A DNA stretch of 64,000 bases from an uncultured Gemmatimonadota bacterium (lineage in GTDB: Bacteria > Gemmatimonadota > Gemmatimonadetes > Gemmatimonadales > Gemmatimonadaceae), in NCBI GenBank assembly GCA_903882745.1, contig CAIRYG010000014.1:124001-188000 (forward strand), given 5' to 3'. The position numbers and the translations under genes are program-made. The notes beneath the pieces were generated by a model. It was not told the DNA's origin. It searched no databases and saw only the letters and a list, made by a program, of their open reading frames with translations. This document shows positions 1 to 64,000 of the stretch, one piece after another. Each line of letters begins with the position of its first letter. Positions within the stretch are counted from its first letter, which is position 1.

Positions 1-448
1 GCTTGAGCTCGTGTCCGGTGCGGAGGACCAGCTCTGAGCCCGCCTTCGGGCTCACGCAGATCCAGTCCAGTCCAAGCGGGGCCGGCTGGGTGCCGTTGGT
101 CTCGACGGCCACGGAAAAGCCGCGGTCATGGAGCGCCTTGATGGCGGGGGCGTCGAGCTGGAGTAGGGGTTCGCCCCCGGTGCAGACCACAAAGCGCCGG
201 CCGCCGCTCCCCTCTGGCCAACGCGCGGCGACATGATCCGCGAGTTGCGCTGGAGTCTCGAACTTCCCGCCGTCCGGGCCAACGCCGACGAAGTCGGTAT
301 CGCAGAACTGGCACACCGCGCTCGCCCGATCAGCCTCGCGCCCGGTCCACAGGTTGCATCCGCTGAAACGGAGAAAGACCGCGGGACGCCCGGCGTGAAA
401 GCCCTCACCCTGAAGCGTGTAGAAGCACTCCTTCACGGTGTAGGTCAC
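1..448 (-). CDS. queE: 7-carboxy-7-deazaguanine synthase QueE (3' end cut by window)
   Basis: Radical-SAM enzyme that converts 6-carboxy-tetrahydropterin to 7-carboxy-7-deazaguanine in queuosine/preQ0 synthesis. The translation begins [20 protein letters not shown]. It carries the QueE-specific cluster motif C31-x14-C46-x2-C49, in which the first spacing is expanded compared with the usual CxxxCxxC, followed by TGGEP at residues 90-94 and the segment [13 protein letters not shown]. The start is a GTG at 448 that overlaps the queC stop (GTGA), so translation is probably coupled. About 149 residues are visible; the rest lies beyond base 1. The family is clear from the motifs. Confidence 0.93.
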
Positions 449-1134
449 GGACGGTACACGGCAGGATCTTCGGTGCCAGCCTGCTCAAAGCCGCGGAGTC
501 GCAGCTGACAGGCGTCGCAGTGGCCGCAGGCCGAGCCGTCGGGGGAGGGGTCGTAGCAGCTTGAGGTGACCGAATAGTCCACGTCCATCGAGATCCCGAG
601 CTCGATAATCTCTTTCTTGCTCAACTGCATCAGCGGGGTGCGGATGTTCATGCGCGCGGTCCCCTCGACGCCAGCGCGCGTGGCGAGGTTCGCCATGGAT
701 TCATAGGCGCGAATGTATTCGGGACGACAGTCCGGATAGCCGCTGTAGTCGAGCGCGTTCACGCCGATAAAAATATCGGTCGCGTTCAGGACCTCAGCCC
801 ACGCCAGGGCGAACGACAGAAAAATGGTATTCCGCGCGGGCACGTAGGTGATTGGAATGCCGTGCGTCAGATCATCGGCCGACCGGTCCTTGGGCACGTC
901 GATGTCGCTCGTGAGCGCCGAGCCCCCGAACTGTCGCAGATCAATGTCGGCCACCACGTGGCGTGCCACGCGATACTGCTCAGCGATACGCCGCGCGCGG
1001 TCGATCTCCACGCCGTGGCGCTGCCCATACCGGAAGGTCAATGCGTTGATCTCGTAGCCTTCCTTCGTCGCGAGCGCGAGCAACGTGGTGGAGTCGAGTC
1101 CACCACTCAGCAATAAGACCGCTGGTGTTCCCAT
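445..1134 (-). CDS. queC: 7-cyano-7-deazaguanine (preQ0) synthase QueC
   Basis: 229 residues. ATP-dependent enzyme that turns 7-carboxy-7-deazaguanine into preQ0, the step after QueE. The N-terminal PP-loop SGGLDS (residues 10-15) binds ATP. Four zinc-binding cysteines lie near the C-terminus at 193, 203, 206 and 209, in [17 protein letters not shown]. Length is normal for the family. It sits 3 bases after aguA and overlaps queE by four bases, so it is probably the penultimate gene of a long minus-strand transcript. QueD and QueF are not in the window. Confidence 0.96.
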
Positions 1135-1137
1135 GGC

Positions 1138-2193
1138 CTACGCCTCCTGCGCGGCGGGTTGCTGCTGCGAGAGACAATGCAGCGTGCCGAGTCCCCAGAC
1201 GAGATCCACGGCGTGAATCCCAATGATTGCGCGGTCTGGCATGAGGTCGGCAAGAATGTTGAGCGCCACGCGATCGTTCGCGTCGTTGAAGGTCGGCACG
1301 AGCACGACCCCGTTGGCGATGTAAAAGTTGGCATAGCTCGCCGGGAGTCGCTGCCCGTCCATCACCACCGCGCGCGGATACGGCAGCGTCACCACCCGAA
1401 TGGGTGCGCCGGTCGCATCGGTGGCGCCGTGCAAGCGATGCAGATTCTCGAGCGAGCGGCGGTGGTTCTCGTCGGTGGGGTCGGCTTCGTGAGCGAGCAC
1501 CACCACACCAGGCGCAACAAAGCGTGCGATGTCGTCCACATGACCGTGGGTGTCATCACCCACGCAGCCTTCGCCGAGCCAGATGGTTTTGGTGATGCCG
1601 AGGGTGTCGCGAAATATCTGTTCGTAATCGGCACGGCCGAGTCCCGAGTTCCGGACCTGCACGTCCGACAGCAGCCACTCTTCGGTGACGAGGAGTGTGC
1701 CGCGCCCGTCGGTGTCGATCCCGCCCCCTTCGAGCACCACACGACCGCGGCCGTCGGGGCGCTGCGGTTCATGCCGCGGCAGCGCGGACAGCTGCGCCAC
1801 GACACCGCCCACAGCGGCGTCGCGGGCATAGTTGTCGTATTTAGCCCACGCGTTGAAGCCCCAGTGCACGAGCTCCACGGCGCCGCTCGAGGTGATCACC
1901 CCCGTGGGGCCAGAATCCCGAAGCCAGACGCGGTCGGTGGGCACAACATGCAAGCGATACCCCGCCGCATCCACCTGATGCAGGGCGAGGCAGCGCTGCG
2001 CCTGCTCCCGCACCGCGTCATCCTGACAGAGAATCTCCACCCGCTCGTGGCGGTGCAAGGCGCGCACAATCTCGGCCCACACCCACGGAATCGGCGCGAA
2101 CTTCCCGGGCCAATCGGGCTCGTGATGCGGCCACGCGAGCCAGGTGGCCTCGTGCCGCTCCCACTCGGCGGGCCAACGCACCGCCCCCGTCAT
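1138..2193 (-). CDS. aguA: Agmatine deiminase (AguA-type, PAD_porph family)
   Basis: 351 residues. Predicted to hydrolyse agmatine to N-carbamoylputrescine plus ammonia in the cytoplasm. Family signatures are visible: WPHHEPDWPGKF near the N-terminus, EGGGIDTDGRGT in the middle, GDDTHGHVDDIARF with the catalytic His/Asp, and the nucleophile Cys340 in GTLHCLSQQ close to the C-terminus. The start codon overlaps the stop of aguB by four bases (ATGA). Pairing with an N-carbamoylputrescine amidase supports agmatine rather than peptidyl-arginine as substrate. Confidence 0.94.
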   Translation of the reverse strand: MTGAVRWPAEWERHEATWLAWPHHEPDWPGKFAPIPWVWAEIVRALHRHERVEILCQDDAVREQAQRCLALHQVDAAGYRLHVVPTDRVWLRDSGPTGVITSSGAVELVHWGFNAWAKYDNYARDAAVGGVVAQLSALPRHEPQRPDGRGRVVLEGGGIDTDGRGTLLVTEEWLLSDVQVRNSGLGRADYEQIFRDTLGITKTIWLGEGCVGDDTHGHVDDIARFVAPGVVVLAHEADPTDENHRRSLENLHRLHGATDATGAPIRVVTLPYPRAVVMDGQRLPASYANFYIANGVVLVPTFNDANDRVALNILADLMPDRAIIGIHAVDLVWGLGTLHCLSQQQPAAQEA

Positions 2194-3110
2194 CCGATCC
2201 AGCGATTCAGGATCGGAGCGTACGCGTCGATGCGGCGATCACGAAGAAAGGGCCAGTTGCGACGGGTATACTCGATCAGGCCGAGGTCGCAGTTCGCGAT
2301 GAGCGTTTCCGCCTCAGTGCCGGCCTCGGCGAGATAGCGGCCCAGTGGATCACAGATGAACGAGTGGCCAAAGAACTCCAGCCCGTCGGTCCCGGGTTCG
2401 GCTTCGAAGCCCACGCGATTCGGTGCGGCAACAAAGACGCCGTTGGCGATCGCATGCGCACGTTGCGCTGTGCGCCAGGCATCGACCTGCGCCGCGCCCC
2501 ACTCGGCCTTCTCGGCGGGGTGCCAGCCGATGGCGGTCGGGTAGAAAATAATTTCGGCGCCAAGGAGCGACGTGATGCGCGCCGCTTCGGGATACCACTG
2601 GTCCCAGCAGATCAGCACGCCAATGGTGGCGTAGCGTGTTTTCCAAACTTTGAATCCGCCTGCGGTGCCCGCGCCTTCGTTGACCGCGTCGCCTGGAGCG
2701 AAGTAGTACTTCTCCTCGAAGAGCGGGTCGTGCGGGATGTGCATCTTGCGGTAGGTGCCGAGCACCGTGCCGTCGGCGTCGATCACGACGGCGGAGTTGC
2801 GGTAGATGCCAGCGGCCTGTCGTTCGTAGAGCGGAACAATGAGCACGATCGCGAGTTCCGCAGCGACCGTGGCGAGGGCGGCGACGGTCGGGCCTGGGAT
2901 CTCTTCGGCGAGGTTGAAGTACTCTTGCCGCAACGACTTACAGAAGTACGGCGCGTTGAAGAGTTCTTTGAGGCAGATGATCTGCGCGCCGTGGGAGGCG
3001 GCATCGCGGATACGGACAATCGTCGCGGCGAGCGCGGCCGATTGATCGCCGGCGACGGCGTCCTGGATACAGGCGATGGTGACGCTTCGAGGGCCGGACA
3101 TAATCGGCAA
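2190..3110 (-). CDS. aguB: N-carbamoylputrescine amidase (nitrilase superfamily)
   Basis: 306 residues. Carbon-nitrogen hydrolase that cleaves N-carbamoylputrescine to putrescine, completing the agmatine route with AguA. The Glu-Lys-Cys triad can be placed at Glu49 (LKEL), Lys122 (YRKMHIP) and Cys168 (VLICWDQWYPE). The C-terminal segment RRNWPFLRDRRIDAY is typical of this subfamily. It starts with ATG at 3110; a second Met at codon 4 is an alternative. It lies 10 bases after the glycerate kinase gene and overlaps aguA by four bases. Confidence 0.93.
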   Translation of the reverse strand: MPIMSGPRSVTIACIQDAVAGDQSAALAATIVRIRDAASHGAQIICLKELFNAPYFCKSLRQEYFNLAEEIPGPTVAALATVAAELAIVLIVPLYERQAAGIYRNSAVVIDADGTVLGTYRKMHIPHDPLFEEKYYFAPGDAVNEGAGTAGGFKVWKTRYATIGVLICWDQWYPEAARITSLLGAEIIFYPTAIGWHPAEKAEWGAAQVDAWRTAQRAHAIANGVFVAAPNRVGFEAEPGTDGLEFFGHSFICDPLGRYLAEAGTEAETLIANCDLGLIEYTRRNWPFLRDRRIDAYAPILNRWIG

Positions 3111-3120
3111 TTTAGCCGTT

Positions 3121-4476
3121 TCAGTCGCGAAGTGCGACTACGATGTCGGCGAGATTGGTGCCGGTGGGGCCGGTGCGGAGCAGGGCCCCAATGCGGTCGA
3201 GGGCGGGATATGCGTCGCAGCGGCGTAGGTGGCTCGCGGGATCCAGCCCTGCCGCGACGAGGCGGCCCCAGCTCCGCTCGTCGATCATGGCGCCCGCGGC
3301 ATCGGTGGGGCCGTCGCGTCCATCAGTGCCGGCGGCCAGCACGGTGACGCGCGGGGTGGCTGTCACGCGCGTACTCGGGTCACGGAGTGCCTGCTGTGCG
3401 AGCTGATGCAGCTCGATCGCCGCCGCGAGCGCGAACTGTTGATTGCGTCCGCCGAGCCCGTGATCACGCGGGAGATCGACGGTCGTCTCTCCACCGGAAA
3501 TCAGGCAACTTCCCGCGGCGGCAAACCATGCGGCGCGCGCGAAGGTGCGCCCCGCGTGCTCTGCCTCGCCGGCGAGCGGTTCTTTGGAGAGCAGCGCGGT
3601 TCGTCCCGACGCCGTCGCTGCGATGGCCGCGGCTTCGAGGGCGGCGCGATTGCCGATCACCACGGGCGCGCGCACATGTGCGAGCGCGGGGGAGCCTGGC
3701 TTGGCGGTCTCTGGACGATCGCCACTACGGACCGCGCCCAGGTAGGCGGCCAGCGAGAGCGGGATGCGTCGCGCGAGTTCGGTTTCGCGCAGCATGAGTT
3801 CGACGTCGGCGGCGCGGAGCGCGTCGAGGCTGTAGGGGCCGCTCGCGATATCGGCGGGGTCGTCGCCTGTGACATCCGAGAGCATAATCGGGTGAACGGC
3901 GCTCGGCGCGAAGGCCGCGGCGAGGCGTCCGGCGCCCCAGCGCGCAAACCGTTTGCGAATCGCGTTGGTGGCGCGAATCGGAAGCCCCGACTCGATCAGG
4001 AGGGCGTTGAGTGCAGCGAGATCCTCGCTGCGCACACCGTCGACTGGGGCGCCGATGAGTGCGCTCGTGCCGCCGGAGATCAGGGCGATGACGACGTCGG
4101 CTGGCGCGACGTCGTCGCTGAGTGCGGCGAGTGCGTTGGCACACGCGAGTGACTGCGGGCCCGGGATGGGATGATCGCCGACCACCGGGCGCAGTTGCGC
4201 AGGGGTGTCGGGGTCGTGGCGTTCGGCGATCACGAGTCCGCCCGCGAGTGGCAGTCCGTGCTCGGCAAGGAACGCGACGGCGGCCTGTGCCATCGCGGGG
4301 GCGGCCTTGCCGGTGGCGACAATCCAGTGCTGCTGCGCGCGCGCACTGGGACTGCAATCAATCGATCGGAGCAGTGCGCTCCGCGTCGCCGGGCCGGGAG
4401 CGGCGGCGAGCAGCGCGGCACGAAAAACCTCGCCCGCTACGTGGGCAGCGGGCGAGGTCGGTTCGAGCGGAGTCAT
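3121..4476 (-). CDS. Glycerate 2-kinase (MOFRL / GckA-TtuD family)
   Basis: 451 residues. Predicted to phosphorylate D-glycerate to 2-phosphoglycerate. The N-terminal half has the DUF4147 fold with ATGKAAPAMAQAAV and ALISGGTSALI. The C-terminal MOFRL domain carries ISGGETTVDL, the glycine-rich GLGGRNQQFALA and the AAGTDGRDGPTDAAGA stretch. Length matches the family. It follows the selenoperoxiredoxin gene by 7 bases and precedes aguB by 10, so it is probably cotranscribed, although no metabolic link to the neighbours is obvious. Family confident; substrate by homology. Confidence 0.9.
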   Translation of the reverse strand: MTPLEPTSPAAHVAGEVFRAALLAAAPGPATRSALLRSIDCSPSARAQQHWIVATGKAAPAMAQAAVAFLAEHGLPLAGGLVIAERHDPDTPAQLRPVVGDHPIPGPQSLACANALAALSDDVAPADVVIALISGGTSALIGAPVDGVRSEDLAALNALLIESGLPIRATNAIRKRFARWGAGRLAAAFAPSAVHPIMLSDVTGDDPADIASGPYSLDALRAADVELMLRETELARRIPLSLAAYLGAVRSGDRPETAKPGSPALAHVRAPVVIGNRAALEAAAIAATASGRTALLSKEPLAGEAEHAGRTFARAAWFAAAGSCLISGGETTVDLPRDHGLGGRNQQFALAAAIELHQLAQQALRDPSTRVTATPRVTVLAAGTDGRDGPTDAAGAMIDERSWGRLVAAGLDPASHLRRCDAYPALDRIGALLRTGPTGTNLADIVVALRD

Positions 4477-4483
4477 GCCAGAA

Positions 4484-5050
4484 TTATGGCGTAGTGCGTG
4501 CTGCTTTGGCCACCGCTGCGCCGAGTTCGTCGTAGGAGTCGGCGGACAGCTCGCGGAAGGGCGACATCACGTGGGCGATCCGTCCGTCAGGGCCGACCAC
4601 GAAGACATTCCGCTTTGCGAAGTTGATGAGCGGAATCTTGGAGTCGTAGAGTTTCACCACGTCTCCCTTTGCGTCGCTGGCAAACATGATCGGGAATTTT
4701 TTATCCCGTGCCCAGTTCACCAACACGGTGTCGTCGTCGGTGCTGATGCCGATGACCGTCACCTTGTTGCCGTTATTGAAGAGCTTGGCGTACTGATCAC
4801 GGTACGCCTCCATTTGGACTGTTCAGCCCTTGGTCCGTGCCTTGGGGAAGAAGGCGAGCACGACCGTCTGTCCCTTGAGATCGGAGAGATGAATCGGCTT
4901 GTCTGTCAGCCCACCCTTGGTGGCACCGGGGAGCGAGAAGTCTGGAGCGATGTCGCCGACTTTTGGCATGGTTTGCGCGTGTAGGGTCACAGCCGGGAGC
5001 GCGAGGAGTAGCGCGGCGGCGGTGATGCGGATGAGTGCCGTGGGGTTCAC
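4484..5050 (-). CDS. Secreted peroxiredoxin, predicted selenoprotein (in-frame UGA at the peroxidatic position)
   Basis: 188 residues if the UGA at 4823-4825 (codon 76) is read as selenocysteine. Start is GTG at 5050, overlapping the stop of the upstream paralogue (GTGA). A Sec-type signal peptide ends around LHAQT. The AhpC/TSA domain follows: PKVGDIAPDFSLPGATK, VVLAFFPKARTKG, then U, then TVQMEAYRDQY. The neighbouring paralogue reads FFPKARTSG-C-TAQM, so the UGA falls exactly on the peroxidatic Cys. The frame on both sides of the UGA is intact and conserved to residue 188 (VGPDGRIAHVMSP). No resolving Cys is visible, suggesting a 1-Cys (1-Sec) enzyme. Calling only the ATG at 4813 gives a 109-residue fragment without a nucleophile. 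A recent nonsense mutation is the alternative, but the downstream hairpin argues against it. Confidence 0.85.
4787..4808 (-). promoter_or_regulatory. Predicted bacterial SECIS element
   Basis: In the mRNA sense the sequence is GGCGUAC, loop CGUGAUCA, GUACGCC: a perfect 7-bp stem with an 8-nt loop. It begins 14 nt after the UGA at 4825-4823. The loop starts 21 nt after the UGA and has G at its second position. Known bacterial SECIS rules (stem in the coding region just after UGA, short apical loop with a G in the first two positions, roughly 16-37 nt from UGA to loop) are met. The element lies inside codons for EAYRDQYAK. SelB binding is an inference from this geometry. Confidence 0.78.
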
Positions 5051-5616
5051 TTGGCTCCTGTGATTTTCTTGAGTTGCGCGGCGAGCTCGGTGTAGGACTC
5101 CTCGACCATCGGCTTGAAGGGCTTGGTGGTGGAGGCAATCTTGCCGTCTGGTCCCACGATGTAGAGGAGCCGGTTTTCCATTGAGCCGTTGAAGGCTCCG
5201 TATGCCTTGCCCATGGCGCCGTTGGCGTCGCTGGCGAAGAGCATTGGGAAGTTGGCTTCCTTGGCCCAGGCCGCGAGCGTCGTGTCGGCGTCCACGCTCA
5301 CTCCAATCACGGTGATGCCCTTGCCGCTGTTGAACATGCTCGCCCACAGATCGCGATAGTGGGTCATCTGCGCGGTGCAGCCGGAGGTGCGCGCTTTCGG
5401 GAAGAAGGCGATGACGACGGTCTGTCCCTTGAGCTTGGACAGCGACACCGGGGCGCTCGTGACGCCAGCCTTGGTGGCACCAGGCAAGGTGAAGTCGGGG
5501 GCCACGTCGCCGACCTTTGGCCCTACGTCCTGCGCCTGAGCTGATACCGGAACAAACGCCGACGCGGCAATAAGGGTCAACGCGAGGGGCAGGATCGTGA
5601 CGGCGAAGCGGCGCAT
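5047..5616 (-). CDS. Secreted peroxiredoxin, cysteine form
   Basis: 189 residues. AhpC/TSA thiol peroxidase with an N-terminal signal peptide (hydrophobic stretch followed by SAQAQ). The peroxidatic Cys80 lies in KARTSGCTAQM, and the C-terminal part contains YIVGPDGKIAS. It is the tandem paralogue of the following gene: same signal-peptide plan, GATK, LKGQTVV and FFPKART segments. A clear Shine-Dalgarno-like AGGAG precedes the ATG at 5616. Its stop overlaps the GTG start of the UGA-containing paralogue, so the pair is probably translationally coupled. Expected to reduce peroxides in the periplasm; the electron donor is unknown. Confidence 0.93.
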   Translation of the reverse strand: MRRFAVTILPLALTLIAASAFVPVSAQAQDVGPKVGDVAPDFTLPGATKAGVTSAPVSLSKLKGQTVVIAFFPKARTSGCTAQMTHYRDLWASMFNSGKGITVIGVSVDADTTLAAWAKEANFPMLFASDANGAMGKAYGAFNGSMENRLLYIVGPDGKIASTTKPFKPMVEESYTELAAQLKKITGAK

Positions 5617-5622
5617 CGATGA

Positions 5623-5627
5623 ACTCC
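5623..5627 (-). promoter_or_regulatory. Shine-Dalgarno site of the peroxiredoxin pair
   Basis: AGGAG on the minus strand, about 6 bases before the ATG at 5616. It is one of the stronger ribosome sites in a region where many starts lack one, and it fixes the start of the Cys peroxiredoxin. Confidence 0.6.
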
Positions 5628-5692
5628 TGAGAATGGACGACCGGGCAAACAGCTCTTGAATAATGGCCGGATTCGGAGCGCACGCAACGCCC

Positions 5693-5708
5693 CACGTTAT
5701 TTAACGTG
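5693..5708. repeat. Short inverted repeat between the lipid kinase and peroxiredoxin genes
   Basis: CACGTT-ATTT-AACGTG, a perfect 6-bp stem with a 4-nt loop, lies in the 109-base gap between the lipid kinase stop and the peroxiredoxin start. It could be an operator or a weak hairpin; it has no clear U-tract. No other feature is visible in the gap apart from the ribosome site. Confidence 0.4.
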
Positions 5709-5725
5709 CGACGGGCCCCGAAGTT

Positions 5726-6628
5726 TCAGGGCGCCGCGGCAACGACGCGCAACGCCCCCCGCACGGCGTGGACCACCACCTCCGACTCGGCGGCATGACA
5801 GAGCTCGCCGTCGGTTTCGAAGTCGGGAGGCGTGGAAAAGCGTAGCGCAAAGCGCGCCGCGCGCCGCGAGAGCACGGCAGGATGTGAGAGATGCGCGCCA
5901 CGGAGCGCGCGGGCAAAAAGCGGTATGCGGGCGAGTCCTTGGATATCGCCAATCTGCACGCAGTCGATCTCGCCGTCGGTGACCATGGCGTGCGGCGCGA
6001 TGCGGAAGGCACCGCCAAAGTTCAGGCCGTTGGAAAAAACGGTCAGCATCGAATAGCGGCGCTCTGGCGAGATCGCATGGTTCACCAGCTCGAACCCAGG
6101 ATAGCGCAGGAGGTGCTTGAGCGACGCCGCGAGGTACACCGCGTTCCCGGAGAGCGGACCGCCGCGTTGGGTGTCTTCGAGCACGGCGACATCGAATCCG
6201 AATCCCGCCACGTTCAGGAACCAGTGCGAACTCGGTCCGCTGTCGATGCGTCCCATGTCGACGCGCCACTCGGTGCAGGGCCCAGCAATCAGCCGCGCCA
6301 TCGCGTGCAGGTCGCGCGACGGCGCGGGAAGATTTTTTGCGAAATCATTGCCGGTGCCGCCCTGCACAAAGGCAATTCGTGCGTCGACTCCACTGCAGGC
6401 GAGCGCGGTCGCGCATTTGCTCCAGGTGCCATCACCACCGATCGCGACGATCGTGGTGGCGCCGTCATCGAGCGCGCGGGCGACGAGGGTTGCCTCGTCG
6501 CCCGCGCGTTGGGTGGTCCGAAGATCGGTGATGCCTACAGCGCGAAATGCAGCGCGGACGGAGGGGAGTATTCGCGCCCCTCGACCGCGGCCGGACGCGG
6601 GATTGGTGATAACGACCGTGTGGTCCAC
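5726..6628 (-). CDS. Diacylglycerol kinase-like lipid kinase (DAGK_cat / YegS family)
   Basis: 300 residues. The nucleotide-binding signature GGDGTWSKC (the conserved GGDGT) and GGTGNDFAKNL identify a DAGKc-domain lipid kinase. The N-terminus TVVITNPASGRG is the classic start of the family and supports the ATG at 6628. The C-terminal half has the beta-sandwich regulatory domain. Probable role is phosphorylation of diacylglycerol or another lipid at the inner membrane; the exact lipid cannot be told from sequence. It begins 26 bases after acnA ends. Confidence 0.9.
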   Translation of the reverse strand: MDHTVVITNPASGRGRGARILPSVRAAFRAVGITDLRTTQRAGDEATLVARALDDGATTIVAIGGDGTWSKCATALACSGVDARIAFVQGGTGNDFAKNLPAPSRDLHAMARLIAGPCTEWRVDMGRIDSGPSSHWFLNVAGFGFDVAVLEDTQRGGPLSGNAVYLAASLKHLLRYPGFELVNHAISPERRYSMLTVFSNGLNFGGAFRIAPHAMVTDGEIDCVQIGDIQGLARIPLFARALRGAHLSHPAVLSRRAARFALRFSTPPDFETDGELCHAAESEVVVHAVRGALRVVAAAP

Positions 6629-6654
6629 CTGTCTCGCGTCCGGCGCGGCGTGCG

Positions 6655-9369
<2,715 letters not shown>

Positions 9370-9512
9370 GTCGATCTCATGATCGTCGATAGGTGCACGT
9401 AGGCACGGACGTGGATGATCGCCTGAGCCACTAAGCGCCGTCGTTGGTCGAGCGCACGCAGAGATCACGTGGCCCGCGCACGTCGCCTAGGCTGAAGGGA
9501 AATCTAACAACA

Positions 9513-9549
9513 GCGCCGGGGGCCGCCACCAGCATGCGGCCCCCGGCGC
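9513..9549 (-). terminator. Rho-independent-like terminator after the S9 peptidase gene
   Basis: A perfect 14-bp inverted repeat (GCGCCGGGGGCCGC at 9513-9526 and its complement at 9536-9549) encloses a 9-nt loop. On the minus strand it lies 22 bases after the peptidase stop and is followed by a moderately T-rich stretch (TGTTGTTAGATTT). It separates the peptidase gene from acnA; the remainder of 9370-9570 shows nothing else I can name. Confidence 0.75.
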
Positions 9550-9570
9550 ACCGACGTGTGCCGCCCCAGA

Positions 9571-11862
9571 CTACGGCTGGATACGCGGCGTCGGGGTGTC
9601 GACCGTCTTGAGCAGTTCCTTCCAGTCAAACGAGACGGGCTTGCCGCGCACCCACTTCTCCATCCAGTCGAACTCGGACATGGACTTGGTGTACTGGTCG
9701 CGCGCTTCGGGAATGCCGTGCGTGGTGCCCGGGTAGACGAAGAACTCCGTGGGCACGCCCACGCGCTTGAGCGCCATGTGCATTTCTTCGCTCTGCGGGC
9801 GCGGTACACGCGGGTCGCCGTCGACCACGTGAATCATCATCGGGGTTTTCGCGTTCTTGACCGTCGCGATGGGCGACTGCCTCCACCAGTTCTCATACTC
9901 GTTGCCCTCGAAGAACATTTTGTCGCCGAGGTACCACTGGCGGAGGCGCTGCGTGTCGGACTGGCCGTACATCGACACCCAGTTCGCCACGCCAGCGCCC
10001 GACGAGATGGCCTTGAAGCGCGTGGTGTGGGTCTCGATCCAGTTGGAGTAGTGGCCGCCGGCGCTCCAGCCCAGGACGCCCATCTGGTTCGGGTCGACCA
10101 TCCCCTGCGCGATCAGGTAATCGACGCCGGTCATGATGTCTTGGTAGCCCTTGGTGAAGTAGTCGCCTTGGGTTTCCGTCTTGAAGGTGTCGCCGTAGTT
10201 GGTGCTGGCGCGGTAGTTCGGCATCAGCACCATGTAACCGGCGCCGGCGTAGACCTGCGCCCCGTAGCCGCCATTGAAGGTCAGTTCGTCGGCGGCCGCG
10301 GGGCCGCCGTGAATCGACACGATGAGCGGGTACTTCTGGCCCAGCACATAGCCCACCGGCTTGAGCAGCACGCCGCCGACCGAGGTGCCGTCATTGGACT
10401 TCCAGGTGATTTCTGACTCGTCGCCGAGCGCCACCTGGGAGACCTGCGGATTGGCGTCGGTGAGCCGGATCCACTTGGCGCGATCGGAGATTTGGTCGAT
10501 CGTCGGGACGGTGTAGTACGAGCTCGGGGTCTTGGGGTCGGTGTAGGTGATGACCACGGCGTTGCTGACCTCATCACGCGCGGCCGTCACGCTCCCCTTC
10601 ACACTGGTGACCGGCTTCACCTTGCCCGTGGCGACGTCGATCGCCACCACCTGCGTGGTGGCCTTGATGCCTTCGCGCGAGTAGATGGTCTTGCTGTCGT
10701 CGCTCCACCAGCCGGGGGTCACGGGGCCGTCGTAGCCGGTGCCCAGTTTGCGCCACGGACCACCGGCCAGCGCGCGCAGGTAGGTCTTCTCGAGGTGCAT
10801 GAACTTCCCGTCCTCGGGCGTGCTGTACGCAATCCACTTGCCGTCCGGGGAGAAGCTGAGCGGGCCCTCAGGGATTTCGAGGTTGTTCGTGAGGCGCTCG
10901 ACCTTTGCCGTGGCGACATCGAGCAGGTAGAGGTCGGCGGCATCGCGCTCTTCGAGGGTGCCGCGCCAGTACCGGTCATCGCGCGTGGCATTGAACCCGA
11001 CGTACTTGGCGTCGTCGGAGATCGTGAACCCGCTCACGCTGTAGTTCACATCGTTCGTGAGCCGCTTGCTGCTGCGGCTGACCAGGTCGAGCATGTAGAG
11101 ATGCACGCGGGGTTCGACGGCATTGCGAATCTTCACGCCGAACTTGGCGTCCAGGCGTCGGCGCTCGTCGCTCTGGACGGTGTCCGGCGAGAGGTAAAAG
11201 ATCTTGGATCCGTCCTTGGAGATTTGCCAGCTTTGGACCGGCGTCGAGCCGCGAGTCAGCTGCACGGCGGGTGTTTCCAGCGCATTCGCCGGGATTCCCC
11301 ACAGTTGCGTCGCCTCTGCGCGCCCCGAGGCGTACACGAGCCACTTATTGTCGCGGGTCACCGCGAACTGGCCGACGCCGCCAGCCACGTCCGTGATCTT
11401 CCGCGCTTCGCCGCCATCGGTCCGCATGTGGTAGAGCTGGTTGCCGCCGCCGGCACCACCTCGCCCGCCGGCCGCCGGCGTCGCGCCCGCTGCGCCGGCT
11501 GGTGTGCCTGCTGGCGTGCCTGCCGTGGCGTCACGGTTGCTCGAGAAGACGAAGCCGGCATCGGACACCCAGCGTGCGGGGCCCTCGTCCTTGTCTTTCG
11601 TGAAGGTGAGTTGCCGCGTCGACGGGAGCCCGTCCTTCATGGAGACGAGGTACAGATCGGACTGGCGCTTGGCTGCCTTCCAATCCGGCGTCGTCAGCGT
11701 GTACAGCATCCACTTGCCGTCAGGACTGACCGCAGGAGCGGCCGCCGTGCGCATCTCCTGCACGTCCATAAAACTCATCGGGCGTTGCTGCTGCGCCGAG
11801 AGGGTGATGGCGAGCGGCGACGCAAGCACGAACAGGGCGATCGGGAGGGAACGGAGGCGCAT
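9571..11862 (-). CDS. Secreted S9 family prolyl oligopeptidase-like peptidase
   Basis: 763 residues with a Sec signal peptide (LPIALFVLASPLAITLSAQQ). The N-terminal two thirds is a beta-propeller with TolB/WD-like repeats (SPDGKWMLY, SPDGKWIAY). The C-terminal alpha/beta-hydrolase domain has the triad Ser600 (GWSAGG), Asp683 (DGDPRVPRPQ) and His715 (PGTTHGIPEA). Expected to cleave dipeptides or acyl-amino acids from peptides in the periplasm. There is a small Gly/Ala/Thr-rich insertion (TAGTPAGTPAGAAGATPAAG) in the propeller. Followed by a strong terminator. Confidence 0.93.
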   Translation of the reverse strand: MRLRSLPIALFVLASPLAITLSAQQQRPMSFMDVQEMRTAAAPAVSPDGKWMLYTLTTPDWKAAKRQSDLYLVSMKDGLPSTRQLTFTKDKDEGPARWVSDAGFVFSSNRDATAGTPAGTPAGAAGATPAAGGRGGAGGGNQLYHMRTDGGEARKITDVAGGVGQFAVTRDNKWLVYASGRAEATQLWGIPANALETPAVQLTRGSTPVQSWQISKDGSKIFYLSPDTVQSDERRRLDAKFGVKIRNAVEPRVHLYMLDLVSRSSKRLTNDVNYSVSGFTISDDAKYVGFNATRDDRYWRGTLEERDAADLYLLDVATAKVERLTNNLEIPEGPLSFSPDGKWIAYSTPEDGKFMHLEKTYLRALAGGPWRKLGTGYDGPVTPGWWSDDSKTIYSREGIKATTQVVAIDVATGKVKPVTSVKGSVTAARDEVSNAVVITYTDPKTPSSYYTVPTIDQISDRAKWIRLTDANPQVSQVALGDESEITWKSNDGTSVGGVLLKPVGYVLGQKYPLIVSIHGGPAAADELTFNGGYGAQVYAGAGYMVLMPNYRASTNYGDTFKTETQGDYFTKGYQDIMTGVDYLIAQGMVDPNQMGVLGWSAGGHYSNWIETHTTRFKAISSGAGVANWVSMYGQSDTQRLRQWYLGDKMFFEGNEYENWWRQSPIATVKNAKTPMMIHVVDGDPRVPRPQSEEMHMALKRVGVPTEFFVYPGTTHGIPEARDQYTKSMSEFDWMEKWVRGKPVSFDWKELLKTVDTPTPRIQP

Positions 11863-11909
11863 GGAAAATTCCGTGGGGCTGGGGGATACACTACCGTGGC
11901 GAACTTCAG

Positions 11910-11945
11910 GTCAATCGTCAAGTCAATCGTCAAGTCAATCGTCAA
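11910..11945. repeat. Three perfect 12-bp tandem repeats
   Basis: Unit GTCAATCGTCAA is repeated exactly three times. The stop codon of the patatin-ferredoxin gene (11935-11937) lies inside the third copy, so copy-number change would leave or alter the C-terminal LDD. Confidence 0.9.
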
Positions 11946-13038
11946 GCACTTGGCGCTTCATGGTGGGGCGGCGCACCCCATTCCGGACGGTCTCAGCAGT
12001 AATCGCGCCGGTCGGGCACTGGTGCACAAATGCCCCGTCGGCCTTCGACCAGGTCACCCGCGGTTCAATCACCACCGCGTGGCCCGTGTCGTCCATCGTC
12101 ATCACATTCGGAGCGAGTGCCGCGCACAACCGACACCCAATACAATTCGCGCGGTCGACCGAGAGTTCCACCTCGCGGACCGGATACACGCCCCCTGACG
12201 AGCACAGGGCATCGCCGACCTCGTCGAGCGCGGCCCCGGCGGCCTGGTACCCGGCCTGGATCAGCTGCGCGGTCTGATTGAAGGTAAACAGTCCCACATT
12301 CGCGACATCCGGTTGGACGAGCATCAGTGGGGGCCCCGACCAATCGGTGATTTGCAGCGTTTGCAAGGCGTGCATCATGGTCTGCGCGGAGCGCATGAAA
12401 ATCGCCGCAAAACCCTTGTCCTTGATGCGGCGCGCCTGGGCGATGCTGGTGCTCCCCACATCGACGCCAATCACGGCATCGACCCCTTGGGTGGCAATGC
12501 TGAGGGGGAGATTTTCCATCACGCCGCCGTCCACGCAGGTGCGCCCCTGAATGACCCGGGGCGGAAAGAACCCCGGGAGCGCACAGGAGGCGTAGACGGC
12601 ATCGGCGACCGGCACGTCCTGAAGTCCCGGAAGGCCCCAGACGACCTGCGTCCCGCGCTCCAAGTCCACGGTATTCACCAGCAGGGCGGTGTCGAGTCGC
12701 CGAAACGTGGTGGGCGGCACAATCGCTTGCACAAGCGCGTCGAGCGGCCCCGCCAAATAGAGCGATGGCGCGAGCATCCGCTTGGTGACCATATGCACGT
12801 GGTCGATGCGGAAGAGGTCATCCTTGCTGAGCGCCAGCGCCCGGCGCTCCATTTCGTCGACCGGCATCCCCCCGGCGTACGCAGCCGCAATCAGGGCCCC
12901 AATGCTGGTCCCCGCGACCAGCGTCGGCCGGATGCCGCGCTCTTCGAGCGCCCGAATCACGCCGATGTGGGCGAACCCTTTCAGGCCACCGCCACCGAGG
13001 ACGAGGGAAACGCGCGCAGGGAGGAGAGAAGCCGTCAG
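11935..13038 (-). CDS. Patatin-like phospholipase fused to a C-terminal [4Fe-4S] ferredoxin domain
   Basis: About 367 residues if translation starts at CTG 13038. The patatin domain has the oxyanion-hole loop GGGGLKGFAHIGV, the nucleophile elbow GTSIGA (Ser near residue 45) and the catalytic Asp in CVDGGVMENL. A C-terminal single-cluster ferredoxin follows: C-x2-C-x2-C in NCIGCRLCAALAPNV (about residues 299-305) and a fourth Cys in HQCPTGAI (about 341). No in-frame ATG, GTG or TTG lies between the upstream in-frame stop and the oxyanion loop; only CTG (13038) and ATT (13050) fit. The first ordinary start (GTG 12960) would delete the oxyanion loop. Predicted lipid acyl hydrolase with an unusual redox domain. 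Exact start uncertain. Confidence 0.82.
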   Translation of the reverse strand: MTASLLPARVSLVLGGGGLKGFAHIGVIRALEERGIRPTLVAGTSIGALIAAAYAGGMPVDEMERRALALSKDDLFRIDHVHMVTKRMLAPSLYLAGPLDALVQAIVPPTTFRRLDTALLVNTVDLERGTQVVWGLPGLQDVPVADAVYASCALPGFFPPRVIQGRTCVDGGVMENLPLSIATQGVDAVIGVDVGSTSIAQARRIKDKGFAAIFMRSAQTMMHALQTLQITDWSGPPLMLVQPDVANVGLFTFNQTAQLIQAGYQAAGAALDEVGDALCSSGGVYPVREVELSVDRANCIGCRLCAALAPNVMTMDDTGHAVVIEPRVTWSKADGAFVHQCPTGAITAETVRNGVRRPTMKRQVLDD

Positions 13039-13167
13039 GGCTGATCCAATGGTGGGTGGGCTGTCACAGTACCTTACTCACAGACGAGTAGCTGACGACA
13101 GAAGACACGATGCGTCGAGGCTGCCACCGCGATAACTTTTTCGGCCATCCCCACCGACGGACGCCGC

Positions 13168-14364
13168 ATGACCATTCCCGACGCACTCCTCGACTTCCGT
13201 AGCGAGTTCCCGATCCTCGAGCGCTGCACCTACATGGTGTCGAATTCGCTCGGCGCGATGCCGCGTACCGTCCCCGAACGATTGGCGGAATACGCCGATC
13301 AATGGGCCACGCACGGGGTGCGCGCCTGGGCCAAGGGATGGTGGTCCATGCCACTTGCCTTAGGCGACGAGATTGCGCCGCTCATCGGGGCGGGCGCAGG
13401 CGAGGTCGCTATGGTGCCGACGGTCAGCATGGCACAGGCGGCCATCCTCTCCGCCCTCGATTTCCGGAACGGCCGCGACACCATCGTGATGACCGCGCTC
13501 GATTTTCCGAGTGTGCGCTACGTCTTTGATGAACTCGCCCCGAAACTCGGCGCGCGCGTGGTCGTGGTGCCGAGTGACGATGGATTGTCGATTGACGAAG
13601 ATCGGTTGTGTGCCGCAATCGACGAGCGCACGGCACTGGTCGCGATCTCCCACGTGCTGTTCCGTTCGGCGTACATCATGGACGTGGCACGGATTACCGC
13701 GCACGCCCATAAGATGGGCGCACTCGTCGCGCTCGACGCCTATCACTCGGTGGGCGTCATGCCGGTGGATGTCCACGCGATTGGTGCGGATTTTCTCACC
13801 GGCGGCGTGCTGAAGTGGCTCTGCGGTGGTCCCGGGGGATGCTTTCTGTACGCCGCCCCGTCGGCGAGCGAACGGTTCGCTCCCGCTCTCACGGGATGGC
13901 AGGCGCACGCGCACCCCTTCGCCTTCGCCGACGAGATGGAATACGCGGGGGGTGCCGCGCGGTGGCTTGGTGGTACGCCGGTGATTCCGGCCTTCTTTGC
14001 CAACGCAGAGGGGCCGCGGGTGATTGCACGAGCCGGGCTCGCCGCCATTCGCGAAAAGTCGGTTCGCCAAACGTCGGCACTGATTGCGATGGCCGACGCG
14101 CGCGGATACCGCGTGCATGCGCCACGCGACGACGCCCGCCGTGGCGGCACCGTCGCCTTTGACGTGCCGCATGGCGCGGAGGTCGCACAGGCGCTGCTCG
14201 AACGCGACGTCGTGATTGACTATCGTCCGGGCGCGGGCATTCGCGTGGCACCACATTTCTATACGTCCGACCATGAAGTGGCCCGTGTGGTCGAAGAAAT
14301 CGCGGATATCCTGCAGACCGAGGCTTGGCAGCGCTTTGCCGGCTCCAAGCCGGTGGTTACCTAG
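13168..14364 (+). CDS. PLP-dependent class V aminotransferase-fold enzyme, kynureninase-like
   Basis: 398 residues. Fold-type I PLP enzyme. The N-terminus has MVSNSLGAMP and the tryptophan-rich WAKGWWSMP typical of kynureninases. The PLP lysine is probably Lys216 in GGVLKWLCGGPG, preceded by ALDAYHSVG with the PLP-binding Asp. Could hydrolyse kynurenine to anthranilate, but it could also be a cysteine-desulfurase-like or other class V enzyme; no tryptophan-catabolism genes are adjacent. Divergent from the patatin gene; the 117-117 base gap between them should hold both promoters. Confidence 0.75.
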   Translation: MTIPDALLDFRSEFPILERCTYMVSNSLGAMPRTVPERLAEYADQWATHGVRAWAKGWWSMPLALGDEIAPLIGAGAGEVAMVPTVSMAQAAILSALDFRNGRDTIVMTALDFPSVRYVFDELAPKLGARVVVVPSDDGLSIDEDRLCAAIDERTALVAISHVLFRSAYIMDVARITAHAHKMGALVALDAYHSVGVMPVDVHAIGADFLTGGVLKWLCGGPGGCFLYAAPSASERFAPALTGWQAHAHPFAFADEMEYAGGAARWLGGTPVIPAFFANAEGPRVIARAGLAAIREKSVRQTSALIAMADARGYRVHAPRDDARRGGTVAFDVPHGAEVAQALLERDVVIDYRPGAGIRVAPHFYTSDHEVARVVEEIADILQTEAWQRFAGSKPVVT

Positions 14365-14427
14365 CGCTGTTCTGGCAGGCACCGTCGCGGGGCTGTAGCT
14401 TCGCCATAACCCTAGTCCCCACTGCTC

Positions 14428-14655
14428 ATGCCTCAGGCGCCGCAGAAACTCCGCAAGCAGTATGTGAACAGTGAGTACCCCCACGTGGTGCTCCGGTTCG
14501 AGGACGGGCACGAGATTGTGATCAAACGGGGCATCGGGAAGACCTTCGACATCTACGCCGGCGAGACGGTGCGCCTGCTCGCGGTGTTCGATCCCGACGC
14601 CCGCGAGCGTGAACTCGTCGCCACGCGCAAGGCTGAGGAGTTCGACGACGCGTGA
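14428..14655 (+). CDS. Small conserved-looking hypothetical protein
   Basis: 75 residues, charged and soluble, with no signal peptide or membrane segment. The sequence alternates short beta-like segments (HVVLRFEDGHEIVIK, GETVRLLAVFDPD) and resembles a small beta-barrel. It lies between the kynureninase-like gene and psuG on the same strand, 63 bases after the first and 39 before the second. I do not recognise the family. Confidence 0.65.
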   Translation: MPQAPQKLRKQYVNSEYPHVVLRFEDGHEIVIKRGIGKTFDIYAGETVRLLAVFDPDARERELVATRKAEEFDDA

Positions 14656-14694
14656 TGCGTTGTCGGAAACTCTCGCACTGAGTATCGTGCGCAG

Positions 14695-15609
14695 GTGACG
14701 ACTTCCATGATTCAAGCACTCGTGCGGCTGCACCCCGAGGTACAGCGCGCCATCGAGCACCGCCTGCCAGTGGTGGCGCTCGAAAGCTCCGTGCTCGCGC
14801 AGGGCCTTCCGATTCCTGCCAATCGCGAGGCGGACGCGCGCACCCGTGGCGCCGTGCGGCAGCTGGGGGCGATTCCAGCGGTGACCGCGCTCGTGCGCGG
14901 CGTACCGACCATTGGACTCGAGGACGTAGATCTCGAGCGGTTTCTGGCCCGTACAGGGATCGCCAAGGTCTCGGCCCGCGACCTGCCCTGGGCCATGGCC
15001 ACTGGTGCCGATGGCGCCACGACCGTGGCCGCCTCGCTGGCGCTCTGCACCGCGGCGGGGCTCCCGGTGTTCGCGACGGGTGGGATCGGCGGTGTGCATC
15101 GTGATGCCCCGTATGACGAATCGGCGGATCTCCCCGAGCTTGGGCGCTCTCCTGTCATCACCGTCTGTGCGGGCGCCAAGTCGATCCTGGATCTGCCGGC
15201 GACGCTGGAGCGACTGGAGACGCTGGGGGTCACGGTGATCGGGTATCGCACCGATGAGTTCCCTGGGTTCTTTACCCCGCGAACTGGGCTCAAGGTGCCG
15301 GCTGTGGCTGAGTCGGCTGCCCAAATCGCGGCGGCCTACCGTGCCGCCCGCGCGCTTGGGCGCCCGTCGGGGGTGCTCGTGGTGCAGCCGCCGCCGGCAG
15401 CTGCCGCGCTCGATGCTGACCTCGTGGAGTCGGCGGTGGCACACGCATTGGAGTCGGCACGAGCCGCCGGCGTCCGTGGGGCGGCGGTCACCCCCTTTCT
15501 TCTGGCCGCGGTCGAACGGGAAACGGGTGGGCGGTCACTGGCCACGAACTTGGCGCTCCTCGAAGCCAATGCCGGCCTCGCGGCGGAGATCGCGGTCGCG
15601 CTCCATTGA
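14695..15609 (+). CDS. psuG: Pseudouridine-5'-phosphate glycosidase
   Basis: 304 residues. Reversibly cleaves pseudouridine 5'-phosphate to uracil and ribose 5-phosphate. Family signatures: VVALESSVLAQGLPIPANRE near the N-terminus, GADGATTVAASLALCTAAG, FATGGIGGVHR, VCAGAKSILDLPATLE with the active-site Lys, and GYRTDEFPGFF. Length is typical. Start taken as GTG 14695; the ATG at 14707 is an alternative. No PsuK kinase gene is adjacent. Confidence 0.95.
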   Translation: MTTSMIQALVRLHPEVQRAIEHRLPVVALESSVLAQGLPIPANREADARTRGAVRQLGAIPAVTALVRGVPTIGLEDVDLERFLARTGIAKVSARDLPWAMATGADGATTVAASLALCTAAGLPVFATGGIGGVHRDAPYDESADLPELGRSPVITVCAGAKSILDLPATLERLETLGVTVIGYRTDEFPGFFTPRTGLKVPAVAESAAQIAAAYRAARALGRPSGVLVVQPPPAAAALDADLVESAVAHALESARAAGVRGAAVTPFLLAAVERETGGRSLATNLALLEANAGLAAEIAVALH

Positions 15610-15671
15610 TTGTCACCGGTACCATCGGTTACGATTCCGTTAGGATACCCGAGCTGGAGGTCAGGCGAACT

Positions 15672-16781
15672 ATGGCGTCTTCCTTCCTGAGTTCTGAGGA
15701 GTACGACGAACACGCGCACCAGCTCTACAACGAGGGCAACTACGATGGTGCCCTCGTCACGCTCCGTGAAGGCATTGGGCTCTACCCCACCGCGGTCGAG
15801 CTCCACGTGGGCCTCGGCTATGCACGCCTCGCGCGCGACGAGTTCGCGTGGGCGCGTCGGAGCTTTGAGGAGGCGCTCGTCCTCGATCCCGATCACGAAG
15901 ATGCGCTGGCCGGACTCGCCGAGACGTTGCTGCGGTTCGGGCAGATTGCGGCGTCGATCAAAACGTTCGACCGGATCCTCGAACTCGGGTACTCGGACGA
16001 CATTGAGTTGATGCTCCAGGTGACCCGTGCGCTGTTTCGCGACGGGCTGATGGAGGACGCCCTGCGATTTGTGGACGTCGCACTGCAGCAAGTGCCCGAC
16101 AACGCCGAGGCGGTGGCGATGCGTGGGTACATCGAACATCGGTCCGGGCAGGATGCAGCGGCGATTGTGACGCTCCGGCGTGCGCTCGCGCTCGAGCCGG
16201 AGTACGTCGAAGCGCGGATTTACCTCGCGAATGTGTTGTACGATCGGGGTGACTACGAGGCTGCGCTGTATCAGTTCGAAAAGACCTCGCCGGACGAGCA
16301 TTGGGATGAGCTCGGCATCTGGCGCCTGATGGAACTCAAAAAGAGCTCACAGCGGCTTGGCGACGACGATCCCTCGCTCGTGCCGTGGGACGACCGGCTT
16401 GCCGAACTCAACGAGGCGCCGGACGACATTGATGTGATGCTCGGCGAGATTGAGGCGGCCGCCAATACGCGGGCAGAAGACGAAGCGCGCCATCAGCTTG
16501 AACTGTTTGGCAGTTTGCTCGCCGAGCTCGCCGTGGAACAGGGCGCGGAGGTCGCGCACGATGTGATCGGGCGCGACGGCCGCCATTACGAAGGCAGCTG
16601 GGTGCAGATTGTGGAGCAGATGCGCGATGGCGCGGCGCAGCCCGGGCGGACGGTGGAGGAGTTCATGCAGGCGGAGGCGCGTCGTGGGTTCTCACTCACC
16701 GGCATGCTGATCTCGACTGCTGATGCTGAGGCGTTTATTCGCGGGAGCGCAGACGCGGGAATGCTGCGTATTGTGCGCTGA
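15672..16781 (+). CDS. Tetratricopeptide-repeat protein
   Basis: 369 residues from the ATG at 15672, which is preceded by GGAGG at 15656-15660. Residues about 10-220 consist of TPR-like helical pairs (YNEGNYDGALVTLREGIGLYP, ALVLDPDHEDALAGLAETLL and others). The C-terminal third is acidic and ends in a helical segment. No signal peptide, so probably cytoplasmic and scaffolding. Starts 62 bases after psuG. Function not recognisable. Confidence 0.85.
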   Translation: MASSFLSSEEYDEHAHQLYNEGNYDGALVTLREGIGLYPTAVELHVGLGYARLARDEFAWARRSFEEALVLDPDHEDALAGLAETLLRFGQIAASIKTFDRILELGYSDDIELMLQVTRALFRDGLMEDALRFVDVALQQVPDNAEAVAMRGYIEHRSGQDAAAIVTLRRALALEPEYVEARIYLANVLYDRGDYEAALYQFEKTSPDEHWDELGIWRLMELKKSSQRLGDDDPSLVPWDDRLAELNEAPDDIDVMLGEIEAAANTRAEDEARHQLELFGSLLAELAVEQGAEVAHDVIGRDGRHYEGSWVQIVEQMRDGAAQPGRTVEEFMQAEARRGFSLTGMLISTADAEAFIRGSADAGMLRIVR

Positions 16782-16821
16782 TCATGGCGACCGCTCACTG
16801 CTCGTCACTTTGGAGTTGCCA

Positions 16822-17739
16822 ATGATTGCGTTGCGGAGTGTCTCGCGTGAATACCGCTCACTGGTCGGTCGGACAGTGCGCGCGGTGGACGATGTGTCGT
16901 TGGAGGTCGCGGCCGGCGAGGTGCTCGGTATTGCCGGGCCGAACGGGGCGGGGAAAACCACGCTACTCGCCATGCTGCTCGGCTTTCTGCGACCGACCGC
17001 CGGTACGTTGCGCGTCGACGGGATGGAGCCTCGTGCGTTCGTGGAAGCACACGGTGTGGCGTATGTGCCGGAGTTGATGGCGCTGCCCCTGCACTGGACG
17101 GTCGAGAACGCGTTGCATCGCCTCGCGACCCTCGCCGATGTGCCGGCGGCGGAGCTCCCGGCGGCCGTCGATCGCGTGGTGGAGTTGCTCGCGATCGGTG
17201 AACATCGCGGGAAGCGGCTCAAGGCACTGTCGAAAGGCAATTTCCAGCGGGTCGGGATCGCGCAAGCGTTGCTCCGTGACGATATGCGACTGGTGGTGTT
17301 CGACGAGCCCACGCACGGTCTCGATCCGGTGTGGACCGCCCGCTTCCGCGAGATTGTCGCGACGATGCGACGTCCGGATCGCGTGATTGTGGTGGCCTCG
17401 CACAACCTCGATGAGTTGGAACGCATCTGCGACCGCGTCGCGATTGTGGACCGGGGGAAGATCCAGCGGGTGGTGGCCGTGGGTGGGACGGCCGGTGTTG
17501 CGTCGCCAGCGGCCGCCTATCGGATTCGTGCGGCGGCTGGAAGCGACGCGGTGGTCGCGGCCTTTCCCGGCGCGACGCGCAGCACCAGCGGTGACATTGA
17601 CGTGGGAGCGGTGGATTTGCCAACCTTGAACGCTGGACTCGCCGCGGCAATCGCGGGAGGGGCGCTGATCTCGACGGTGATTCCGCGCGAGAGTGCGTTG
17701 GAGACCGCGTTTCGCTCGGCGGTTGGAGGTGCAGCATGA
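16822..17739 (+). CDS. ABC transporter ATP-binding protein (ABC-2 type exporter)
   Basis: 305 residues from the ATG at 16822 (MIALRSVSREY), with GGAG about 6 bases upstream. Walker A is GPNGAGKT, the signature is LSKGNFQRVGIAQAL (an LSKGN variant of LSGGQ), and Walker B is LVVFDEPTHGLDP. The C-terminal segment after the ATPase domain resembles those of CcmA/NatA-type exporters. Its stop overlaps the start of the permease gene (ATGA). Substrate unknown. Confidence 0.92.
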   Translation: MIALRSVSREYRSLVGRTVRAVDDVSLEVAAGEVLGIAGPNGAGKTTLLAMLLGFLRPTAGTLRVDGMEPRAFVEAHGVAYVPELMALPLHWTVENALHRLATLADVPAAELPAAVDRVVELLAIGEHRGKRLKALSKGNFQRVGIAQALLRDDMRLVVFDEPTHGLDPVWTARFREIVATMRRPDRVIVVASHNLDELERICDRVAIVDRGKIQRVVAVGGTAGVASPAAAYRIRAAAGSDAVVAAFPGATRSTSGDIDVGAVDLPTLNAGLAAAIAGGALISTVIPRESALETAFRSAVGGAA

Positions 17740-18488
17740 TGCGCTCAGGGATGCTCCGCTATGCACGATATCAGGCGGGAGATTTCTTGTTGCAGAAGGC
17801 CTCGGTGCCCGCGGTGCTCGCGCTCTTTATCGGCGGGATGACGGTGTACATGGCCTCACGGGGCTTTATGCCGTTGGACTGGTCGACCGACATGGGCGCC
17901 GCCAATGCGCGCACGGTGCTGAAACAAGCGTTGGACATTTTCTTCCCGCTCGCGGCATTTCTCGCGGTCAACTCGATCAGCAGTGGTGATCGGCAACACG
18001 GACATGTGCGGTTCTTGTTCTCGAAGCCTGTCGCCGTGCCGGCATACTATCTGCAGACCTGGTTGGTGTACGGCGGAATGCTCGTTGCGCTCGGCGGTGC
18101 GTTCACGCTGTTGCTGCAGCTGTTTACCACCAGCTTGCCGATTGCTGGGGCAATGGAAGCTGCAGCGCTGACCTGGATGCTGGTCGGCGGGCTCGGATTT
18201 TTGTTCTCGACACTCACGCGCATGGATGGCGCGATCTTGATCCTCGCCTGGATGCTGTCGAGTGTGCTGCGCAGTGCCGCCGCGATGCGGCCCGAGAGTC
18301 CACTCCCAGAGTGGTTGCTTCCCATTGTGAAGGTGCTGCCGCCTGCTGATCGCCTCGATGCGGCGCGAACGGCACTCTATGCGGGACACTCCGCTGGAAG
18401 CGGATCGGTACTGCACGTGGTGGGGTATGGACTCGCGTGCCTGGTGCTCGGGACGTTGATCCTGCGCCGTCGGTCCCTGATTACCTGA
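17736..18488 (+). CDS. ABC-2 type transporter permease
   Basis: 250 residues with about six hydrophobic segments: an N-terminal one around VPAVLALFIGGMTVYM, one around FFPLAAFLAV, and four more to the C-terminus. The pattern SSGDRQHGHVRFLFSKPV (cytoplasmic amphipathic loop) is characteristic of ABC-2 permeases. Translationally coupled to the upstream ATPase by a 4-base overlap. Forms an exporter of unknown substrate. Confidence 0.88.
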   Translation: MMRSGMLRYARYQAGDFLLQKASVPAVLALFIGGMTVYMASRGFMPLDWSTDMGAANARTVLKQALDIFFPLAAFLAVNSISSGDRQHGHVRFLFSKPVAVPAYYLQTWLVYGGMLVALGGAFTLLLQLFTTSLPIAGAMEAAALTWMLVGGLGFLFSTLTRMDGAILILAWMLSSVLRSAAAMRPESPLPEWLLPIVKVLPPADRLDAARTALYAGHSAGSGSVLHVVGYGLACLVLGTLILRRRSLIT

Positions 18489-18499
18489 TTCGCCTTTTC

Positions 18500-21136
18500 A
18501 TGTCATTGCTCGATACCGCGATTCCTCCGGCGACGGTTCGCCGGCACGTGCTCCCTAACGGGCTGCGCGTGCTGGTCCGTCAGGACACCTCGGCGCCGGT
18601 GGTGGCGATTGTCACCTATGTGAAGGCGGGCTACTTCGATGAGACGGACGACATCGTAGGGGTCGCGCACGTTCTCGAGCACATGTACTTCAAGGGCACG
18701 CCGTCGCTCGGTGTCGGAGAGATCGCGCGGGTCACGAAAGCCAACGGTGGCTATCTCAATGCCGGGACGATCTACGATCACACGCACTACTATGCCGTGC
18801 TCCCGTCCACCGGATTCGCGGCTGGACTCGCGGTGCAGGCGGATGCCTATGCCAACTCGCTGATTGACGCGTCGGAGCTCGCGCGCGAGCTCGAGGTGAT
18901 TATCGAGGAGGCCAAGCGCAAACAGGACAACCCGACCGCGCTTGCCACCGAGACGCTGTTCGAGTTGCTCCACGACCAGCATCGCATGCGTCGGTGGCGT
19001 ATCGGACGCGAAGCAGGACTGCGCACGCTCGAACACGCGCACGTCGATCGTTTTTATCGCAACTTTTATCGCCCGTCGAATACCGTCCTCTCGATTGTGG
19101 GCGACGTCGACCCGGACGCCGCGCTCGCGCTCGTGACCCAGCTGTACGGCGGTCTTGCCGATGCGCCGGTCGTTCGGACACCGGGCCCCGCAGAGCGGAC
19201 GGGAGCTGCGCCTGCGTTTCGGTACCGAGAGCTGTCGGGCGACATCCAGCAGGCGGAACTGGTATTCGGTTGGCGCACGCCGGCGCTTTTACATCCCGAC
19301 ACGCCAGCGCTTGATCTCGTGAGTGCCGTGCTCTCGAGTGGTCGCGCGTCACGATTGTATCGCGGCGTGCGCGAGCGCCGACTCGCCTCCTCCGTCAATA
19401 GCGCGAACTATACCCCAACCGATTTGGGGGTGTTCACGATGCACATTGCGGCCCGCGCCGAGTTCGCGGTGCCGGCCGCGCGCGCGGCGTGGGATCAGCT
19501 GCGCTGTGTGCGTGAAGGGGCGGTGACCACCGACGAAGTGGATCGCGCGCGACGCGTGCTGGAGGCGAGCCGGCTGCGCCGCTTCGCGACCATGGAAGGG
19601 CAGGCCAATCACCTCGCGTCGTGGGAGTTGCTCGGCGGCTGGGAGCGCGCGGGGGATTACCTCGATGCGTTGCTGTCGACGGACGCCGCGACGATCGCGG
19701 ACGTTGCGCAGCGCTATCTGGCCCCTGAACTGGGGGGACTGGTGGCGTATCGACCGGCCAGTGCTCCGGCATTCGCGCTCGACGCCGCCATAATGCGCGA
19801 GCGACTCGACGCGGAGCGACCAGCACCGCTGGCCGTGGCCACGCGGCCCGGTGCCGCAACGCCGGTGTCGCCCGCACGGTCTGTGACGCTCGATCGCGTT
19901 GAGGGGGCGGTTCGCGTGTATCGCACGGCGGAGGGGATGCCGGTGCTTGTGCAGCGTCGCAGTGGCGCGATCGGATATTTGGGGTGGTTTGCGCGAGGCG
20001 GTTCGAGCACCGACGCGCCCGCGCAGGCTGGGCTGGCGTCGATGGCGGCACGCACGGCGCTCAAGGGCACGCAACGACGCGGAAGTCAGCGGCTCGCGGA
20101 GGACGCGGAGTTTCTCGGCGGCGTGCTCTCGTCGTCGGCATCGCCCGATTTGCTCCAGTTTACCCTGTCGGTGCCGGTGCGCCAGATGGCGGATGCTGCG
20201 GAACTGCTCGGCGATGTGGTCCAGCGCCCGTCGTTCCTTGCGGAGGCGTTTGAGGCGGAGCGTGCCGTTGCGTTGGCATCGCTCGCGTCGATGCGCGACG
20301 ACATGTACCGCTGGCCCATGCGACTCGCGCAGGAGGCAGCGTGGGCAGGGCATCCCTACGGACGATCGTTGCTTGGCACGGACGAGACCCTCGCCCAAAT
20401 GACCCCCGACGATCTCATGGGCTTCCATCGCACCCATGTGCTGGAATCATCGGCGGCGGTCGTGATCGTGGCGGACATGGATCCCGACGACGCGGCGGCG
20501 CTTGCCGGACGCGCCTTTGGCGGTCTGCGCGTTGGCTCCGATCCGAAGGTGGGGCGCGCCGCCTGGCCACACGAGATGCACCGCATCGAGGAGTCGCGGG
20601 ACAAAGCCCAGAGCGCGCTCGCGATTCTCTTTGAAGGCCCGTCCCGTGAAGAGGATGCGCGCACCTCGGCCTCGCTGATCGCCTCGGTGGCGAGCGGACT
20701 CGGGGGACGATTCTTTGACGAGCTGCGCGATCGGCAATCGCTCGCCTACTCGGTGATGGCGGCGCCACTGGTCCGTCGGAGCGGCGGCGCCTTTGCCGCG
20801 TACATCGCGATGTCGCCGGAAAAGTTGGAACAGGCGGAGCGTGGGCTGCTCGCAGAGTTTGCCAAGCTGTGCGAATCGCCAGTGACAGCCAAAGAGTTGG
20901 AGCAGGCCAAGACCTACCTGCGCGGGAGCTGGGCGATCCGCCGCGAGAGCAGTGCCGCGGTGGCGTCGGATCTCGCGGATGCCTGGCTCTTCGGTCGTTC
21001 GCTCGAGGAGATTGAGGCCTACGACGGCCGCATTCGCGCGGCGACTGCGTCGGATTTACTAGACTGCGCGCGTCGATACTTTGATCCATCGCGCCGCGTG
21101 ACCGCCGTTATCCGTGGGGCCGAACGTCGCGTCTGA
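18500..21136 (+). CDS. M16 family zinc peptidase, full-length double-domain (pitrilysin/PqqL-like)
   Basis: 878 residues. The first M16 half has the inverted zinc motif H57-V-L-E60-H61 with the third ligand in ELEVIIEEAKRKQDN further on. The second half, starting near VRVYRTAEGMPVLVQRRSG, is the inactive M16_C partner without HxxEH and ends in the R/Y-type segment RFFDELRDRQSLAYSV. No clear signal peptide is seen from ATG 18500, so cytoplasmic location is possible. Starts 12 bases after the permease stop, so cotranscribed with the exporter. Confidence 0.92.
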   Translation: MSLLDTAIPPATVRRHVLPNGLRVLVRQDTSAPVVAIVTYVKAGYFDETDDIVGVAHVLEHMYFKGTPSLGVGEIARVTKANGGYLNAGTIYDHTHYYAVLPSTGFAAGLAVQADAYANSLIDASELARELEVIIEEAKRKQDNPTALATETLFELLHDQHRMRRWRIGREAGLRTLEHAHVDRFYRNFYRPSNTVLSIVGDVDPDAALALVTQLYGGLADAPVVRTPGPAERTGAAPAFRYRELSGDIQQAELVFGWRTPALLHPDTPALDLVSAVLSSGRASRLYRGVRERRLASSVNSANYTPTDLGVFTMHIAARAEFAVPAARAAWDQLRCVREGAVTTDEVDRARRVLEASRLRRFATMEGQANHLASWELLGGWERAGDYLDALLSTDAATIADVAQRYLAPELGGLVAYRPASAPAFALDAAIMRERLDAERPAPLAVATRPGAATPVSPARSVTLDRVEGAVRVYRTAEGMPVLVQRRSGAIGYLGWFARGGSSTDAPAQAGLASMAARTALKGTQRRGSQRLAEDAEFLGGVLSSSASPDLLQFTLSVPVRQMADAAELLGDVVQRPSFLAEAFEAERAVALASLASMRDDMYRWPMRLAQEAAWAGHPYGRSLLGTDETLAQMTPDDLMGFHRTHVLESSAAVVIVADMDPDDAAALAGRAFGGLRVGSDPKVGRAAWPHEMHRIEESRDKAQSALAILFEGPSREEDARTSASLIASVASGLGGRFFDELRDRQSLAYSVMAAPLVRRSGGAFAAYIAMSPEKLEQAERGLLAEFAKLCESPVTAKELEQAKTYLRGSWAIRRESSAAVASDLADAWLFGRSLEEIEAYDGRIRAATASDLLDCARRYFDPSRRVTAVIRGAERRV

Positions 21137-21151
21137 ACGCGCGTGGGTGAC

Positions 21152-21874
21152 TCAGCGTGACGTCGCCGGCAGATACCCGAGCGCACGATTCAGCCAGCGG
21201 GCCATGGGGAGCATGAGCGCGAAGTCCTTCATGGCGGCATCGACCAGCTTGGCCGACTGCATATCGGTGTCGGAATAGCCGGTGCCAACCGTGAACGACT
21301 TGTAGCGGAGCCACGGCTCGGCTGGATGTGACTCGGCGAACCCGCGCGGCAATCGCTTGAGCATGATGCCCGGTTCATCGTCGGTCAGTTTCGTGAAGCG
21401 GCGCGTGAAGGGCGCCCCCGTGACCGCTTTTTTCCATCCGGTGAGGTCTGTGTCAAAGTGCGCCCGCACTTTTGCCAGCGACGGTGCCGGGGGCATCCAG
21501 AGACCGCCCGCGACCATCGACGCACCGGGTTCGAGGTGCAGGTAAAACCCCGCACCGCCATCGATCTCTTTTCCGACGCCGCGGCCCGGCGCGCGATGAA
21601 AGATCCAGAGTGATGCGTGCGCTTTGTACGGGGATTTGTCCTGTGAGAAGCGGACGTCACGATAAATGCGGAAGATCGACCGTTTCGGGTCGCCCACGAA
21701 CTCCGGCGCGAGCTCCCCAAAGCGAACATCGAGCTCTTCGATCAAGGCGCGGGTGGGCTCGAGTAACTCGTGCACGTAGGCGTCACGATGTGCCTCGAAC
21801 CAGTCGCGCCGATTGTTGCGCTTGAGCGCGCGGAGGAAGGTGAACGCGGCGGGGCGGTAGCCAGTGAAACGCAT
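21152..21874 (-). CDS. DUF2461 domain protein
   Basis: 240 residues from ATG 21874 (MRFTGYRPAAFTFLRALKRN), the usual start of this family. Characteristic segments are NNRRDWFEAHRDAY, RIYRDVRFSQDKSPYKAH and GAGFYLHLEPGASMVAGG. Function of DUF2461 (TIGR02453) proteins is unknown. Convergent with the M16 gene, 15 bases apart, with no visible terminator in between. Confidence 0.88.
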   Translation of the reverse strand: MRFTGYRPAAFTFLRALKRNNRRDWFEAHRDAYVHELLEPTRALIEELDVRFGELAPEFVGDPKRSIFRIYRDVRFSQDKSPYKAHASLWIFHRAPGRGVGKEIDGGAGFYLHLEPGASMVAGGLWMPPAPSLAKVRAHFDTDLTGWKKAVTGAPFTRRFTKLTDDEPGIMLKRLPRGFAESHPAEPWLRYKSFTVGTGYSDTDMQSAKLVDAAMKDFALMLPMARWLNRALGYLPATSR

Positions 21875-21896
21875 GGGTGGTGACCGGTGGTGCGGC

Positions 21897-22253
21897 TCAG
21901 CCGCGATCGAGGCGCGCGGCGCGTGCTTCGGTGACGCCGAGTTTGCGGGCGAAGACATCGACGGCGCGCTGCGGATCGCGGCCCGCAGCGACGAGCAGGT
22001 CGAGCACCAAGAGGTCGCGGGAGGGAATCGTGTGGACGCTCATGTGCCCGAGGTCGAGCAGCACAATCACCGCGAGCCCCTCGCGCGGAAGGGTCCGAAT
22101 GATCGGCGACTCAAAGGTGGAGAGCCCCGCCGCACCGGCGGCGGAGAGCAGCAGCCCTGCGACGGCGGTCCCGTCGCGCAGAATCGCCGCGGGTGCGCCG
22201 CGAAAATCGGCGGTCCGGTGCGTGAGCGGTGGTGGCCCGTGTGCTTCAATCAT
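21897..22253 (-). CDS. S-adenosylmethionine decarboxylase-like (SpeD fold) protein lacking the pyruvoyl serine
   Basis: 118 residues, the size of bacterial SpeD. The centre LGHMSVHTIPSRDLLVLDLL aligns with the SpeD signature ESHxSxHTWPE...D. In SpeD the Ser of ESH is cleaved to the pyruvoyl cofactor; here that position is Gly69 (LGH). The proton-donor His (His74 in VHT) is kept, but the cysteine expected about 20 residues after the Ser is Ala. The N-terminal DFRGAPAAILRDGTA also fits weakly. If the alignment is right, the protein cannot form a pyruvoyl group and may be a regulator or pseudoenzyme. Lies 22 bases upstream of (and is transcribed into) the DUF2461 gene. Confidence 0.6.
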   Translation of the reverse strand: MIEAHGPPPLTHRTADFRGAPAAILRDGTAVAGLLLSAAGAAGLSTFESPIIRTLPREGLAVIVLLDLGHMSVHTIPSRDLLVLDLLVAAGRDPQRAVDVFARKLGVTEARAARLDRG

Positions 22254-22269
22254 GGCGCGACGGGCACTC

Positions 22270-22734
22270 CTAGAAAATGCTCATCGCGAGGAACGAGCGG
22301 AGCGCATCGTCCGTCGAGCGCAGGCGGGACGACAAGAGTCGCACCACCGCCCAGAGGACCTTGTGGGAGAGGTCGCGATTGAAATCGAGGACCATCTCAA
22401 AATCCGTCCGCGAGATGGTGAGGACCTTGGTGCCGCCGTTTGAGAAGGCGTCGGTGCTCCGCTCGCTCCGATCGAATACCGCCATGTCCCCAAAGAGGGC
22501 ACCGGCCTTGAGCACCGCGAGCGCTTCCTCGCCGCTGCCGGGAATGTGGCGACTAATGCGAACCTCGCCAGCGATAATCAGGTACAGACGGTTGCCGGCC
22601 TCGCCCTCACGGAAAATGACCTCCCCACTCTGGTACTCGTGCGACGTGCAGACATCGGCGAACTCTGCCAGTTCGCTGTCGTCTAGGTCGCGGAAGATCG
22701 CGATAGAGCGCAGGAGTTCGATGGAATCGGCCAT
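22270..22734 (-). CDS. Cyclic nucleotide-binding domain protein (Crp-like sensor without HTH)
   Basis: 154 residues from ATG 22734. One cNMP-binding domain: FRDLDDSELAEFAD, FREGEAGNRLYLIIAGEVRIS and FGDMAVFDRSERSTDAFS, with the phosphate-binding cassette around GDMAVFDRSERS. No helix-turn-helix follows; the C-terminal helix (LWAVVRLLSSRLRSTDDALRS) could mediate dimerisation. Probably a stand-alone sensory module. It precedes the SpeD-like gene by 16 bases. Confidence 0.87.
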   Translation of the reverse strand: MADSIELLRSIAIFRDLDDSELAEFADVCTSHEYQSGEVIFREGEAGNRLYLIIAGEVRISRHIPGSGEEALAVLKAGALFGDMAVFDRSERSTDAFSNGGTKVLTISRTDFEMVLDFNRDLSHKVLWAVVRLLSSRLRSTDDALRSFLAMSIF

Positions 22735-22829
22735 AGGGATCGGGAGTGCGAGGGCAAAGGTGCTCTCCGCGAAGCTAGGGACGCCCTCGGACGCTGGCAA
22801 GCGTTGCTGTACATCCGCTAGACTTCGGT

Positions 22830-23822
22830 ATGCGGAAGCGCGAACCGTTGGCGAACCTGCCCAACCTGATCTCCCTCTCGCGACTCGGGATGGCCGGGCT
22901 GTTCGTATTGCTCGAAGGTCGTGAGCAGCGGCTCCTCCTGATCGTGGGAGCGGCTACGACGGATTTCCTCGACGGCTATATCGCCCGGAGCCGCGGCACC
23001 GTCACGAAGTGGGGGGCGCTGATTGATGCCATCGCCGACCGCTTCTTTGTGTTTTCCGCGGTCTGTTGTTTGCTCTTTGACCACACCCTCCAGACCTGGC
23101 AGTATGCGGTGTTTATCTCCCGCGACTTTATGACCGCGGTCGGCTTTCTCACCGCCAAGTCCATTCCGTGGCTCCGGACCGTGCCCTTTCAATCGCGGTC
23201 GGCAGGGAAAGTCGTGACCGTCTTTCAAGTCGCGACGCTCCTCGCGATTTACCTCGTGCCGTCACTCGTGATGCCGCTGCTGATCGCAGTGGGGATCATT
23301 TCGCTCTACGCGATTGTCGATTACACCGTCGCGCTGTATCACGCCCGGGCCGTGATTGCGCTCCTCGCGATTGGACTGCTCGCCAACCGTGCGGGTGCAC
23401 AGGACTTTGCGTTCAACCCCACGGTGCAGTGGCAGGGCCGCGCTGACGTCACGCAGAGCGGGCATGGCACGGCGGCGCTCGTGGGCGGCGGGGCGAACGT
23501 GCCCGTCGGCTATTACGTCAGGTTTGGCGTCGACGGCGCAGTTGGCACCGTCGCGCGTGGAGGATCGACAGCCGCCGCCTTCCGCACGGATGTCACCGCC
23601 CGATTCCTCTTTGATCCCTTTGCCGAGCAACGCGTGGGGTGGTATGCCGGCGGCGGGATGTCCGCGCTGCACGAAGGGGCGGACTGGCAGCCCTATGTGA
23701 TGCTGGTGATCGGACGCGAAGGGCCGAACGCCGGGCGATGGCGCACCGCGGTGGAAGCCGCCGTCGGGGGAGGGGTCCGCCTGAGTGTGGTGCTCCGTCG
23801 CGCCCGGATGAACGGACGGTAA
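22830..23822 (+). CDS. CDP-alcohol phosphatidyltransferase with C-terminal outer-membrane-like domain
   Basis: 330 residues. The N-terminal 170 residues are a CDP-alcohol phosphatidyltransferase: the motif D45-x2-D48-G-x2-A-R-x8-G-x3-D66-x3-D70 is complete, with about five membrane segments, so it probably makes a phospholipid such as phosphatidylglycerolphosphate. At residues 172-191 a signal-peptide-like stretch (AVIALLAIGLLANRAGAQ) follows, then about 140 residues (QDFAFNPTVQWQGRADV onward) with alternating beta-strand patterns, aromatic residues and glycine turns that look like a small outer-membrane beta-barrel or periplasmic protein. No stop or plausible frameshift separates the two parts. 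Either a true fusion or a joined pair of genes. Confidence 0.8.
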   Translation: MRKREPLANLPNLISLSRLGMAGLFVLLEGREQRLLLIVGAATTDFLDGYIARSRGTVTKWGALIDAIADRFFVFSAVCCLLFDHTLQTWQYAVFISRDFMTAVGFLTAKSIPWLRTVPFQSRSAGKVVTVFQVATLLAIYLVPSLVMPLLIAVGIISLYAIVDYTVALYHARAVIALLAIGLLANRAGAQDFAFNPTVQWQGRADVTQSGHGTAALVGGGANVPVGYYVRFGVDGAVGTVARGGSTAAAFRTDVTARFLFDPFAEQRVGWYAGGGMSALHEGADWQPYVMLVIGREGPNAGRWRTAVEAAVGGGVRLSVVLRRARMNGR

Positions 23823-23825
23823 AGC

Positions 23826-23860
23826 GGCTGCGAGCGCGGCTGCAAGCGCGGCTGCAAGCA
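23826..23860. repeat. Imperfect 12-bp tandem repeat
   Basis: About three copies of GGCTGCAAGCGC-like units directly after the phosphatidyltransferase stop. Confidence 0.75.
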
Positions 23861-23864
23861 AAAA

Positions 23865-23892
23865 CGGGGGGCCTCCGTCAGGAGGCCCCCCG
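23865..23892. terminator. Bidirectional terminator hairpin
   Basis: Perfect 12-bp stem CGGGGGGCCTCC / GGAGGCCCCCCG with loop GTCA, between two convergent genes. On the minus strand it is followed by TTTTTGC, so it best serves the 89-residue hypothetical gene; it can also stop transcription from the phosphatidyltransferase gene. Confidence 0.85.
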
Positions 23893-23935
23893 TCGTGCTT
23901 CACCATCGTGTTTCACCGTCGTAGACGAGCGCTGT

Positions 23936-24205
23936 TCAGGCGATCGCCTGCTGCTGCGACTTGGCGGGCTGCGAGAAGCGCTCGCCAAGGGTCCGAAGAT
24001 CGGTCAGCTCGCCGGCGCCCAGTTCGTGATAGCGCTCAGCCATATAGGCCATCGTCTCGTCGAACCAGACCTTCTGATCGTCGATGCCCGACCCGACGAC
24101 ATCGCACCGCATGATGTGCTGGAACAGCTCGTCCCGTGCCTGCTCGAACGGAGTCGGCTCCGCCGACACGCGACGGGGCGCCTTGCTGGGCTTCTTATGA
24201 TTCAT
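23936..24205 (-). CDS. Hypothetical protein, 89 residues
   Basis: Soluble, charged protein with a basic N-terminus (MNHKKPSKAPRR) and a helical middle (FEQARDELFQHIMRC, KVWFDETMAYMAERYHEL). No signal peptide or membrane segment. It is a monocistronic gene with its own terminator and a TTGACG-type promoter candidate upstream, which supports it as real. I do not recognise the family. Confidence 0.75.
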   Translation of the reverse strand: MNHKKPSKAPRRVSAEPTPFEQARDELFQHIMRCDVVGSGIDDQKVWFDETMAYMAERYHELGAGELTDLRTLGERFSQPAKSQQQAIA

Positions 24206-24208
24206 TGA

Positions 24209-24237
24209 ATAGCATGTAAGGTTGAGTGGAACGTCAA
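24209..24237 (-). promoter_or_regulatory. Candidate promoter for the 89-residue gene
   Basis: TTGACG (24232-24237 on the complement) followed 17 bases later by TGCTAT, or 20 bases later by TATTCA. It ends just before the ATG at 24205, so a transcript would have a very short leader. The rest of the 255-base divergent gap to 24461 shows no gene or clear structure. Confidence 0.35.
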
Positions 24238-24460
24238 TAATCTAAGCGGTCAGAGCCTTCATTCCTATGGGGGCGCCGTTTCGCCAATTTCGCGGTCGCG
24301 CCGTCCCAGGGGGCGGTTTTGGAGCTCCACCACTCCCAACACCCTAATAACGCGGACTGCGTGGTTCCCGTTGGCGCCACCGTTTCGGGGGCGTTGACTG
24401 TCCCGCGATACGCCGGGACGCTAATTTCCCCGTTCGTCCCGTACCCATCGAGGAAATATC

Positions 24461-25180
24461 GTGGCCAAGCAGACCGTCAAGCCGAGCAAGTCGGGCAGCT
24501 TCGTCGGCATTCTCGTCGTCATCGCTGTCGTCGGCATCGCCGCTATCGCCTACCTGGCCAACGGGAAGGCCTCAAAGGCCGTCACAGTCGATCCAAACGT
24601 CCCCGCTGGCGCTGCCTTTGGCTACATCCGCGGCGACTCCACCGCGCCCGTGCAGATTATCGAGTTTGGCGATTTCGAATGCCCATCGTGCGGTCAGTTT
24701 GCCACGGTCACCGAGCCGGACATCCGGTCGCGCTTGATCGCGACTGGCCAGGTCGCGCTGACATTCTACGATTTCCCGCTCGACATGCACCGGAACACCT
24801 GGGCCGCCTCCAACTCGGCCGCCTGCGCCGCTGATCAGGGGAAGTTCTGGGAGATGCACGACCGCCTGTTTGAAGGCCAGAACGAGTGGAACACGCAGGC
24901 CACCAAGGATCCCGTCAGCGTCATGAAGGGGTACGCCAAGGAAATCGGGCTCGAGATGTCGAAGTGGCAGTCCTGCGTTGATGAGGCCAAGCATCTGGAT
25001 CGCATCAAGGGGAATCGGGCGGAAGCGCTGCGCCGCAACATCCAGAGCACTCCGACCTTCATTATCGGCGACAAGATGGTGCCGGGCGCCATCACCTACG
25101 ACGCCTTCAAGGCGTACGTCGACTCGGCCGCTGCAGCCAAGGCGCCCGTGAAGGCTCCAGCCAAGGCCGCCGCGAAGTGA
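24461..25180 (+). CDS. Membrane-anchored DsbA-like thiol-disulfide oxidoreductase
   Basis: 239 residues. An N-terminal transmembrane anchor (SFVGILVVIAVVGIAAIAYL, residues 13-32) is followed by a DsbA/thioredoxin_4 domain with the redox motif C74-P-S-C77. The cis-Pro region is STPTFIIGDKMVPG. The C-terminus is a Lys/Ala/Pro-rich tail (KAPVKAPAKAAAK). Predicted periplasmic disulfide oxidase. GTG start at 24461 with GAGGAAA upstream. Stop overlaps the VKOR start (GTGA), marking them as a functional pair. Confidence 0.92.
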   Translation: MAKQTVKPSKSGSFVGILVVIAVVGIAAIAYLANGKASKAVTVDPNVPAGAAFGYIRGDSTAPVQIIEFGDFECPSCGQFATVTEPDIRSRLIATGQVALTFYDFPLDMHRNTWAASNSAACAADQGKFWEMHDRLFEGQNEWNTQATKDPVSVMKGYAKEIGLEMSKWQSCVDEAKHLDRIKGNRAEALRRNIQSTPTFIIGDKMVPGAITYDAFKAYVDSAAAAKAPVKAPAKAAAK

Positions 25181-25602
25181 ACAAGCGGCAGGCGATCGCT
25201 GCACTGTCGCTCGCGGGCTTCTTCCTCGCGACGTACCTCACGTTGTACAAGCTCGGGTACATCGGAACGCTCGCCTGTGGGACTGGAGGGTGCGAAACCG
25301 TTCAGTTGAGCAAGTGGGGCGACTTCCTCGGGATGCCGGTGGCTGCGTGGGGAGCGCTGTTTTATCTCGCGATGTGTGCGGCGGCGATTTGCGCAGAGTT
25401 CCAGTGGGTCGCGAGCCCGCGGCTCCTCAGCAGGGCGATGACCCTGATGAGTGGATGGGGGGTCATCTTCAGTGGATGGCTCACGTGGCTTGAACTCGCG
25501 CGCATCCACGCCATCTGCCGCTACTGCGTGGTGAGTGCGGTGCTGGTGTTCGTGTTGTTCGTGCTCAGTGTGCTCGAGCTGCGAACACAGCGGGAGGGGT
25601 GA
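25177..25602 (+). CDS. VKOR family protein (DsbB-like disulfide generator)
   Basis: 141 residues with four hydrophobic segments. The loop cysteines Cys34 and Cys39 (ACGTGGCETV) and the active-site pair Cys114-x2-Cys117 (ICRYCVVSA) are all present, as expected for bacterial vitamin-K-epoxide-reductase homologues. Reoxidises DsbA-type partners and passes electrons to quinone. Start is a GTG that overlaps the DsbA-like gene by four bases. Confidence 0.93.
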   Translation: MNKRQAIAALSLAGFFLATYLTLYKLGYIGTLACGTGGCETVQLSKWGDFLGMPVAAWGALFYLAMCAAAICAEFQWVASPRLLSRAMTLMSGWGVIFSGWLTWLELARIHAICRYCVVSAVLVFVLFVLSVLELRTQREG

Positions 25603-25621
25603 GTCGACCGACTCACCCCTC
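25594..25621. terminator. Bidirectional terminator overlapping both gene ends
   Basis: Inverted repeat GAGGGGTGAGTCG / CGACTCACCCCTC separated by only two bases, followed on the plus strand by TTT. It includes the VKOR stop codon and the last codons of acs, so two convergent genes share a 10-base spacer and one palindrome. Confidence 0.7.
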
Positions 25622-27577
25622 TTTGTCTTCGTACTGTTCTTTGAGCGAGGCCACGACCGACGGATCGGCGAGCGTAGTGGTGTCGCCGAGTGCGCGCCCT
25701 TCGGCGATATCGCGGAGGAGTCGACGCATGATCTTCCCGGAACGCGTTTTGGGGAGATCGGCGCTGAACATGATGTCGTCCGGACGCGCGAGCGCGCCGA
25801 TCTTTCGCGCCACGAACTCGCGGAGCTCGTCTCGGAGCGCCGGTGATTTCTGGAAGCCGTCGCGCAGGGTCACGAAGGCGGCAATGGCTTGGCCCTTGAG
25901 TTCGTGCGATTTGCCAACCACTGCGGCTTCCGCCACGGCCGGATGTTCGACGAGCGCACTCTCGACTTCCATCGTGCCAATCCGATGGCCGGCGACATTG
26001 AGCACATCGTCCACGCGGCCCAAAATCCAGTAGAACCCGTCGTCGTCACGCTTGGCGCCGTCGCCCGGGAAGTAGAGATCCGGCCGGCCGTCCCACTTGG
26101 AGAAGTAGGTCTGCACGTAACGCGGGTCGTCGTTCCAGATGGTGCGGAGCATCGATGGCCACGGACGGGTGAGCGCGAGCAAGCCCCCGCCGACTTCGAT
26201 GGGTGCTGCCGTGGAATCGAGCAGCACGGCGGAGTAGCCAGGAAATGGCGTTGTGGCGCTTCCCGGCTTGGTCGCGGTGACACCGGGCAGCGGCGAGATC
26301 GCAATCGACCCTGTTTCCGTCTGCCACCAGGTGTCGACAATCGGGCAGCGATTGCCGCCGATTTTCTCGCGGTACCACATCCATGCTTCGGGGTTGATCG
26401 GTTCGCCGACCGTGCCGAGAAGACGGAGTGTGGAGAGGTCATGCGCGGCGGGATGCTCGTCGCCCCACTTCATGAAGGCACGGATCGCCGTTGGGGCGGT
26501 GTAGAGGATGGTCACCCCGTGACGCGCAATGATGCTCCAAAAGCGATCGCGCTCGGGCCAGTCGGGGGCGCCTTCGTACATGACGCAGGTGGCACCGTTT
26601 GCCAGCGGTCCGTAGACGAGATACGTGTGCCCGGTGATCCACCCCACGTCTGCCGTGCACCAGAACACGTCGTTCGGCATGAGGTCGAACACGAGCTTGG
26701 TGGTGGTCGCGGCGCCCGTGAGATAGCCACCAGTCGTGTGCACGATCCCCTTCGGCTTCCCCGTGGTGCCCGACGTGTACAAAATGAACAGCACATCCTC
26801 GGCGTTCATCGGCTCGGCGGGGCAGGACGCGCTCACGCGACTGGCGAGCTGATGGTACCAGTGATCGCGGCCCTCCTGCATCTCGACGTAGGCCTCGCCA
26901 ATGGGCCCGCTGCTCCGGCGCTGCACGACAATCACATGCTGCACGCACGGGGCTTCTTCGAGCGCCTTGTCGACGTTGCGCTTGAGTGGCACAATCTGCC
27001 CGCGCCGATAGCCGCCATCGGCGGTAATCAGCACCTTCGCCTCGGCGTCGTTCATGCGATCGCGCAGCGACTCCGGAGAGAATCCCCCGAACACCACGGA
27101 ATGGATGGCCCCAATGCGCGCGCAGGCGAGCATCGCGATGGCTGCTTCCGGAATGAGCGGCAGATAAATGCCGACACGGTCGCCCTTCTGCACGCCGAGT
27201 GACGTGAGCACGTTCGCGAACTGCTGCACTTCGCGATACAGATCCCAGTAGGTCAGAGTGCGACGGTCGCCAGGTTCTCCTTCCCAGATGATTGCGGCCT
27301 GATTGCGCTTGTCGCCCAGCGCGTGCCGGTCGACGCAGTTGGCCGCGATGTTCAGCGTCCCGTCGGCAAACCAGGTGGCGTGCGGCGCGTTCCAGTCGAG
27401 CACGCGCGTGAACGGCGTGATCCAGTCGAGTTGCCGTGCCTGCTCCGCCCAGAAGGCATCCGGGTCGGCGCTGGCTGACGCGTGCAGGGCCGGGGAGTTC
27501 ACATGGGCCGTCGCGGCGAAGGCCGGCGACGGAGGGAACGAGCGGTTCTCGTTCAGCAGGACGGAGAAGTCAGTCAT
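25613..27577 (-). CDS. acs: Acetyl-coenzyme A synthetase
   Basis: 654 residues, the usual Acs length. Activates acetate to acetyl-CoA through acetyl-AMP. Motifs: [13 protein letters not shown] (phosphate loop), [29 protein letters not shown] (hinge), and [10 protein letters not shown] at the C-terminus with the lysine that is regulated by acetylation. Separated by about 90 bases from the divergent ppa gene, which removes the pyrophosphate made by Acs. Confidence 0.96.
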
Positions 27578-27669
27578 AAAAGAATTTTAGTGAACGGGTT
27601 CGCGCCGCGCATCACCTGTCACCTACCTCCCTCGGTACCGTTACGGCCCTGGGGTTGCTACGATTCTAC

Positions 27670-28233
27670 ATGATTCACTACTGGCATGAACTTTCCACCG
27701 GTGAGCATCCGCCGGAAGTGGTAACCGCTGTCATCGAAATTCCTGGCGGCTCGCGAAACAAATACGAGCTCGACAAGGAGAGCGGCTTGTTCAAGCTCGA
27801 CCGCGTGCTGTACTCCGCGGTGGTGTACCCCAGCGACTACGGACTCATTCCGCGCACCCTGCACGAGGATGGCGACCCGCTCGATGTGCTGGTGCGCATC
27901 AACGAGCCGACCTTTACGGGGTGTCTGATTGACGTGCGTCCGATTGGCGTCCTGAAGATGCTCGACAAGGGAGAGCCGGACGACAAGATTTTGGCGGTTC
28001 CGGCGCATGATCCACATAGCAACGAGTTTTTCGACATTGCCGATATCGCGCAGCATTACCTGCGTGAGGTGGAGCACTTCTTCCAGATTTACAAGGATCT
28101 CGAGGGCAAGCGCGTCGAGATCCTTGGGTGGGAAAAGAGCGATGTGGCCATGCAGATCGTATCCGAGAGCATCGTGCGGTACGAGGCCAAATACGGCACG
28201 ACTCACGGCGCCCCACCGACCCCGGGTTCTTAA
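27670..28233 (+). CDS. ppa: Inorganic pyrophosphatase (family I)
   Basis: 187 residues from ATG 27670. Soluble Mg2+-dependent pyrophosphatase. Motifs: IEIPGGSRNKYELDK, VVYPSDYGLIPRT, the metal-binding DGDPLDVLV, and KILAVPAHDPH. Slightly longer than the E. coli enzyme but within the family range. Divergent from acs. Confidence 0.95.
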   Translation: MIHYWHELSTGEHPPEVVTAVIEIPGGSRNKYELDKESGLFKLDRVLYSAVVYPSDYGLIPRTLHEDGDPLDVLVRINEPTFTGCLIDVRPIGVLKMLDKGEPDDKILAVPAHDPHSNEFFDIADIAQHYLREVEHFFQIYKDLEGKRVEILGWEKSDVAMQIVSESIVRYEAKYGTTHGAPPTPGS

Positions 28234-28263
28234 CGAGACGCGCTCGCCGGTGGTTACGGCGCG

Positions 28264-28977
28264 CTATGGCCCTGTGCGCCAGCAGGTGGTTACGCGGAAC
28301 CCGAGCCGGTCGTGCACGACGGGCTGGACCGCAACGGCGCGGTCGACGAGCGACGCGAGCTCGGCCGCGCGGAATCCGCGCCGCACGGAGACCACCCCGT
28401 CGTGGCGGCTCACCGGATGGAAGCCGAGGAGAAACGAGCCGAGCCAGACCCCAGCGAGTGCGCCCCAAGCGCGCCGGAGGTCGGCGATGAGCACGGCGCG
28501 TCGTGACACGCGGTGCATCTCCCGGAGTAGCTGACGCGCCTCGTCCTCTTCGAAGTGATGCAGCACCTGCGAGCACATCACGACATCGACGGCACCATTG
28601 GCGAACGGGAGCGTGAGGGCGTCGGCGGCAAGCGATAGGCCGCAGGCCCCACGTCCTGCATGGGCGAGGGGGAAGGTCCGTTCGAGCCCAATGGTGTGGA
28701 GCTGCACGCCCATTCGTGTCGCGAGCCGTCGCGCGGCAACGAGTACGTCACCGGCGCCACTCCCCAAGTCGAGCAGGGTGAGGGACTCGCCGCGCGCTTT
28801 CGCCTCGCGCAACAGCGGACGAAGTTCGGCGAGCACCGCGAGGGTACCACCGAACCACCGATTGGCGGTGGCGACGTCCTGTAATGCCCGCAGGGAGAGC
28901 GCGGCGTCGGTCGACGGGTCGTCCAGCAACTCGACTCCCCGCCAGGGTGGTGGGGCAAACGAGAAGATCGGTGTCAC
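28264..28977 (-). CDS. Class I SAM-dependent methyltransferase
   Basis: 237 residues. SAM-binding motif I is LLDLGSGAGDVL; later motifs VMCSQVLHHFEEDEA and RAVLIADLRR fit the Methyltransf_11/25 type. The N-terminus (RGVELLDDPSTD...ATANRWFGG) resembles methyltransferases found next to type III polyketide synthases and FAD reductases. Its start overlaps the flavin reductase gene, and it is last in a three-gene set with the flavin reductase and geranylgeranyl-reductase-like genes. Substrate unknown. Confidence 0.85.
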   Translation of the reverse strand: MTPIFSFAPPPWRGVELLDDPSTDAALSLRALQDVATANRWFGGTLAVLAELRPLLREAKARGESLTLLDLGSGAGDVLVAARRLATRMGVQLHTIGLERTFPLAHAGRGACGLSLAADALTLPFANGAVDVVMCSQVLHHFEEDEARQLLREMHRVSRRAVLIADLRRAWGALAGVWLGSFLLGFHPVSRHDGVVSVRRGFRAAELASLVDRAVAVQPVVHDRLGFRVTTCWRTGP

Positions 28978-29450
28978 ACCGAGAGCCGTGCGTATGCCGC
29001 CCGATGATAGAGCAGGGGATCGCCCGGCTCCACCGTTCCGCCGATGACCTCGCAGACCACAATGGTGTGATCGCCGCCAGGGTGTTGCGCGACGATTCGG
29101 GTCTCGAGCTGCGCCAGCGCCCCCTCAATCAGTGCGACGCCGGAGTCGCCACGTCGAGTGGGGACTCCCGAAAATCGATCATCGCGGCTTTCTGCGAATC
29201 GCTGTGACAGCTGTTGCTGCGTGGTCGCGAGGACGCTCACGCCCAGGTGTGTCGCCGTGGCAAGCGCTGGTGCGAGGGTGGCGTCGCGGTCAATGCAGGC
29301 AAGCACCAGCGGCGGGGACAAGCTCAGTGAGGTGAAGGCGCTCACCGTCATCCCGTGGTCCACGCCGGCGTCATCGCGGAGCGTTACAATCGTGACGCCG
29401 GTGGCGAGTTGTCCGAGGAGCTTTCGAAAGTGCGAAATGTCGATCGTCAT
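28974..29450 (-). CDS. Flavin reductase-like (FMN-binding split barrel) protein
   Basis: 158 residues from ATG 29450, overlapping the upstream gene stop (ATGA). Motifs RKLLGQLATGVTIVT, GMTVSAFTSLSLSPPLVLACI and the C-terminal HTIVVCEVIGG identify the Flavin_Reduct family. Could supply reduced FMN/FAD to an oxygenase or serve as a flavin-dependent reductase for the neighbouring FAD oxidoreductase; the partner is not certain. Confidence 0.9.
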   Translation of the reverse strand: MTIDISHFRKLLGQLATGVTIVTLRDDAGVDHGMTVSAFTSLSLSPPLVLACIDRDATLAPALATATHLGVSVLATTQQQLSQRFAESRDDRFSGVPTRRGDSGVALIEGALAQLETRIVAQHPGGDHTIVVCEVIGGTVEPGDPLLYHRAAYARLSV

Positions 29451-30769
29451 ACGAGATCCTGCCGCCCATTGGGCGGCGCGAACAGTTGCCAGAGCAGCCC
29501 GGGGCGCAACGCGGCGCTCACGGGAACGATTCCATCTACGACACGCACCCATAAATCTGCGAGATCGTGGCGTTCGCTGAGTGAACGCGCGACACGGTCC
29601 ATTAGTGCCGGAACCGTCAGCGCACTCCCAAGCAGACGCTCCACCAACCGCCGCGTCCCGAACTCATACTGCCGACTCCGCTCGTAGGCCTCGAGCGCGT
29701 GATCCGCGCGTGCCGGTGACGGCGCTCGCAACGCCTCACACAGATACGGACCGAGGATGGCTCCACCGCGCAGCGCCGTGTGGATGCCCGTGCCAATCAC
29801 AGGGGCGCAGGATTCGGTCGCATCGCCTACCAGGCAGGCGCCGGGGGCCCACGCACGGTGGGTGCGTGTGCCATGCGCGGCAAATGGCCCGGCCACGCGC
29901 AGTGTTGAAGGCAGCTCCGTACGCTGGCAGCGCGACCCAACCCGAGGATGCGCAGCCAACCAGTGTGTGCAGAACGCGTGGGGGTCGGCGGCGGTGTGGG
30001 CGGGCGTCGCGGGAACGACAATCGTGATGCTCGTCATCCCGCCGCCAACGGGCACCAGTTCGCAGTACCCGTCGGCGAACAGGTGGAGCTCGCGCGAGTC
30101 GCCCATGCCACTGACTCCGTGGCAGTGTGCGACGAACGCGAGTCGGCGCGGCTGCGGTGCGCGCGCCGAGCTGCCGAGCTGTCGTGCCACGACCGACCCG
30201 AACCCGTCCGCGCCCACGACGATCCGCGCCTCGATGGTGCGCAGCATGCTCGCGTCGCTCGCGTCGCTCGCGCTTCTCGCGTCGCTCGCGTCGCCGTGGA
30301 CCGGTGCATCGGCGTCGCGAACCCGCACCCCCACCACGCGTCCGGTGGTGTTTCGCGCCAGATCGCGGACGGCCACGCCCTCGAGCACGCGTGCGCCCAC
30401 GGCTCGCGCACGGTCGAGGAGGATCGGGTCAAGTTGCTCGCGCTGAATCGCCACTCCGCTCGTGGGCAGGTTGTCGCGCTCCGGCCCATCGGCGAATCGG
30501 CCGTGGAACTGTTTCCCCGATGGCGCATGCACGGTCATGCCGGTGATCGGTACCGCCCCGGCGCCGTAGATGCGCTCGAGCGCCCCCATCTCGGACAGGA
30601 CACGCGTGGCCGGCGGCCCGAGATACTCGGCGCAGGGTTTCGCGCGTGGGAAGTGTGCCGCGTCCACGACCAGCACATCCACTCCATTCCGGGCCAATGC
30701 CCACGCGGTCGCTGCGCCTGCTGGCCCGCCACCGACCACCACGACATCGGCCTGTAACGCCGCGGTCAT
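29447..30769 (-). CDS. Geranylgeranyl reductase family FAD-dependent oxidoreductase
   Basis: 440 residues from ATG 30769. Rossmann FAD motif VVVVGGGPAGAATAWALA at the N-terminus, then AKPCAEYLGPPA, IVVGADGFGSVVAR and VGDATESCAPVIGTGI (second FAD site). Family members reduce isoprenoid chains or act as monooxygenase-like FAD enzymes. A stretch of short repeats encodes SDARSASDASDAS around 30240-30295. Part of the operon with the flavin reductase and methyltransferase, 28 bases downstream of the DUF92 gene. Product unknown. Confidence 0.87.
   Translation of the reverse strand: MTAALQADVVVVGGGPAGAATAWALARNGVDVLVVDAAHFPRAKPCAEYLGPPATRVLSEMGALERIYGAGAVPITGMTVHAPSGKQFHGRFADGPERDNLPTSGVAIQREQLDPILLDRARAVGARVLEGVAVRDLARNTTGRVVGVRVRDADAPVHGDASDARSASDASDASMLRTIEARIVVGADGFGSVVARQLGSSARAPQPRRLAFVAHCHGVSGMGDSRELHLFADGYCELVPVGGGMTSITIVVPATPAHTAADPHAFCTHWLAAHPRVGSRCQRTELPSTLRVAGPFAAHGTRTHRAWAPGACLVGDATESCAPVIGTGIHTALRGGAILGPYLCEALRAPSPARADHALEAYERSRQYEFGTRRLVERLLGSALTVPALMDRVARSLSERHDLADLWVRVVDGIVPVSAALRPGLLWQLFAPPNGRQDLV
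30240..30295. repeat. Imperfect 9-bp tandem repeats inside the FAD oxidoreductase gene
   Basis: Units close to GTCGCTCGC recur about five times. They encode the low-complexity SDASDAS segment and keep the frame. Confidence 0.75.
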
Positions 30770-30797
30770 CTGGTGGCGCAAAAAAGTACGACGGGGA

Positions 30798-31616
30798 TCA
30801 CCCGCGCAGAACGCGCTCGAGGGCGATCGCTGCGCACGCGCCCATCAACGCGCCAAAGACGTTCACTTCGTCGTTCGTGATCCACTTGAATCCGTGGCGG
30901 TGTGACGTGCGATATCCGCACGGATGCACCCTGCGTTCCGTCCACTCGCGGCAACGGTCGCAGTACCGCCGCGTTTGGACGGTGGCGCCAGCCATGGAAT
31001 CGCTGAGCATGCCGAAGGTGCCGGCCACCGCCACAATCAGCAGCAACCGTGGGTGAAGAGCCGGCAACAGGAACGACGCCAGTTCGGCGATGAACAGCGC
31101 ACCGGTCGCACCGGCGAGCGTGCCGAACAGGGTGACGCCGCCAGACATACCAAGTGTCACGCGCCGCCAGGAAAGAATCGAGCGCGGGGTACCGCCCATC
31201 ATAATGCCGATCTCTGTAGCCCACGTGTCGGCATTCGCAGCAGCCAGGGCGCCCAGTGCCGCAAGCTGCCAACGGGGGCTCACGTTGCGGAAATTCAACA
31301 GCAAGCAGAGCGCAAAGACCCCGCCATTGGCCGCGACTTGCCGCGCGGTGCGTTCGGGGAGCTGGGGGATGGTGTTGATGGTGCTTCGGCGCTTGTCGTC
31401 TGCGCGCCACAGCGTGAGCGCGGTGGAACTCACAAAGAACGCAACGAGCACGATCGCCCACGCCCAGCCTGCGGCTGTGGCAACAACGCCAATCGCGAAC
31501 GCCATCCCTTGACCTTCAGGGGAGAGCATTCGCCGATTGCGCGCGGCGCCAGTCACGGCCCCTGCTACGATAGCACCGGCGAGGCCGCGGAGGATAGCTT
31601 CTTGGAAATCGATCAC
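30798..31616 (-). CDS. DUF92 family membrane protein (VTE6-like)
   Basis: About 272 residues from the GTG at 31616 (VIDFQEAILRGLAG); longer upstream starts would add a non-hydrophobic, unlikely extension. Six to seven hydrophobic segments. Family marks: NRRMLSPEGQGMAFAIG, ANADTWATEIG, GGTPRSIL, GGVTLFGTLAGATGALFIA and the C-terminal NDEVNVFGALMGA. Plant VTE6, which belongs to DUF92, phosphorylates phytyl phosphate. Adjacent to a geranylgeranyl-reductase-like gene on the same strand, which hints at isoprenoid-alcohol metabolism; this is an inference. There is a CDRCREW cysteine pair in one loop. Confidence 0.82.
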   Translation of the reverse strand: MIDFQEAILRGLAGAIVAGAVTGAARNRRMLSPEGQGMAFAIGVVATAAGWAWAIVLVAFFVSSTALTLWRADDKRRSTINTIPQLPERTARQVAANGGVFALCLLLNFRNVSPRWQLAALGALAAANADTWATEIGIMMGGTPRSILSWRRVTLGMSGGVTLFGTLAGATGALFIAELASFLLPALHPRLLLIVAVAGTFGMLSDSMAGATVQTRRYCDRCREWTERRVHPCGYRTSHRHGFKWITNDEVNVFGALMGACAAIALERVLRG

Positions 31617-31731
31617 TGCGTGATAAGAATGACGCGCGAACACCCGAACGCAAGTTCCGCGAACTGTTCGGACACGGTGCGGGTGCATAACTTTCGTGGG
31701 TTCCATTGCTGCCCTCCGCCATCCCCCGCCC

Positions 31732-32358
31732 ATGTCCGCCTCCGTCGATCCCTTCCTGCCCTTGAGCCTCCTCGACGCCGTGCGCGCCGTGGATGTGCCG
31801 AGTGAGGACTTTGACACGGAACTCGTCCACGAACTGCGCAACAAACGGTTCGGCCTGAGCGACACCGTGCTTGCGCAGGTCCGGCGCTACCAAGAGGCGG
31901 TCCGCCGCAACCAGCGTCCCTCGGTCGAAGAGGCGCGCGCGCTGGCAACGCTGATTGGTCGCCGTCCCGACGCCGAAGCGGTCTTTCGTGAAGCGGGGCG
32001 CATTCTCGCACGACATGCCTACAGCCGGATTTCGCCGCTCACGCGTGGGTTCATGCGCAACAGCCCGGCGTTGCTGGCGCGACCGATTGCCCTCCGTCAC
32101 GTGCGCCGCGTGAGCCTGCGGTACTTCGCGGGGCGCATTCGGCGGGTCGGATCGTCCATCCTGCTCGAAGTGCGTGAGCCGGTCACGCTGGATACGGCCC
32201 CGCGTCAGGTGGGATGCACGTACTACGAGGCCGCCCTGCGGGAGTTGATGCAACTGCTCGTGGGCGGTGTCGGCTCGGTGGAACATGTGCGCTGCGCGGG
32301 GCGGAAAGAGGCCACCTGTGAGTGGCGCGCGGAGTGGCGGCCCATCGGCAGTCGATAG
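31732..32358 (+). CDS. V4R-like domain protein
   Basis: 208 residues from ATG 31732. The C-terminal part resembles the 4-vinyl-reductase (V4R) small-molecule-binding domain: CTYYEAALRELMQLLVGG, then VRCAGRKEATCEWRAEW with the typical closing Cys-E-W-R. The middle carries helical segments (RFGLSDTVLAQVRRYQEAV). Function probably ligand sensing; no output domain. Divergent from the DUF92 gene with 115 bases between. Confidence 0.65.
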   Translation: MSASVDPFLPLSLLDAVRAVDVPSEDFDTELVHELRNKRFGLSDTVLAQVRRYQEAVRRNQRPSVEEARALATLIGRRPDAEAVFREAGRILARHAYSRISPLTRGFMRNSPALLARPIALRHVRRVSLRYFAGRIRRVGSSILLEVREPVTLDTAPRQVGCTYYEAALRELMQLLVGGVGSVEHVRCAGRKEATCEWRAEWRPIGSR

Positions 32359-32382
32359 CTTTACCCCTCACGGAGTCCCGTC

Positions 32383-33561
32383 ATGATTACGACCGAGACG
32401 CTCGCTGCCGTTCAGCAATCCCTCGTCGACGCCGGGGTGGATGGCTGGTTGCTCTATGACTTTCGCGGTCTGAACCCGCTTGCGAAGTCGCTGCTCCAAC
32501 TCGAAGGGCTCGCCTCGCGCCGCATCTTCGGATGGATTCCGGCGCAGGGCACACCGGTTGCCATCGAACATGCGATCGAGCCTGGCACCTGGGCCCACTG
32601 GCCGGCGCACTGGGAGCGCCGTGTCTACAGTTCCTGGCGCACCCTGGAAGCCGAGGTCGCATCACTCGTCGGCGGTCGCACGATCTTGATGGAGTACTCG
32701 CCTGGCGACGCCGTGCCCGTGGTGGATCGCGTCCCGGCCGGCGTGCTCGAGATGGTGCGCGCCACTGGTGCCACAGTCCGGACCTCGGCTGATCTGGTCT
32801 CGCGCTTCTTTGCGGTGTGGACTGAGGCACAGCTCGCCTCGCATAAGCGCGCCGCCGAACAGTGCGCGCGCATTGCCAAAGGTGCCATGGCCCGGGCGGG
32901 CGCGCATGTGCGCGCCGGCACGCCGATCGCCGAACACGAACTCATGCAGTGGATTCAAGGCGAGTTCGCCGCCGCGGGGCTGTTTACCGATCACGGCCCC
33001 AATGTCTCGGCGAGCGAGAATGCCGCCAATCCGCACTACGAGCCGTCGGCCGACGCCCCGCGCTTGCTGCGCGATGGCGATGTGCTGCTCATCGATTTGT
33101 GGGCGACAGAACGGGACGGCATTCACGCGGATCAAACATGGATGGCGAGCATCGGTGCGCCGTCGCCCAAGCTGCTCACGGTATGGACCGCCGTGCGCGA
33201 CGCACGTGACGCGGCAATCACGTTGATCCGCGATCGGATCGCCGCCGGTCGGGACATTCGCGGCGCCGAGGCCGACGACGCTGCACGCAATGTCATTGTT
33301 GCCGCTGGCTACGGGCCGTATTTCACCCACCGCACCGGACACTCGATTGATGTGCGGGCGCTCCACGGCTCAGGCCCGAACCTCGATAATCTCGAGACGC
33401 GCGAAGAACGCCTCCTGATTCCTGGCGTCGGTTTCTCGATCGAACCTGGGGTGTACCTGCCTGGCGAGTTCGGCGTCCGGAGCGAAGTGAACGGCTACAT
33501 CGACGACCAGGCCGCGCTCATCACGCCCGTGGAGCCGCAGCGCGACCTGATCATTTTGTGA
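32383..33561 (+). CDS. M24 family metallopeptidase (Xaa-Pro dipeptidase-like)
   Basis: 392 residues. An N-terminal creatinase-like domain is followed by the pita-bread fold. Metal ligands visible: Asp in VLLIDLWA, Asp in GIHADQTWMA, His in THRTGHSID, Glu in FSIEPGVYLPG and Glu in GVRSEVNGYI. Expected to cleave Xaa-Pro dipeptides in the cytoplasm. An AUG follows a GGAG (CACGGAGTCCCGTC) ribosome site. Its stop overlaps the start of the permease gene (GTGA). Confidence 0.92.
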   Translation: MITTETLAAVQQSLVDAGVDGWLLYDFRGLNPLAKSLLQLEGLASRRIFGWIPAQGTPVAIEHAIEPGTWAHWPAHWERRVYSSWRTLEAEVASLVGGRTILMEYSPGDAVPVVDRVPAGVLEMVRATGATVRTSADLVSRFFAVWTEAQLASHKRAAEQCARIAKGAMARAGAHVRAGTPIAEHELMQWIQGEFAAAGLFTDHGPNVSASENAANPHYEPSADAPRLLRDGDVLLIDLWATERDGIHADQTWMASIGAPSPKLLTVWTAVRDARDAAITLIRDRIAAGRDIRGAEADDAARNVIVAAGYGPYFTHRTGHSIDVRALHGSGPNLDNLETREERLLIPGVGFSIEPGVYLPGEFGVRSEVNGYIDDQAALITPVEPQRDLIIL

Positions 33562-34877
33562 GCGGAGCCCTCCGGCGCGAACTGGGGCTCGTGTCGGCGG
33601 CGTTGCTCGTCGTCGGCGGAATTATTGGCAGCGGAATTTTCTTCACCCCCGCGGAGACGGCGCGCGCCCTCCCGTCGGGGAGCTGGGTGTTGGGGGTGTG
33701 GGCGCTGGGCGGAGTCGTCGCGTTAGCTGGCGCGCTCACCTACGCGGAGCTGGGGGCGATGCTTCCAGAGGCCGGCGGTGCCTACGTCTATGTGCGCGAG
33801 GCATTCGGAAAACTCCCGGCGTTTTTATTAGGCTGGATGACCTGGCTCCTGATTGCCACCGGCGCGATTGCCGCCGTCGCACTCGGCTTTGCTGACTACC
33901 TCGGTCGTTTTGTTGCGACCGATCTGGTCGGGGGACGCATGGGAGTCGCCGCCATCACGATCATCGTGTTCACGGCCACGAACTACGTCGGCGTGAAACC
34001 TGGCACGGTCACGGCCAACATTTTCACGGTGGCAAAAATCGTCGCGCTGTCCGCGTTGATTGGGGTGGGGCTGTTCGCCCCGTGGGACGTGACCCCGGCC
34101 GTGGTCGCGAATGCACCGGCGGCGCCGCCGCTCACACAAGGGTTCGCCGCCGCCTTTGTTGCGGTGCTCTTCACCATTGGCGGGTGGCAGCAAACCAACA
34201 TGGTCGCGGGGGAGATCAAGGATCCCGCCCGCACGCTCCCGAAAGCACTCGCCATTGGCATTGGTATTGTGATTGCGATTTACCTCGGCGCGAACATCGT
34301 CTATCTCAAAGCGCTCGGTCGTGACGGCCTCGCAGCCAGCACCGCTGTCGCCGCTGACACGGCGCAGCACTATGTGGGCGCCTGGGGTGCGCGCGCCATC
34401 ACGGTGGCGGCGATGCTGTCGATCTTCGGCTTTGTGAATGTGGCGCTCCTCACTAACGCGCGCGTGCTCTTTGCCCTCGGTGCGGACGGGGCGTTTCTGC
34501 CGGCGGCTGGGCGCGTGCACCCGCGATTCGGATCGCCGCACATCGCGCTCGTCATGATCGGCGCGTGGTCGCTGGTCTTGCTGTTTGGCACCGGGGGGAA
34601 AATCGGCACACTGCTCGACGGCGTGGTCTTTGCCGACTGGATTTTCTTTGGGCTCGGGGCGGCGAGTGTCTTTGCGCTCCGAAAAAGCCGTCCGGAGTTG
34701 CCACGACCGTACCGCGTGCTCGGCTACCCGCTGCTTCCCGGATTTTTTGTGCTGTGCGCGGCGGCCGGCGTTGTGAGCGCATTCGTCGCGCACTTGTCCA
34801 TGTCGCTGGTGGGCACGGCCATGCTCGCCGTTGGTGCGCTCGTCTACTGGTCGCGCGTGGGGCGTGCCGGTCGCTGA
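33558..34877 (+). CDS. APC family amino acid permease
   Basis: 439 residues with about 12 membrane segments. The first helix has IIGSGIFFTPAE, matching the substrate-binding GSGIF motif of the APC superfamily. Other marks are GGAYVYVREAFG and GWQQTNMVAGEIKDPARTLP. Probably takes up amino acids, perhaps those released by the coupled M24 peptidase. GTG start overlapping the peptidase stop. Related to the second APC gene at 36219. Confidence 0.92.
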   Translation: MSGALRRELGLVSAALLVVGGIIGSGIFFTPAETARALPSGSWVLGVWALGGVVALAGALTYAELGAMLPEAGGAYVYVREAFGKLPAFLLGWMTWLLIATGAIAAVALGFADYLGRFVATDLVGGRMGVAAITIIVFTATNYVGVKPGTVTANIFTVAKIVALSALIGVGLFAPWDVTPAVVANAPAAPPLTQGFAAAFVAVLFTIGGWQQTNMVAGEIKDPARTLPKALAIGIGIVIAIYLGANIVYLKALGRDGLAASTAVAADTAQHYVGAWGARAITVAAMLSIFGFVNVALLTNARVLFALGADGAFLPAAGRVHPRFGSPHIALVMIGAWSLVLLFGTGGKIGTLLDGVVFADWIFFGLGAASVFALRKSRPELPRPYRVLGYPLLPGFFVLCAAAGVVSAFVAHLSMSLVGTAMLAVGALVYWSRVGRAGR

Positions 34878-34898
34878 GCGCCCGGCACGCCGATTGTC

Positions 34899-35864
34899 TT
34901 AGCGCCCCACGTGGCGGTCGACGACCATCGCGACGAACAAGAGCGCGAGATACAGCAGCGAGTATTTGTACACCCACCACGAGGCACGCACCCAGTTTCC
35001 ACTGTTGCGCTCGCGGTAGACCTGCAGCACGCCCTTGAGCAGCAACCCGCCGAGCACCGCAGCACACACCGCGTAGGTGATCCCGAAGAGGCCGAAGCAC
35101 ACCGGGAGCAGGGTCAGCGCGACCAGCAGCACGGTGTACCAGAGCATCTGCTCAATCGTCTCGCGCTCGCCCCAGACGAGCGGAGCCATCGGGACACCCG
35201 CGTTGCCGTAATCGCGCTGCTTATTGAGTGCGAGCGCCCAGAAATGCGGCGGGGTCCAATAGAAGATGATCAGGAACAGATACCAGGCGCCGAGGTCGAG
35301 CGAGCCCGTGACGGCGGCCCAGCCCACGAGGGGAGGGAAGGCGCCAGCCGCGCCACCGATGACAATGTTGTGCGGCGACGACCGCTTGAGCCACCGCGTG
35401 TAGATGAAGACGTAGAAATAGAATCCCGCGAGGGCGAGCGTGGCGGTGAGGACGTTCACGAGCTGGGCCAGGCCGTAGGTGGCGGCAGTGGCGATCAGGA
35501 CGCCGAAGGCGATCACAGCGCGTGGCGACATCCGTCCGCTGGGAATTGGGCGCAGCTTCGTGCGCACCATCACGTCGTCGATGTCGCGATCGAGATACAT
35601 GTTCACCGCATTCGCGCCGCCGGCCATCAGATAGCCGCCAATCGTGACCCAGAGTACGGTCAGCCACGAGGGAGACCCGGCCACGAACATTGGGGCGATG
35701 GTCGTCACCAAGAGCAGCGAAATGATTTTCGGCTTGGTGAGGGTAATCAGGTCTTGGGTAAGCGTCACATTGCGAACGGGCGGCGTCACGGACGGCGTCA
35801 CGGGCGGCGTCACGGACGGCGTCACGGACGGCGTGGCAGCCGATGGCACGGTCGTCTCACTCAT
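34899..35864 (-). CDS. ctaB: Protoheme IX farnesyltransferase CtaB
   Basis: 321 residues from ATG 35864. UbiA-type prenyltransferase making heme O from protoheme and farnesyl diphosphate. The aspartate-rich motif NMYLDRDIDDVMVRT (NxxxDxxxD) and LTKPKIISLLLVTTIAP are diagnostic. About eight hydrophobic segments. The N-terminus has a Pro/Thr/Ser/Val repeat (TPSVTPSVTPPVTPSVTPP) encoded by 12-bp tandem repeats. Its start overlaps the stop of the small membrane gene upstream (ATGA). Confidence 0.94.
   Translation of the reverse strand: MSETTVPSAATPSVTPSVTPPVTPSVTPPVRNVTLTQDLITLTKPKIISLLLVTTIAPMFVAGSPSWLTVLWVTIGGYLMAGGANAVNMYLDRDIDDVMVRTKLRPIPSGRMSPRAVIAFGVLIATAATYGLAQLVNVLTATLALAGFYFYVFIYTRWLKRSSPHNIVIGGAAGAFPPLVGWAAVTGSLDLGAWYLFLIIFYWTPPHFWALALNKQRDYGNAGVPMAPLVWGERETIEQMLWYTVLLVALTLLPVCFGLFGITYAVCAAVLGGLLLKGVLQVYRERNSGNWVRASWWVYKYSLLYLALLFVAMVVDRHVGR
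35782..35829. repeat. 12-bp tandem repeat in the 5' end of ctaB
   Basis: Four near-perfect copies of GGCGTCACGGAC (plus-strand sense) plus a partial fifth. They encode the TPSV/TPPV repeats ahead of the first membrane segment of CtaB. Confidence 0.88.
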
Positions 35865-36142
35865 GCGCGTGGCCCACGGACAGCGGGGGCGATGCCTGAA
35901 CCGTGCAGGGCCGTTGGGTGCATGGCGGCCCGCGTGAAGTAGAGGAGCACAATGAGGCCGACCGCGGGCCCAACGGCGAAAATCCACTCAAGCACCGTCG
36001 AGCGCTTTTTTGAGCGTTCCGACGAACGCTCCGGCGCTATGACGTCCATGCCGCGCTTCGTCGAGCGCAAAATCACCGCTTGGGCCACGAGAATGGCGAA
36101 AGCGGCAATCCAGAAGAACGCATCAGCGAGCGGGGTGGCCAT
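35861..36142 (-). CDS. Small two-helix membrane protein upstream of ctaB
   Basis: 93 residues with two hydrophobic segments (FFWIAAFAILVAQAVIL and LEWIFAVGPAVGLIVLLYF) separated by a charged loop. The second helix (LEWIFAVGPAVGLIVLLYFT) resembles the second helix of cytochrome c oxidase subunit II, and the gene is coupled to ctaB by a 4-base overlap. No copper-site (CuA) region follows. Probably a small subunit or assembly factor of a terminal oxidase; unproven. Confidence 0.7.
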   Translation of the reverse strand: MATPLADAFFWIAAFAILVAQAVILRSTKRGMDVIAPERSSERSKKRSTVLEWIFAVGPAVGLIVLLYFTRAAMHPTALHGSGIAPAVRGPRA

Positions 36143-36218
36143 GGGCAGGGGGTGTCGGAGGGCAGCATAGGAAGTTCGCCAGTTGGACGGCAGGATTCAA
36201 TGCTGGTACGTTCCTTCG

Positions 36219-37619
36219 ATGCCAAACGCGACAGAAACAGAAAAAGGTTCATCGCTCCAGCGCCGACTTGGGCTGTGGAGCGCCATGGCGGTCGTCATTG
36301 GGTCGACGATCGGCTCCGGAATCTTCCGCTCACCAGCGGGAATCGCTGATAAACTTCCCGGTCCGCTGCCCATGATGGCGGTGTGGGTCGCCGGAGGAAT
36401 ATTCGCCCTGTGTGGGGCGCTCACCATGGCGGAGATCGGGACGGCCTTCCCGCAGACGGGGGGCGTCTACGTCTTTTGTCGCGAGGGATGGGGCCGACTC
36501 GCGGGTTTCCTCTTCGGGTGGGGGCAAGTGATCATGATCCGCGCGGCCTCCCTCGGCGCTATTGCGATCACTTTTTCTGAGTACGCATTCCGTGTGAGCG
36601 GCATCGACCCGGCCGCGCCGCAGAACGCACACCATGTGAAGTGGCTCGCCGCGGGGGCGATCTTGCTCACCGGCGGCTTCAACTACGTGGGTGTCCGCTT
36701 TGCCGCAGCGGTGAGCAACTTCACCGTGCTGGCCAAATACGGCGGCCTGCTGTTTATCGTGATTGTTGCCTTCGTGATTGGGCTCCCGCAGACGCACGGT
36801 GGCAACTACACGCCGCTCGCGCCCGCCGGGAGCTTTACCCTCCCGATGTTCGGCCTCGCCTTGGTAAGTACGCTCTGGGCGTTCGACGGGTGGGCCGATC
36901 TCGCCTACAACGCCGGTGAGGTGAAAGATCCCGGCACGAACATTCCACGGGCGCTGATTGGCGGCACGCTCGCGGTGCTCGCGATCTATCTCGCGGCGAA
37001 CCTGGCCTACCTGGCGGTGCTGCCCGTCGAGACCATGCGCCACTCCAAGCTGGTGGCAGCCGACGTGGCGCAGTTGGTGATTGGCCCGGTCGGCGTCGTG
37101 TTCGTGAGTGTGACCGTCATGATTTCGACCTTCGGCACGCTCAACACCGTGCTCTTCACGAGCCCGCGCGTGTTCTTTGCGATGGCCGAGGACGGCCTGT
37201 TCTTCAAGCCGGTGGCCAAGGTGCATCCCAAGTTTGGGACGCCCTATGTGGCCATCACGATGACCGCCTGTTTTGGGGCGGCCTATGTGCTGTTCTTGTC
37301 GTTCGACCAGCTGGCCGATGCCTTTGTGACCGCCTTTCTGCCGTTCTATTTGCTTGCCGTGGCGGCGATTTTCCGGCTCCGTGGCCGGCCAGGGTACGCG
37401 CCGACCTTCCGGGTCCCGTTGTTCCCCTTTGTTCCGCTCCTGTTCATTGCCTCGGTGCTGTATTTGCTCGGGAACGCCCTCGTTCAGACGGATAGCCGGA
37501 TGCCGACCCTGATAGTGCTGGGGCTGGTCGCCACGGGGATTCCGGTCTTCTACCTGACGGTGGGGCGGAAATCGGCCGACCGGCGGCACACACCGGAAAA
37601 CGCCGGCAAAGGCCGGTGA
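36219..37619 (+). CDS. APC family amino acid permease
   Basis: 466 residues from ATG 36219. About 12 membrane helices. First helix IGSTIGSGIFRSPAGIA with the GSGIF motif; TGGVYVFCREGWG; and WAFDGWADLAYNAGEVKDPG, typical of LAT-like/APC transporters. The gene is divergent from the small membrane gene. A G/C-rich inverted repeat 30 bases after the stop may be its terminator. Confidence 0.91.
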   Translation: MPNATETEKGSSLQRRLGLWSAMAVVIGSTIGSGIFRSPAGIADKLPGPLPMMAVWVAGGIFALCGALTMAEIGTAFPQTGGVYVFCREGWGRLAGFLFGWGQVIMIRAASLGAIAITFSEYAFRVSGIDPAAPQNAHHVKWLAAGAILLTGGFNYVGVRFAAAVSNFTVLAKYGGLLFIVIVAFVIGLPQTHGGNYTPLAPAGSFTLPMFGLALVSTLWAFDGWADLAYNAGEVKDPGTNIPRALIGGTLAVLAIYLAANLAYLAVLPVETMRHSKLVAADVAQLVIGPVGVVFVSVTVMISTFGTLNTVLFTSPRVFFAMAEDGLFFKPVAKVHPKFGTPYVAITMTACFGAAYVLFLSFDQLADAFVTAFLPFYLLAVAAIFRLRGRPGYAPTFRVPLFPFVPLLFIASVLYLLGNALVQTDSRMPTLIVLGLVATGIPVFYLTVGRKSADRRHTPENAGKGR

Positions 37620-37648
37620 CGGCTATCGCGGCCCGTGGGTAGAGCATA

Positions 37649-37680
37649 GAGGGGGCTGGGGCGGTCGCCTTGGCCCCCTC
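37649..37680 (+). terminator. Putative terminator after the second APC permease
   Basis: GAGGGGGC at 37649-37656 pairs with GCCCCCTC at 37673-37680; the 16-nt interior has a smaller GCG-GT-CGC pairing. No T-tract follows. Modest support. Confidence 0.4.
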
Positions 37681-37723
37681 GATGTCCCCCTGGGTTCGTG
37701 ACTCGTCGGTTACTCTGTATGCG

Positions 37724-37753
37724 TTGACCCCGGGGGGCATTCGGCGGTAGTTT
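37724..37753 (+). promoter_or_regulatory. Candidate promoter of the TonB-dependent receptor gene
   Basis: TTGACC (37724-37729), 18 bases, then TAGTTT (37748-37753), 50 bases before the ATG at 37803. Consensus match is partial. The receptor has C-ended codons and a solid terminator array, suggesting strong expression. Confidence 0.35.
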
Positions 37754-37802
37754 TATGTCTTGTAGTCTGTACCCCACTTTCCTTACATCAGGACCCCAAC
37801 AC

Positions 37803-40800
37803 ATGCTGAAATTTCGGTGGAGCACGGTGCTGTCGGCAGTCGCTGCGATCGGGTTGTTCGCAGCCGCTGCAGGCGCGCAGGTGACCACGGGCTCTATTGC
37901 CGGCCGCGTGACCGACGCGACGGGCAAGCCCGTGGAAGGCGCGCAGGTGCAAGTTGCAAATGCGAGCAACGGTCTCGCGCGCGCGACTGTCACGAATTCT
38001 GACGGCCGCTACACGGTCCTCGGCCTCGAGGTCGGTGACGGCTACGCCGTGACCGCGAAGCGCATTGGCTACCAGCCGCTCACGAAGTCGAGCCAGACCG
38101 TTGGTCTTGGCATCGCGACCCGTGCCGACTTCACGCTGACGGCGCAGGCTGCCCAGCTGTCGAGCATCAAGGTCACGGTGACCACCGACCCGGTCATCAG
38201 CCCCAACAAGATGGGCTCGGGCGTGGCGATCACCGACTCGTCGCTCCATCGTCTGCCGACGCTGAACCGCACGTTCACGGACTTCGTGACGCTCGCGCCG
38301 CAGGTGTCGAGCTCCGGCCCGGGTCTCTCGGGCGCCGGCGCCAACAACCGCTACAACAACATTCAGATCGACGGCTCGACCGAAAAGGATCTTTTCGGTC
38401 TCGGATCGACGGGTCAGCCTGGCGGTCAGGCCGGCGGTAAGTCGATCGGCATCGAAGCGGTGAAGTCGTACCAGGTGCTGCTCTCCCCGTACGACGTGCG
38501 CTACGGCAACTTCTCCGGCCTGCTCGTGAACGCCGTGACGAAGAGCGGTTCCAACCAGTTCCACGGCAGCAGCTATTACTACCTCCGCGATTCGTCGCTG
38601 ACGCGCAAGCAGTCGTACCTGGGCTTCTTCTCGCAGAAGCAGTACGGATTCACGCTGAGCGGTCCGATTGTGAAGAACAAGGTGTTCTTCTTCTTGAACC
38701 CGGAGTTCCAGGCGCAAAACCAGCCCGCGAGCGGTTGGTTCATTGGCGGCCCGTACACCGGAATGCCCCCCGTTGCCGATATCACGCGCATGCAGACCTT
38801 GCTCAGCGCCAACGGCTACAAGGGCGTCGGGGACGGCGGCCAGCGTAACAACACCAACCCGCTGACCAACCTCTTCTTCCGTCTCGACTTCCAGGGCCTC
38901 CCGTGGAACTCGACGCTCACGATCCGTGACAACTACGGTCACGCCGATCAGGACGTCTTCTCGCGCGGCACCAGCGGCACGATGGCGCTGACCGACAATG
39001 GCTACACCTTCAAGTCGGACAAGAACGCCGTCGTGGCCCAGCTCAAGTCGGCCTTCTCGAACGGCACGTACAACGAGCTCTACCTGGGCGTCACGCACAT
39101 CCGCGACGCCCGCGTGACCTTCATTGACCCGACGAGCCCGATGGTCACCTCGCGCTCGTCCCTGTCCGCGGTCTCGCTCGTCGCCGGTGCAGAGCGCTCC
39201 TCGCAGGCGAACCAGCTCGATCAGGATGTCAAGGAAGTCACCGATAACTTCACGTTCTCGCTTGGCGCAGACCATCGCGTCACGGTCGGCACGCAGAATC
39301 AGTGGTACAAGGTCCGCAACCTGTTCGGTCAGAACCGGTACGGCGACTGGACGTTCAACTCGCTCGACTCGCTCGCCGGCACCTGCTCCACCTGCGCCGG
39401 TACCGCTGTCGCGCAGCAGTTCCGCGTTGGCGTTCCGGCCCAGGCCGGTTCGGACGGCGCCGTGCGCTTCACCCAGCGCACGCATTCGTTCTACCTGCAG
39501 GATGAGTGGGCTGCCACGAGCCGCCTGAACATCTCGCTCGGCCTCCGCGCCGACGCGTCGTTCTTTGACACGGCCATCCCGCTCAACCAGGGCGTGCTCG
39601 ACACCCTCGGGCGCGACACCCGCAAGTTCCCGACCGGCAACTGGCAGTATGCCCCGCGCGTCGGCTTCAACTGGGACGCCACTGGCGACGGCAAGAATCA
39701 GGTCCGTGGCGGCGTCGGCATCTTCACCGGTCAGCCCGCCTTCGTGTGGATGGCCAACGAGTACCAGAACTCCGGTCTGACTGGTTACAACCAGCTGACC
39801 TGCAACGGCACCGCGGCGACCGGCACGAACCTGCCGCCGGTCTTCAACGCGGGCTCGATTGCAACGCCCCCGACCTCGTGCCGCCTCGGTGCCTCCGCTC
39901 CGGCCGGCTCCGTTGCCCTCTCCGCCGCTGCTGGTGGCGAAGTCGACGTGGCGCGCTCGGACCTGAAGTTCCCGCAGACGATGCGTTACACCCTCGGCTT
40001 CGACAAGGAACTCGCCGCGGGCTACATCTTTACCGCCGAGTACATGTACTCGCGCGGGTTGAACCAGCTGTTCTACCAGAACATCGCCCTCGGCGGTGTG
40101 CAGGGTGTGGATCGCTACGGCCGCGTGATGTATGGCCCGGCGCCGTTGCAGCCGGTCAAGGTCGGTGGCTCGTACACGCCGTCGACGGCGCTTGCGACCG
40201 GTGGCTACAGCCGCACGCAGGTGTTTGAGATCAGCAACTCGTCCAAGGATTGGTCGCAGCAGTTCACGATCGGCCTGACCCGCCGCTACTCGAACGACTT
40301 CGAGGCCTCGCTCTTCTATACGCACACGGATGCCCGCGATGTGCAGAGCTTGACCTCGTCCACGACGAGCTCGCAGTACACCTTCGGCAAGTCGTACGGC
40401 GCGGTTGCGCAGAACGTGCAGGAGCTCGGCCACTCGGTGTTCGAGACCCCGCATCGTATCGTGTTCAACGGCACGTACACCTTCCAGCCGACCGGCACCG
40501 ATCTCTCGCTTATGTACATCGGCGAGTCGGGTCAGCGCTTCCACTACACCTATGGTGGCAGCAGCAGCGGCGACATGAACGGCGACGGCATCGGCAACGA
40601 CGCCATCTACGTGCCGAAGAACGTCCGCGACTCGAACGAAATCATCTTCGTCACGAACGGCACGACGACCATCGCGCAGCAGCAGGACGCGTTGGAAGCG
40701 TTCATCAACGCGAACAAGTGCATCAAGGACCAGGTGGGCACGATCATGCAGCGCAACAGCTGCAGCGAGCCGTTCCACCACACGGTCAACTTCTCGCTCC

Positions 40801-41126
40801 GTCAGCGCCTCGGTGGGCTGTTCGGCTTGGCGAAGAATGGCAATGACTCGCAGCTCAATCGCATCCAGTTCCAGTGGGACATTTTCAACGTCGCGAACTT
40901 CATCAATCGCGCGTGGGGCTTGTACCCGTCGTCGGGCTTCGGCAGCATCAACCTGCTGTCGTACAGCTCGAAGGAAACTGGGTCGATGATCACCAAGGAC
41001 GGCCTCGGTGCCGGCGGACTCGGCGCGCGCGCCAAGTACACCTACAGCCCGAGCTTCACCTTCACGAACGACCAGAACATCAGCAGCAACTACCGCATGC
41101 AGATGGCGCTGCGGTACAGCTTCTAA
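37803..41126 (+). CDS. TonB-dependent receptor, Oar-like, with N-terminal carboxypeptidase-regulatory domain
   Basis: 1107 residues. Signal peptide ending AAAAGAQ. A CarboxypepD_reg (beta-sandwich) domain follows (VTTGSIAGRVTDATGKPVEG and RYTVLGLEVGDGYAVTAKR). A plug domain covers roughly residues 130-250 (SGVAITDSSLHRLPTLNRT, NNRYNNIQIDGS). The remainder is a beta-barrel ending RMQMALRYSF with the C-terminal Phe needed for BAM. Resembles Oar/SusC-like receptors. Ligand unknown. Codon use is strongly C-ended compared with neighbours, as for abundant outer-membrane proteins. No separate SusD gene is present. Confidence 0.92.
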   Translation: MLKFRWSTVLSAVAAIGLFAAAAGAQVTTGSIAGRVTDATGKPVEGAQVQVANASNGLARATVTNSDGRYTVLGLEVGDGYAVTAKRIGYQPLTKSSQTVGLGIATRADFTLTAQAAQLSSIKVTVTTDPVISPNKMGSGVAITDSSLHRLPTLNRTFTDFVTLAPQVSSSGPGLSGAGANNRYNNIQIDGSTEKDLFGLGSTGQPGGQAGGKSIGIEAVKSYQVLLSPYDVRYGNFSGLLVNAVTKSGSNQFHGSSYYYLRDSSLTRKQSYLGFFSQKQYGFTLSGPIVKNKVFFFLNPEFQAQNQPASGWFIGGPYTGMPPVADITRMQTLLSANGYKGVGDGGQRNNTNPLTNLFFRLDFQGLPWNSTLTIRDNYGHADQDVFSRGTSGTMALTDNGYTFKSDKNAVVAQLKSAFSNGTYNELYLGVTHIRDARVTFIDPTSPMVTSRSSLSAVSLVAGAERSSQANQLDQDVKEVTDNFTFSLGADHRVTVGTQNQWYKVRNLFGQNRYGDWTFNSLDSLAGTCSTCAGTAVAQQFRVGVPAQAGSDGAVRFTQRTHSFYLQDEWAATSRLNISLGLRADASFFDTAIPLNQGVLDTLGRDTRKFPTGNWQYAPRVGFNWDATGDGKNQVRGGVGIFTGQPAFVWMANEYQNSGLTGYNQLTCNGTAATGTNLPPVFNAGSIATPPTSCRLGASAPAGSVALSAAAGGEVDVARSDLKFPQTMRYTLGFDKELAAGYIFTAEYMYSRGLNQLFYQNIALGGVQGVDRYGRVMYGPAPLQPVKVGGSYTPSTALATGGYSRTQVFEISNSSKDWSQQFTIGLTRRYSNDFEASLFYTHTDARDVQSLTSSTTSSQYTFGKSYGAVAQNVQELGHSVFETPHRIVFNGTYTFQPTGTDLSLMYIGESGQRFHYTYGGSSSGDMNGDGIGNDAIYVPKNVRDSNEIIFVTNGTTTIAQQQDALEAFINANKCIKDQVGTIMQRNSCSEPFHHTVNFSLRQRLGGLFGLAKNGNDSQLNRIQFQWDIFNVANFINRAWGLYPSSGFGSINLLSYSSKETGSMITKDGLGAGGLGARAKYTYSPSFTFTNDQNISSNYRMQMALRYSF

Positions 41127-41144
41127 GCGGCACCTGCACTAAGC

Positions 41145-41178
41145 GAAGCCCCGGGGCGCGAACGCGTCCCGGGGCTTC
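41145..41178 (+). terminator. Hairpin 1 after the TonB-dependent receptor gene
   Basis: 11-bp stem GAAGCCCCGGG / CCCGGGGCTTC with a 12-nt interior that is itself partly paired (GCGCG-AA-CGCGT). It lies 19 bases after the receptor stop. Acts as a terminator candidate, although a T-tract is not obvious. Confidence 0.7.
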
Positions 41179-41195
41179 GTGCATCATGCACGAAG
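41175..41195 (+). repeat. Bridging hairpin that overlaps both terminators
   Basis: CTTCGTGCA / TGCACGAAG with loop TCA, a perfect 9-bp stem that shares bases with the right arm of hairpin 1 and the left arm of hairpin 2. It cannot form at the same time as either. Confidence 0.6.
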
Positions 41196-41226
41196 GGCCC
41201 GAATCGTCACCGATTCGGGCCCTTCG
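41191..41226. terminator. Hairpin 2, bidirectional terminator between TonB receptor and mlaD
   Basis: 16-bp perfect stem CGAAGGGCCCGAATCG / CGATTCGGGCCCTTCG with loop TCAC, lying between convergent genes (receptor stop 41126, mlaD stop 41262). Probably stops transcription from both sides. Confidence 0.75.
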
Positions 41227-41261
41227 CGGTAGCTATGAACGCTGCGGAGAAGCGGGGCGCT

Positions 41262-42143
41262 CTAGAAGATCGAGAACTTGATGTACTTACGGGGGTTCTT
41301 CTGGAAGTCCGCGGTGAGCGAGTCCAGGCGCTGCAGGAGCGCACGAACGTCATTGTACATGGCAGGGTCGTTCATGAGCTTCCCGGCCGTCCCAGGGCCC
41401 TCGCTGGCCTTCAGGAGCACGCCGTTGAGCTTGTCCGTGGTGTTCTTGAGGTCAGCGGCCAGTTGCGAGACGTTGGTGGCCGTCGCCCGCAGGGCCCGAA
41501 CGGTGGAGTCCACCTGCGCCGAGTCGACGGAGTTGGCCAACCGCCGTATGGACGCCTGAGTCTTGGTGAGTTCTGCGTTCTGCTGAGCGGCGACGTCCTG
41601 CAGTTCCTTCATGAGTTCTGAGGACTGCCGGATGGCTTGGCGGATCTCGGTGAAGCCGCCCGTCTCGACCAGTTCTTTGTTGAGTGCCGCGGTGAGGACC
41701 GAGATGCGGCCGGCGATCGTGTCGACGCGGGCCAGCACGTCGCCGATCTGCGGGGTCGGGTGGCCGGCAAGGATGGTGTCGCCCTCGCTGACCGCCTGGA
41801 TGTTCGGCTTGTCGGGGTGCAACGCGATCAGCTGGTCGCCGAAGAAGCCGTTGGGCTCGATCGTCGCCGTGGTGCCGCGCGGCACGTGGTATTCCTTGCG
41901 GATACGGAACTTGACGATGAGCAGGCCATCCGACTGGATGTCCACGCTCTCCACGTAGCCCACATTCACGCCGGCCAGCAACACCGGTTGCCCCTGCTTG
42001 AGCCCCGCGCCCCAGGTGAACTTGGCGAAGAGCGGATAGCCCGGCTGCAGTCCGCCACGGGCAAGCCAGAGCGACCCCACGACCAAGGCCGCGACTGCGA
42101 CCGTCGTGGTGAGTCCAACGAGTACTTCGTCTCGACGCTTCAT
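41262..42143 (-). CDS. MlaD/MCE family lipid-transport protein
   Basis: 293 residues. N-terminal membrane anchor (LVGLTTTVAVAALVVGSLWL) followed by one MCE domain (FTWGAGLKQGQPVLLAGVNVG, TATIEPNGFFGDQLIALHP). The C-terminal half is a long amphipathic helical segment (RQAIRQSSELMKELQDVAAQ, SVDSAQVDSTVRALRATATN), longer than in E. coli MlaD (183 residues), as in MCE proteins that form a tunnel across the periplasm. The start overlaps mlaE (ATGA). Confidence 0.93.
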   Translation of the reverse strand: MKRRDEVLVGLTTTVAVAALVVGSLWLARGGLQPGYPLFAKFTWGAGLKQGQPVLLAGVNVGYVESVDIQSDGLLIVKFRIRKEYHVPRGTTATIEPNGFFGDQLIALHPDKPNIQAVSEGDTILAGHPTPQIGDVLARVDTIAGRISVLTAALNKELVETGGFTEIRQAIRQSSELMKELQDVAAQQNAELTKTQASIRRLANSVDSAQVDSTVRALRATATNVSQLAADLKNTTDKLNGVLLKASEGPGTAGKLMNDPAMYNDVRALLQRLDSLTADFQKNPRKYIKFSIF

Positions 42144-42982
42144 CCCTGAAGATACGGTGCGAGGAGGACCGCCGTGGTCGCATCGAGCACGAGGATCCAG
42201 ATCGAGGAGATGACGACCGCCTTGGCGGTTGCCTTCCCCACTCCCTCGGCGCCGGCCTGTGTCACGTATCCCTCAAAGGTGCAGAGATAGGCGATGGCGG
42301 CCCCGAAGAGCGTGGACTTGATCAAACTATAGGTCACTTGGAACGGATCGTACCCCAGGCGGACCCCATCCATGAATGCCGACATCTGGACATCCGTCAA
42401 CGTGACGGCCGCCAGCATGCCGGAGGTCACACCGCAGACGTTCGCGATGATCGTGAGTACCGGGAGCATAAGAATCGCCGCAATCAGCCGCGGCACCACC
42501 AGATACGCCACCGGGTCGTAGGAGAGCGTTTCCAGCGCGTCGATCTGCTCGGTGACGCGCATGGTCCCGATCTCGGCCGTCATCTTGGCCCCGATTCGCC
42601 CTGCCAGTACCAGGCCCGTGAGCAGCGGCCCCGTTTCGAGAATGACGATTTGGCGGACCGACAGACCCACGATCGTGAGTTGGATACCCGGGAAAAGCTG
42701 GTACCGGATCTGCAGCGCGATCACCCCGCCAATAAACGACGCCACCATCATCACGAGCGGCACCGAATCCACGCCAATCGCCCGCATCTGGGGCATGACC
42801 AGCGGGAGGTAGGTCTGCGGCTCCCCAAAGGCGCGCTTGAGGTCGCGGAGGAAGAGCGCCCGCTGTCCGATGCCTTGGAAGAACCCGAGCGTCGCCGTCG
42901 ATACCCTACGGAAGTACAGCAAGGGAGCTCGCTGTACCACAGGGAAGGTGTTGGTGTGGCGGCGTTCGACGGACGGGGTCAC
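42140..42982 (-). CDS. MlaE-type ABC transporter permease
   Basis: 280 residues. Permease of a phospholipid transport system; motifs FIGGVIALQIRYQLFP, ETGPLLTGLVLAGRIGAKMTAEIGTMRVTEQIDAL and the C-terminal VLDATTAVLL are typical. GTG start at 42982. No MlaF ATPase is adjacent, so the ATPase must be encoded elsewhere. The 92-base gap to lptG holds no clear signal. Confidence 0.94.
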   Translation of the reverse strand: MTPSVERRHTNTFPVVQRAPLLYFRRVSTATLGFFQGIGQRALFLRDLKRAFGEPQTYLPLVMPQMRAIGVDSVPLVMMVASFIGGVIALQIRYQLFPGIQLTIVGLSVRQIVILETGPLLTGLVLAGRIGAKMTAEIGTMRVTEQIDALETLSYDPVAYLVVPRLIAAILMLPVLTIIANVCGVTSGMLAAVTLTDVQMSAFMDGVRLGYDPFQVTYSLIKSTLFGAAIAYLCTFEGYVTQAGAEGVGKATAKAVVISSIWILVLDATTAVLLAPYLQG

Positions 42983-43074
42983 GCGTCTCCTACGAGGGGC
43001 AGTGTACGGCGGGTTTCACGAAGCGGCACGGAGCACCGAACCCTTGGGTTCGAATCCTCAGGCTCGACCCTTCT

Positions 43075-44172
43075 TCAGGTTCGAACCTTCGCGAGCAGCC
43101 ATATCCCCACCACACTGAACAAGATGCCAGGAAGCCAGGCCGCTAACTCGGGGTTCACGATCCCCTTGGCACCGATCGCCTGGGTGAGCTGCACCAGCAT
43201 AAGAAATATAACGGTTGTGCCCAAGCTGATTCCTACCCCAATGGCCGCTCCGCCACGCTGGTTGGAGGTCGCGAGCGGTGCCCCAAACAGCATAATGATC
43301 AGGCATGTGGCGGGGATCGCGATTTTGAGCATCCGCTCCGTGCGCAGTTTGTTCACGTCGCTGCCCGAGCGCTGCATGGCCTGAATAAAGAGCCCGAGAT
43401 CGTAGTACCCCATTTCCTCGGGGGCCTTGGGGTTCACCATCAGATGTTCGGGTTGCTCCGTGAAGTGCCGGTCGCGGAGCGAGTCGAACTTGATCGTGAG
43501 GTTGGTGGAATCGTCGAGCAACACGTGCATGGCACCGTCGCCCAACTGCCAGCCCCCGCGCTTCGTGCTGTAGTCGGCACGGCGCGCCGTGATGTACTGC
43601 GTGGGATAATCTGGCCCGTTTCCCTTGCGGTCGATCTGCAACCCTTCAAGCAACTTGAGCGGTACGTTCGCGCTCGCGATCTGGTACACGCGTCCCCCCT
43701 CCGCTGTCGCGAAGGTGAAGTTGTAGCGATTCAGGACATCGTGCATCCGCTTGTCTTGCAGCAGTTCGTCGCGTCGCGCGTTGGCGCGCGGGGCTACCGC
43801 CGAGAGCACAAGGGCAAGTGCGGTGGCAAGGGTCGCCCCGATGGCGATCGGCGCAATGAACCGATGAAAGCTGATCCCCGACGCCTTTGCCGCGGTAATC
43901 TCGGAGTGGCGCGTGAAGCCGCCAATGGAGAACACGGTCGCGAACAGCACCGAGGCCGGGAGCACCAAGAGCATCGTTGACGGCACGCCGTATAGATACG
44001 ATTTGGCGATTGCCGCCGGCGCAAGATTTGCCGCCAGGTAGGCCCCGAGGCTTTCCGTGACGTCAATAACAATGACGAGAATCGGGAAGCCGAGTGCGGT
44101 GGCAACCATGATCTTCAGAAACTCACTGAAGACATAGCGGTCGAGTGGGTGGAGCAGGCGTCGCGCTGTCAT
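43075..44172 (-). CDS. lptG: LptG-like LPS transport permease (YjgP/YjgQ family)
   Basis: 365 residues from ATG 44172. Six-helix inner-membrane permease of the Lpt machine that extracts lipopolysaccharide. Motifs: DRYVFSEFLKIMVATALGFP, PSTMLLVLPASVLFATVFSIGGFTRHSEITAAKASG (the family signature), and the C-terminal membrane helices. The middle is the periplasmic jelly-roll domain. Its start overlaps lptF (ATGA). Confidence 0.92.
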   Translation of the reverse strand: MTARRLLHPLDRYVFSEFLKIMVATALGFPILVIVIDVTESLGAYLAANLAPAAIAKSYLYGVPSTMLLVLPASVLFATVFSIGGFTRHSEITAAKASGISFHRFIAPIAIGATLATALALVLSAVAPRANARRDELLQDKRMHDVLNRYNFTFATAEGGRVYQIASANVPLKLLEGLQIDRKGNGPDYPTQYITARRADYSTKRGGWQLGDGAMHVLLDDSTNLTIKFDSLRDRHFTEQPEHLMVNPKAPEEMGYYDLGLFIQAMQRSGSDVNKLRTERMLKIAIPATCLIIMLFGAPLATSNQRGGAAIGVGISLGTTVIFLMLVQLTQAIGAKGIVNPELAAWLPGILFSVVGIWLLAKVRT

Positions 44173-45695
44173 GCGATCCCCTTCCGCCGACGGAACTTGT
44201 CGCGGATGCGCTCGATCCATTCGGTGGCTTCGCTGCCGCGGCTCGTGCTCCCTTCATTTCCCAGTCGTGCGGTCAGGAAGAGGCCCACGCCAAGCAAGAG
44301 CAGATTGGTGGTCCACATGGCCCAGGCCGGCGACAGGTAATTCCGCCGTGCCAGCTCTTCGCCTACGATGAGTCCCACGTAGTACAGCGCGAACACGCCA
44401 AGACTCACGCCAATCGTGAGGCCCACGCCGCCGCGCGGAAAGCGCAGGGCGATCGGCATGCCGAGCAAGCAGAAGATGACACAGGCGGACGCGATCGCGA
44501 ACTTCTTTTCGATCTCGACTTGGTTGCCGTCGAGCACACGCTGCGACTCGGTGAGCACCATCTTGAGCGTTGAGGCTTGGATGGCAGCTTGCACGGAATC
44601 TGTGGCGCGGCTCTGCTCCTGTGCCTGCAGTGTGACGTTGCGGTTCGGGTTGGTGTCGCGCGGCCGAACCGGTGCCTGCTGCGGCACCTGCTGCGGCGCT
44701 TGCTGCGGCACTTGCGGCGGAAGCTCGGCGGCCGTTGCTGATCGGACCCCGGTACGGGCCAGCAGTGCCTGAAAGGCGCAGTAGCGACCGCCAATGCCCG
44801 GTGAGCGGGCGTGCGGGGCCAGTGAATCGGCGGTCTTGGGCGCGATGCGCGCCAGTTCGCGGTAGGCGCTGTCTTGCTCGCGACCGGCTTTCACGACTTT
44901 GCGTTGCAGTTCGCAGACCGTCATTTCGCGATCGCTCTTTTCGAGGTCCTGCGACTGCCGTTCGAGCGAGTTGCCGATGTTGCGCACTTTCACGAAGTCG
45001 GTGTGAAAGAACACGCGCTGCAGGCGTGTGGGCTCACCGCCGGTCAGCTCTGCCATTGAGCCATCGAACAGGGTGAGCAGCAGGTCATGCCCGTCCGCCG
45101 AGAGTTCCAGCAGGCCGCTGTCGGCAACAATCGTGCGTCGACGTTGCGGGTCGCCCATATCCCAAATCGTGACGTCCTTCATGGTGTTGGACAGCGACGC
45201 CAGATGCGAGGTGCGCAGAAACAGCTTGCCCGTCGACACTTCGTTGATCACTTGCTCACGGAGCGCGAACGTCGGTTTTACGCGCGCAATATCGTTCGTG
45301 AGCGTGGCCAGTCGGTGGTTCGACCGCGGGAGCACTTGGTCGTTGAACCACACCATGAACAGCGTGATGATTGCGCCGGAAACGATGACGGGAACCATCA
45401 ACCGCTGCATCGAGAAGCCGCTCGCCTTGAATGCGGTAATCTCGTTCTCGGAGGCCATCCGGCTAAAGGCGTGCAGCGTGGCCACGAGCACGGCCATCGG
45501 CATGGTCATCGCCACGGTGAACGGCACGGAGAGGATCAGGAACTCCGCGATAACCGTCCAGTGCAATCCCTTACCCACGAGCTGCCCCAGCTGCTTGGCG
45601 ACGTACTGCAACAGCAGTAGCGACGTCAGCGCGGAGAGCGAGAAGGCGAGGGGCGCGAAGTGCTCACGCAGGACATACTTGGTGACGATCTTCAC
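44169..45695 (-). CDS. lptF: LptF-like LPS transport permease with a large Gln/Pro-rich insertion
   Basis: 508 residues from GTG 45695 (VKIVTKYVLREHFAPL). The first three helices and the motif MTMPMAVLVATLHAFSRMASENEITAFKASG are intact, as is the C-terminal helix bundle. E. coli LptF has 366 residues; the excess is a roughly 130-residue periplasmic insertion around residues 280-410 with ELPPQVPQQAPQQVPQQAP and NVTLQAQEQSRATDSVQAAI, encoded in part by 12-bp repeats. Coupled to lptG. Divergent from the M28 peptidase. Confidence 0.92.
   Translation of the reverse strand: MKIVTKYVLREHFAPLAFSLSALTSLLLLQYVAKQLGQLVGKGLHWTVIAEFLILSVPFTVAMTMPMAVLVATLHAFSRMASENEITAFKASGFSMQRLMVPVIVSGAIITLFMVWFNDQVLPRSNHRLATLTNDIARVKPTFALREQVINEVSTGKLFLRTSHLASLSNTMKDVTIWDMGDPQRRRTIVADSGLLELSADGHDLLLTLFDGSMAELTGGEPTRLQRVFFHTDFVKVRNIGNSLERQSQDLEKSDREMTVCELQRKVVKAGREQDSAYRELARIAPKTADSLAPHARSPGIGGRYCAFQALLARTGVRSATAAELPPQVPQQAPQQVPQQAPVRPRDTNPNRNVTLQAQEQSRATDSVQAAIQASTLKMVLTESQRVLDGNQVEIEKKFAIASACVIFCLLGMPIALRFPRGGVGLTIGVSLGVFALYYVGLIVGEELARRNYLSPAWAMWTTNLLLLGVGLFLTARLGNEGSTSRGSEATEWIERIRDKFRRRKGIA
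44674..44716. repeat. 12-bp repeats in lptF
   Basis: Three to four imperfect copies of CTGCTGCGGCAC-like units encode PQQAPQQVPQQAP in the periplasmic insertion of LptF. Confidence 0.8.
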
Positions 45696-45776
45696 GCGAT
45701 GGGGTCGGGACGCTCGGTCAGGGCAGGGGAACGTACGGGGGACCCAAACAGCAGGAACCCCGTGCGCCACAAAGGG

Positions 45777-45804
45777 TTGTAGGGATTTGTAGCTCTCGTA
45801 TATT
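45777..45804 (+). promoter_or_regulatory. Candidate promoter upstream of the M28 peptidase
   Basis: TTGTAG (45777-45782), 16-base spacer, TATATT (45799-45804). Lies in the 222-base divergent gap between lptF and the peptidase, 114 bases before the ATG at 45918. The rest of the gap shows no gene. Confidence 0.4.
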
Positions 45805-45917
45805 CCACCCGACGACAGCGTTCGGGCAAGGTCGTGATACCCTGTTCCGCTGATAGGGTTGCCGGCAACATCGCCCGTTTCAGTCGTCTGACGCGCCTAT
45901 CTCCCTCCCCGACTCCC

Positions 45918-46877
45918 ATGTCGCCACTCCTTTCGCGCCGCGTTCGACGTGCCGTTCTGGCTCCTAGCGCCCTCGTGGCGATGCTCGCCCTGTTGGCCTG
46001 TCCGGCCGCCGGCGACAAGGGGAAGGCGAGTGCGGCCACGGCCCCGGGCGAGTTCAACACCGATTCGGCCATGAGCTACATCCGCCAGCAGGTGGCCTTC
46101 GGCCCCCGCATTCCGGGGACCGCCGGTTCCCAGAAGACAGGCGATTGGATCGTCGCCCATCTCAAGGCGACGTCCGATGTCGTGGTCGAGCAGAACTGGA
46201 CTCACACGACGGCAACGGGCGCCAAGATTCCGCTGCGCAACATCTTTGCGCGCTACAAGCCAGACGCCACCGAGCGGATTCTCTACGTGACCCACTGGGA
46301 CACCCGTCCCGAGGCAAACGAAGAGACGGACCCGGCCAAGAAGAAGCTGCCCATCGACGGCGCGAACGATGGGGCGAGCGGCGTGGCACTCTTGCTCGCC
46401 ATCGCTGACGCGCTCAAAAAGACCCCCCCCAACGTTGGCGTCGACCTGCTCTTTGTGGACGGCGAAGACTACGGCACCTTCACCCCGGACATCGACGTAC
46501 TGCTGGGGTCGAGCTATTTCGCCGAGCACCTCCCGAATCCGCAGTACAAGCCAATGATTGGGGTGCTGTGGGACATGATCGGCGATGCGGATTTGCAGAT
46601 TTATCAGGAGATCAACTCGGTGAATGCCGCTCCTGAGATCGTGCAGCGCGTCTGGGGGAAGGCCAAGGAGCTTGGCTACGAGAGTTCTTTTATTCCGCAG
46701 GCAAAAGTACCGATTACCGACGACCACATTCCGCTGATCAAGGCCGGCTTGCGTGTCGTCGATGTGATCGACATCGACTACGACTACCACCACAAAATTT
46801 CCGACACCATCGACAAGGTCTCGGCCAAGTCCATGCGGATTGTCGGAGACGTCGCGCTGGCGCTGTTGCGGCCCTAG
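45918..46877 (+). CDS. M28 family lipoprotein peptidase, glutaminyl-cyclase-like
   Basis: 319 residues with a lipobox (LALLAC, Cys28), so lipid-anchored in the envelope. M28 zinc-peptidase core: THWDTRPEA (His, Asp), DGANDGASG (Asp), VDGEDYG (Glu), WDMIGDADLQIYQE and the final His in YHHKISDTIDK. The WDMIGDADLQIYQE segment is close to glutaminyl-peptide cyclotransferases, so it may cyclise N-terminal Gln rather than cleave peptides. Followed by an 11-bp hairpin. Confidence 0.88.
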   Translation: MSPLLSRRVRRAVLAPSALVAMLALLACPAAGDKGKASAATAPGEFNTDSAMSYIRQQVAFGPRIPGTAGSQKTGDWIVAHLKATSDVVVEQNWTHTTATGAKIPLRNIFARYKPDATERILYVTHWDTRPEANEETDPAKKKLPIDGANDGASGVALLLAIADALKKTPPNVGVDLLFVDGEDYGTFTPDIDVLLGSSYFAEHLPNPQYKPMIGVLWDMIGDADLQIYQEINSVNAAPEIVQRVWGKAKELGYESSFIPQAKVPITDDHIPLIKAGLRVVDVIDIDYDYHHKISDTIDKVSAKSMRIVGDVALALLRP

Positions 46878-46909
46878 TAGTAGGCCATCGTAGTCGGCGA
46901 TAAATAGCT

Positions 46910-46938
46910 ACGGCGCGCACTGGAATGGTGCGCGCCGT
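46910..46938 (+). terminator. Terminator-like hairpin after the M28 peptidase
   Basis: ACGGCGCGCAC / GTGCGCGCCGT, perfect 11-bp stem with a 7-nt loop, 33 bases after the stop. No T-tract follows. Confidence 0.5.
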
Positions 46939-46964
46939 TCGTCGTTCCGGGGCTATTGTGGCGT

Positions 46965-47684
46965 ATGCCGACACCTGGAGAGAAACGCGCGCTGATCTTC
47001 CTTGCTAGCGTAGCCGCCCTTGGCGTGGCCGTCCGTGGGTGGCAATCGCGCGACGGGAGTGCCAGAGCGACCGATGCCGCTCGGGCGGGGTTGGCGCGAC
47101 AGATTGGCCTCGTGGATTCCGCGATCGCCCGTGGCGGGAGCCGTACCCGTGCAGGCGGAAAACCCCGCCCCGAACGCCCTGAACCACCTGCGCGCCCTGA
47201 ACGCCCTGCACGACCGACCCGCCCCGACCGCGCAACGCCCGCGATTTCCGAAGAGCCCTTGGATAATCGCGAACGGTATGTCGCGCGGCGTGCCCATGAA
47301 GATTCCCTCCGCGAGCACCTGCTGGCGTCGTCGCGGGCCCACGGGCGATTGCAGGCGCTCGCCGAGGGAAAGAGCGCCGCCCGGAGCTCGGGACGCCTCC
47401 ACGAACTCCCGCCGGTGGATGTCGATGTCGCCACCGAGGAAGAGCTCGCTGCCGTTCCAGGAATCGGACCCGCGCTCGCCAGGCGCATCGTCACGGACCG
47501 GATTGCGCACGGCCCCTTTGGCTCGCTGGACGAGCTCCAGCGGGTACGCGGCATCACCGCTCCGCTGGCGCGGCGCATGGCATCGTGGATCACCTTCTCC
47601 CGGGCGCCCGCGCCCGATGGAGGAGGCGCAACAGGGCCGCGCCCGCCCCAAGGGCGGCGCCCACGCACACCGCGTTGGCAATAA
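46965..47684 (+). CDS. Helix-hairpin-helix (ComEA-like) protein with Arg/Pro repeats
   Basis: 239 residues from ATG 46965. A hydrophobic N-terminal segment (ALIFLASVAALGVAV) may anchor it. A low-complexity stretch of RPERPEPPARPERPARPTRP follows, then an HHH motif: VDVATEEELAAVPGIGPALARRIVTDR with LQRVRGITAPLARRMASW as the second hairpin. HHH domains bind DNA nonspecifically; in ComEA this serves DNA uptake. It lies 116 bases upstream of pilB on the same strand, which fits a link with type IV pilus-driven DNA uptake (inference). Confidence 0.78.
   Translation: MPTPGEKRALIFLASVAALGVAVRGWQSRDGSARATDAARAGLARQIGLVDSAIARGGSRTRAGGKPRPERPEPPARPERPARPTRPDRATPAISEEPLDNRERYVARRAHEDSLREHLLASSRAHGRLQALAEGKSAARSSGRLHELPPVDVDVATEEELAAVPGIGPALARRIVTDRIAHGPFGSLDELQRVRGITAPLARRMASWITFSRAPAPDGGGATGPRPPQGRRPRTPRWQ
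47145..47225. repeat. Degenerate repeats encoding Arg/Pro-rich linker
   Basis: Several imperfect copies of CCCTGAACGCCCTGCACG-type and related 9- to 15-base units encode the RPERP/PARPTRP linker in the HHH protein. Confidence 0.65.
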
Positions 47685-47799
47685 CCTTGACACCTCCCCA
47701 CACGAGGGCCAGCTTCCCCAAACGAGGCGCGGCGCTCTATAGTTGGCGTTGCAGCCTCCGTGCGACCTGATCCCCCGTTTCCGAGGACTTACGCTCCCG

Positions 47800-49629
47800 A
47801 TGGCCTCCCCTACCGCAAGCGGTACTGAACGCATCGGCGACCTCCTCGTCCGTGAGGGGCTGATCACGAAAGACCAGCTCGACAAAGCGCTCCAAGAGCA
47901 GAAGCAGAGCGGGACTCGCGTGGGCTACAACCTCGTGAAGCTCGGCTTCGTGCAAGAAATCGAACTGACCAAGACGCTGGCTCGGCAGTACAAGATGCCC
48001 GCTGTCGATTTGTCGCGGTTCGAAGTGGACCCCAAGGTGGTCAGGCTGATTCCCGGTGACTTGGCCCTCAAGAACTTGGTGCTCCCCCTCAAGCGCGAAG
48101 GGCGAACCCTGACCGTCGCCATGGCGGACCCAACGAACATCGCGGTCATCGACGACCTCAAGTTCATCACGCGCTACGACATCTTTCCGGTGATTGCGGG
48201 TGAGTTCACCCTGCGTAACGCCCTCGAAAAGGTGTTCGAGTCGTCCGACGAGCACATGAACGAACTCCTCGGCACGATTGCCGACATGGAGACGGACGAC
48301 GAGCTCGAAGTGATGGACCCGAAGGAAGACGAGCACAACGCCAATGCGCTCACGGCCGTCGACGATGCGCCGGTGGTCAAACTCCTGAATGCCATTCTGA
48401 CCGACGCGGTGAAGCGCGGCGCGAGCGATATCCACTTTGAGTGTTTCGAAGCGGACATCCGAGTGCGCTATCGCATTGACGGCGAGTTGCAGGAAATCAT
48501 GAAGCCGCCCAAGAAAATGCAGGCGGCACTCGTCTCCCGCTTCAAGATCATGAGCTCGCTCAATATCGCCGAGCGTCGCGTGCCACAGGACGGCCGCATC
48601 AAGCTCAAGATGGGTAAGAAAGTTATCGATTTCCGCGTCTCCACCCTCCCGACGATCTTCGGCGAGAAAGTGGTGCTCCGAATCCTCGACAAGGGGAATC
48701 TGACGCTCGATCTCGAGAAGTTCGGTATTGAGCCTGCGGCCGAGAAGGAGTTGATGGATGCGGTGCAGAACCCGTATGGGATGGTGCTTGTCACTGGCCC
48801 GACCGGCTCGGGTAAGACGACGACGCTCTATTCCTGCTTGAGCAAGGTCAATACGATCGACACGAACATCATGACCGCCGAAGATCCCGTGGAGTACAAT
48901 CTCTACGGGGTCAATCAGGTGCTGGTGCGCAATGAGATCGGCATGACCTTTGCCGCCGCGCTGCGCGCGTTCTTGCGTCAGGATCCGAACATCATCATGG
49001 TGGGCGAGATCCGCGATCTTGAGACCGGCGGTATTGCCATCAAGGCGGCGCTCACGGGACACATGGTGTTGAGCACGCTGCACACCAACTCGGCGCCGGA
49101 GACGGTCACACGACTCATGGACATGGGGCTTGAGCCCTTCAACGTGAGTTCGGCGCTCAATCTCGTGCTGGCCCAGCGTCTGGTGCGCCGCGTCTGCAGC
49201 AACTGCAAGGTCAAGTATCAGCCCGATGAGCTCGAGCTGGACATTGCCAAGGTCAAGCCGGACACACGGCTCGGGGACATGCGCTTTACGCAGGTGGCGC
49301 TCGATGGCGCTCGGACGCGCGCCCCAAAGGACGCGGCACCGTTTCTGACCAATCTGTCGCTCGACACGAAGATCAAGGATTTGCCGTTCTTCAAGGGCAC
49401 CGGGTGTGACCAGTGTAGCGGGAGCGGGACCAAGGGACGCCAAGGGTTGTACGAAGTCATGTTCATGACGCCGGCGCTGCGCAAGCTGATTCTTCAGAAC
49501 GTGGGTGCCGTTGAGATTCGCGACGCGGCGGTCGATGGCGGTATGCTCACCCTGCGCATGGACGGGTGGCTGAAGGTGATGAAGGGTGTGACGAATCTTG
49601 AGCAGGTTGTTCGCGAAACCAGCGTATAG
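47800..49629 (+). CDS. pilB: Type IV pilus assembly / type II secretion ATPase PilB (GspE family)
   Basis: 609 residues from ATG 47800. N-terminal MshEN/GspE_N domain (GDLLVREGLITKDQLDKAL), then the ATPase core: Walker A GPTGSGKTTT, Asp box, Walker B VGEIRDLETG and the His box LSTLHTN. A zinc-binding pair CSNCKVKY and CDQCSGSG is present. Extension motor that drives pilin polymerisation. Begins the pilB-pilT-pilC set. Confidence 0.95.
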   Translation: MASPTASGTERIGDLLVREGLITKDQLDKALQEQKQSGTRVGYNLVKLGFVQEIELTKTLARQYKMPAVDLSRFEVDPKVVRLIPGDLALKNLVLPLKREGRTLTVAMADPTNIAVIDDLKFITRYDIFPVIAGEFTLRNALEKVFESSDEHMNELLGTIADMETDDELEVMDPKEDEHNANALTAVDDAPVVKLLNAILTDAVKRGASDIHFECFEADIRVRYRIDGELQEIMKPPKKMQAALVSRFKIMSSLNIAERRVPQDGRIKLKMGKKVIDFRVSTLPTIFGEKVVLRILDKGNLTLDLEKFGIEPAAEKELMDAVQNPYGMVLVTGPTGSGKTTTLYSCLSKVNTIDTNIMTAEDPVEYNLYGVNQVLVRNEIGMTFAAALRAFLRQDPNIIMVGEIRDLETGGIAIKAALTGHMVLSTLHTNSAPETVTRLMDMGLEPFNVSSALNLVLAQRLVRRVCSNCKVKYQPDELELDIAKVKPDTRLGDMRFTQVALDGARTRAPKDAAPFLTNLSLDTKIKDLPFFKGTGCDQCSGSGTKGRQGLYEVMFMTPALRKLILQNVGAVEIRDAAVDGGMLTLRMDGWLKVMKGVTNLEQVVRETSV

Positions 49630-49640
49630 GGCAAGGCCAC

Positions 49641-50801
49641 ATGACCGCTCCGACCCCACACGGATCCCCTGGATCTCCTGCTGGCGCTCTGCCGGCGGTG
49701 ACCCTGCGCGCGCTCCTCGAAGAGATGATCGAACGCGGCGCCTCGGATCTGCACATCACCGCCGGCGAGAAGGCGAAGCTGCGCATTGATGGCGAGATGC
49801 AAAGCTCACGCAACGAGTACGTGCTGACGCCGAAGGACACCCTGCAGGTGGCCTACTCCGTGCTCACCGAACAGCAGAAGAAGCGGTTCGAGACGGAAAA
49901 CGAACTCGATTTTTCTTTTGGGATTCAGGGGCTGGCGCGCTTCCGTGGCAACTGCTTCAAACAGCGTGGCTGCGTCGCCATGGTGATGCGGCAGATCCCC
50001 ATCAACGTCAAAACATTCGACGAGCTCAAGCTGCCGCCGGTGATTGCGCGACTCGCGGAAAAGCCGCGCGGCTTGGTGCTCGTAACGGGCCCGACGGGCT
50101 CCGGCAAAAGCACGACACTCGCCGCGATGATCGACAAGATCAACAAGGAACGCCGTGGGCATATCATTACGGTGGAGGATCCGATCGAGTTCATTCATCG
50201 CCATCAAGGCTGCATTATCAACCAGCGCGAGGTAGGGACCGACACGAACTCGTTCGCGTCCGCGCTCAAGTACGCCCTCCGTGAAGACCCGGATGTGATT
50301 TTGGTGGGCGAGATGCGCGATCTCGAGACGATCTCGGCGGCGCTGACGATCGCCGAGACGGGGCATCTGTGCTTTGCGACGCTGCACACGAATTCCGCCG
50401 CGGAAGCGATCAATCGCATCATCGACGTGTTCCCGAGCCATCAGCAGTCCCAGGTGCGCGCGCAGCTGTCGTTTGTGCTCGAGGGGATTGTGACGCAGAC
50501 CTTGCTCCCGAAGCGCGAAGGCAAAGGGCGCGCGATGGCGGCCGAGATTCTTGTGGTGACGCAGGCCATTCGGGCGTTGATCCGCGACGACAAAATCCAC
50601 CAAGTGTATTCGAGCATGCAGAGCGGAAAGAAATTCGGCATGCAAACGATGAACGATGCGCTCTATCAGCTGTACACGGCGCGCCAGGTACACGAGGAAG
50701 ATTGCCTGCGCGTCTCATCCGACCCGGGCGAATTCTTGCGCATGATTGGAAAGCAACAGGTGGATGGGGACACGTCGCCGCGTGAATCGGGGCGTCACTA
50801 A
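49641..50801 (+). CDS. pilT: Twitching motility / retraction ATPase PilT
   Basis: 386 residues. Starts 11 bases after pilB. Walker A GPTGSGKST, Walker B VGEMRDLETI, His-box ATLHTN, and the PilT-type C-terminal AIRALIRDDKIHQVYSSMQ that matches the AIRNLIRE motif needed for retraction. The stop TAA shares its last A with the ATG of pilC (TAATG). Confidence 0.95.
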   Translation: MTAPTPHGSPGSPAGALPAVTLRALLEEMIERGASDLHITAGEKAKLRIDGEMQSSRNEYVLTPKDTLQVAYSVLTEQQKKRFETENELDFSFGIQGLARFRGNCFKQRGCVAMVMRQIPINVKTFDELKLPPVIARLAEKPRGLVLVTGPTGSGKSTTLAAMIDKINKERRGHIITVEDPIEFIHRHQGCIINQREVGTDTNSFASALKYALREDPDVILVGEMRDLETISAALTIAETGHLCFATLHTNSAAEAINRIIDVFPSHQQSQVRAQLSFVLEGIVTQTLLPKREGKGRAMAAEILVVTQAIRALIRDDKIHQVYSSMQSGKKFGMQTMNDALYQLYTARQVHEEDCLRVSSDPGEFLRMIGKQQVDGDTSPRESGRH

Positions 50802-51997
50802 TGCCGTTGTTCTCCTACACCGCCCGCGATGTCAAAGGCGCGCTGAAGTCGGCGACCATCGACGCGAGAGATCCCGCGGACGTCGCCGCGCAACTTCGGA
50901 AGTTGCGGATGACGGTGGTCAAGATTGAGGCAGCGGGTACGGGCAGGCCGAGTACGAAGGGCAATATTCCGATGCGCGACATCGTGATTTTTACTCGGCA
51001 GTTCTCCACGATGATTAACTCCGGCCTGCCGCTCGTGCAGTCGCTCGACATTCTGAGCAAGCAGAGCGAGAACAAGGTGCTGCAGGAAGTCACCAAGCAG
51101 GTCGTGTTCGACGTCGAGTCGGGGAACACCGTGGCTGACGCGCTGGCGAAGCATCCGAACGCCTTTACCGATCTCTACGTCAATATGGTGGCGGCGGGTG
51201 AGGCCGGCGGCATTCTCGACACGATCCTGCTGCGCTTGGCAGGCTTCATGGAAAAGAACGACGCCCTCGTCCGGAAGGTGAAGGGTGCCATGATTTATCC
51301 CGCGGTCATCATGAGCGTGGCCGGTATCGCGATTTGCGTCCTGCTGATTTTCGTGATTCCCGTGTTCAAGGGCATGTTTGCCGAGGCGGGACAAGCGCTG
51401 CCGTTGCCGACGCAGATTGTGATTGCGATGTCCGAGTTTCTCACGGGCTACTGGTATCTCGTGCTCGGTGGGGTCGTTGGGCTCTTCTACGGGATCAAGA
51501 ACTACTACAAAACATCCGAAGGGCAGCTGGTGCTCGATCGCGCGATGCTCAACACGCCCGTGTTGGGTGACGTGCTCAAAAAGTCGGCGGTGAGTCGCTT
51601 CACGCGGACTCTCGGCACCTTGATTAGTTCGGGGGTCAGCATTCTTGAGGGGCTCGAGATCACGGCGAAGACCGCGGGCAATCGCGTGATCAGCGATGCC
51701 ATTATGGCGAGCCGTGCGAGCATCGCGGGTGGCGATACCATCAGCGCGCCGCTGGCCAAGAGCAATGTGTTCCCGCCAATGGTGATCTCGATGATCTCGG
51801 TGGGCGAGCAGACCGGTGGGCTCGACGAAATGCTCAGCAAGATCGCCGACTTTTACGACGAAGAGGTAGACGCCGCGGTGGGCGGGCTCCTGTCGCTGCT
51901 CGAGCCGGTGATGATCGTGTTCCTCGGCGTCGTCGTCGGCGGCATGGTCGTGGCGATGTACCTGCCGATCTTCGATATGGTCAACAACGTCCAGTAA
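50801..51997 (+). CDS. pilC: Type IV pilus inner-membrane platform protein PilC
   Basis: 398 residues. Two T2SSF domains separated by membrane segments (AVIMSVAGIAICVLLIFVIP near residue 165, a second pair further on, and a last helix VMIVFLGVVVGGMVVAMY). Conserved segments FTRQFSTMINSGLPLVQSL and RFTRTLGTLISSGVSILEGLE. Forms the base of the pilus machine with PilB and PilT. Overlaps pilT by one base. Pilins and secretin are not in the window. Confidence 0.95.
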   Translation: MPLFSYTARDVKGALKSATIDARDPADVAAQLRKLRMTVVKIEAAGTGRPSTKGNIPMRDIVIFTRQFSTMINSGLPLVQSLDILSKQSENKVLQEVTKQVVFDVESGNTVADALAKHPNAFTDLYVNMVAAGEAGGILDTILLRLAGFMEKNDALVRKVKGAMIYPAVIMSVAGIAICVLLIFVIPVFKGMFAEAGQALPLPTQIVIAMSEFLTGYWYLVLGGVVGLFYGIKNYYKTSEGQLVLDRAMLNTPVLGDVLKKSAVSRFTRTLGTLISSGVSILEGLEITAKTAGNRVISDAIMASRASIAGGDTISAPLAKSNVFPPMVISMISVGEQTGGLDEMLSKIADFYDEEVDAAVGGLLSLLEPVMIVFLGVVVGGMVVAMYLPIFDMVNNVQ

Positions 51998-52013
51998 GGG
52001 TCGCCGCGATAGC

Positions 52014-52036
52014 GCCGCACCGTTGTTGCACCGTTG
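52014..52036. repeat. Short direct repeat after pilC
   Basis: Two copies of about 11 bases (GCACCGTTGTT) in the convergent gap between pilC and the HNH gene. Confidence 0.6.
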
Positions 52037-52057
52037 TTGCGCCGCTCTCGAGTCGAC

Positions 52058-52582
52058 TCAGTCCGCGTAGGGCGACTCTTCGCGATACGGGTCGACGTCG
52101 TCGTCCTTGGCGGCCCAGATCTCGTGGGCTTTCTTCCGTTCGACTTTTGGAGCGGCCACGACCGGCGGTAGCGTGTGCCCAGCACCCTGCACAAGCTGGA
52201 CCACCATCTCCACGAGCATCGGGCTCAAGTGTTGCCCGTACTTGTAGAGGTTCAGCGCGCGGGTGCGGTTGCCGAGTAGAAAGGCGAGAATCGACTTGTC
52301 GGCCTTGGCTGTGTTGCAGGTCTTGCAGCACAGGACAAGGTTATCGCGCCGATCGTACGCGGTCTGACCGCGGCGCGGTGTCACGTGGTCGAGCGTTACC
52401 GCTCCCGGGTGCACACGCTTTTCGCAGTAGGCGCAAATCGGGCCATGCGTTTTCAGCAACCACTGACGCGTATCGTCGTAGGCGGCGCGCCCCGTGGGGA
52501 CCGACGTAAGAGTCGGTCGGGCTGGGCCGGGTCCGCCGCGGCGGCCGCGGCGAGGGGATCGAGAGGTGCGCTTCGGGGGCAT
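52058..52582 (-). CDS. HNH endonuclease family protein
   Basis: 174 residues. The HNH fold with zinc cysteines: ICAYCEKRVHPGAVTLDHVTPRRGG-type core (CAYC, LDHVTP) and NLVLCCKTCNTAKAD. The N-terminus is basic and low-complexity (RSPRRGRRGGPGPARP). HNH genes of this stand-alone kind often have unknown cellular roles. Convergent with pilC, divergent from the fucosidase gene. Confidence 0.85.
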   Translation of the reverse strand: MPPKRTSRSPRRGRRGGPGPARPTLTSVPTGRAAYDDTRQWLLKTHGPICAYCEKRVHPGAVTLDHVTPRRGQTAYDRRDNLVLCCKTCNTAKADKSILAFLLGNRTRALNLYKYGQHLSPMLVEMVVQLVQGAGHTLPPVVAAPKVERKKAHEIWAAKDDDVDPYREESPYAD

Positions 52583-52653
52583 CGATTCGTGGAAGGTGAA
52601 CGGCGGTAACCCTTTAGCATACCACAGCCGCGTCGAAATTCCGAATCCGGGGG

Positions 52654-52695
52654 CCTTCGCTGGGGGTTCGCCTGGGCCTTCGCGGGGGGTTCGCC
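52654..52695. repeat. Imperfect direct repeats upstream of the fucosidase gene
   Basis: The phrase GGGGGTTCGCC/GGGCCTTCGC recurs three to four times in about 45 bases. The 170-base gap holds no gene; a promoter was not identified. Confidence 0.6.
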
Positions 52696-52753
52696 CGGCG
52701 CGTGCCGGGGTTATGATTGAGCCAATTACCCCCTCTCACGGGAAGGTTGTGCC

Positions 52754-54226
52754 ATGGATCGTCGCACATTCGTAGGTGCTGCGAGTGCTGTTGCAGGTGC
52801 TGTCGCAGGTGCTGTCGCAGGTGCTGGTGCCTTGGGCGTGCTACGCCCACGTTCGGCACTCGGCGCTCCGTACCGCGCGGGACGCGTTGTCCCCTCCAAG
52901 GCGCAGGCCGCCTGGCAGCGGCGCGAACGTGCGATATTCCTGCACTTCGGCGTGAACACCTTCACCGGAAAAGAGTGGGGGGAAGGGAAGGAGGATCCGG
53001 CGATTTTCAATCCGGCCGCCCTCGATGCGCGGCAGTGGGTCCGTGCCGCCAAGCAGGCAGGATTTTCCTCGGTGGTGCTCACGGCGAAACACCACGACGG
53101 CTTCTGCCTCTGGCCGAGTGCCGCCACCACGCACAGCGTGGCGTCGAGCCCGTTTCGTGGCGGCAGGGGCGATGTGGTCCGCGAGTTCACCGATGCCTGC
53201 CGCGCCGAGGGCGTTGGCGCCGGGCTCTATCTCTCGCCGTGGGATCGGCATGAGCCCAGCTACGGCGATACGCCCCGGTACAACGACTTCTACGAACGCC
53301 AGCTCACGGAACTCCTCACGACATACGGGCCCCTGACCGAAGTCTGGTTCGACGGCGCGAATGGCGAGGGCCCCAACGGCCGCCGCCAGCAGTACGACTG
53401 GCCGCGCGTGCACGCCACGGTGCGTCGCTTGCAGCCAAACGCGTTGATGTTCTCCGATGCCGGCCCCGACATTCGGTGGATCGGAAACGAACGTGGCGTG
53501 GCCGGCGATCCCAACTGGTGCACGGTCGATCCTGCCGCGGTGCCCTATCCGGGTGCTGATGGGCCGCAGATTATTAGCGCGCTCCAGCACGGCGACCCGA
53601 TGGGGGCCGTCTGGCGTCCCGGTGAGGCCGATGTCTCCATTCGGCCAGGATGGTTCTGGCGCGAGAGCGAAGATGCCAAGGTGCGGAGCGTCGATAACCT
53701 CGAGCAGCTCTACTATTCGTCCGTTGGGCGCAACGCGAATCTCCTGCTCAACGTGCCCCCCTCCACCCAAGGGCTCCTCGGCGATCCCGATGTTCGCGCG
53801 CTCACGGGCTTCGGCGAGCGCATCGCGGCGACCTTTGCGTTGGACGTGGCGGCGGGCGCTCTCGTGACGGCAACACAGGGTGGCTCCACCGCGAAAGCCG
53901 CCGCGGATCTCGACCCCGACAGCGCCTGGTTCGCGGGCGCCGCGGTCAGTGAGGCGTCCATCGAGTTCGCGCTCAACGGACCAGTCCGCTTTGATGTGCT
54001 TGAGCTGCGTGAACCGATCGCGACGTTCGGGCAAACGATTGAGTCGCACGAGATTGCGGCACGCGCCGATGGTGCCTGGATGGTGATTGCTCGTGGCACC
54101 ACGATCGGGAACAAGCGACTGCACCGGATTGAACCGCTGACCGCTGATGCGGTGCGGGTGACGGTTCGGAGTACTGTTGGCGAGCTGCGGGTTAGCCGAC
54201 TCGGGCTCTACGCGCGGCCGAGGTAA
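52754..54226 (+). CDS. Secreted alpha-L-fucosidase (GH29), Tat-type signal
   Basis: 490 residues. Signal begins MDRRTFVG with a twin Arg, followed by an Ala/Gly/Val repeat region (VAGAVAGAVAGAGA), fitting Tat export. GH29 core: FLHFGVNTFTGKEW, VVLTAKHHDGFCLWPS and the nucleophile Asp200 in EVWFDGANGEGP. The C-terminal quarter is a discoidin-like (F5/8) beta-sandwich. Removes terminal fucose from glycans. No polysaccharide-utilisation genes surround it. Confidence 0.92.
   Translation: MDRRTFVGAASAVAGAVAGAVAGAGALGVLRPRSALGAPYRAGRVVPSKAQAAWQRRERAIFLHFGVNTFTGKEWGEGKEDPAIFNPAALDARQWVRAAKQAGFSSVVLTAKHHDGFCLWPSAATTHSVASSPFRGGRGDVVREFTDACRAEGVGAGLYLSPWDRHEPSYGDTPRYNDFYERQLTELLTTYGPLTEVWFDGANGEGPNGRRQQYDWPRVHATVRRLQPNALMFSDAGPDIRWIGNERGVAGDPNWCTVDPAAVPYPGADGPQIISALQHGDPMGAVWRPGEADVSIRPGWFWRESEDAKVRSVDNLEQLYYSSVGRNANLLLNVPPSTQGLLGDPDVRALTGFGERIAATFALDVAAGALVTATQGGSTAKAAADLDPDSAWFAGAAVSEASIEFALNGPVRFDVLELREPIATFGQTIESHEIAARADGAWMVIARGTTIGNKRLHRIEPLTADAVRVTVRSTVGELRVSRLGLYARPR
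52788..52826. repeat. 12-bp repeats in the fucosidase signal region
   Basis: Three close copies of GTTGCAGGTGCT / GTCGCAGGTGCT encode VAGAVAGAVAGA within the hydrophobic signal core. Confidence 0.8.
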
Positions 54227-54243
54227 GCGGCGCGCGACGTCGC

Positions 54244-54263
54244 GGTGCTAGATGGTGCTAGAT
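54244..54263. repeat. Two perfect 10-bp repeats between convergent genes
   Basis: GGTGCTAGAT twice in tandem; a third degenerate GGTGCTACGC lies 10 bases on. A 12-bp palindrome CGCGACGTCGCG at 54233-54244 precedes it. Located in the 51-base gap between fucosidase and transporter genes. Confidence 0.7.
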
Positions 54264-54277
54264 GACGCGAGGCGGTG

Positions 54278-55321
54278 CTACGCGATGTGGAGCAGCCGAA
54301 CGAGGAGCACCGCGCTCCCGCCCAGGAGCGCGAGCGATCCCGCCACGGTCAGCACAACGCGTGGTCCAACCCGTGCAAGCGCTCGGAGGTCGACGCCGAG
54401 TCCCAGCGCGGCCATCGACAAGATGGTCAGTGAAGTGGCGGCGCTGCGCGTTGCGTCGATTTGCGCCAACGGAATCACTCCCGTCGCGCGCACCAGCGCG
54501 AGTCCCACAAACGCGGCAATGAACCAGGGAACAAGCGGCACCCGCTTGGCCTGCTGCGCAGTTCCGCGCTGGCGGTACCGTTTCACGTACGAGACCCCCG
54601 CGACCACCGGCCCCAAGAGCAGAACACGCAACAGCTTCACCAACGTTCCCATCTGCACGGCGGCGACGCCAATCGGCACGGTGGCCGCGACGACCTGTGG
54701 CACGGCATACACCGTGAGCCCGGCAATCGCGCCGTACTGCGTTGCCGTGAGGCCCAGCAACGGGACGAGCGACGGGAGCCACACGACCATCACGACACCC
54801 ATCGCGGCGGTGATGGCAATAGCGGCGGCGACATCTTCGCCATCGGCTTCGATTGCCGGCGCGACGGCGGCAATCGCCGAGTTGCCACAAATGGCATTGC
54901 CGCAGGCGATCAGCACCGCCAGCGGGCGTCCCAACCCGAGGGCGCGACCAAGTCCGTAGCTCCCCAGCAGTGTCACGCTGACCACCAGCGCGATCGCCAG
55001 CGGCAATGCAACCCCGTTGCGAGCGAGGGCCGGCAGGTCCATTGATAAGCCGAGCAGTGCCACCGCGAACTCGAGCACCCCTTTCGCGGAGAAGCGGATT
55101 CCTGGAGTCCACCGCGCGTCCGGCGTCCAGAAGGCACGAATGAGAGCGCCAATCAAGATCGCGAGCACCAGCGCTTCGAGGTACGGCTGGCCAAGGGCGG
55201 CTTCTTCGAGGCGCTGCAGCAGGCGCGCGGTAATCGCGATGCCGTCGCAGAGCAGCACCCCCGGAATCAGCACGAGGAGGGCGGCGAGGGTCTGGTTGCG
55301 ACGCGGTGCGGTGGCGCTCAT
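54278..55321 (-). CDS. YeiH family putative sulfate exporter (UPF0324)
   Basis: 347 residues with about ten membrane helices. Family signature ACGNAICGNSAIAAVAPAIEAD (binding-site loop) and GLSMDLPALARNGV. Members are annotated as putative sulfate exporters on limited evidence, so the substrate is uncertain. Divergent from the glycosyltransferase gene with 68 bases in between. Confidence 0.9.
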   Translation of the reverse strand: MSATAPRRNQTLAALLVLIPGVLLCDGIAITARLLQRLEEAALGQPYLEALVLAILIGALIRAFWTPDARWTPGIRFSAKGVLEFAVALLGLSMDLPALARNGVALPLAIALVVSVTLLGSYGLGRALGLGRPLAVLIACGNAICGNSAIAAVAPAIEADGEDVAAAIAITAAMGVVMVVWLPSLVPLLGLTATQYGAIAGLTVYAVPQVVAATVPIGVAAVQMGTLVKLLRVLLLGPVVAGVSYVKRYRQRGTAQQAKRVPLVPWFIAAFVGLALVRATGVIPLAQIDATRSAATSLTILSMAALGLGVDLRALARVGPRVVLTVAGSLALLGGSAVLLVRLLHIA

Positions 55322-55389
55322 GTATCAAATATGCCGACGTGCACCGCAGAACTGCTGTGCTTGACTGGGGGTTTTCGTACATTACGGGC

Positions 55390-56121
55390 GTGTCGTCCAC
55401 CCTCCGCCTCTCGCTCGTCATCCCCTGCTACAACGAGTCGGGCAATCTCGCCGCGCTCGCTGCAGCCGTGAGGCCACTCGTGGCGCGCGACGACGTGGAA
55501 GTGATTCTCGTCGACAATGGGTCCACCGACGATTCGCCGCAGCGCTTGGCGGCCCTCCTCGCGGAACAGCCTCGGCTCCGTTCGGTACGCGTCCCGGTGA
55601 ACCAAGGCTACGGCTTCGGGATCCTCACCGGTCTGCGCGCCGCCACCGGCGACGTGCTGGCCTGGACGCATGCCGACCTGCAGACGAACCCGACCGATGC
55701 GTTGGTGGCGTTCGCCCAGTTCGCCCAGTTCGCGACAGCGGCTGATCCGCGCCGCCTGTTTGTGAAGGGGCGTCGTAGGCGTCGTCCGCTCCTCGACGTG
55801 GCCTTCACCGCCGGCATGACACTCTTCGAAGGGCTGATGCTCGGCAGCTGGATGGTCGATATCAACGCGCAGCCGACGATGTTCCACCGCGATGTGTTCG
55901 CTCAGTGGACGGATGCCCCGCATGACTTCTCGCTCGATCTGTACGCCTATCATCGTGCGATTGCCGGCGGGCTCCAGGTGCAGCGCATTCCCGTCGACTT
56001 CGGGACACGCACCGCGGGCTTTGGGCACAACGCATCGCTCGCCAACAAACTCAGATTGTCGCGCCGCACCGTGGCGTACACCGTGGCGCTTCGCCGTCGC
56101 TTGAGAGAGAGCCTTCGATGA
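55390..56121 (+). CDS. Family 2 glycosyltransferase
   Basis: 243 residues from GTG 55390. GT-A fold: LSLVIPCYNESGNLAAL, VILVDNGSTDDSPQ and the DxD-like DLQT in WTHADLQTNP. There are no membrane helices, in contrast to dolichol-phosphate mannosyltransferases with C-terminal helices. Donor and acceptor unknown. Its stop overlaps the following gene (ATGA). Confidence 0.88.
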   Translation: MSSTLRLSLVIPCYNESGNLAALAAAVRPLVARDDVEVILVDNGSTDDSPQRLAALLAEQPRLRSVRVPVNQGYGFGILTGLRAATGDVLAWTHADLQTNPTDALVAFAQFAQFATAADPRRLFVKGRRRRRPLLDVAFTAGMTLFEGLMLGSWMVDINAQPTMFHRDVFAQWTDAPHDFSLDLYAYHRAIAGGLQVQRIPVDFGTRTAGFGHNASLANKLRLSRRTVAYTVALRRRLRESLR

Positions 56122-56711
56122 ATATCCCACTCCGGATTGCACACCGCATCAACACCATCGACGGGCTGCGGGCGACGCCTGTCGAGTGCGGCGTTGAGAT
56201 GGACGTCCACGCCTACGGCGATCGGCTCGTTGTGCACCACGATGCCCTGACCGATGCCCTCGATCTTGAGGTGTGGCTGACCGCGTACCAGCACGCCTTT
56301 GTGATTCTGAACGTCAAGGAAGAAGGCATCGAAGCGCGCGTCCGCGAACTCGCGCTCGCGCGTGGGATCGAGCGCTTCTTCCTCCTTGATCTGTCCATTC
56401 CGGCGCTCGTGAAGATGGTCCGCGCCGGCGAATCGCGTGTTGCGGTGCGTGTCTCTACCTACGAAGCCGTCGCCGGCGCCTTGGCGTTTAGCGGGCTCGC
56501 CGAGTGGATCTGGCTCGATGTGTTTGAGCCGCGGTTGCCGGTCACAGCTGAGGAGTACCGCGCCCTGCAGCGGGCCGGATTCAAAATCTGCCTCGTGTCC
56601 CCGGAGTTGCACGGCCGCGATGTGGCCGAAATTGCCACGCTCAAGGCGCAGCTCGAGCGCGACGGACTCTCTGCGGACGCTGTCTGCTCGAAGCGCCTCG
56701 ACCTCTGGTAG
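56118..56711 (+). CDS. GDPD/PI-PLC-like phosphodiesterase-fold protein
   Basis: 197 residues. The N-terminal pattern RIAHRIN...VEMDVHAYGDRLVVHHD resembles the glycerophosphodiester phosphodiesterase motif (HR, E-x-D, HD). The protein is short compared with typical GDPD (about 240-250), and the HRIN replaces HRG. Coupled by four bases to the glycosyltransferase, so possibly acting on the same glycan or lipid. Substrate unknown. Confidence 0.72.
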   Translation: MNIPLRIAHRINTIDGLRATPVECGVEMDVHAYGDRLVVHHDALTDALDLEVWLTAYQHAFVILNVKEEGIEARVRELALARGIERFFLLDLSIPALVKMVRAGESRVAVRVSTYEAVAGALAFSGLAEWIWLDVFEPRLPVTAEEYRALQRAGFKICLVSPELHGRDVAEIATLKAQLERDGLSADAVCSKRLDLW

Positions 56712-56714
56712 CTG

Positions 56715-57869
56715 TTAGCGGCCGAGGAGTCGGTCGATGCGGAATGGGGTGAGGTCAAAGCGGACGGTGCGATCCATGACCAAGTCGGCGACCAGTTCGC
56801 CGATGGCCGGCGCAAACTTGAAGCCGTGCCCCGAGCAGGGACTCGCGACGACCACATCCTGAGAGGACGGATGATGGTCGATCAGGAAATGGTCGTCCGG
56901 TGTGTTGGTATACATGCACACCGAGGAGGAGCGATGTGTCCCCGCCATGCCCGGCATAAACCGTTTGGCGAGTGAGCGGACCGCGTTTACCTCTTCGGGT
57001 GCGACATCCCGTGACACGCTATCGGCCGTCGTTGGGCGTCCCTGATGGTGCAGGGCAAGCTTGAGCCCTTCGCCCTGATCGGGAAATCCGTACCAGGCTT
57101 TGCCGGGCGAGGACTCGTGGATGAACACGGGCATCCGCGCCAGCGTCGCGTCGTCGGGCCGCAGCGCCTCAAACCAGTGCACCACATTGCGCTCGACCAC
57201 GAGTGGGAGCGCGCGTGGGAGTGCGGTTTGGGGCGCGAGCTCCCCCATCATGGGGCCTGTCCAGGCGCCTGTGGCAAGCACCAGTCGGTCGGCGCGCGTC
57301 GTGCCCGATGCTGTGTCGATCTCGACCCCGCCGGCCGGGAGCGCACGCCAGGCAAGCACTGGTGTGCCAAGTCGAAGCTCCGCGCCCGAGGCCCGCGCAA
57401 CCTTTAGCTGCTCCGCAATAGCCGACTCAGGATCGAGGATTCCCGCGCGCGGCTCGAACACTGCCACCTGATCGGCTGGAATCCGGAATGCGGGAAAGCG
57501 CTGCGCGACTTTTGCGGCATCGAGCAATTCGTAGGGCAGGCGATGCTCGCGGGCGCTGGCGAGAGCGCCGGCAACCACAGTGCCGTCCGCGGGGCCCATC
57601 ATGAGGCCGCCCGTGCGGCGAAACAGGGTGCGGCGACTCCGCTGCTCGAGCGCGTCCCACAGGGTGTACGCCCGCTGCACGAGGGGCACGTAGAGCGGAT
57701 GCTCAAAGTAGGCTTCGCGAATAATGCGCGAGCGCCCGTGTGAGGAACCCTGATCGTGCGGCGGCGTGAATCGGTCGAACCCGATCACCCGCACGCCACG
57801 CTCCGCCAGCTGAGCGGCGGTCGCCGAGCCGGCTGCGCCAAGTCCGACGACTGCAACGGTGAGCGTCAT
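56715..57869 (-). CDS. N-methyltryptophan/sarcosine oxidase-like (MSOX/MTOX) flavoenzyme
   Basis: 384 residues from ATG 57869. Rossmann motif VVGLGAAGSATAAQLA at the N-terminus. The covalent-FAD cysteine is Cys318 in SVCMYTNTPDDHF. Other marks are GSSHGRSRIIREAYFEHP and SPCSGHGFKFAPAIGE. Oxidises N-methyl amino acids to formaldehyde or similar. A GTG 36 bases further up (57905) would overlap the aldehyde dehydrogenase stop and add 12 residues, so the start is uncertain. The aldehyde dehydrogenase upstream could act on aldehyde products (inference). Confidence 0.88.
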   Translation of the reverse strand: MTLTVAVVGLGAAGSATAAQLAERGVRVIGFDRFTPPHDQGSSHGRSRIIREAYFEHPLYVPLVQRAYTLWDALEQRSRRTLFRRTGGLMMGPADGTVVAGALASAREHRLPYELLDAAKVAQRFPAFRIPADQVAVFEPRAGILDPESAIAEQLKVARASGAELRLGTPVLAWRALPAGGVEIDTASGTTRADRLVLATGAWTGPMMGELAPQTALPRALPLVVERNVVHWFEALRPDDATLARMPVFIHESSPGKAWYGFPDQGEGLKLALHHQGRPTTADSVSRDVAPEEVNAVRSLAKRFMPGMAGTHRSSSVCMYTNTPDDHFLIDHHPSSQDVVVASPCSGHGFKFAPAIGELVADLVMDRTVRFDLTPFRIDRLLGR

Positions 57870-57901
57870 AGCCGGTGCATCAACGGGTCCTGGGGCGACG
57901 A

Positions 57902-60328
57902 TCACTCACCATACGGAATCCAGATGTTCTTAATTTGGGTCGCACGCCGAAGGTATTCGCGTCCTTCGCCTTGCTCCGGCTTGAGCAAATCTCTGGTGAA
58001 CGATTCGCACCAACTCTGCTTCATGTTCCCCGTGCTGGCAATCTCGCAGGCGCGCACGCCGTCGGCGTAGCCGCGATACCAGATCGCATCGACGTCATCG
58101 TGCTCCGCCAGGACTTTCGCAAGTTCGTCGCGACGCCCCGTGACAATATTCACGACGCCACCGGGGAGGTCGCTCGTCTCGAGCACTTGGTAAAAGTCGG
58201 TCACGGCCAGCGGGTGCGCTTCACTCGGGACCGCGACCACGGTGTTGCCCATTGCAATCGCCGGGGCAACAAGGGTGATGAAACCGAGCAAGGGATGCGC
58301 GTCCGCAGCGGCAATACCGATCACGCCGACCGGTTCGTTCATGGCAAGTGTCACACCGCGAATCGGGGTCTGGTGCACCTGGCCATCCCACTTGTCGGCC
58401 CATGCGGCGTAGGTGAAGAGGCGCGCGATGGAGGCATGCACCTCCGCGTGGCCGTCCTTGCCCGTGAGCGACTTGAGTCGCGCCGCGAACTCGTCGGCCC
58501 GCGCCGACAGGTTTTCGGCGATGTAATACAGGATTTGCCCGCGCGCGTGACCGCTCATGCGCGACCAGCTGCCGGCCACAGTGCGCGCGGCTTCGACCGC
58601 GTTGCGAATGTCCTTGCGGCTTCCCTCGCCGACTTCGCCGACCATCGTGTTGCGCGCGCCCACCACGCGAATCGAGTATCCGCTGTCGGGGCGGGCCTGT
58701 TTGCCACCGATATACAGCTTGGCGGTGCGGTCCACAGCGCCCGTGTGGGGGGCAGGAGCGGCAGCCTTGGCAGGCACACGCTTCGTGCCTTTGGCGGCCA
58801 TCACGACCGCACCCGCACCCGCACGCGCACCCGAACCCGCCCGCGGTTGCGCGCGCTGCCAGTCGGGGGTGAGGTACTCCCACATGCCCTCGCGTCCACC
58901 CTCGCGGCCGTAGCCCGACTCGCGGTAGCCGCCAAAGCCAGCCGCCGCGTCAAACAGATTGGTGCAGTTCACCCAGACGACACCCGCCTTCACCTTCGGC
59001 GCGAGGTCGAGCGCGAGGTTGATGTTGTCGCTCCAAATGCTCGCGGCAAGCCCAAACGGCGTGTTGTTGGCGAGTGCGACCGCCTCGTCAGGAGTGCGGA
59101 AGGTCATCGCGACCAGCACCGGACCAAAAATTTCGACCTGCGCAATCATCGAGCTCGGCGCAACGTTCGTGAAGAGCGTCGGCGGATAAAACGATCCCGT
59201 GTTCGGCACCGCCCAACTCGGTTGCCAGCAGGTGGCCCCGTGTTGCGTCCCCTGGGTGACGAGGGAGCGAATCCGGTCGAGCTGCACCGGTGCAACAATC
59301 GCGCCCATGTCGATGGTTTTGTCGAGCGGCGATCCGACGCGGAGTTTCTCCATGCGCGCACGCAGCTTCTCCACCAGCCGGTCGGCGATCCCTTCCTGCA
59401 TCAACAAGCGCGAACCCGCGCAGCAGACTTGCCCTTGGTTGAACCAGATCGCGTCGACCACGCCCTCGACGACGCTGTCCAGGTCGGCATCGTCGAACAC
59501 AATGAACGGGCTCTTCCCACCCAGTTCGAGCGAGAGCTTCTTGCCGCTCCCGGCGGTGGCCTTCCGGATCACCCGTCCAACCTCGGTGCTTCCGGTAAAG
59601 GCGATCTTGTCGACGCCCGGGTGATCCACGAGCGCGGCGCCCGTGGCACCATCACCGGTGACAATGTTCAGCACACCCGGTGGGAGCCCGGCCTCGTGTG
59701 CCAACTCCGCGAATGCGAGCGCCGAGAGCGGCGTGAACTCCGCGGGCTTGAGCACAATGGTGCATCCGGCCGCGAGCGCAGGACCAATCTTCCACGCCAG
59801 CATGAGGAGCGGAAAGTTCCAGGGAATGATCTGCCCCACGACGCCCGCGCCGTGGTATCCCGCGAACTCGCTGTCCAGGAGCTGCGCCCAGCCCGCGTGA
59901 TGATACAGGTGCCGTGCGACTAGCGGGATGTCAATGTCGCGCGTCTCGCGAATGCTCTTGCCGTTGTCCATGGACTCCAGCACGGCGAGTAGTCGCGCAT
60001 TCCGCTGCACCGCACGCGCGAGCGCGTAGAGATGCTTGGCGCGCGCATGGGCGGGGAGTTTCTGCCATGCCGGAAGCGCGGTGCGCGCGGCGGCGACGGC
60101 GGCATCGACGTCACCGCGGGACCCTTGGGCAACGGTCGCCAGCACCGTGGAGGTGGCGGGGTCGATCACGTCGAACTGCGAGCGCTTCGACGCTTTGGTC
60201 CAGGCACCCTTAATAAAGTGTCCGAACGCCCGCGCATGCTGATCCAGCCAGGCGTTTGCGGGCGCGGCGCTCTCGGGGGCTGGGCCGTAGTCCATCGAGG
60301 CAAAGATTTCGGAAATGGTCGGGGCCAT
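57902..60328 (-). CDS. Aldehyde dehydrogenase with two ALDH domains (ALDH16-like)
   Basis: 808 residues. The first domain (about residues 30-500) is a complete ALDH: IPWNFPLLMLAWKIGPALA, FTGSTEVGRV, the general base Glu in LELGGKSPF and Cys302 in NQGQVCCAGSR. After an Ala/Gly/Arg/Pro linker (RAGSGARAGAGAVVM) there is a second, shorter ALDH domain (from AKLYIGGKQARPDSGYS to the end) that lacks the catalytic Cys motif and ends near the NAD-fold. This double arrangement is the hallmark of ALDH16. Oxidises an aldehyde; substrate unknown. Four bases upstream of deoC stop. Confidence 0.9.
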   Translation of the reverse strand: MAPTISEIFASMDYGPAPESAAPANAWLDQHARAFGHFIKGAWTKASKRSQFDVIDPATSTVLATVAQGSRGDVDAAVAAARTALPAWQKLPAHARAKHLYALARAVQRNARLLAVLESMDNGKSIRETRDIDIPLVARHLYHHAGWAQLLDSEFAGYHGAGVVGQIIPWNFPLLMLAWKIGPALAAGCTIVLKPAEFTPLSALAFAELAHEAGLPPGVLNIVTGDGATGAALVDHPGVDKIAFTGSTEVGRVIRKATAGSGKKLSLELGGKSPFIVFDDADLDSVVEGVVDAIWFNQGQVCCAGSRLLMQEGIADRLVEKLRARMEKLRVGSPLDKTIDMGAIVAPVQLDRIRSLVTQGTQHGATCWQPSWAVPNTGSFYPPTLFTNVAPSSMIAQVEIFGPVLVAMTFRTPDEAVALANNTPFGLAASIWSDNINLALDLAPKVKAGVVWVNCTNLFDAAAGFGGYRESGYGREGGREGMWEYLTPDWQRAQPRAGSGARAGAGAVVMAAKGTKRVPAKAAAPAPHTGAVDRTAKLYIGGKQARPDSGYSIRVVGARNTMVGEVGEGSRKDIRNAVEAARTVAGSWSRMSGHARGQILYYIAENLSARADEFAARLKSLTGKDGHAEVHASIARLFTYAAWADKWDGQVHQTPIRGVTLAMNEPVGVIGIAAADAHPLLGFITLVAPAIAMGNTVVAVPSEAHPLAVTDFYQVLETSDLPGGVVNIVTGRRDELAKVLAEHDDVDAIWYRGYADGVRACEIASTGNMKQSWCESFTRDLLKPEQGEGREYLRRATQIKNIWIPYGE
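58800..58840. repeat. Imperfect short repeats in the ALDH linker
   Basis: CCCGCACCCGCACGCGCACCCG-like hexamer repeats encode RAGSGARAGAGA in the inter-domain linker. Confidence 0.65.
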
Positions 60329-60331
60329 GGG

Positions 60332-61369
60332 CTATACCATCGGCTGGCGGTGGGTCGCGGAATAGCGCCCGGTGGCGAAGTGTTCGAGCTGACGCTCGAT
60401 GTCGGTGAGCAGTCCGCTCGCACCGAACCGGAACAGGTCGGGGCGCAACCAGCGATCGCCCAGCTCTTCCTTGATCAAATACAGATACTCGAGCGCGTTC
60501 TTGGCTGATCGAATTCCACCGGCCGGCTTATACCCCACCGCGAATCCTGTGGCCTCGAAGTAGCTGCGAATCATGCGCGCCATCACCAAGCTCACGGGGA
60601 GCGTGGCATTCACTGGCTCCTTGCCCGTGCTGGTCTTGATGAAATCGGCGCCAGCCATCATTGCGACCATCGAGGCGCGCGCCACATTGGTCAGCGTCGC
60701 GAGCTCACCGGTGCCGAGGATCGCCTTCATGTGCGCGGCGCCGCAGGCGTCGCGGAAGGTGCGGACCTCGTCGTAGAGGGCGTCCCAGTCGCCGCGGAGT
60801 ACGTGGCCGCGCGTGATCACAATATCGATCTCCTTCGCTCCTGCAGCGACACTCGCACGAATCTCGGCGACCCGGGTCTCGAATGGCGAAAGTCCGGCCG
60901 GAAAGCCGGTGCTCACGGCGGCTACGGGGATCCCGGAATCGCCGAGCGCCTCGACGGCGGTCGGCACGAGCTGGTGGTACACGCAGACCGCGCCCGTGGT
61001 GATGTGTAGCCCCTCCACCCCGAGCTGTGCCTCCAGTTCCGGCCGCAGCGGCCGCATGGCTTTGGCGCAGAGGCGCCGTACATTCCCCTCGGTGTCGTCG
61101 CCGGCGAGGGTCGTGAGGTCGATCATGGTAATGGCGCGGAGCAGCCAGGCCGCTTGCCACTGCTTCTTGACGGTGCGGCGCGTCGGAATCGTGGCGGCGC
61201 GCCGTTCGGCGGCGCTACGATTCACCCGCTGGGCCAGCACGAGGTCAAGGTCGAGGGGGAGCCCCGGATTCCGCGCCACGTGATCCCCAGGGATCGCGTG
61301 CTGACGGGGGGCGACCACAGGATCCCGGCCGGCAAGTGTGAGGTTCGCGCGCATGGCGTCCATTATCAT
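60332..61369 (-). CDS. deoC: Deoxyribose-phosphate aldolase
   Basis: 345 residues at most; in-frame ATGs at 61369, 61363 and 61354 are all possible, and the long N-terminal region resembles that of longer DERA forms. Cleaves deoxyribose 5-phosphate to glyceraldehyde 3-phosphate plus acetaldehyde. The Schiff-base Lys is in GADFIKTSTGK; other marks are KEIDIVITRG and GYKPAGGIRSAKNALEY. The adjacent aldehyde dehydrogenase could oxidise the acetaldehyde it releases (inference), and the two genes are separated by 3 bases. Confidence 0.94.
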   Translation of the reverse strand: MIMDAMRANLTLAGRDPVVAPRQHAIPGDHVARNPGLPLDLDLVLAQRVNRSAAERRAATIPTRRTVKKQWQAAWLLRAITMIDLTTLAGDDTEGNVRRLCAKAMRPLRPELEAQLGVEGLHITTGAVCVYHQLVPTAVEALGDSGIPVAAVSTGFPAGLSPFETRVAEIRASVAAGAKEIDIVITRGHVLRGDWDALYDEVRTFRDACGAAHMKAILGTGELATLTNVARASMVAMMAGADFIKTSTGKEPVNATLPVSLVMARMIRSYFEATGFAVGYKPAGGIRSAKNALEYLYLIKEELGDRWLRPDLFRFGASGLLTDIERQLEHFATGRYSATHRQPMV

Positions 61370-61437
61370 TGCTCAGGCTAGAGAATCGAACCAGAAAGAT
61401 AGTAGTTCTGCGCTCCACTGGTGGCCACACGGATCCC

Positions 61438-61443
61438 GGAGAG
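61438..61443 (+). promoter_or_regulatory. Shine-Dalgarno of the NAGPA-like gene
   Basis: GGAGAG six bases before the ATG at 61449 decides that start against the longer in-frame options upstream. Confidence 0.6.
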
Positions 61444-61448
61444 TCTCC

Positions 61449-62735
61449 ATGCATTGCGTCGCAGTCACGAATGCCAGCGGGCGGCGGTCGCTCGCCGCTC
61501 ATTGGGCGCTGGTCGCCCTCCTCGCCGGTGCGCTGTTGCACCCGCTCGACGCGCAGGGCGTGCTCACGCCAGCACCGCGGCGCGCGGCCTCGCCAAACAA
61601 CGGGATCCCGGCCGACACCACCGCCCGCGAGACGCTCGCCCCCGGTGTCGTGCACGCGCGCTACGTCCGCAATGCAGGGCCGCTGGTCATCAATGTCGTG
61701 CGGATTGACCGGCGCACCGCGAACGTGGCGTACGAGCATGGACGTGCCAAGGACGCCCTCACCGGGCGCGAGACCACCTCGTCGATGGTGCAGCGTCGCA
61801 CGGCGAAGGGTGCCAATGTGCTCGTGGCCGTGAACGCCGACTTTTTTGATCTCAAGACTGGAGCGAGCGAGAACAACCAAGTCATTGCTGGCGAATGGTG
61901 GAAAGGGCTCAAGGTCACCGACTCGCCCTTCGACACCTTTCGCAACCCGCATATCCAGTTCGGCATCGATGCGCGTGGCGCGCCGCTGATCGACCGCTTC
62001 GTCTTTGAAGGGGCGGCGCTCGCGGGGACGCACCGCGTCCCGGTGCTCACGCTCAATGCCAACCCCAGCGGGAACCCCGAAGGGACGGCCCTCTATACCT
62101 GGCGCTTCGGCACCGTCGCGCCGCGCGACACGAGCCGCGCCACCGTTGAACTGGCAATGGTCGAAGCGGGGCATCGGGGCGACACGCTCCTCTACGTCCG
62201 CCGCGGGGTCCCCCTTGGCAGCTCCGGGAATGTGATCCCGCCCCTGGGTGCCATTCTGGCCGGCTACGGACCGCGCAGCAAGGAGGTCGCCGCCTTCGCC
62301 GACGCCGACACCATCCGCGTGCTCGTCGGAGTCGGCCCAACACAGTCGCGACATCCGCTGGAGCTGGTCATCGGCGGCTGGCCCCGGATCCTCCGCGACG
62401 GCGTCGATGTCTCCACCCGCGCCGCGGCCGACGAAGGCACGATCTCGCGCAACGCCGAGGCCAAGCATCCGCGGAGCGCGGTCGGGTTTAGCAGAGACAG
62501 CAGCGTCCTGTTCATGGTGACCGTTGACGGGCGCAGTGCCAAGAGCGTCGGCGTGACGCTCGAGGAACTCGCCGCCCTCATGAAAGAGCTCGGTGCCGCC
62601 CACGCCATGAATTTTGACGGCGGGGGCTCCACCACCATGGTGGTGCGCGGAAAGGTCGTGAACTCCACCAGCGACGCCACGGGGGAGCGCGAAGTGGGGT
62701 CCGCCCTCTTGGTGCTCGCCAAGCCGAAACCTTAG
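61449..62735 (+). CDS. Secreted phosphodiester glycosidase-family protein (NAGPA/DUF2233)
   Basis: 428 residues. Signal peptide (LVALLAGALLHPLDAQG). The C-terminal NAGPA domain shows VLVAVNADFFDLKTGASEN, RSAVGFSRDSSVLFMVTVDGRS and NFDGGGSTTM. Members hydrolyse phosphodiester bonds at N-acetylglucosamine or related glycans, as in the human uncovering enzyme. Substrate unknown. Divergent from deoC with 79 bases between. Confidence 0.88.
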   Translation: MHCVAVTNASGRRSLAAHWALVALLAGALLHPLDAQGVLTPAPRRAASPNNGIPADTTARETLAPGVVHARYVRNAGPLVINVVRIDRRTANVAYEHGRAKDALTGRETTSSMVQRRTAKGANVLVAVNADFFDLKTGASENNQVIAGEWWKGLKVTDSPFDTFRNPHIQFGIDARGAPLIDRFVFEGAALAGTHRVPVLTLNANPSGNPEGTALYTWRFGTVAPRDTSRATVELAMVEAGHRGDTLLYVRRGVPLGSSGNVIPPLGAILAGYGPRSKEVAAFADADTIRVLVGVGPTQSRHPLELVIGGWPRILRDGVDVSTRAAADEGTISRNAEAKHPRSAVGFSRDSSVLFMVTVDGRSAKSVGVTLEELAALMKELGAAHAMNFDGGGSTTMVVRGKVVNSTSDATGEREVGSALLVLAKPKP

Positions 62736-62777
62736 GTTCCAGAACGGCGTATTATTAGCAATTACTCGGAGCCTGTC

Positions 62778-63158
62778 GTGAAGCGTTCGTCTACTATCGT
62801 CCTGACTCTCGTCCCCGCGTTCGCCGCGGCCTGTGGCCCCTCAAGCCAGCCGCTCGACCCCTGCCTCCCGCAGAACTACGCGGCGGCGGCGTGCGAGTAC
62901 GCGGTGCAGAACCGCGGCTACTACTACGGCGGCGCCTGGTACCCACACGTGTACACGCAGCCCTTCTTCTTCTACAACAACGCCTACACGGGCTACGTAG
63001 CGCGCGGTGGCCGCGTGATGCCGGTCGAGGCGGGGCGCTACAGCCCGTCGCTCGCGGGCGGCAGTGCGACCGCGGGCGGGACCACCACCCGGGGTGGCTT
63101 CGGCTCCTCGGGCGCGGCGCGTGCGTCGGCCGGCAGCCGCTTCAGCTCCGGGGGCTGA
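62778..63158 (+). CDS. Small lipoprotein upstream of the YgiC-like gene (YgiB-like position)
   Basis: 126 residues with a lipobox (AFAAAC, Cys19). Rich in Gly, Tyr and Ser, with YYYGGAWYPH and FFFYNN aromatic patches and a Gly/Ser/Arg tail. GTG start. Two bases separate its stop from the GTG of the glutathionylspermidine-synthase-like gene, matching the E. coli order ygiB-ygiC, where YgiB is also a small lipoprotein. I cannot show homology to YgiB from the sequence alone. Confidence 0.7.
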   Translation: MKRSSTIVLTLVPAFAAACGPSSQPLDPCLPQNYAAAACEYAVQNRGYYYGGAWYPHVYTQPFFFYNNAYTGYVARGGRVMPVEAGRYSPSLAGGSATAGGTTTRGGFGSSGAARASAGSRFSSGG

Positions 63159-63160
63159 GC

Positions 63161-64000
63161 GTGGAACGCAAGGTCACCACCGAACGCGCGAACTGGAAAG
63201 CGCGCGTCGAAGCCCGCGGGCTGGTGTGGCACTCCGAAGACGAGCGGCCCTATTGGCACGAGGGGGTCCACTACGAGTTTACGGGCGATGAGATCGAAAA
63301 GATCGAGCGCGCTACCAATGAACTGCACGCGCTCTGTTTGAGCGCCGTTCAGGTCGTGATCGACGAGAAACGCTACGACCAACTCGGGATCCCGCCCACC
63401 GCCATCCCGCTCATCGAATCAAGCTGGGAGGCCGAACCCCCCTCGCTGTACGGGCGGTTCGATCTCGCGTACGACGGCGTGAGCCCGCCCAAGATGCTCG
63501 AGTACAACGCCGATACCCCCACGAGCCTCCTCGAAGCCTCCGTCATCCAGTGGGACTGGATGCAAGACTGTTTCCCCAAGGCGGATCAGTTCAACGGGAT
63601 CCACGAGTCACTCATCTCGCTCTGGCGCGAGTTCCAGCCCTACCTCCCCGCGCCGGGTCCTGATGGGCACATCGTCCACTTCAGTTCCATGGACAACGTC
63701 GAGGACGCCATGACCTCGGCGTATCTCGCCGAAACAGCGGCACTCGCGGGATACCGAGTGAAGATGCTCGCGATCGACGACCTCGGCTGGAACGACCTCG
63801 CGCGCGAGTTCCGGGATCTCGACGAAGAGCGCATCACCACACTGTTCAAGCTGTACCCCTGGGAGTGGATGGCGAGCGAGGCGTTCGCGGCGCACGTGCT
63901 GCCGTCGGAGTCCGTGATCATCGAGCCGGCCTGGAAGATGATTCTCTCCAACAAGGGCATCCTCCCCATCCTGTGGGAGTTGAACCCCGACAGCCCCTAT
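63161..64000 (+). CDS. Glutathionylspermidine synthase-like ATP-grasp protein (YgiC/YjfC family), 3' end cut by window
   Basis: 280 residues visible from GTG 63161 to the window edge. The start MERKVTTERANWKARVE and the motifs MLEYNADTPTSLLEASVIQWDWMQD, FSSMDNVEDAMTSAYL, FKLYPWEWM and LWELNPDSPY are characteristic of the C-terminal ATP-grasp domain of glutathionylspermidine synthase and its stand-alone homologues YgiC/YjfC. These probably ligate a peptide or amine to another amine; the substrate is unclear. Confidence 0.92.
   Translation, partial: MERKVTTERANWKARVEARGLVWHSEDERPYWHEGVHYEFTGDEIEKIERATNELHALCLSAVQVVIDEKRYDQLGIPPTAIPLIESSWEAEPPSLYGRFDLAYDGVSPPKMLEYNADTPTSLLEASVIQWDWMQDCFPKADQFNGIHESLISLWREFQPYLPAPGPDGHIVHFSSMDNVEDAMTSAYLAETAALAGYRVKMLAIDDLGWNDLAREFRDLDEERITTLFKLYPWEWMASEAFAAHVLPSESVIIEPAWKMILSNKGILPILWELNPDSPY

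Follow-up and report, generated by a model that had tools for sequence, protein, structure and literature searches.

The window, a 64,000-nucleotide stretch of DNA from an uncultured Gemmatimonadota bacterium, contains an apparently broken peroxiredoxin gene that almost certainly encodes a functional, secreted selenium enzyme able to destroy peroxides. Taken as a whole, the data are very probably best explained by a selenoprotein that would carry selenocysteine (Sec) at UGA codon 76 and act as an exported 1-Sec peroxidase. The sequence basis for this reading is the frame, the position of the UGA, the Sec machinery, a conserved and covarying hairpin, purifying selection and co-occurrence of the gene with the machinery. 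The gene and its neighbour contain the following features.

4484-5050, minus strand: predicted selenocysteine peroxiredoxin gene (single in-frame TGA, AhpC-TSA match, 95 TGA orthologues).
4823-4825, minus strand: UGA codon 76, predicted Sec at the position of the peroxidatic Cys (TxxU), aligned with the Cys found in the paralogue and in 28 further Cys copies.
4787-4808, minus strand: predicted bacterial SECIS hairpin within the coding region (fold, synonymous freeze, compensatory stem changes, pattern scans with a reversed control).
4976-5050, minus strand: predicted signal peptide, VNPTALIRITAAALLLALPAVTLHA then Q (hydrophobic N-terminus with an AxA-like end, shared by orthologues).
5047-5616, minus strand: tandem Cys paralogue with a predicted signal peptide, whose single Cys is the peroxidatic one (ORF and Pfam match).
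5047-5050, minus strand: four-base overlap GTGA of the Cys-gene stop and the Sec-gene start (sequence).

The AhpC/TSA peroxiredoxin frame runs on the minus strand for 188 codons from GTG 5050 to TAA 4484, and its sole internal stop is the TGA at 4825-4823. With this TGA read as Sec the protein scores 100 bits against the Pfam AhpC-TSA model, whose gathering score is 26. A first-pass annotation, made from the DNA letters, had proposed a probable selenoprotein in a frame intact except for one TGA at codon 76, matching the peroxidatic Cys of the tandem paralogue. The window sequence agrees on the frame, the two proteins align as described (KARTSG-C-TAQM in the paralogue, KARTKG-U-TVQM here), and the selenoprotein proposal is supported by the machinery, the UGA orthologues, the covarying hairpin and the constraint past the UGA that are described below. 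Standard gene calling yields a 109-amino-acid ORF from ATG 4813, and ordinary annotation would list the UGA peroxiredoxin as a 109-residue fragment or a pseudogene.

The genome holding the window (3.06 Mb, 14 contigs, 100% complete) encodes the machinery for Sec insertion that had been suggested as a check. The genes selA (559 bits), selB (357 bits) and selD (385 bits) are all found above their curated cut-offs, together with a tRNA-Sec (85 bits) to which ARAGORN assigns the anticodon tca (UCA). The tRNA-Sec gene directly adjoins selD (G000:C11:34344-35447), and selA and selB lie elsewhere on that contig. The alpha subunit of formate dehydrogenase, encoded outside the window (G000:C12:22033-23910), has one in-frame TGA in the sequence SCNRTUHAPSVV and is, judging from this, a probable second selenoprotein of the genome. 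The peroxiredoxin is thus not the sole UGA-encoded Sec candidate of this organism.

The in-frame UGA is widespread among relatives. In 179 genomes of the same bacterial family, most peroxiredoxin matches that bear an internal stop have a single TGA, and in the orthologues extracted from them it falls at the same alignment column in 95 of 95, a count that is partly a product of selection, as these regions were chosen because the search reported one TGA. An independent scan for a UGA followed by the hairpin pattern, which does not share this bias to the same extent, matches 102 of 179 genomes in the family and 114 of 249 in the phylum; the reversed pattern, used as a control, gives no match in either set. 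The UGA orthologues span more than 20 genera and come from independent assemblies. Among the best matches, almost every named record is a Gemmatimonadota MAG, and the nearest, at 96% identity, derives from Lake Pavin. Comparison of orthologues at codon 76, also suggested at the outset, returned UGA or Cys, with UGA in Sec-competent lineages.

The hairpin at 4808-4787 has the sequence GGCGUAC-CGUGAUCA-GUACGCC, a perfect 7-bp stem closed by an 8-nt loop, CGUGAUCA, which has G at its second position and begins 21 nt past the UGA. This is the SECIS geometry that had been described for it. On folding the hairpin formed, and as a single sequence it is moderately unusual (z = -2.2, 5 of 200 shuffles equally stable). 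Across orthologues it is conserved and covarying. Synonymous choice in UGA genes is nearly fixed from codon +5 to codon +13 (Tyr TAC 95/95, Gln CAG 95/95, Asp GAT 93/95), whereas the codons of the same residues vary in Cys homologues (Tyr TAC 15 and TAT 14, Gln CAG 12 and CAA 6). Over the seven pairs of the stem, pairing is kept in 664 of 665 cells of the UGA alignment. At the basal pair, 74 distinct sequences comprise 50 with G-C, 13 with U-A, nine with C-G, one with A-U and one that does not pair. Since the 3' base of this pair occupies the wobble (third) position of a conserved Ala codon, its changes follow its partner in the RNA rather than the encoded residue. Double changes also occur at stem pairs two and four. 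A chance hairpin is rejected: although z is weak (-2.2) for the single sequence, the covariation, the frozen synonymous sites and the zero reversed-pattern matches speak against it. By these sequence comparisons the conserved, covarying hairpin has the features expected of a SECIS. An Rfam search of 4400-5700 gave matches at chance level only.

Coding constraint persists past the UGA, in keeping with the conservation on both sides of it noted at first reading. Against its nearest relative, the window gene has a dN/dS of 0.05 upstream of the UGA and 0.10 downstream of it. Divergent pairs show a higher dN/dS in the part following the UGA than in the part preceding it; these pairs are near saturation, which has probably helped to raise the ratio, and they carry no weight in our conclusions.

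The UGA gene occurs together with the Sec machinery. Both the UGA gene and tRNA-Sec are present in 93 genomes and neither in 66, with nine genomes having only the UGA gene and 11 only tRNA-Sec (Fisher p = 4e-27, although this is no formal test as the genomes share ancestry). Of the nine genomes in which the UGA gene but no tRNA-Sec was detected, seven contain a full-length selA above cut-off and another gives a partial selA match, a result that suggests assembly gaps as the likely reason for the missing tRNA. None of the ten Cys-only genomes sampled has selA, and four of these assemblies consist of a single contig. A protein tree requires at least eight changes between Sec and Cys, and lineages with Cys appear mostly to have lost the Sec machinery. 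Two genomes, G027 and G028 (L035, L040), encode Cys at codon 76 and lack the hairpin but have kept selA, and G028 also has tRNA-Sec. The link between UGA and machinery is therefore imperfect; these genomes represent Sec-to-Cys swaps that either are recent or took place before the machinery was lost.

These data bear on two alternatives in which the UGA is not a Sec codon. There is virtually no chance that the gene is a pseudogene created by a recent nonsense mutation or a sequencing error, or that translation yields only the 109-residue fragment starting at ATG 4813. The fragment is what standard annotation would give, but it would lack the peroxidatic residue and the N-terminal strands and would presumably be no enzyme; purifying selection acts on both sides of the UGA, and the presence of the same codon in the 95 extracted orthologues, across genera and independent assemblies, refutes a pseudogene or an error. 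It is very improbable that the UGA is decoded as an ordinary amino acid, either through reassignment to Trp or through near-cognate read-through. The frame would be open under any sense reading, but the aligned residue is a catalytic Cys and not Trp, UGA serves as the normal stop of the paralogue just upstream, and the UGA gene follows tRNA-Sec and selA, with Cys in its place where both are absent. Reassignment to Trp is rejected, since the aligned residue is the catalytic Cys and UGA tracks the Sec machinery.

The predicted selenoprotein is most similar in sequence to archaeal Bcp and Mycobacterium AhpE. The AlphaFold model is a confident peroxiredoxin fold (pLDDT 89) that matches BCP-type and typical peroxiredoxins. 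The motif PKARTKGU fits PxxxTxxC/U, and both its Thr and the protein's Arg147 are conserved in the alignment; across the UGA orthologues the Thr of TxxU is present in 93 of 95 and the Arg is invariant. The Pro of PxxxTxxU is kept in 46 of 95 and is otherwise replaced by Phe, Tyr, Ile or Val, for example in other genera (L056, L061, L063), which is unusual for peroxiredoxins. No further Cys occurs in the mature chain of any of the 95 Sec and 29 Cys proteins, so these proteins lack the resolving Cys that defines a 2-Cys (or Sec-Cys) peroxiredoxin. The signal peptide noted at first reading was borne out by a simple hydrophobicity rule (not SignalP), under which 94 of 95 UGA orthologues and 29 of 29 Cys homologues have a signal-peptide-like N-terminus. 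We conclude that the product is a predicted exported 1-Sec peroxiredoxin, for which peroxide reduction, export and an external reductant are inferred.

It is unlikely that the protein is a selenoprotein without peroxidase activity, such as an exported 1-Sec thiol-disulfide oxidoreductase or a peroxide sensor. The missing resolving Cys, the loss of the motif Pro in about half of the UGA orthologues and weak matches to ResA-like models would suit such a function. The motif is however TxxU and not UxxC, its Thr and the Arg are retained as described above, and the best matches are peroxiredoxins of the BCP and AhpE types.

For the exported peroxidase we propose the following mechanism, in which Sec insertion itself, export, peroxidase activity, the reductant and the division of labour between the twins are deduced. 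SelB, with GTP and Sec-tRNA-Sec, would bind the hairpin downstream of codon 76, whose UGA the ribosome would decode as selenocysteine. The signal peptide would export the product, probably into the periplasm. In that compartment the peroxidatic selenol, held in position by the conserved Thr73 and Arg147, would reduce peroxide to water or alcohol. As the mature protein has no other Cys, the oxidised selenium would need an outside reductant, and may be re-reduced by a thiol or a thioredoxin-like protein in a 1-Sec mechanism. The tandem Cys twin would presumably perform the same chemistry without selenium.

Sec peroxiredoxins of the TxxU type form a well-established family of bacterial selenoproteins (PMC1088965, PMC1794560, PMC5029168, PMC9312934, PMC13188914), in line with the earlier remark that such enzymes are known in some bacteria. 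The window protein shares with the known members (TxxU; COG1225/Bcp) the AhpC/TSA fold, the peroxidatic Sec, a SECIS just past the UGA and the motif PxxxTxxU. PrxU of Eubacterium acidaminophilum is a Sec peroxiredoxin according to Soehling 2001, as cited in PMC9312934; the window protein is homologous to PrxU (NCBIfam NF040737) over about 135 residues and scores 49.4 bits against a cut-off of 270, which places it outside that equivalog. The BCP/PrxQ thiol peroxidase model (NF006960) is among the best matches, but its 69.2 bits are below the curated cut-off of 140. Archaeal Bcp structures (2ywn, 3hjp) and Mycobacterium AhpE (1xxu) are among the best sequence and structure matches. BCP/PrxQ, archaeal Bcp and AhpE all have Cys where the window protein has Sec.

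Judged by sequence, the Gemmatimonadota Sec peroxiredoxin is a new, widespread clade within the known TxxU Sec peroxiredoxins. It is phylum-wide in Gemmatimonadota, and its predicted export and its lack of any further Cys in the mature chain may also set it apart from the known TxxU members. A literature search, incomplete in coverage, on Gemmatimonas/Gemmatimonadota or periplasmic peroxiredoxin together with selenium returned no description of the protein. We lean, with some reserve, towards the view that this undescribed exported 1-Sec clade is a main defence of Gemmatimonadota against peroxide outside the cytoplasm, in which Sec/Cys twins occur in tandem and Sec and Cys have been exchanged repeatedly.

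Bacterial selenoproteins are best known from anaerobes. Gemmatimonadota are common in soil and freshwater, and roughly half of the sampled genomes of this phylum have the UGA-encoded peroxiredoxin. The lineage may serve as a natural experiment on the reasons for which bacteria retain or give up selenium in a single enzyme, and the replicated Sec-to-Cys (or reverse) swaps offer a system in which to ask what selenium buys a peroxidase. Export, if confirmed, would raise the question of how selenium is handled extracytoplasmically without a resolving Cys.

The tandem paralogue (5616-5047) has TGC at the codon matching the UGA and scores 93 bits against Pfam AhpC-TSA. Its GTGA overlap with the Sec gene suggests one operon in which translation of the two genes may be coupled. 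In this genus the Sec peroxiredoxin is usually found beside a Cys twin, and the Cys twins form one clade in the protein tree. One genome of the same genus has two tandem UGA peroxiredoxins, each with its own hairpin (L062:737-1813).
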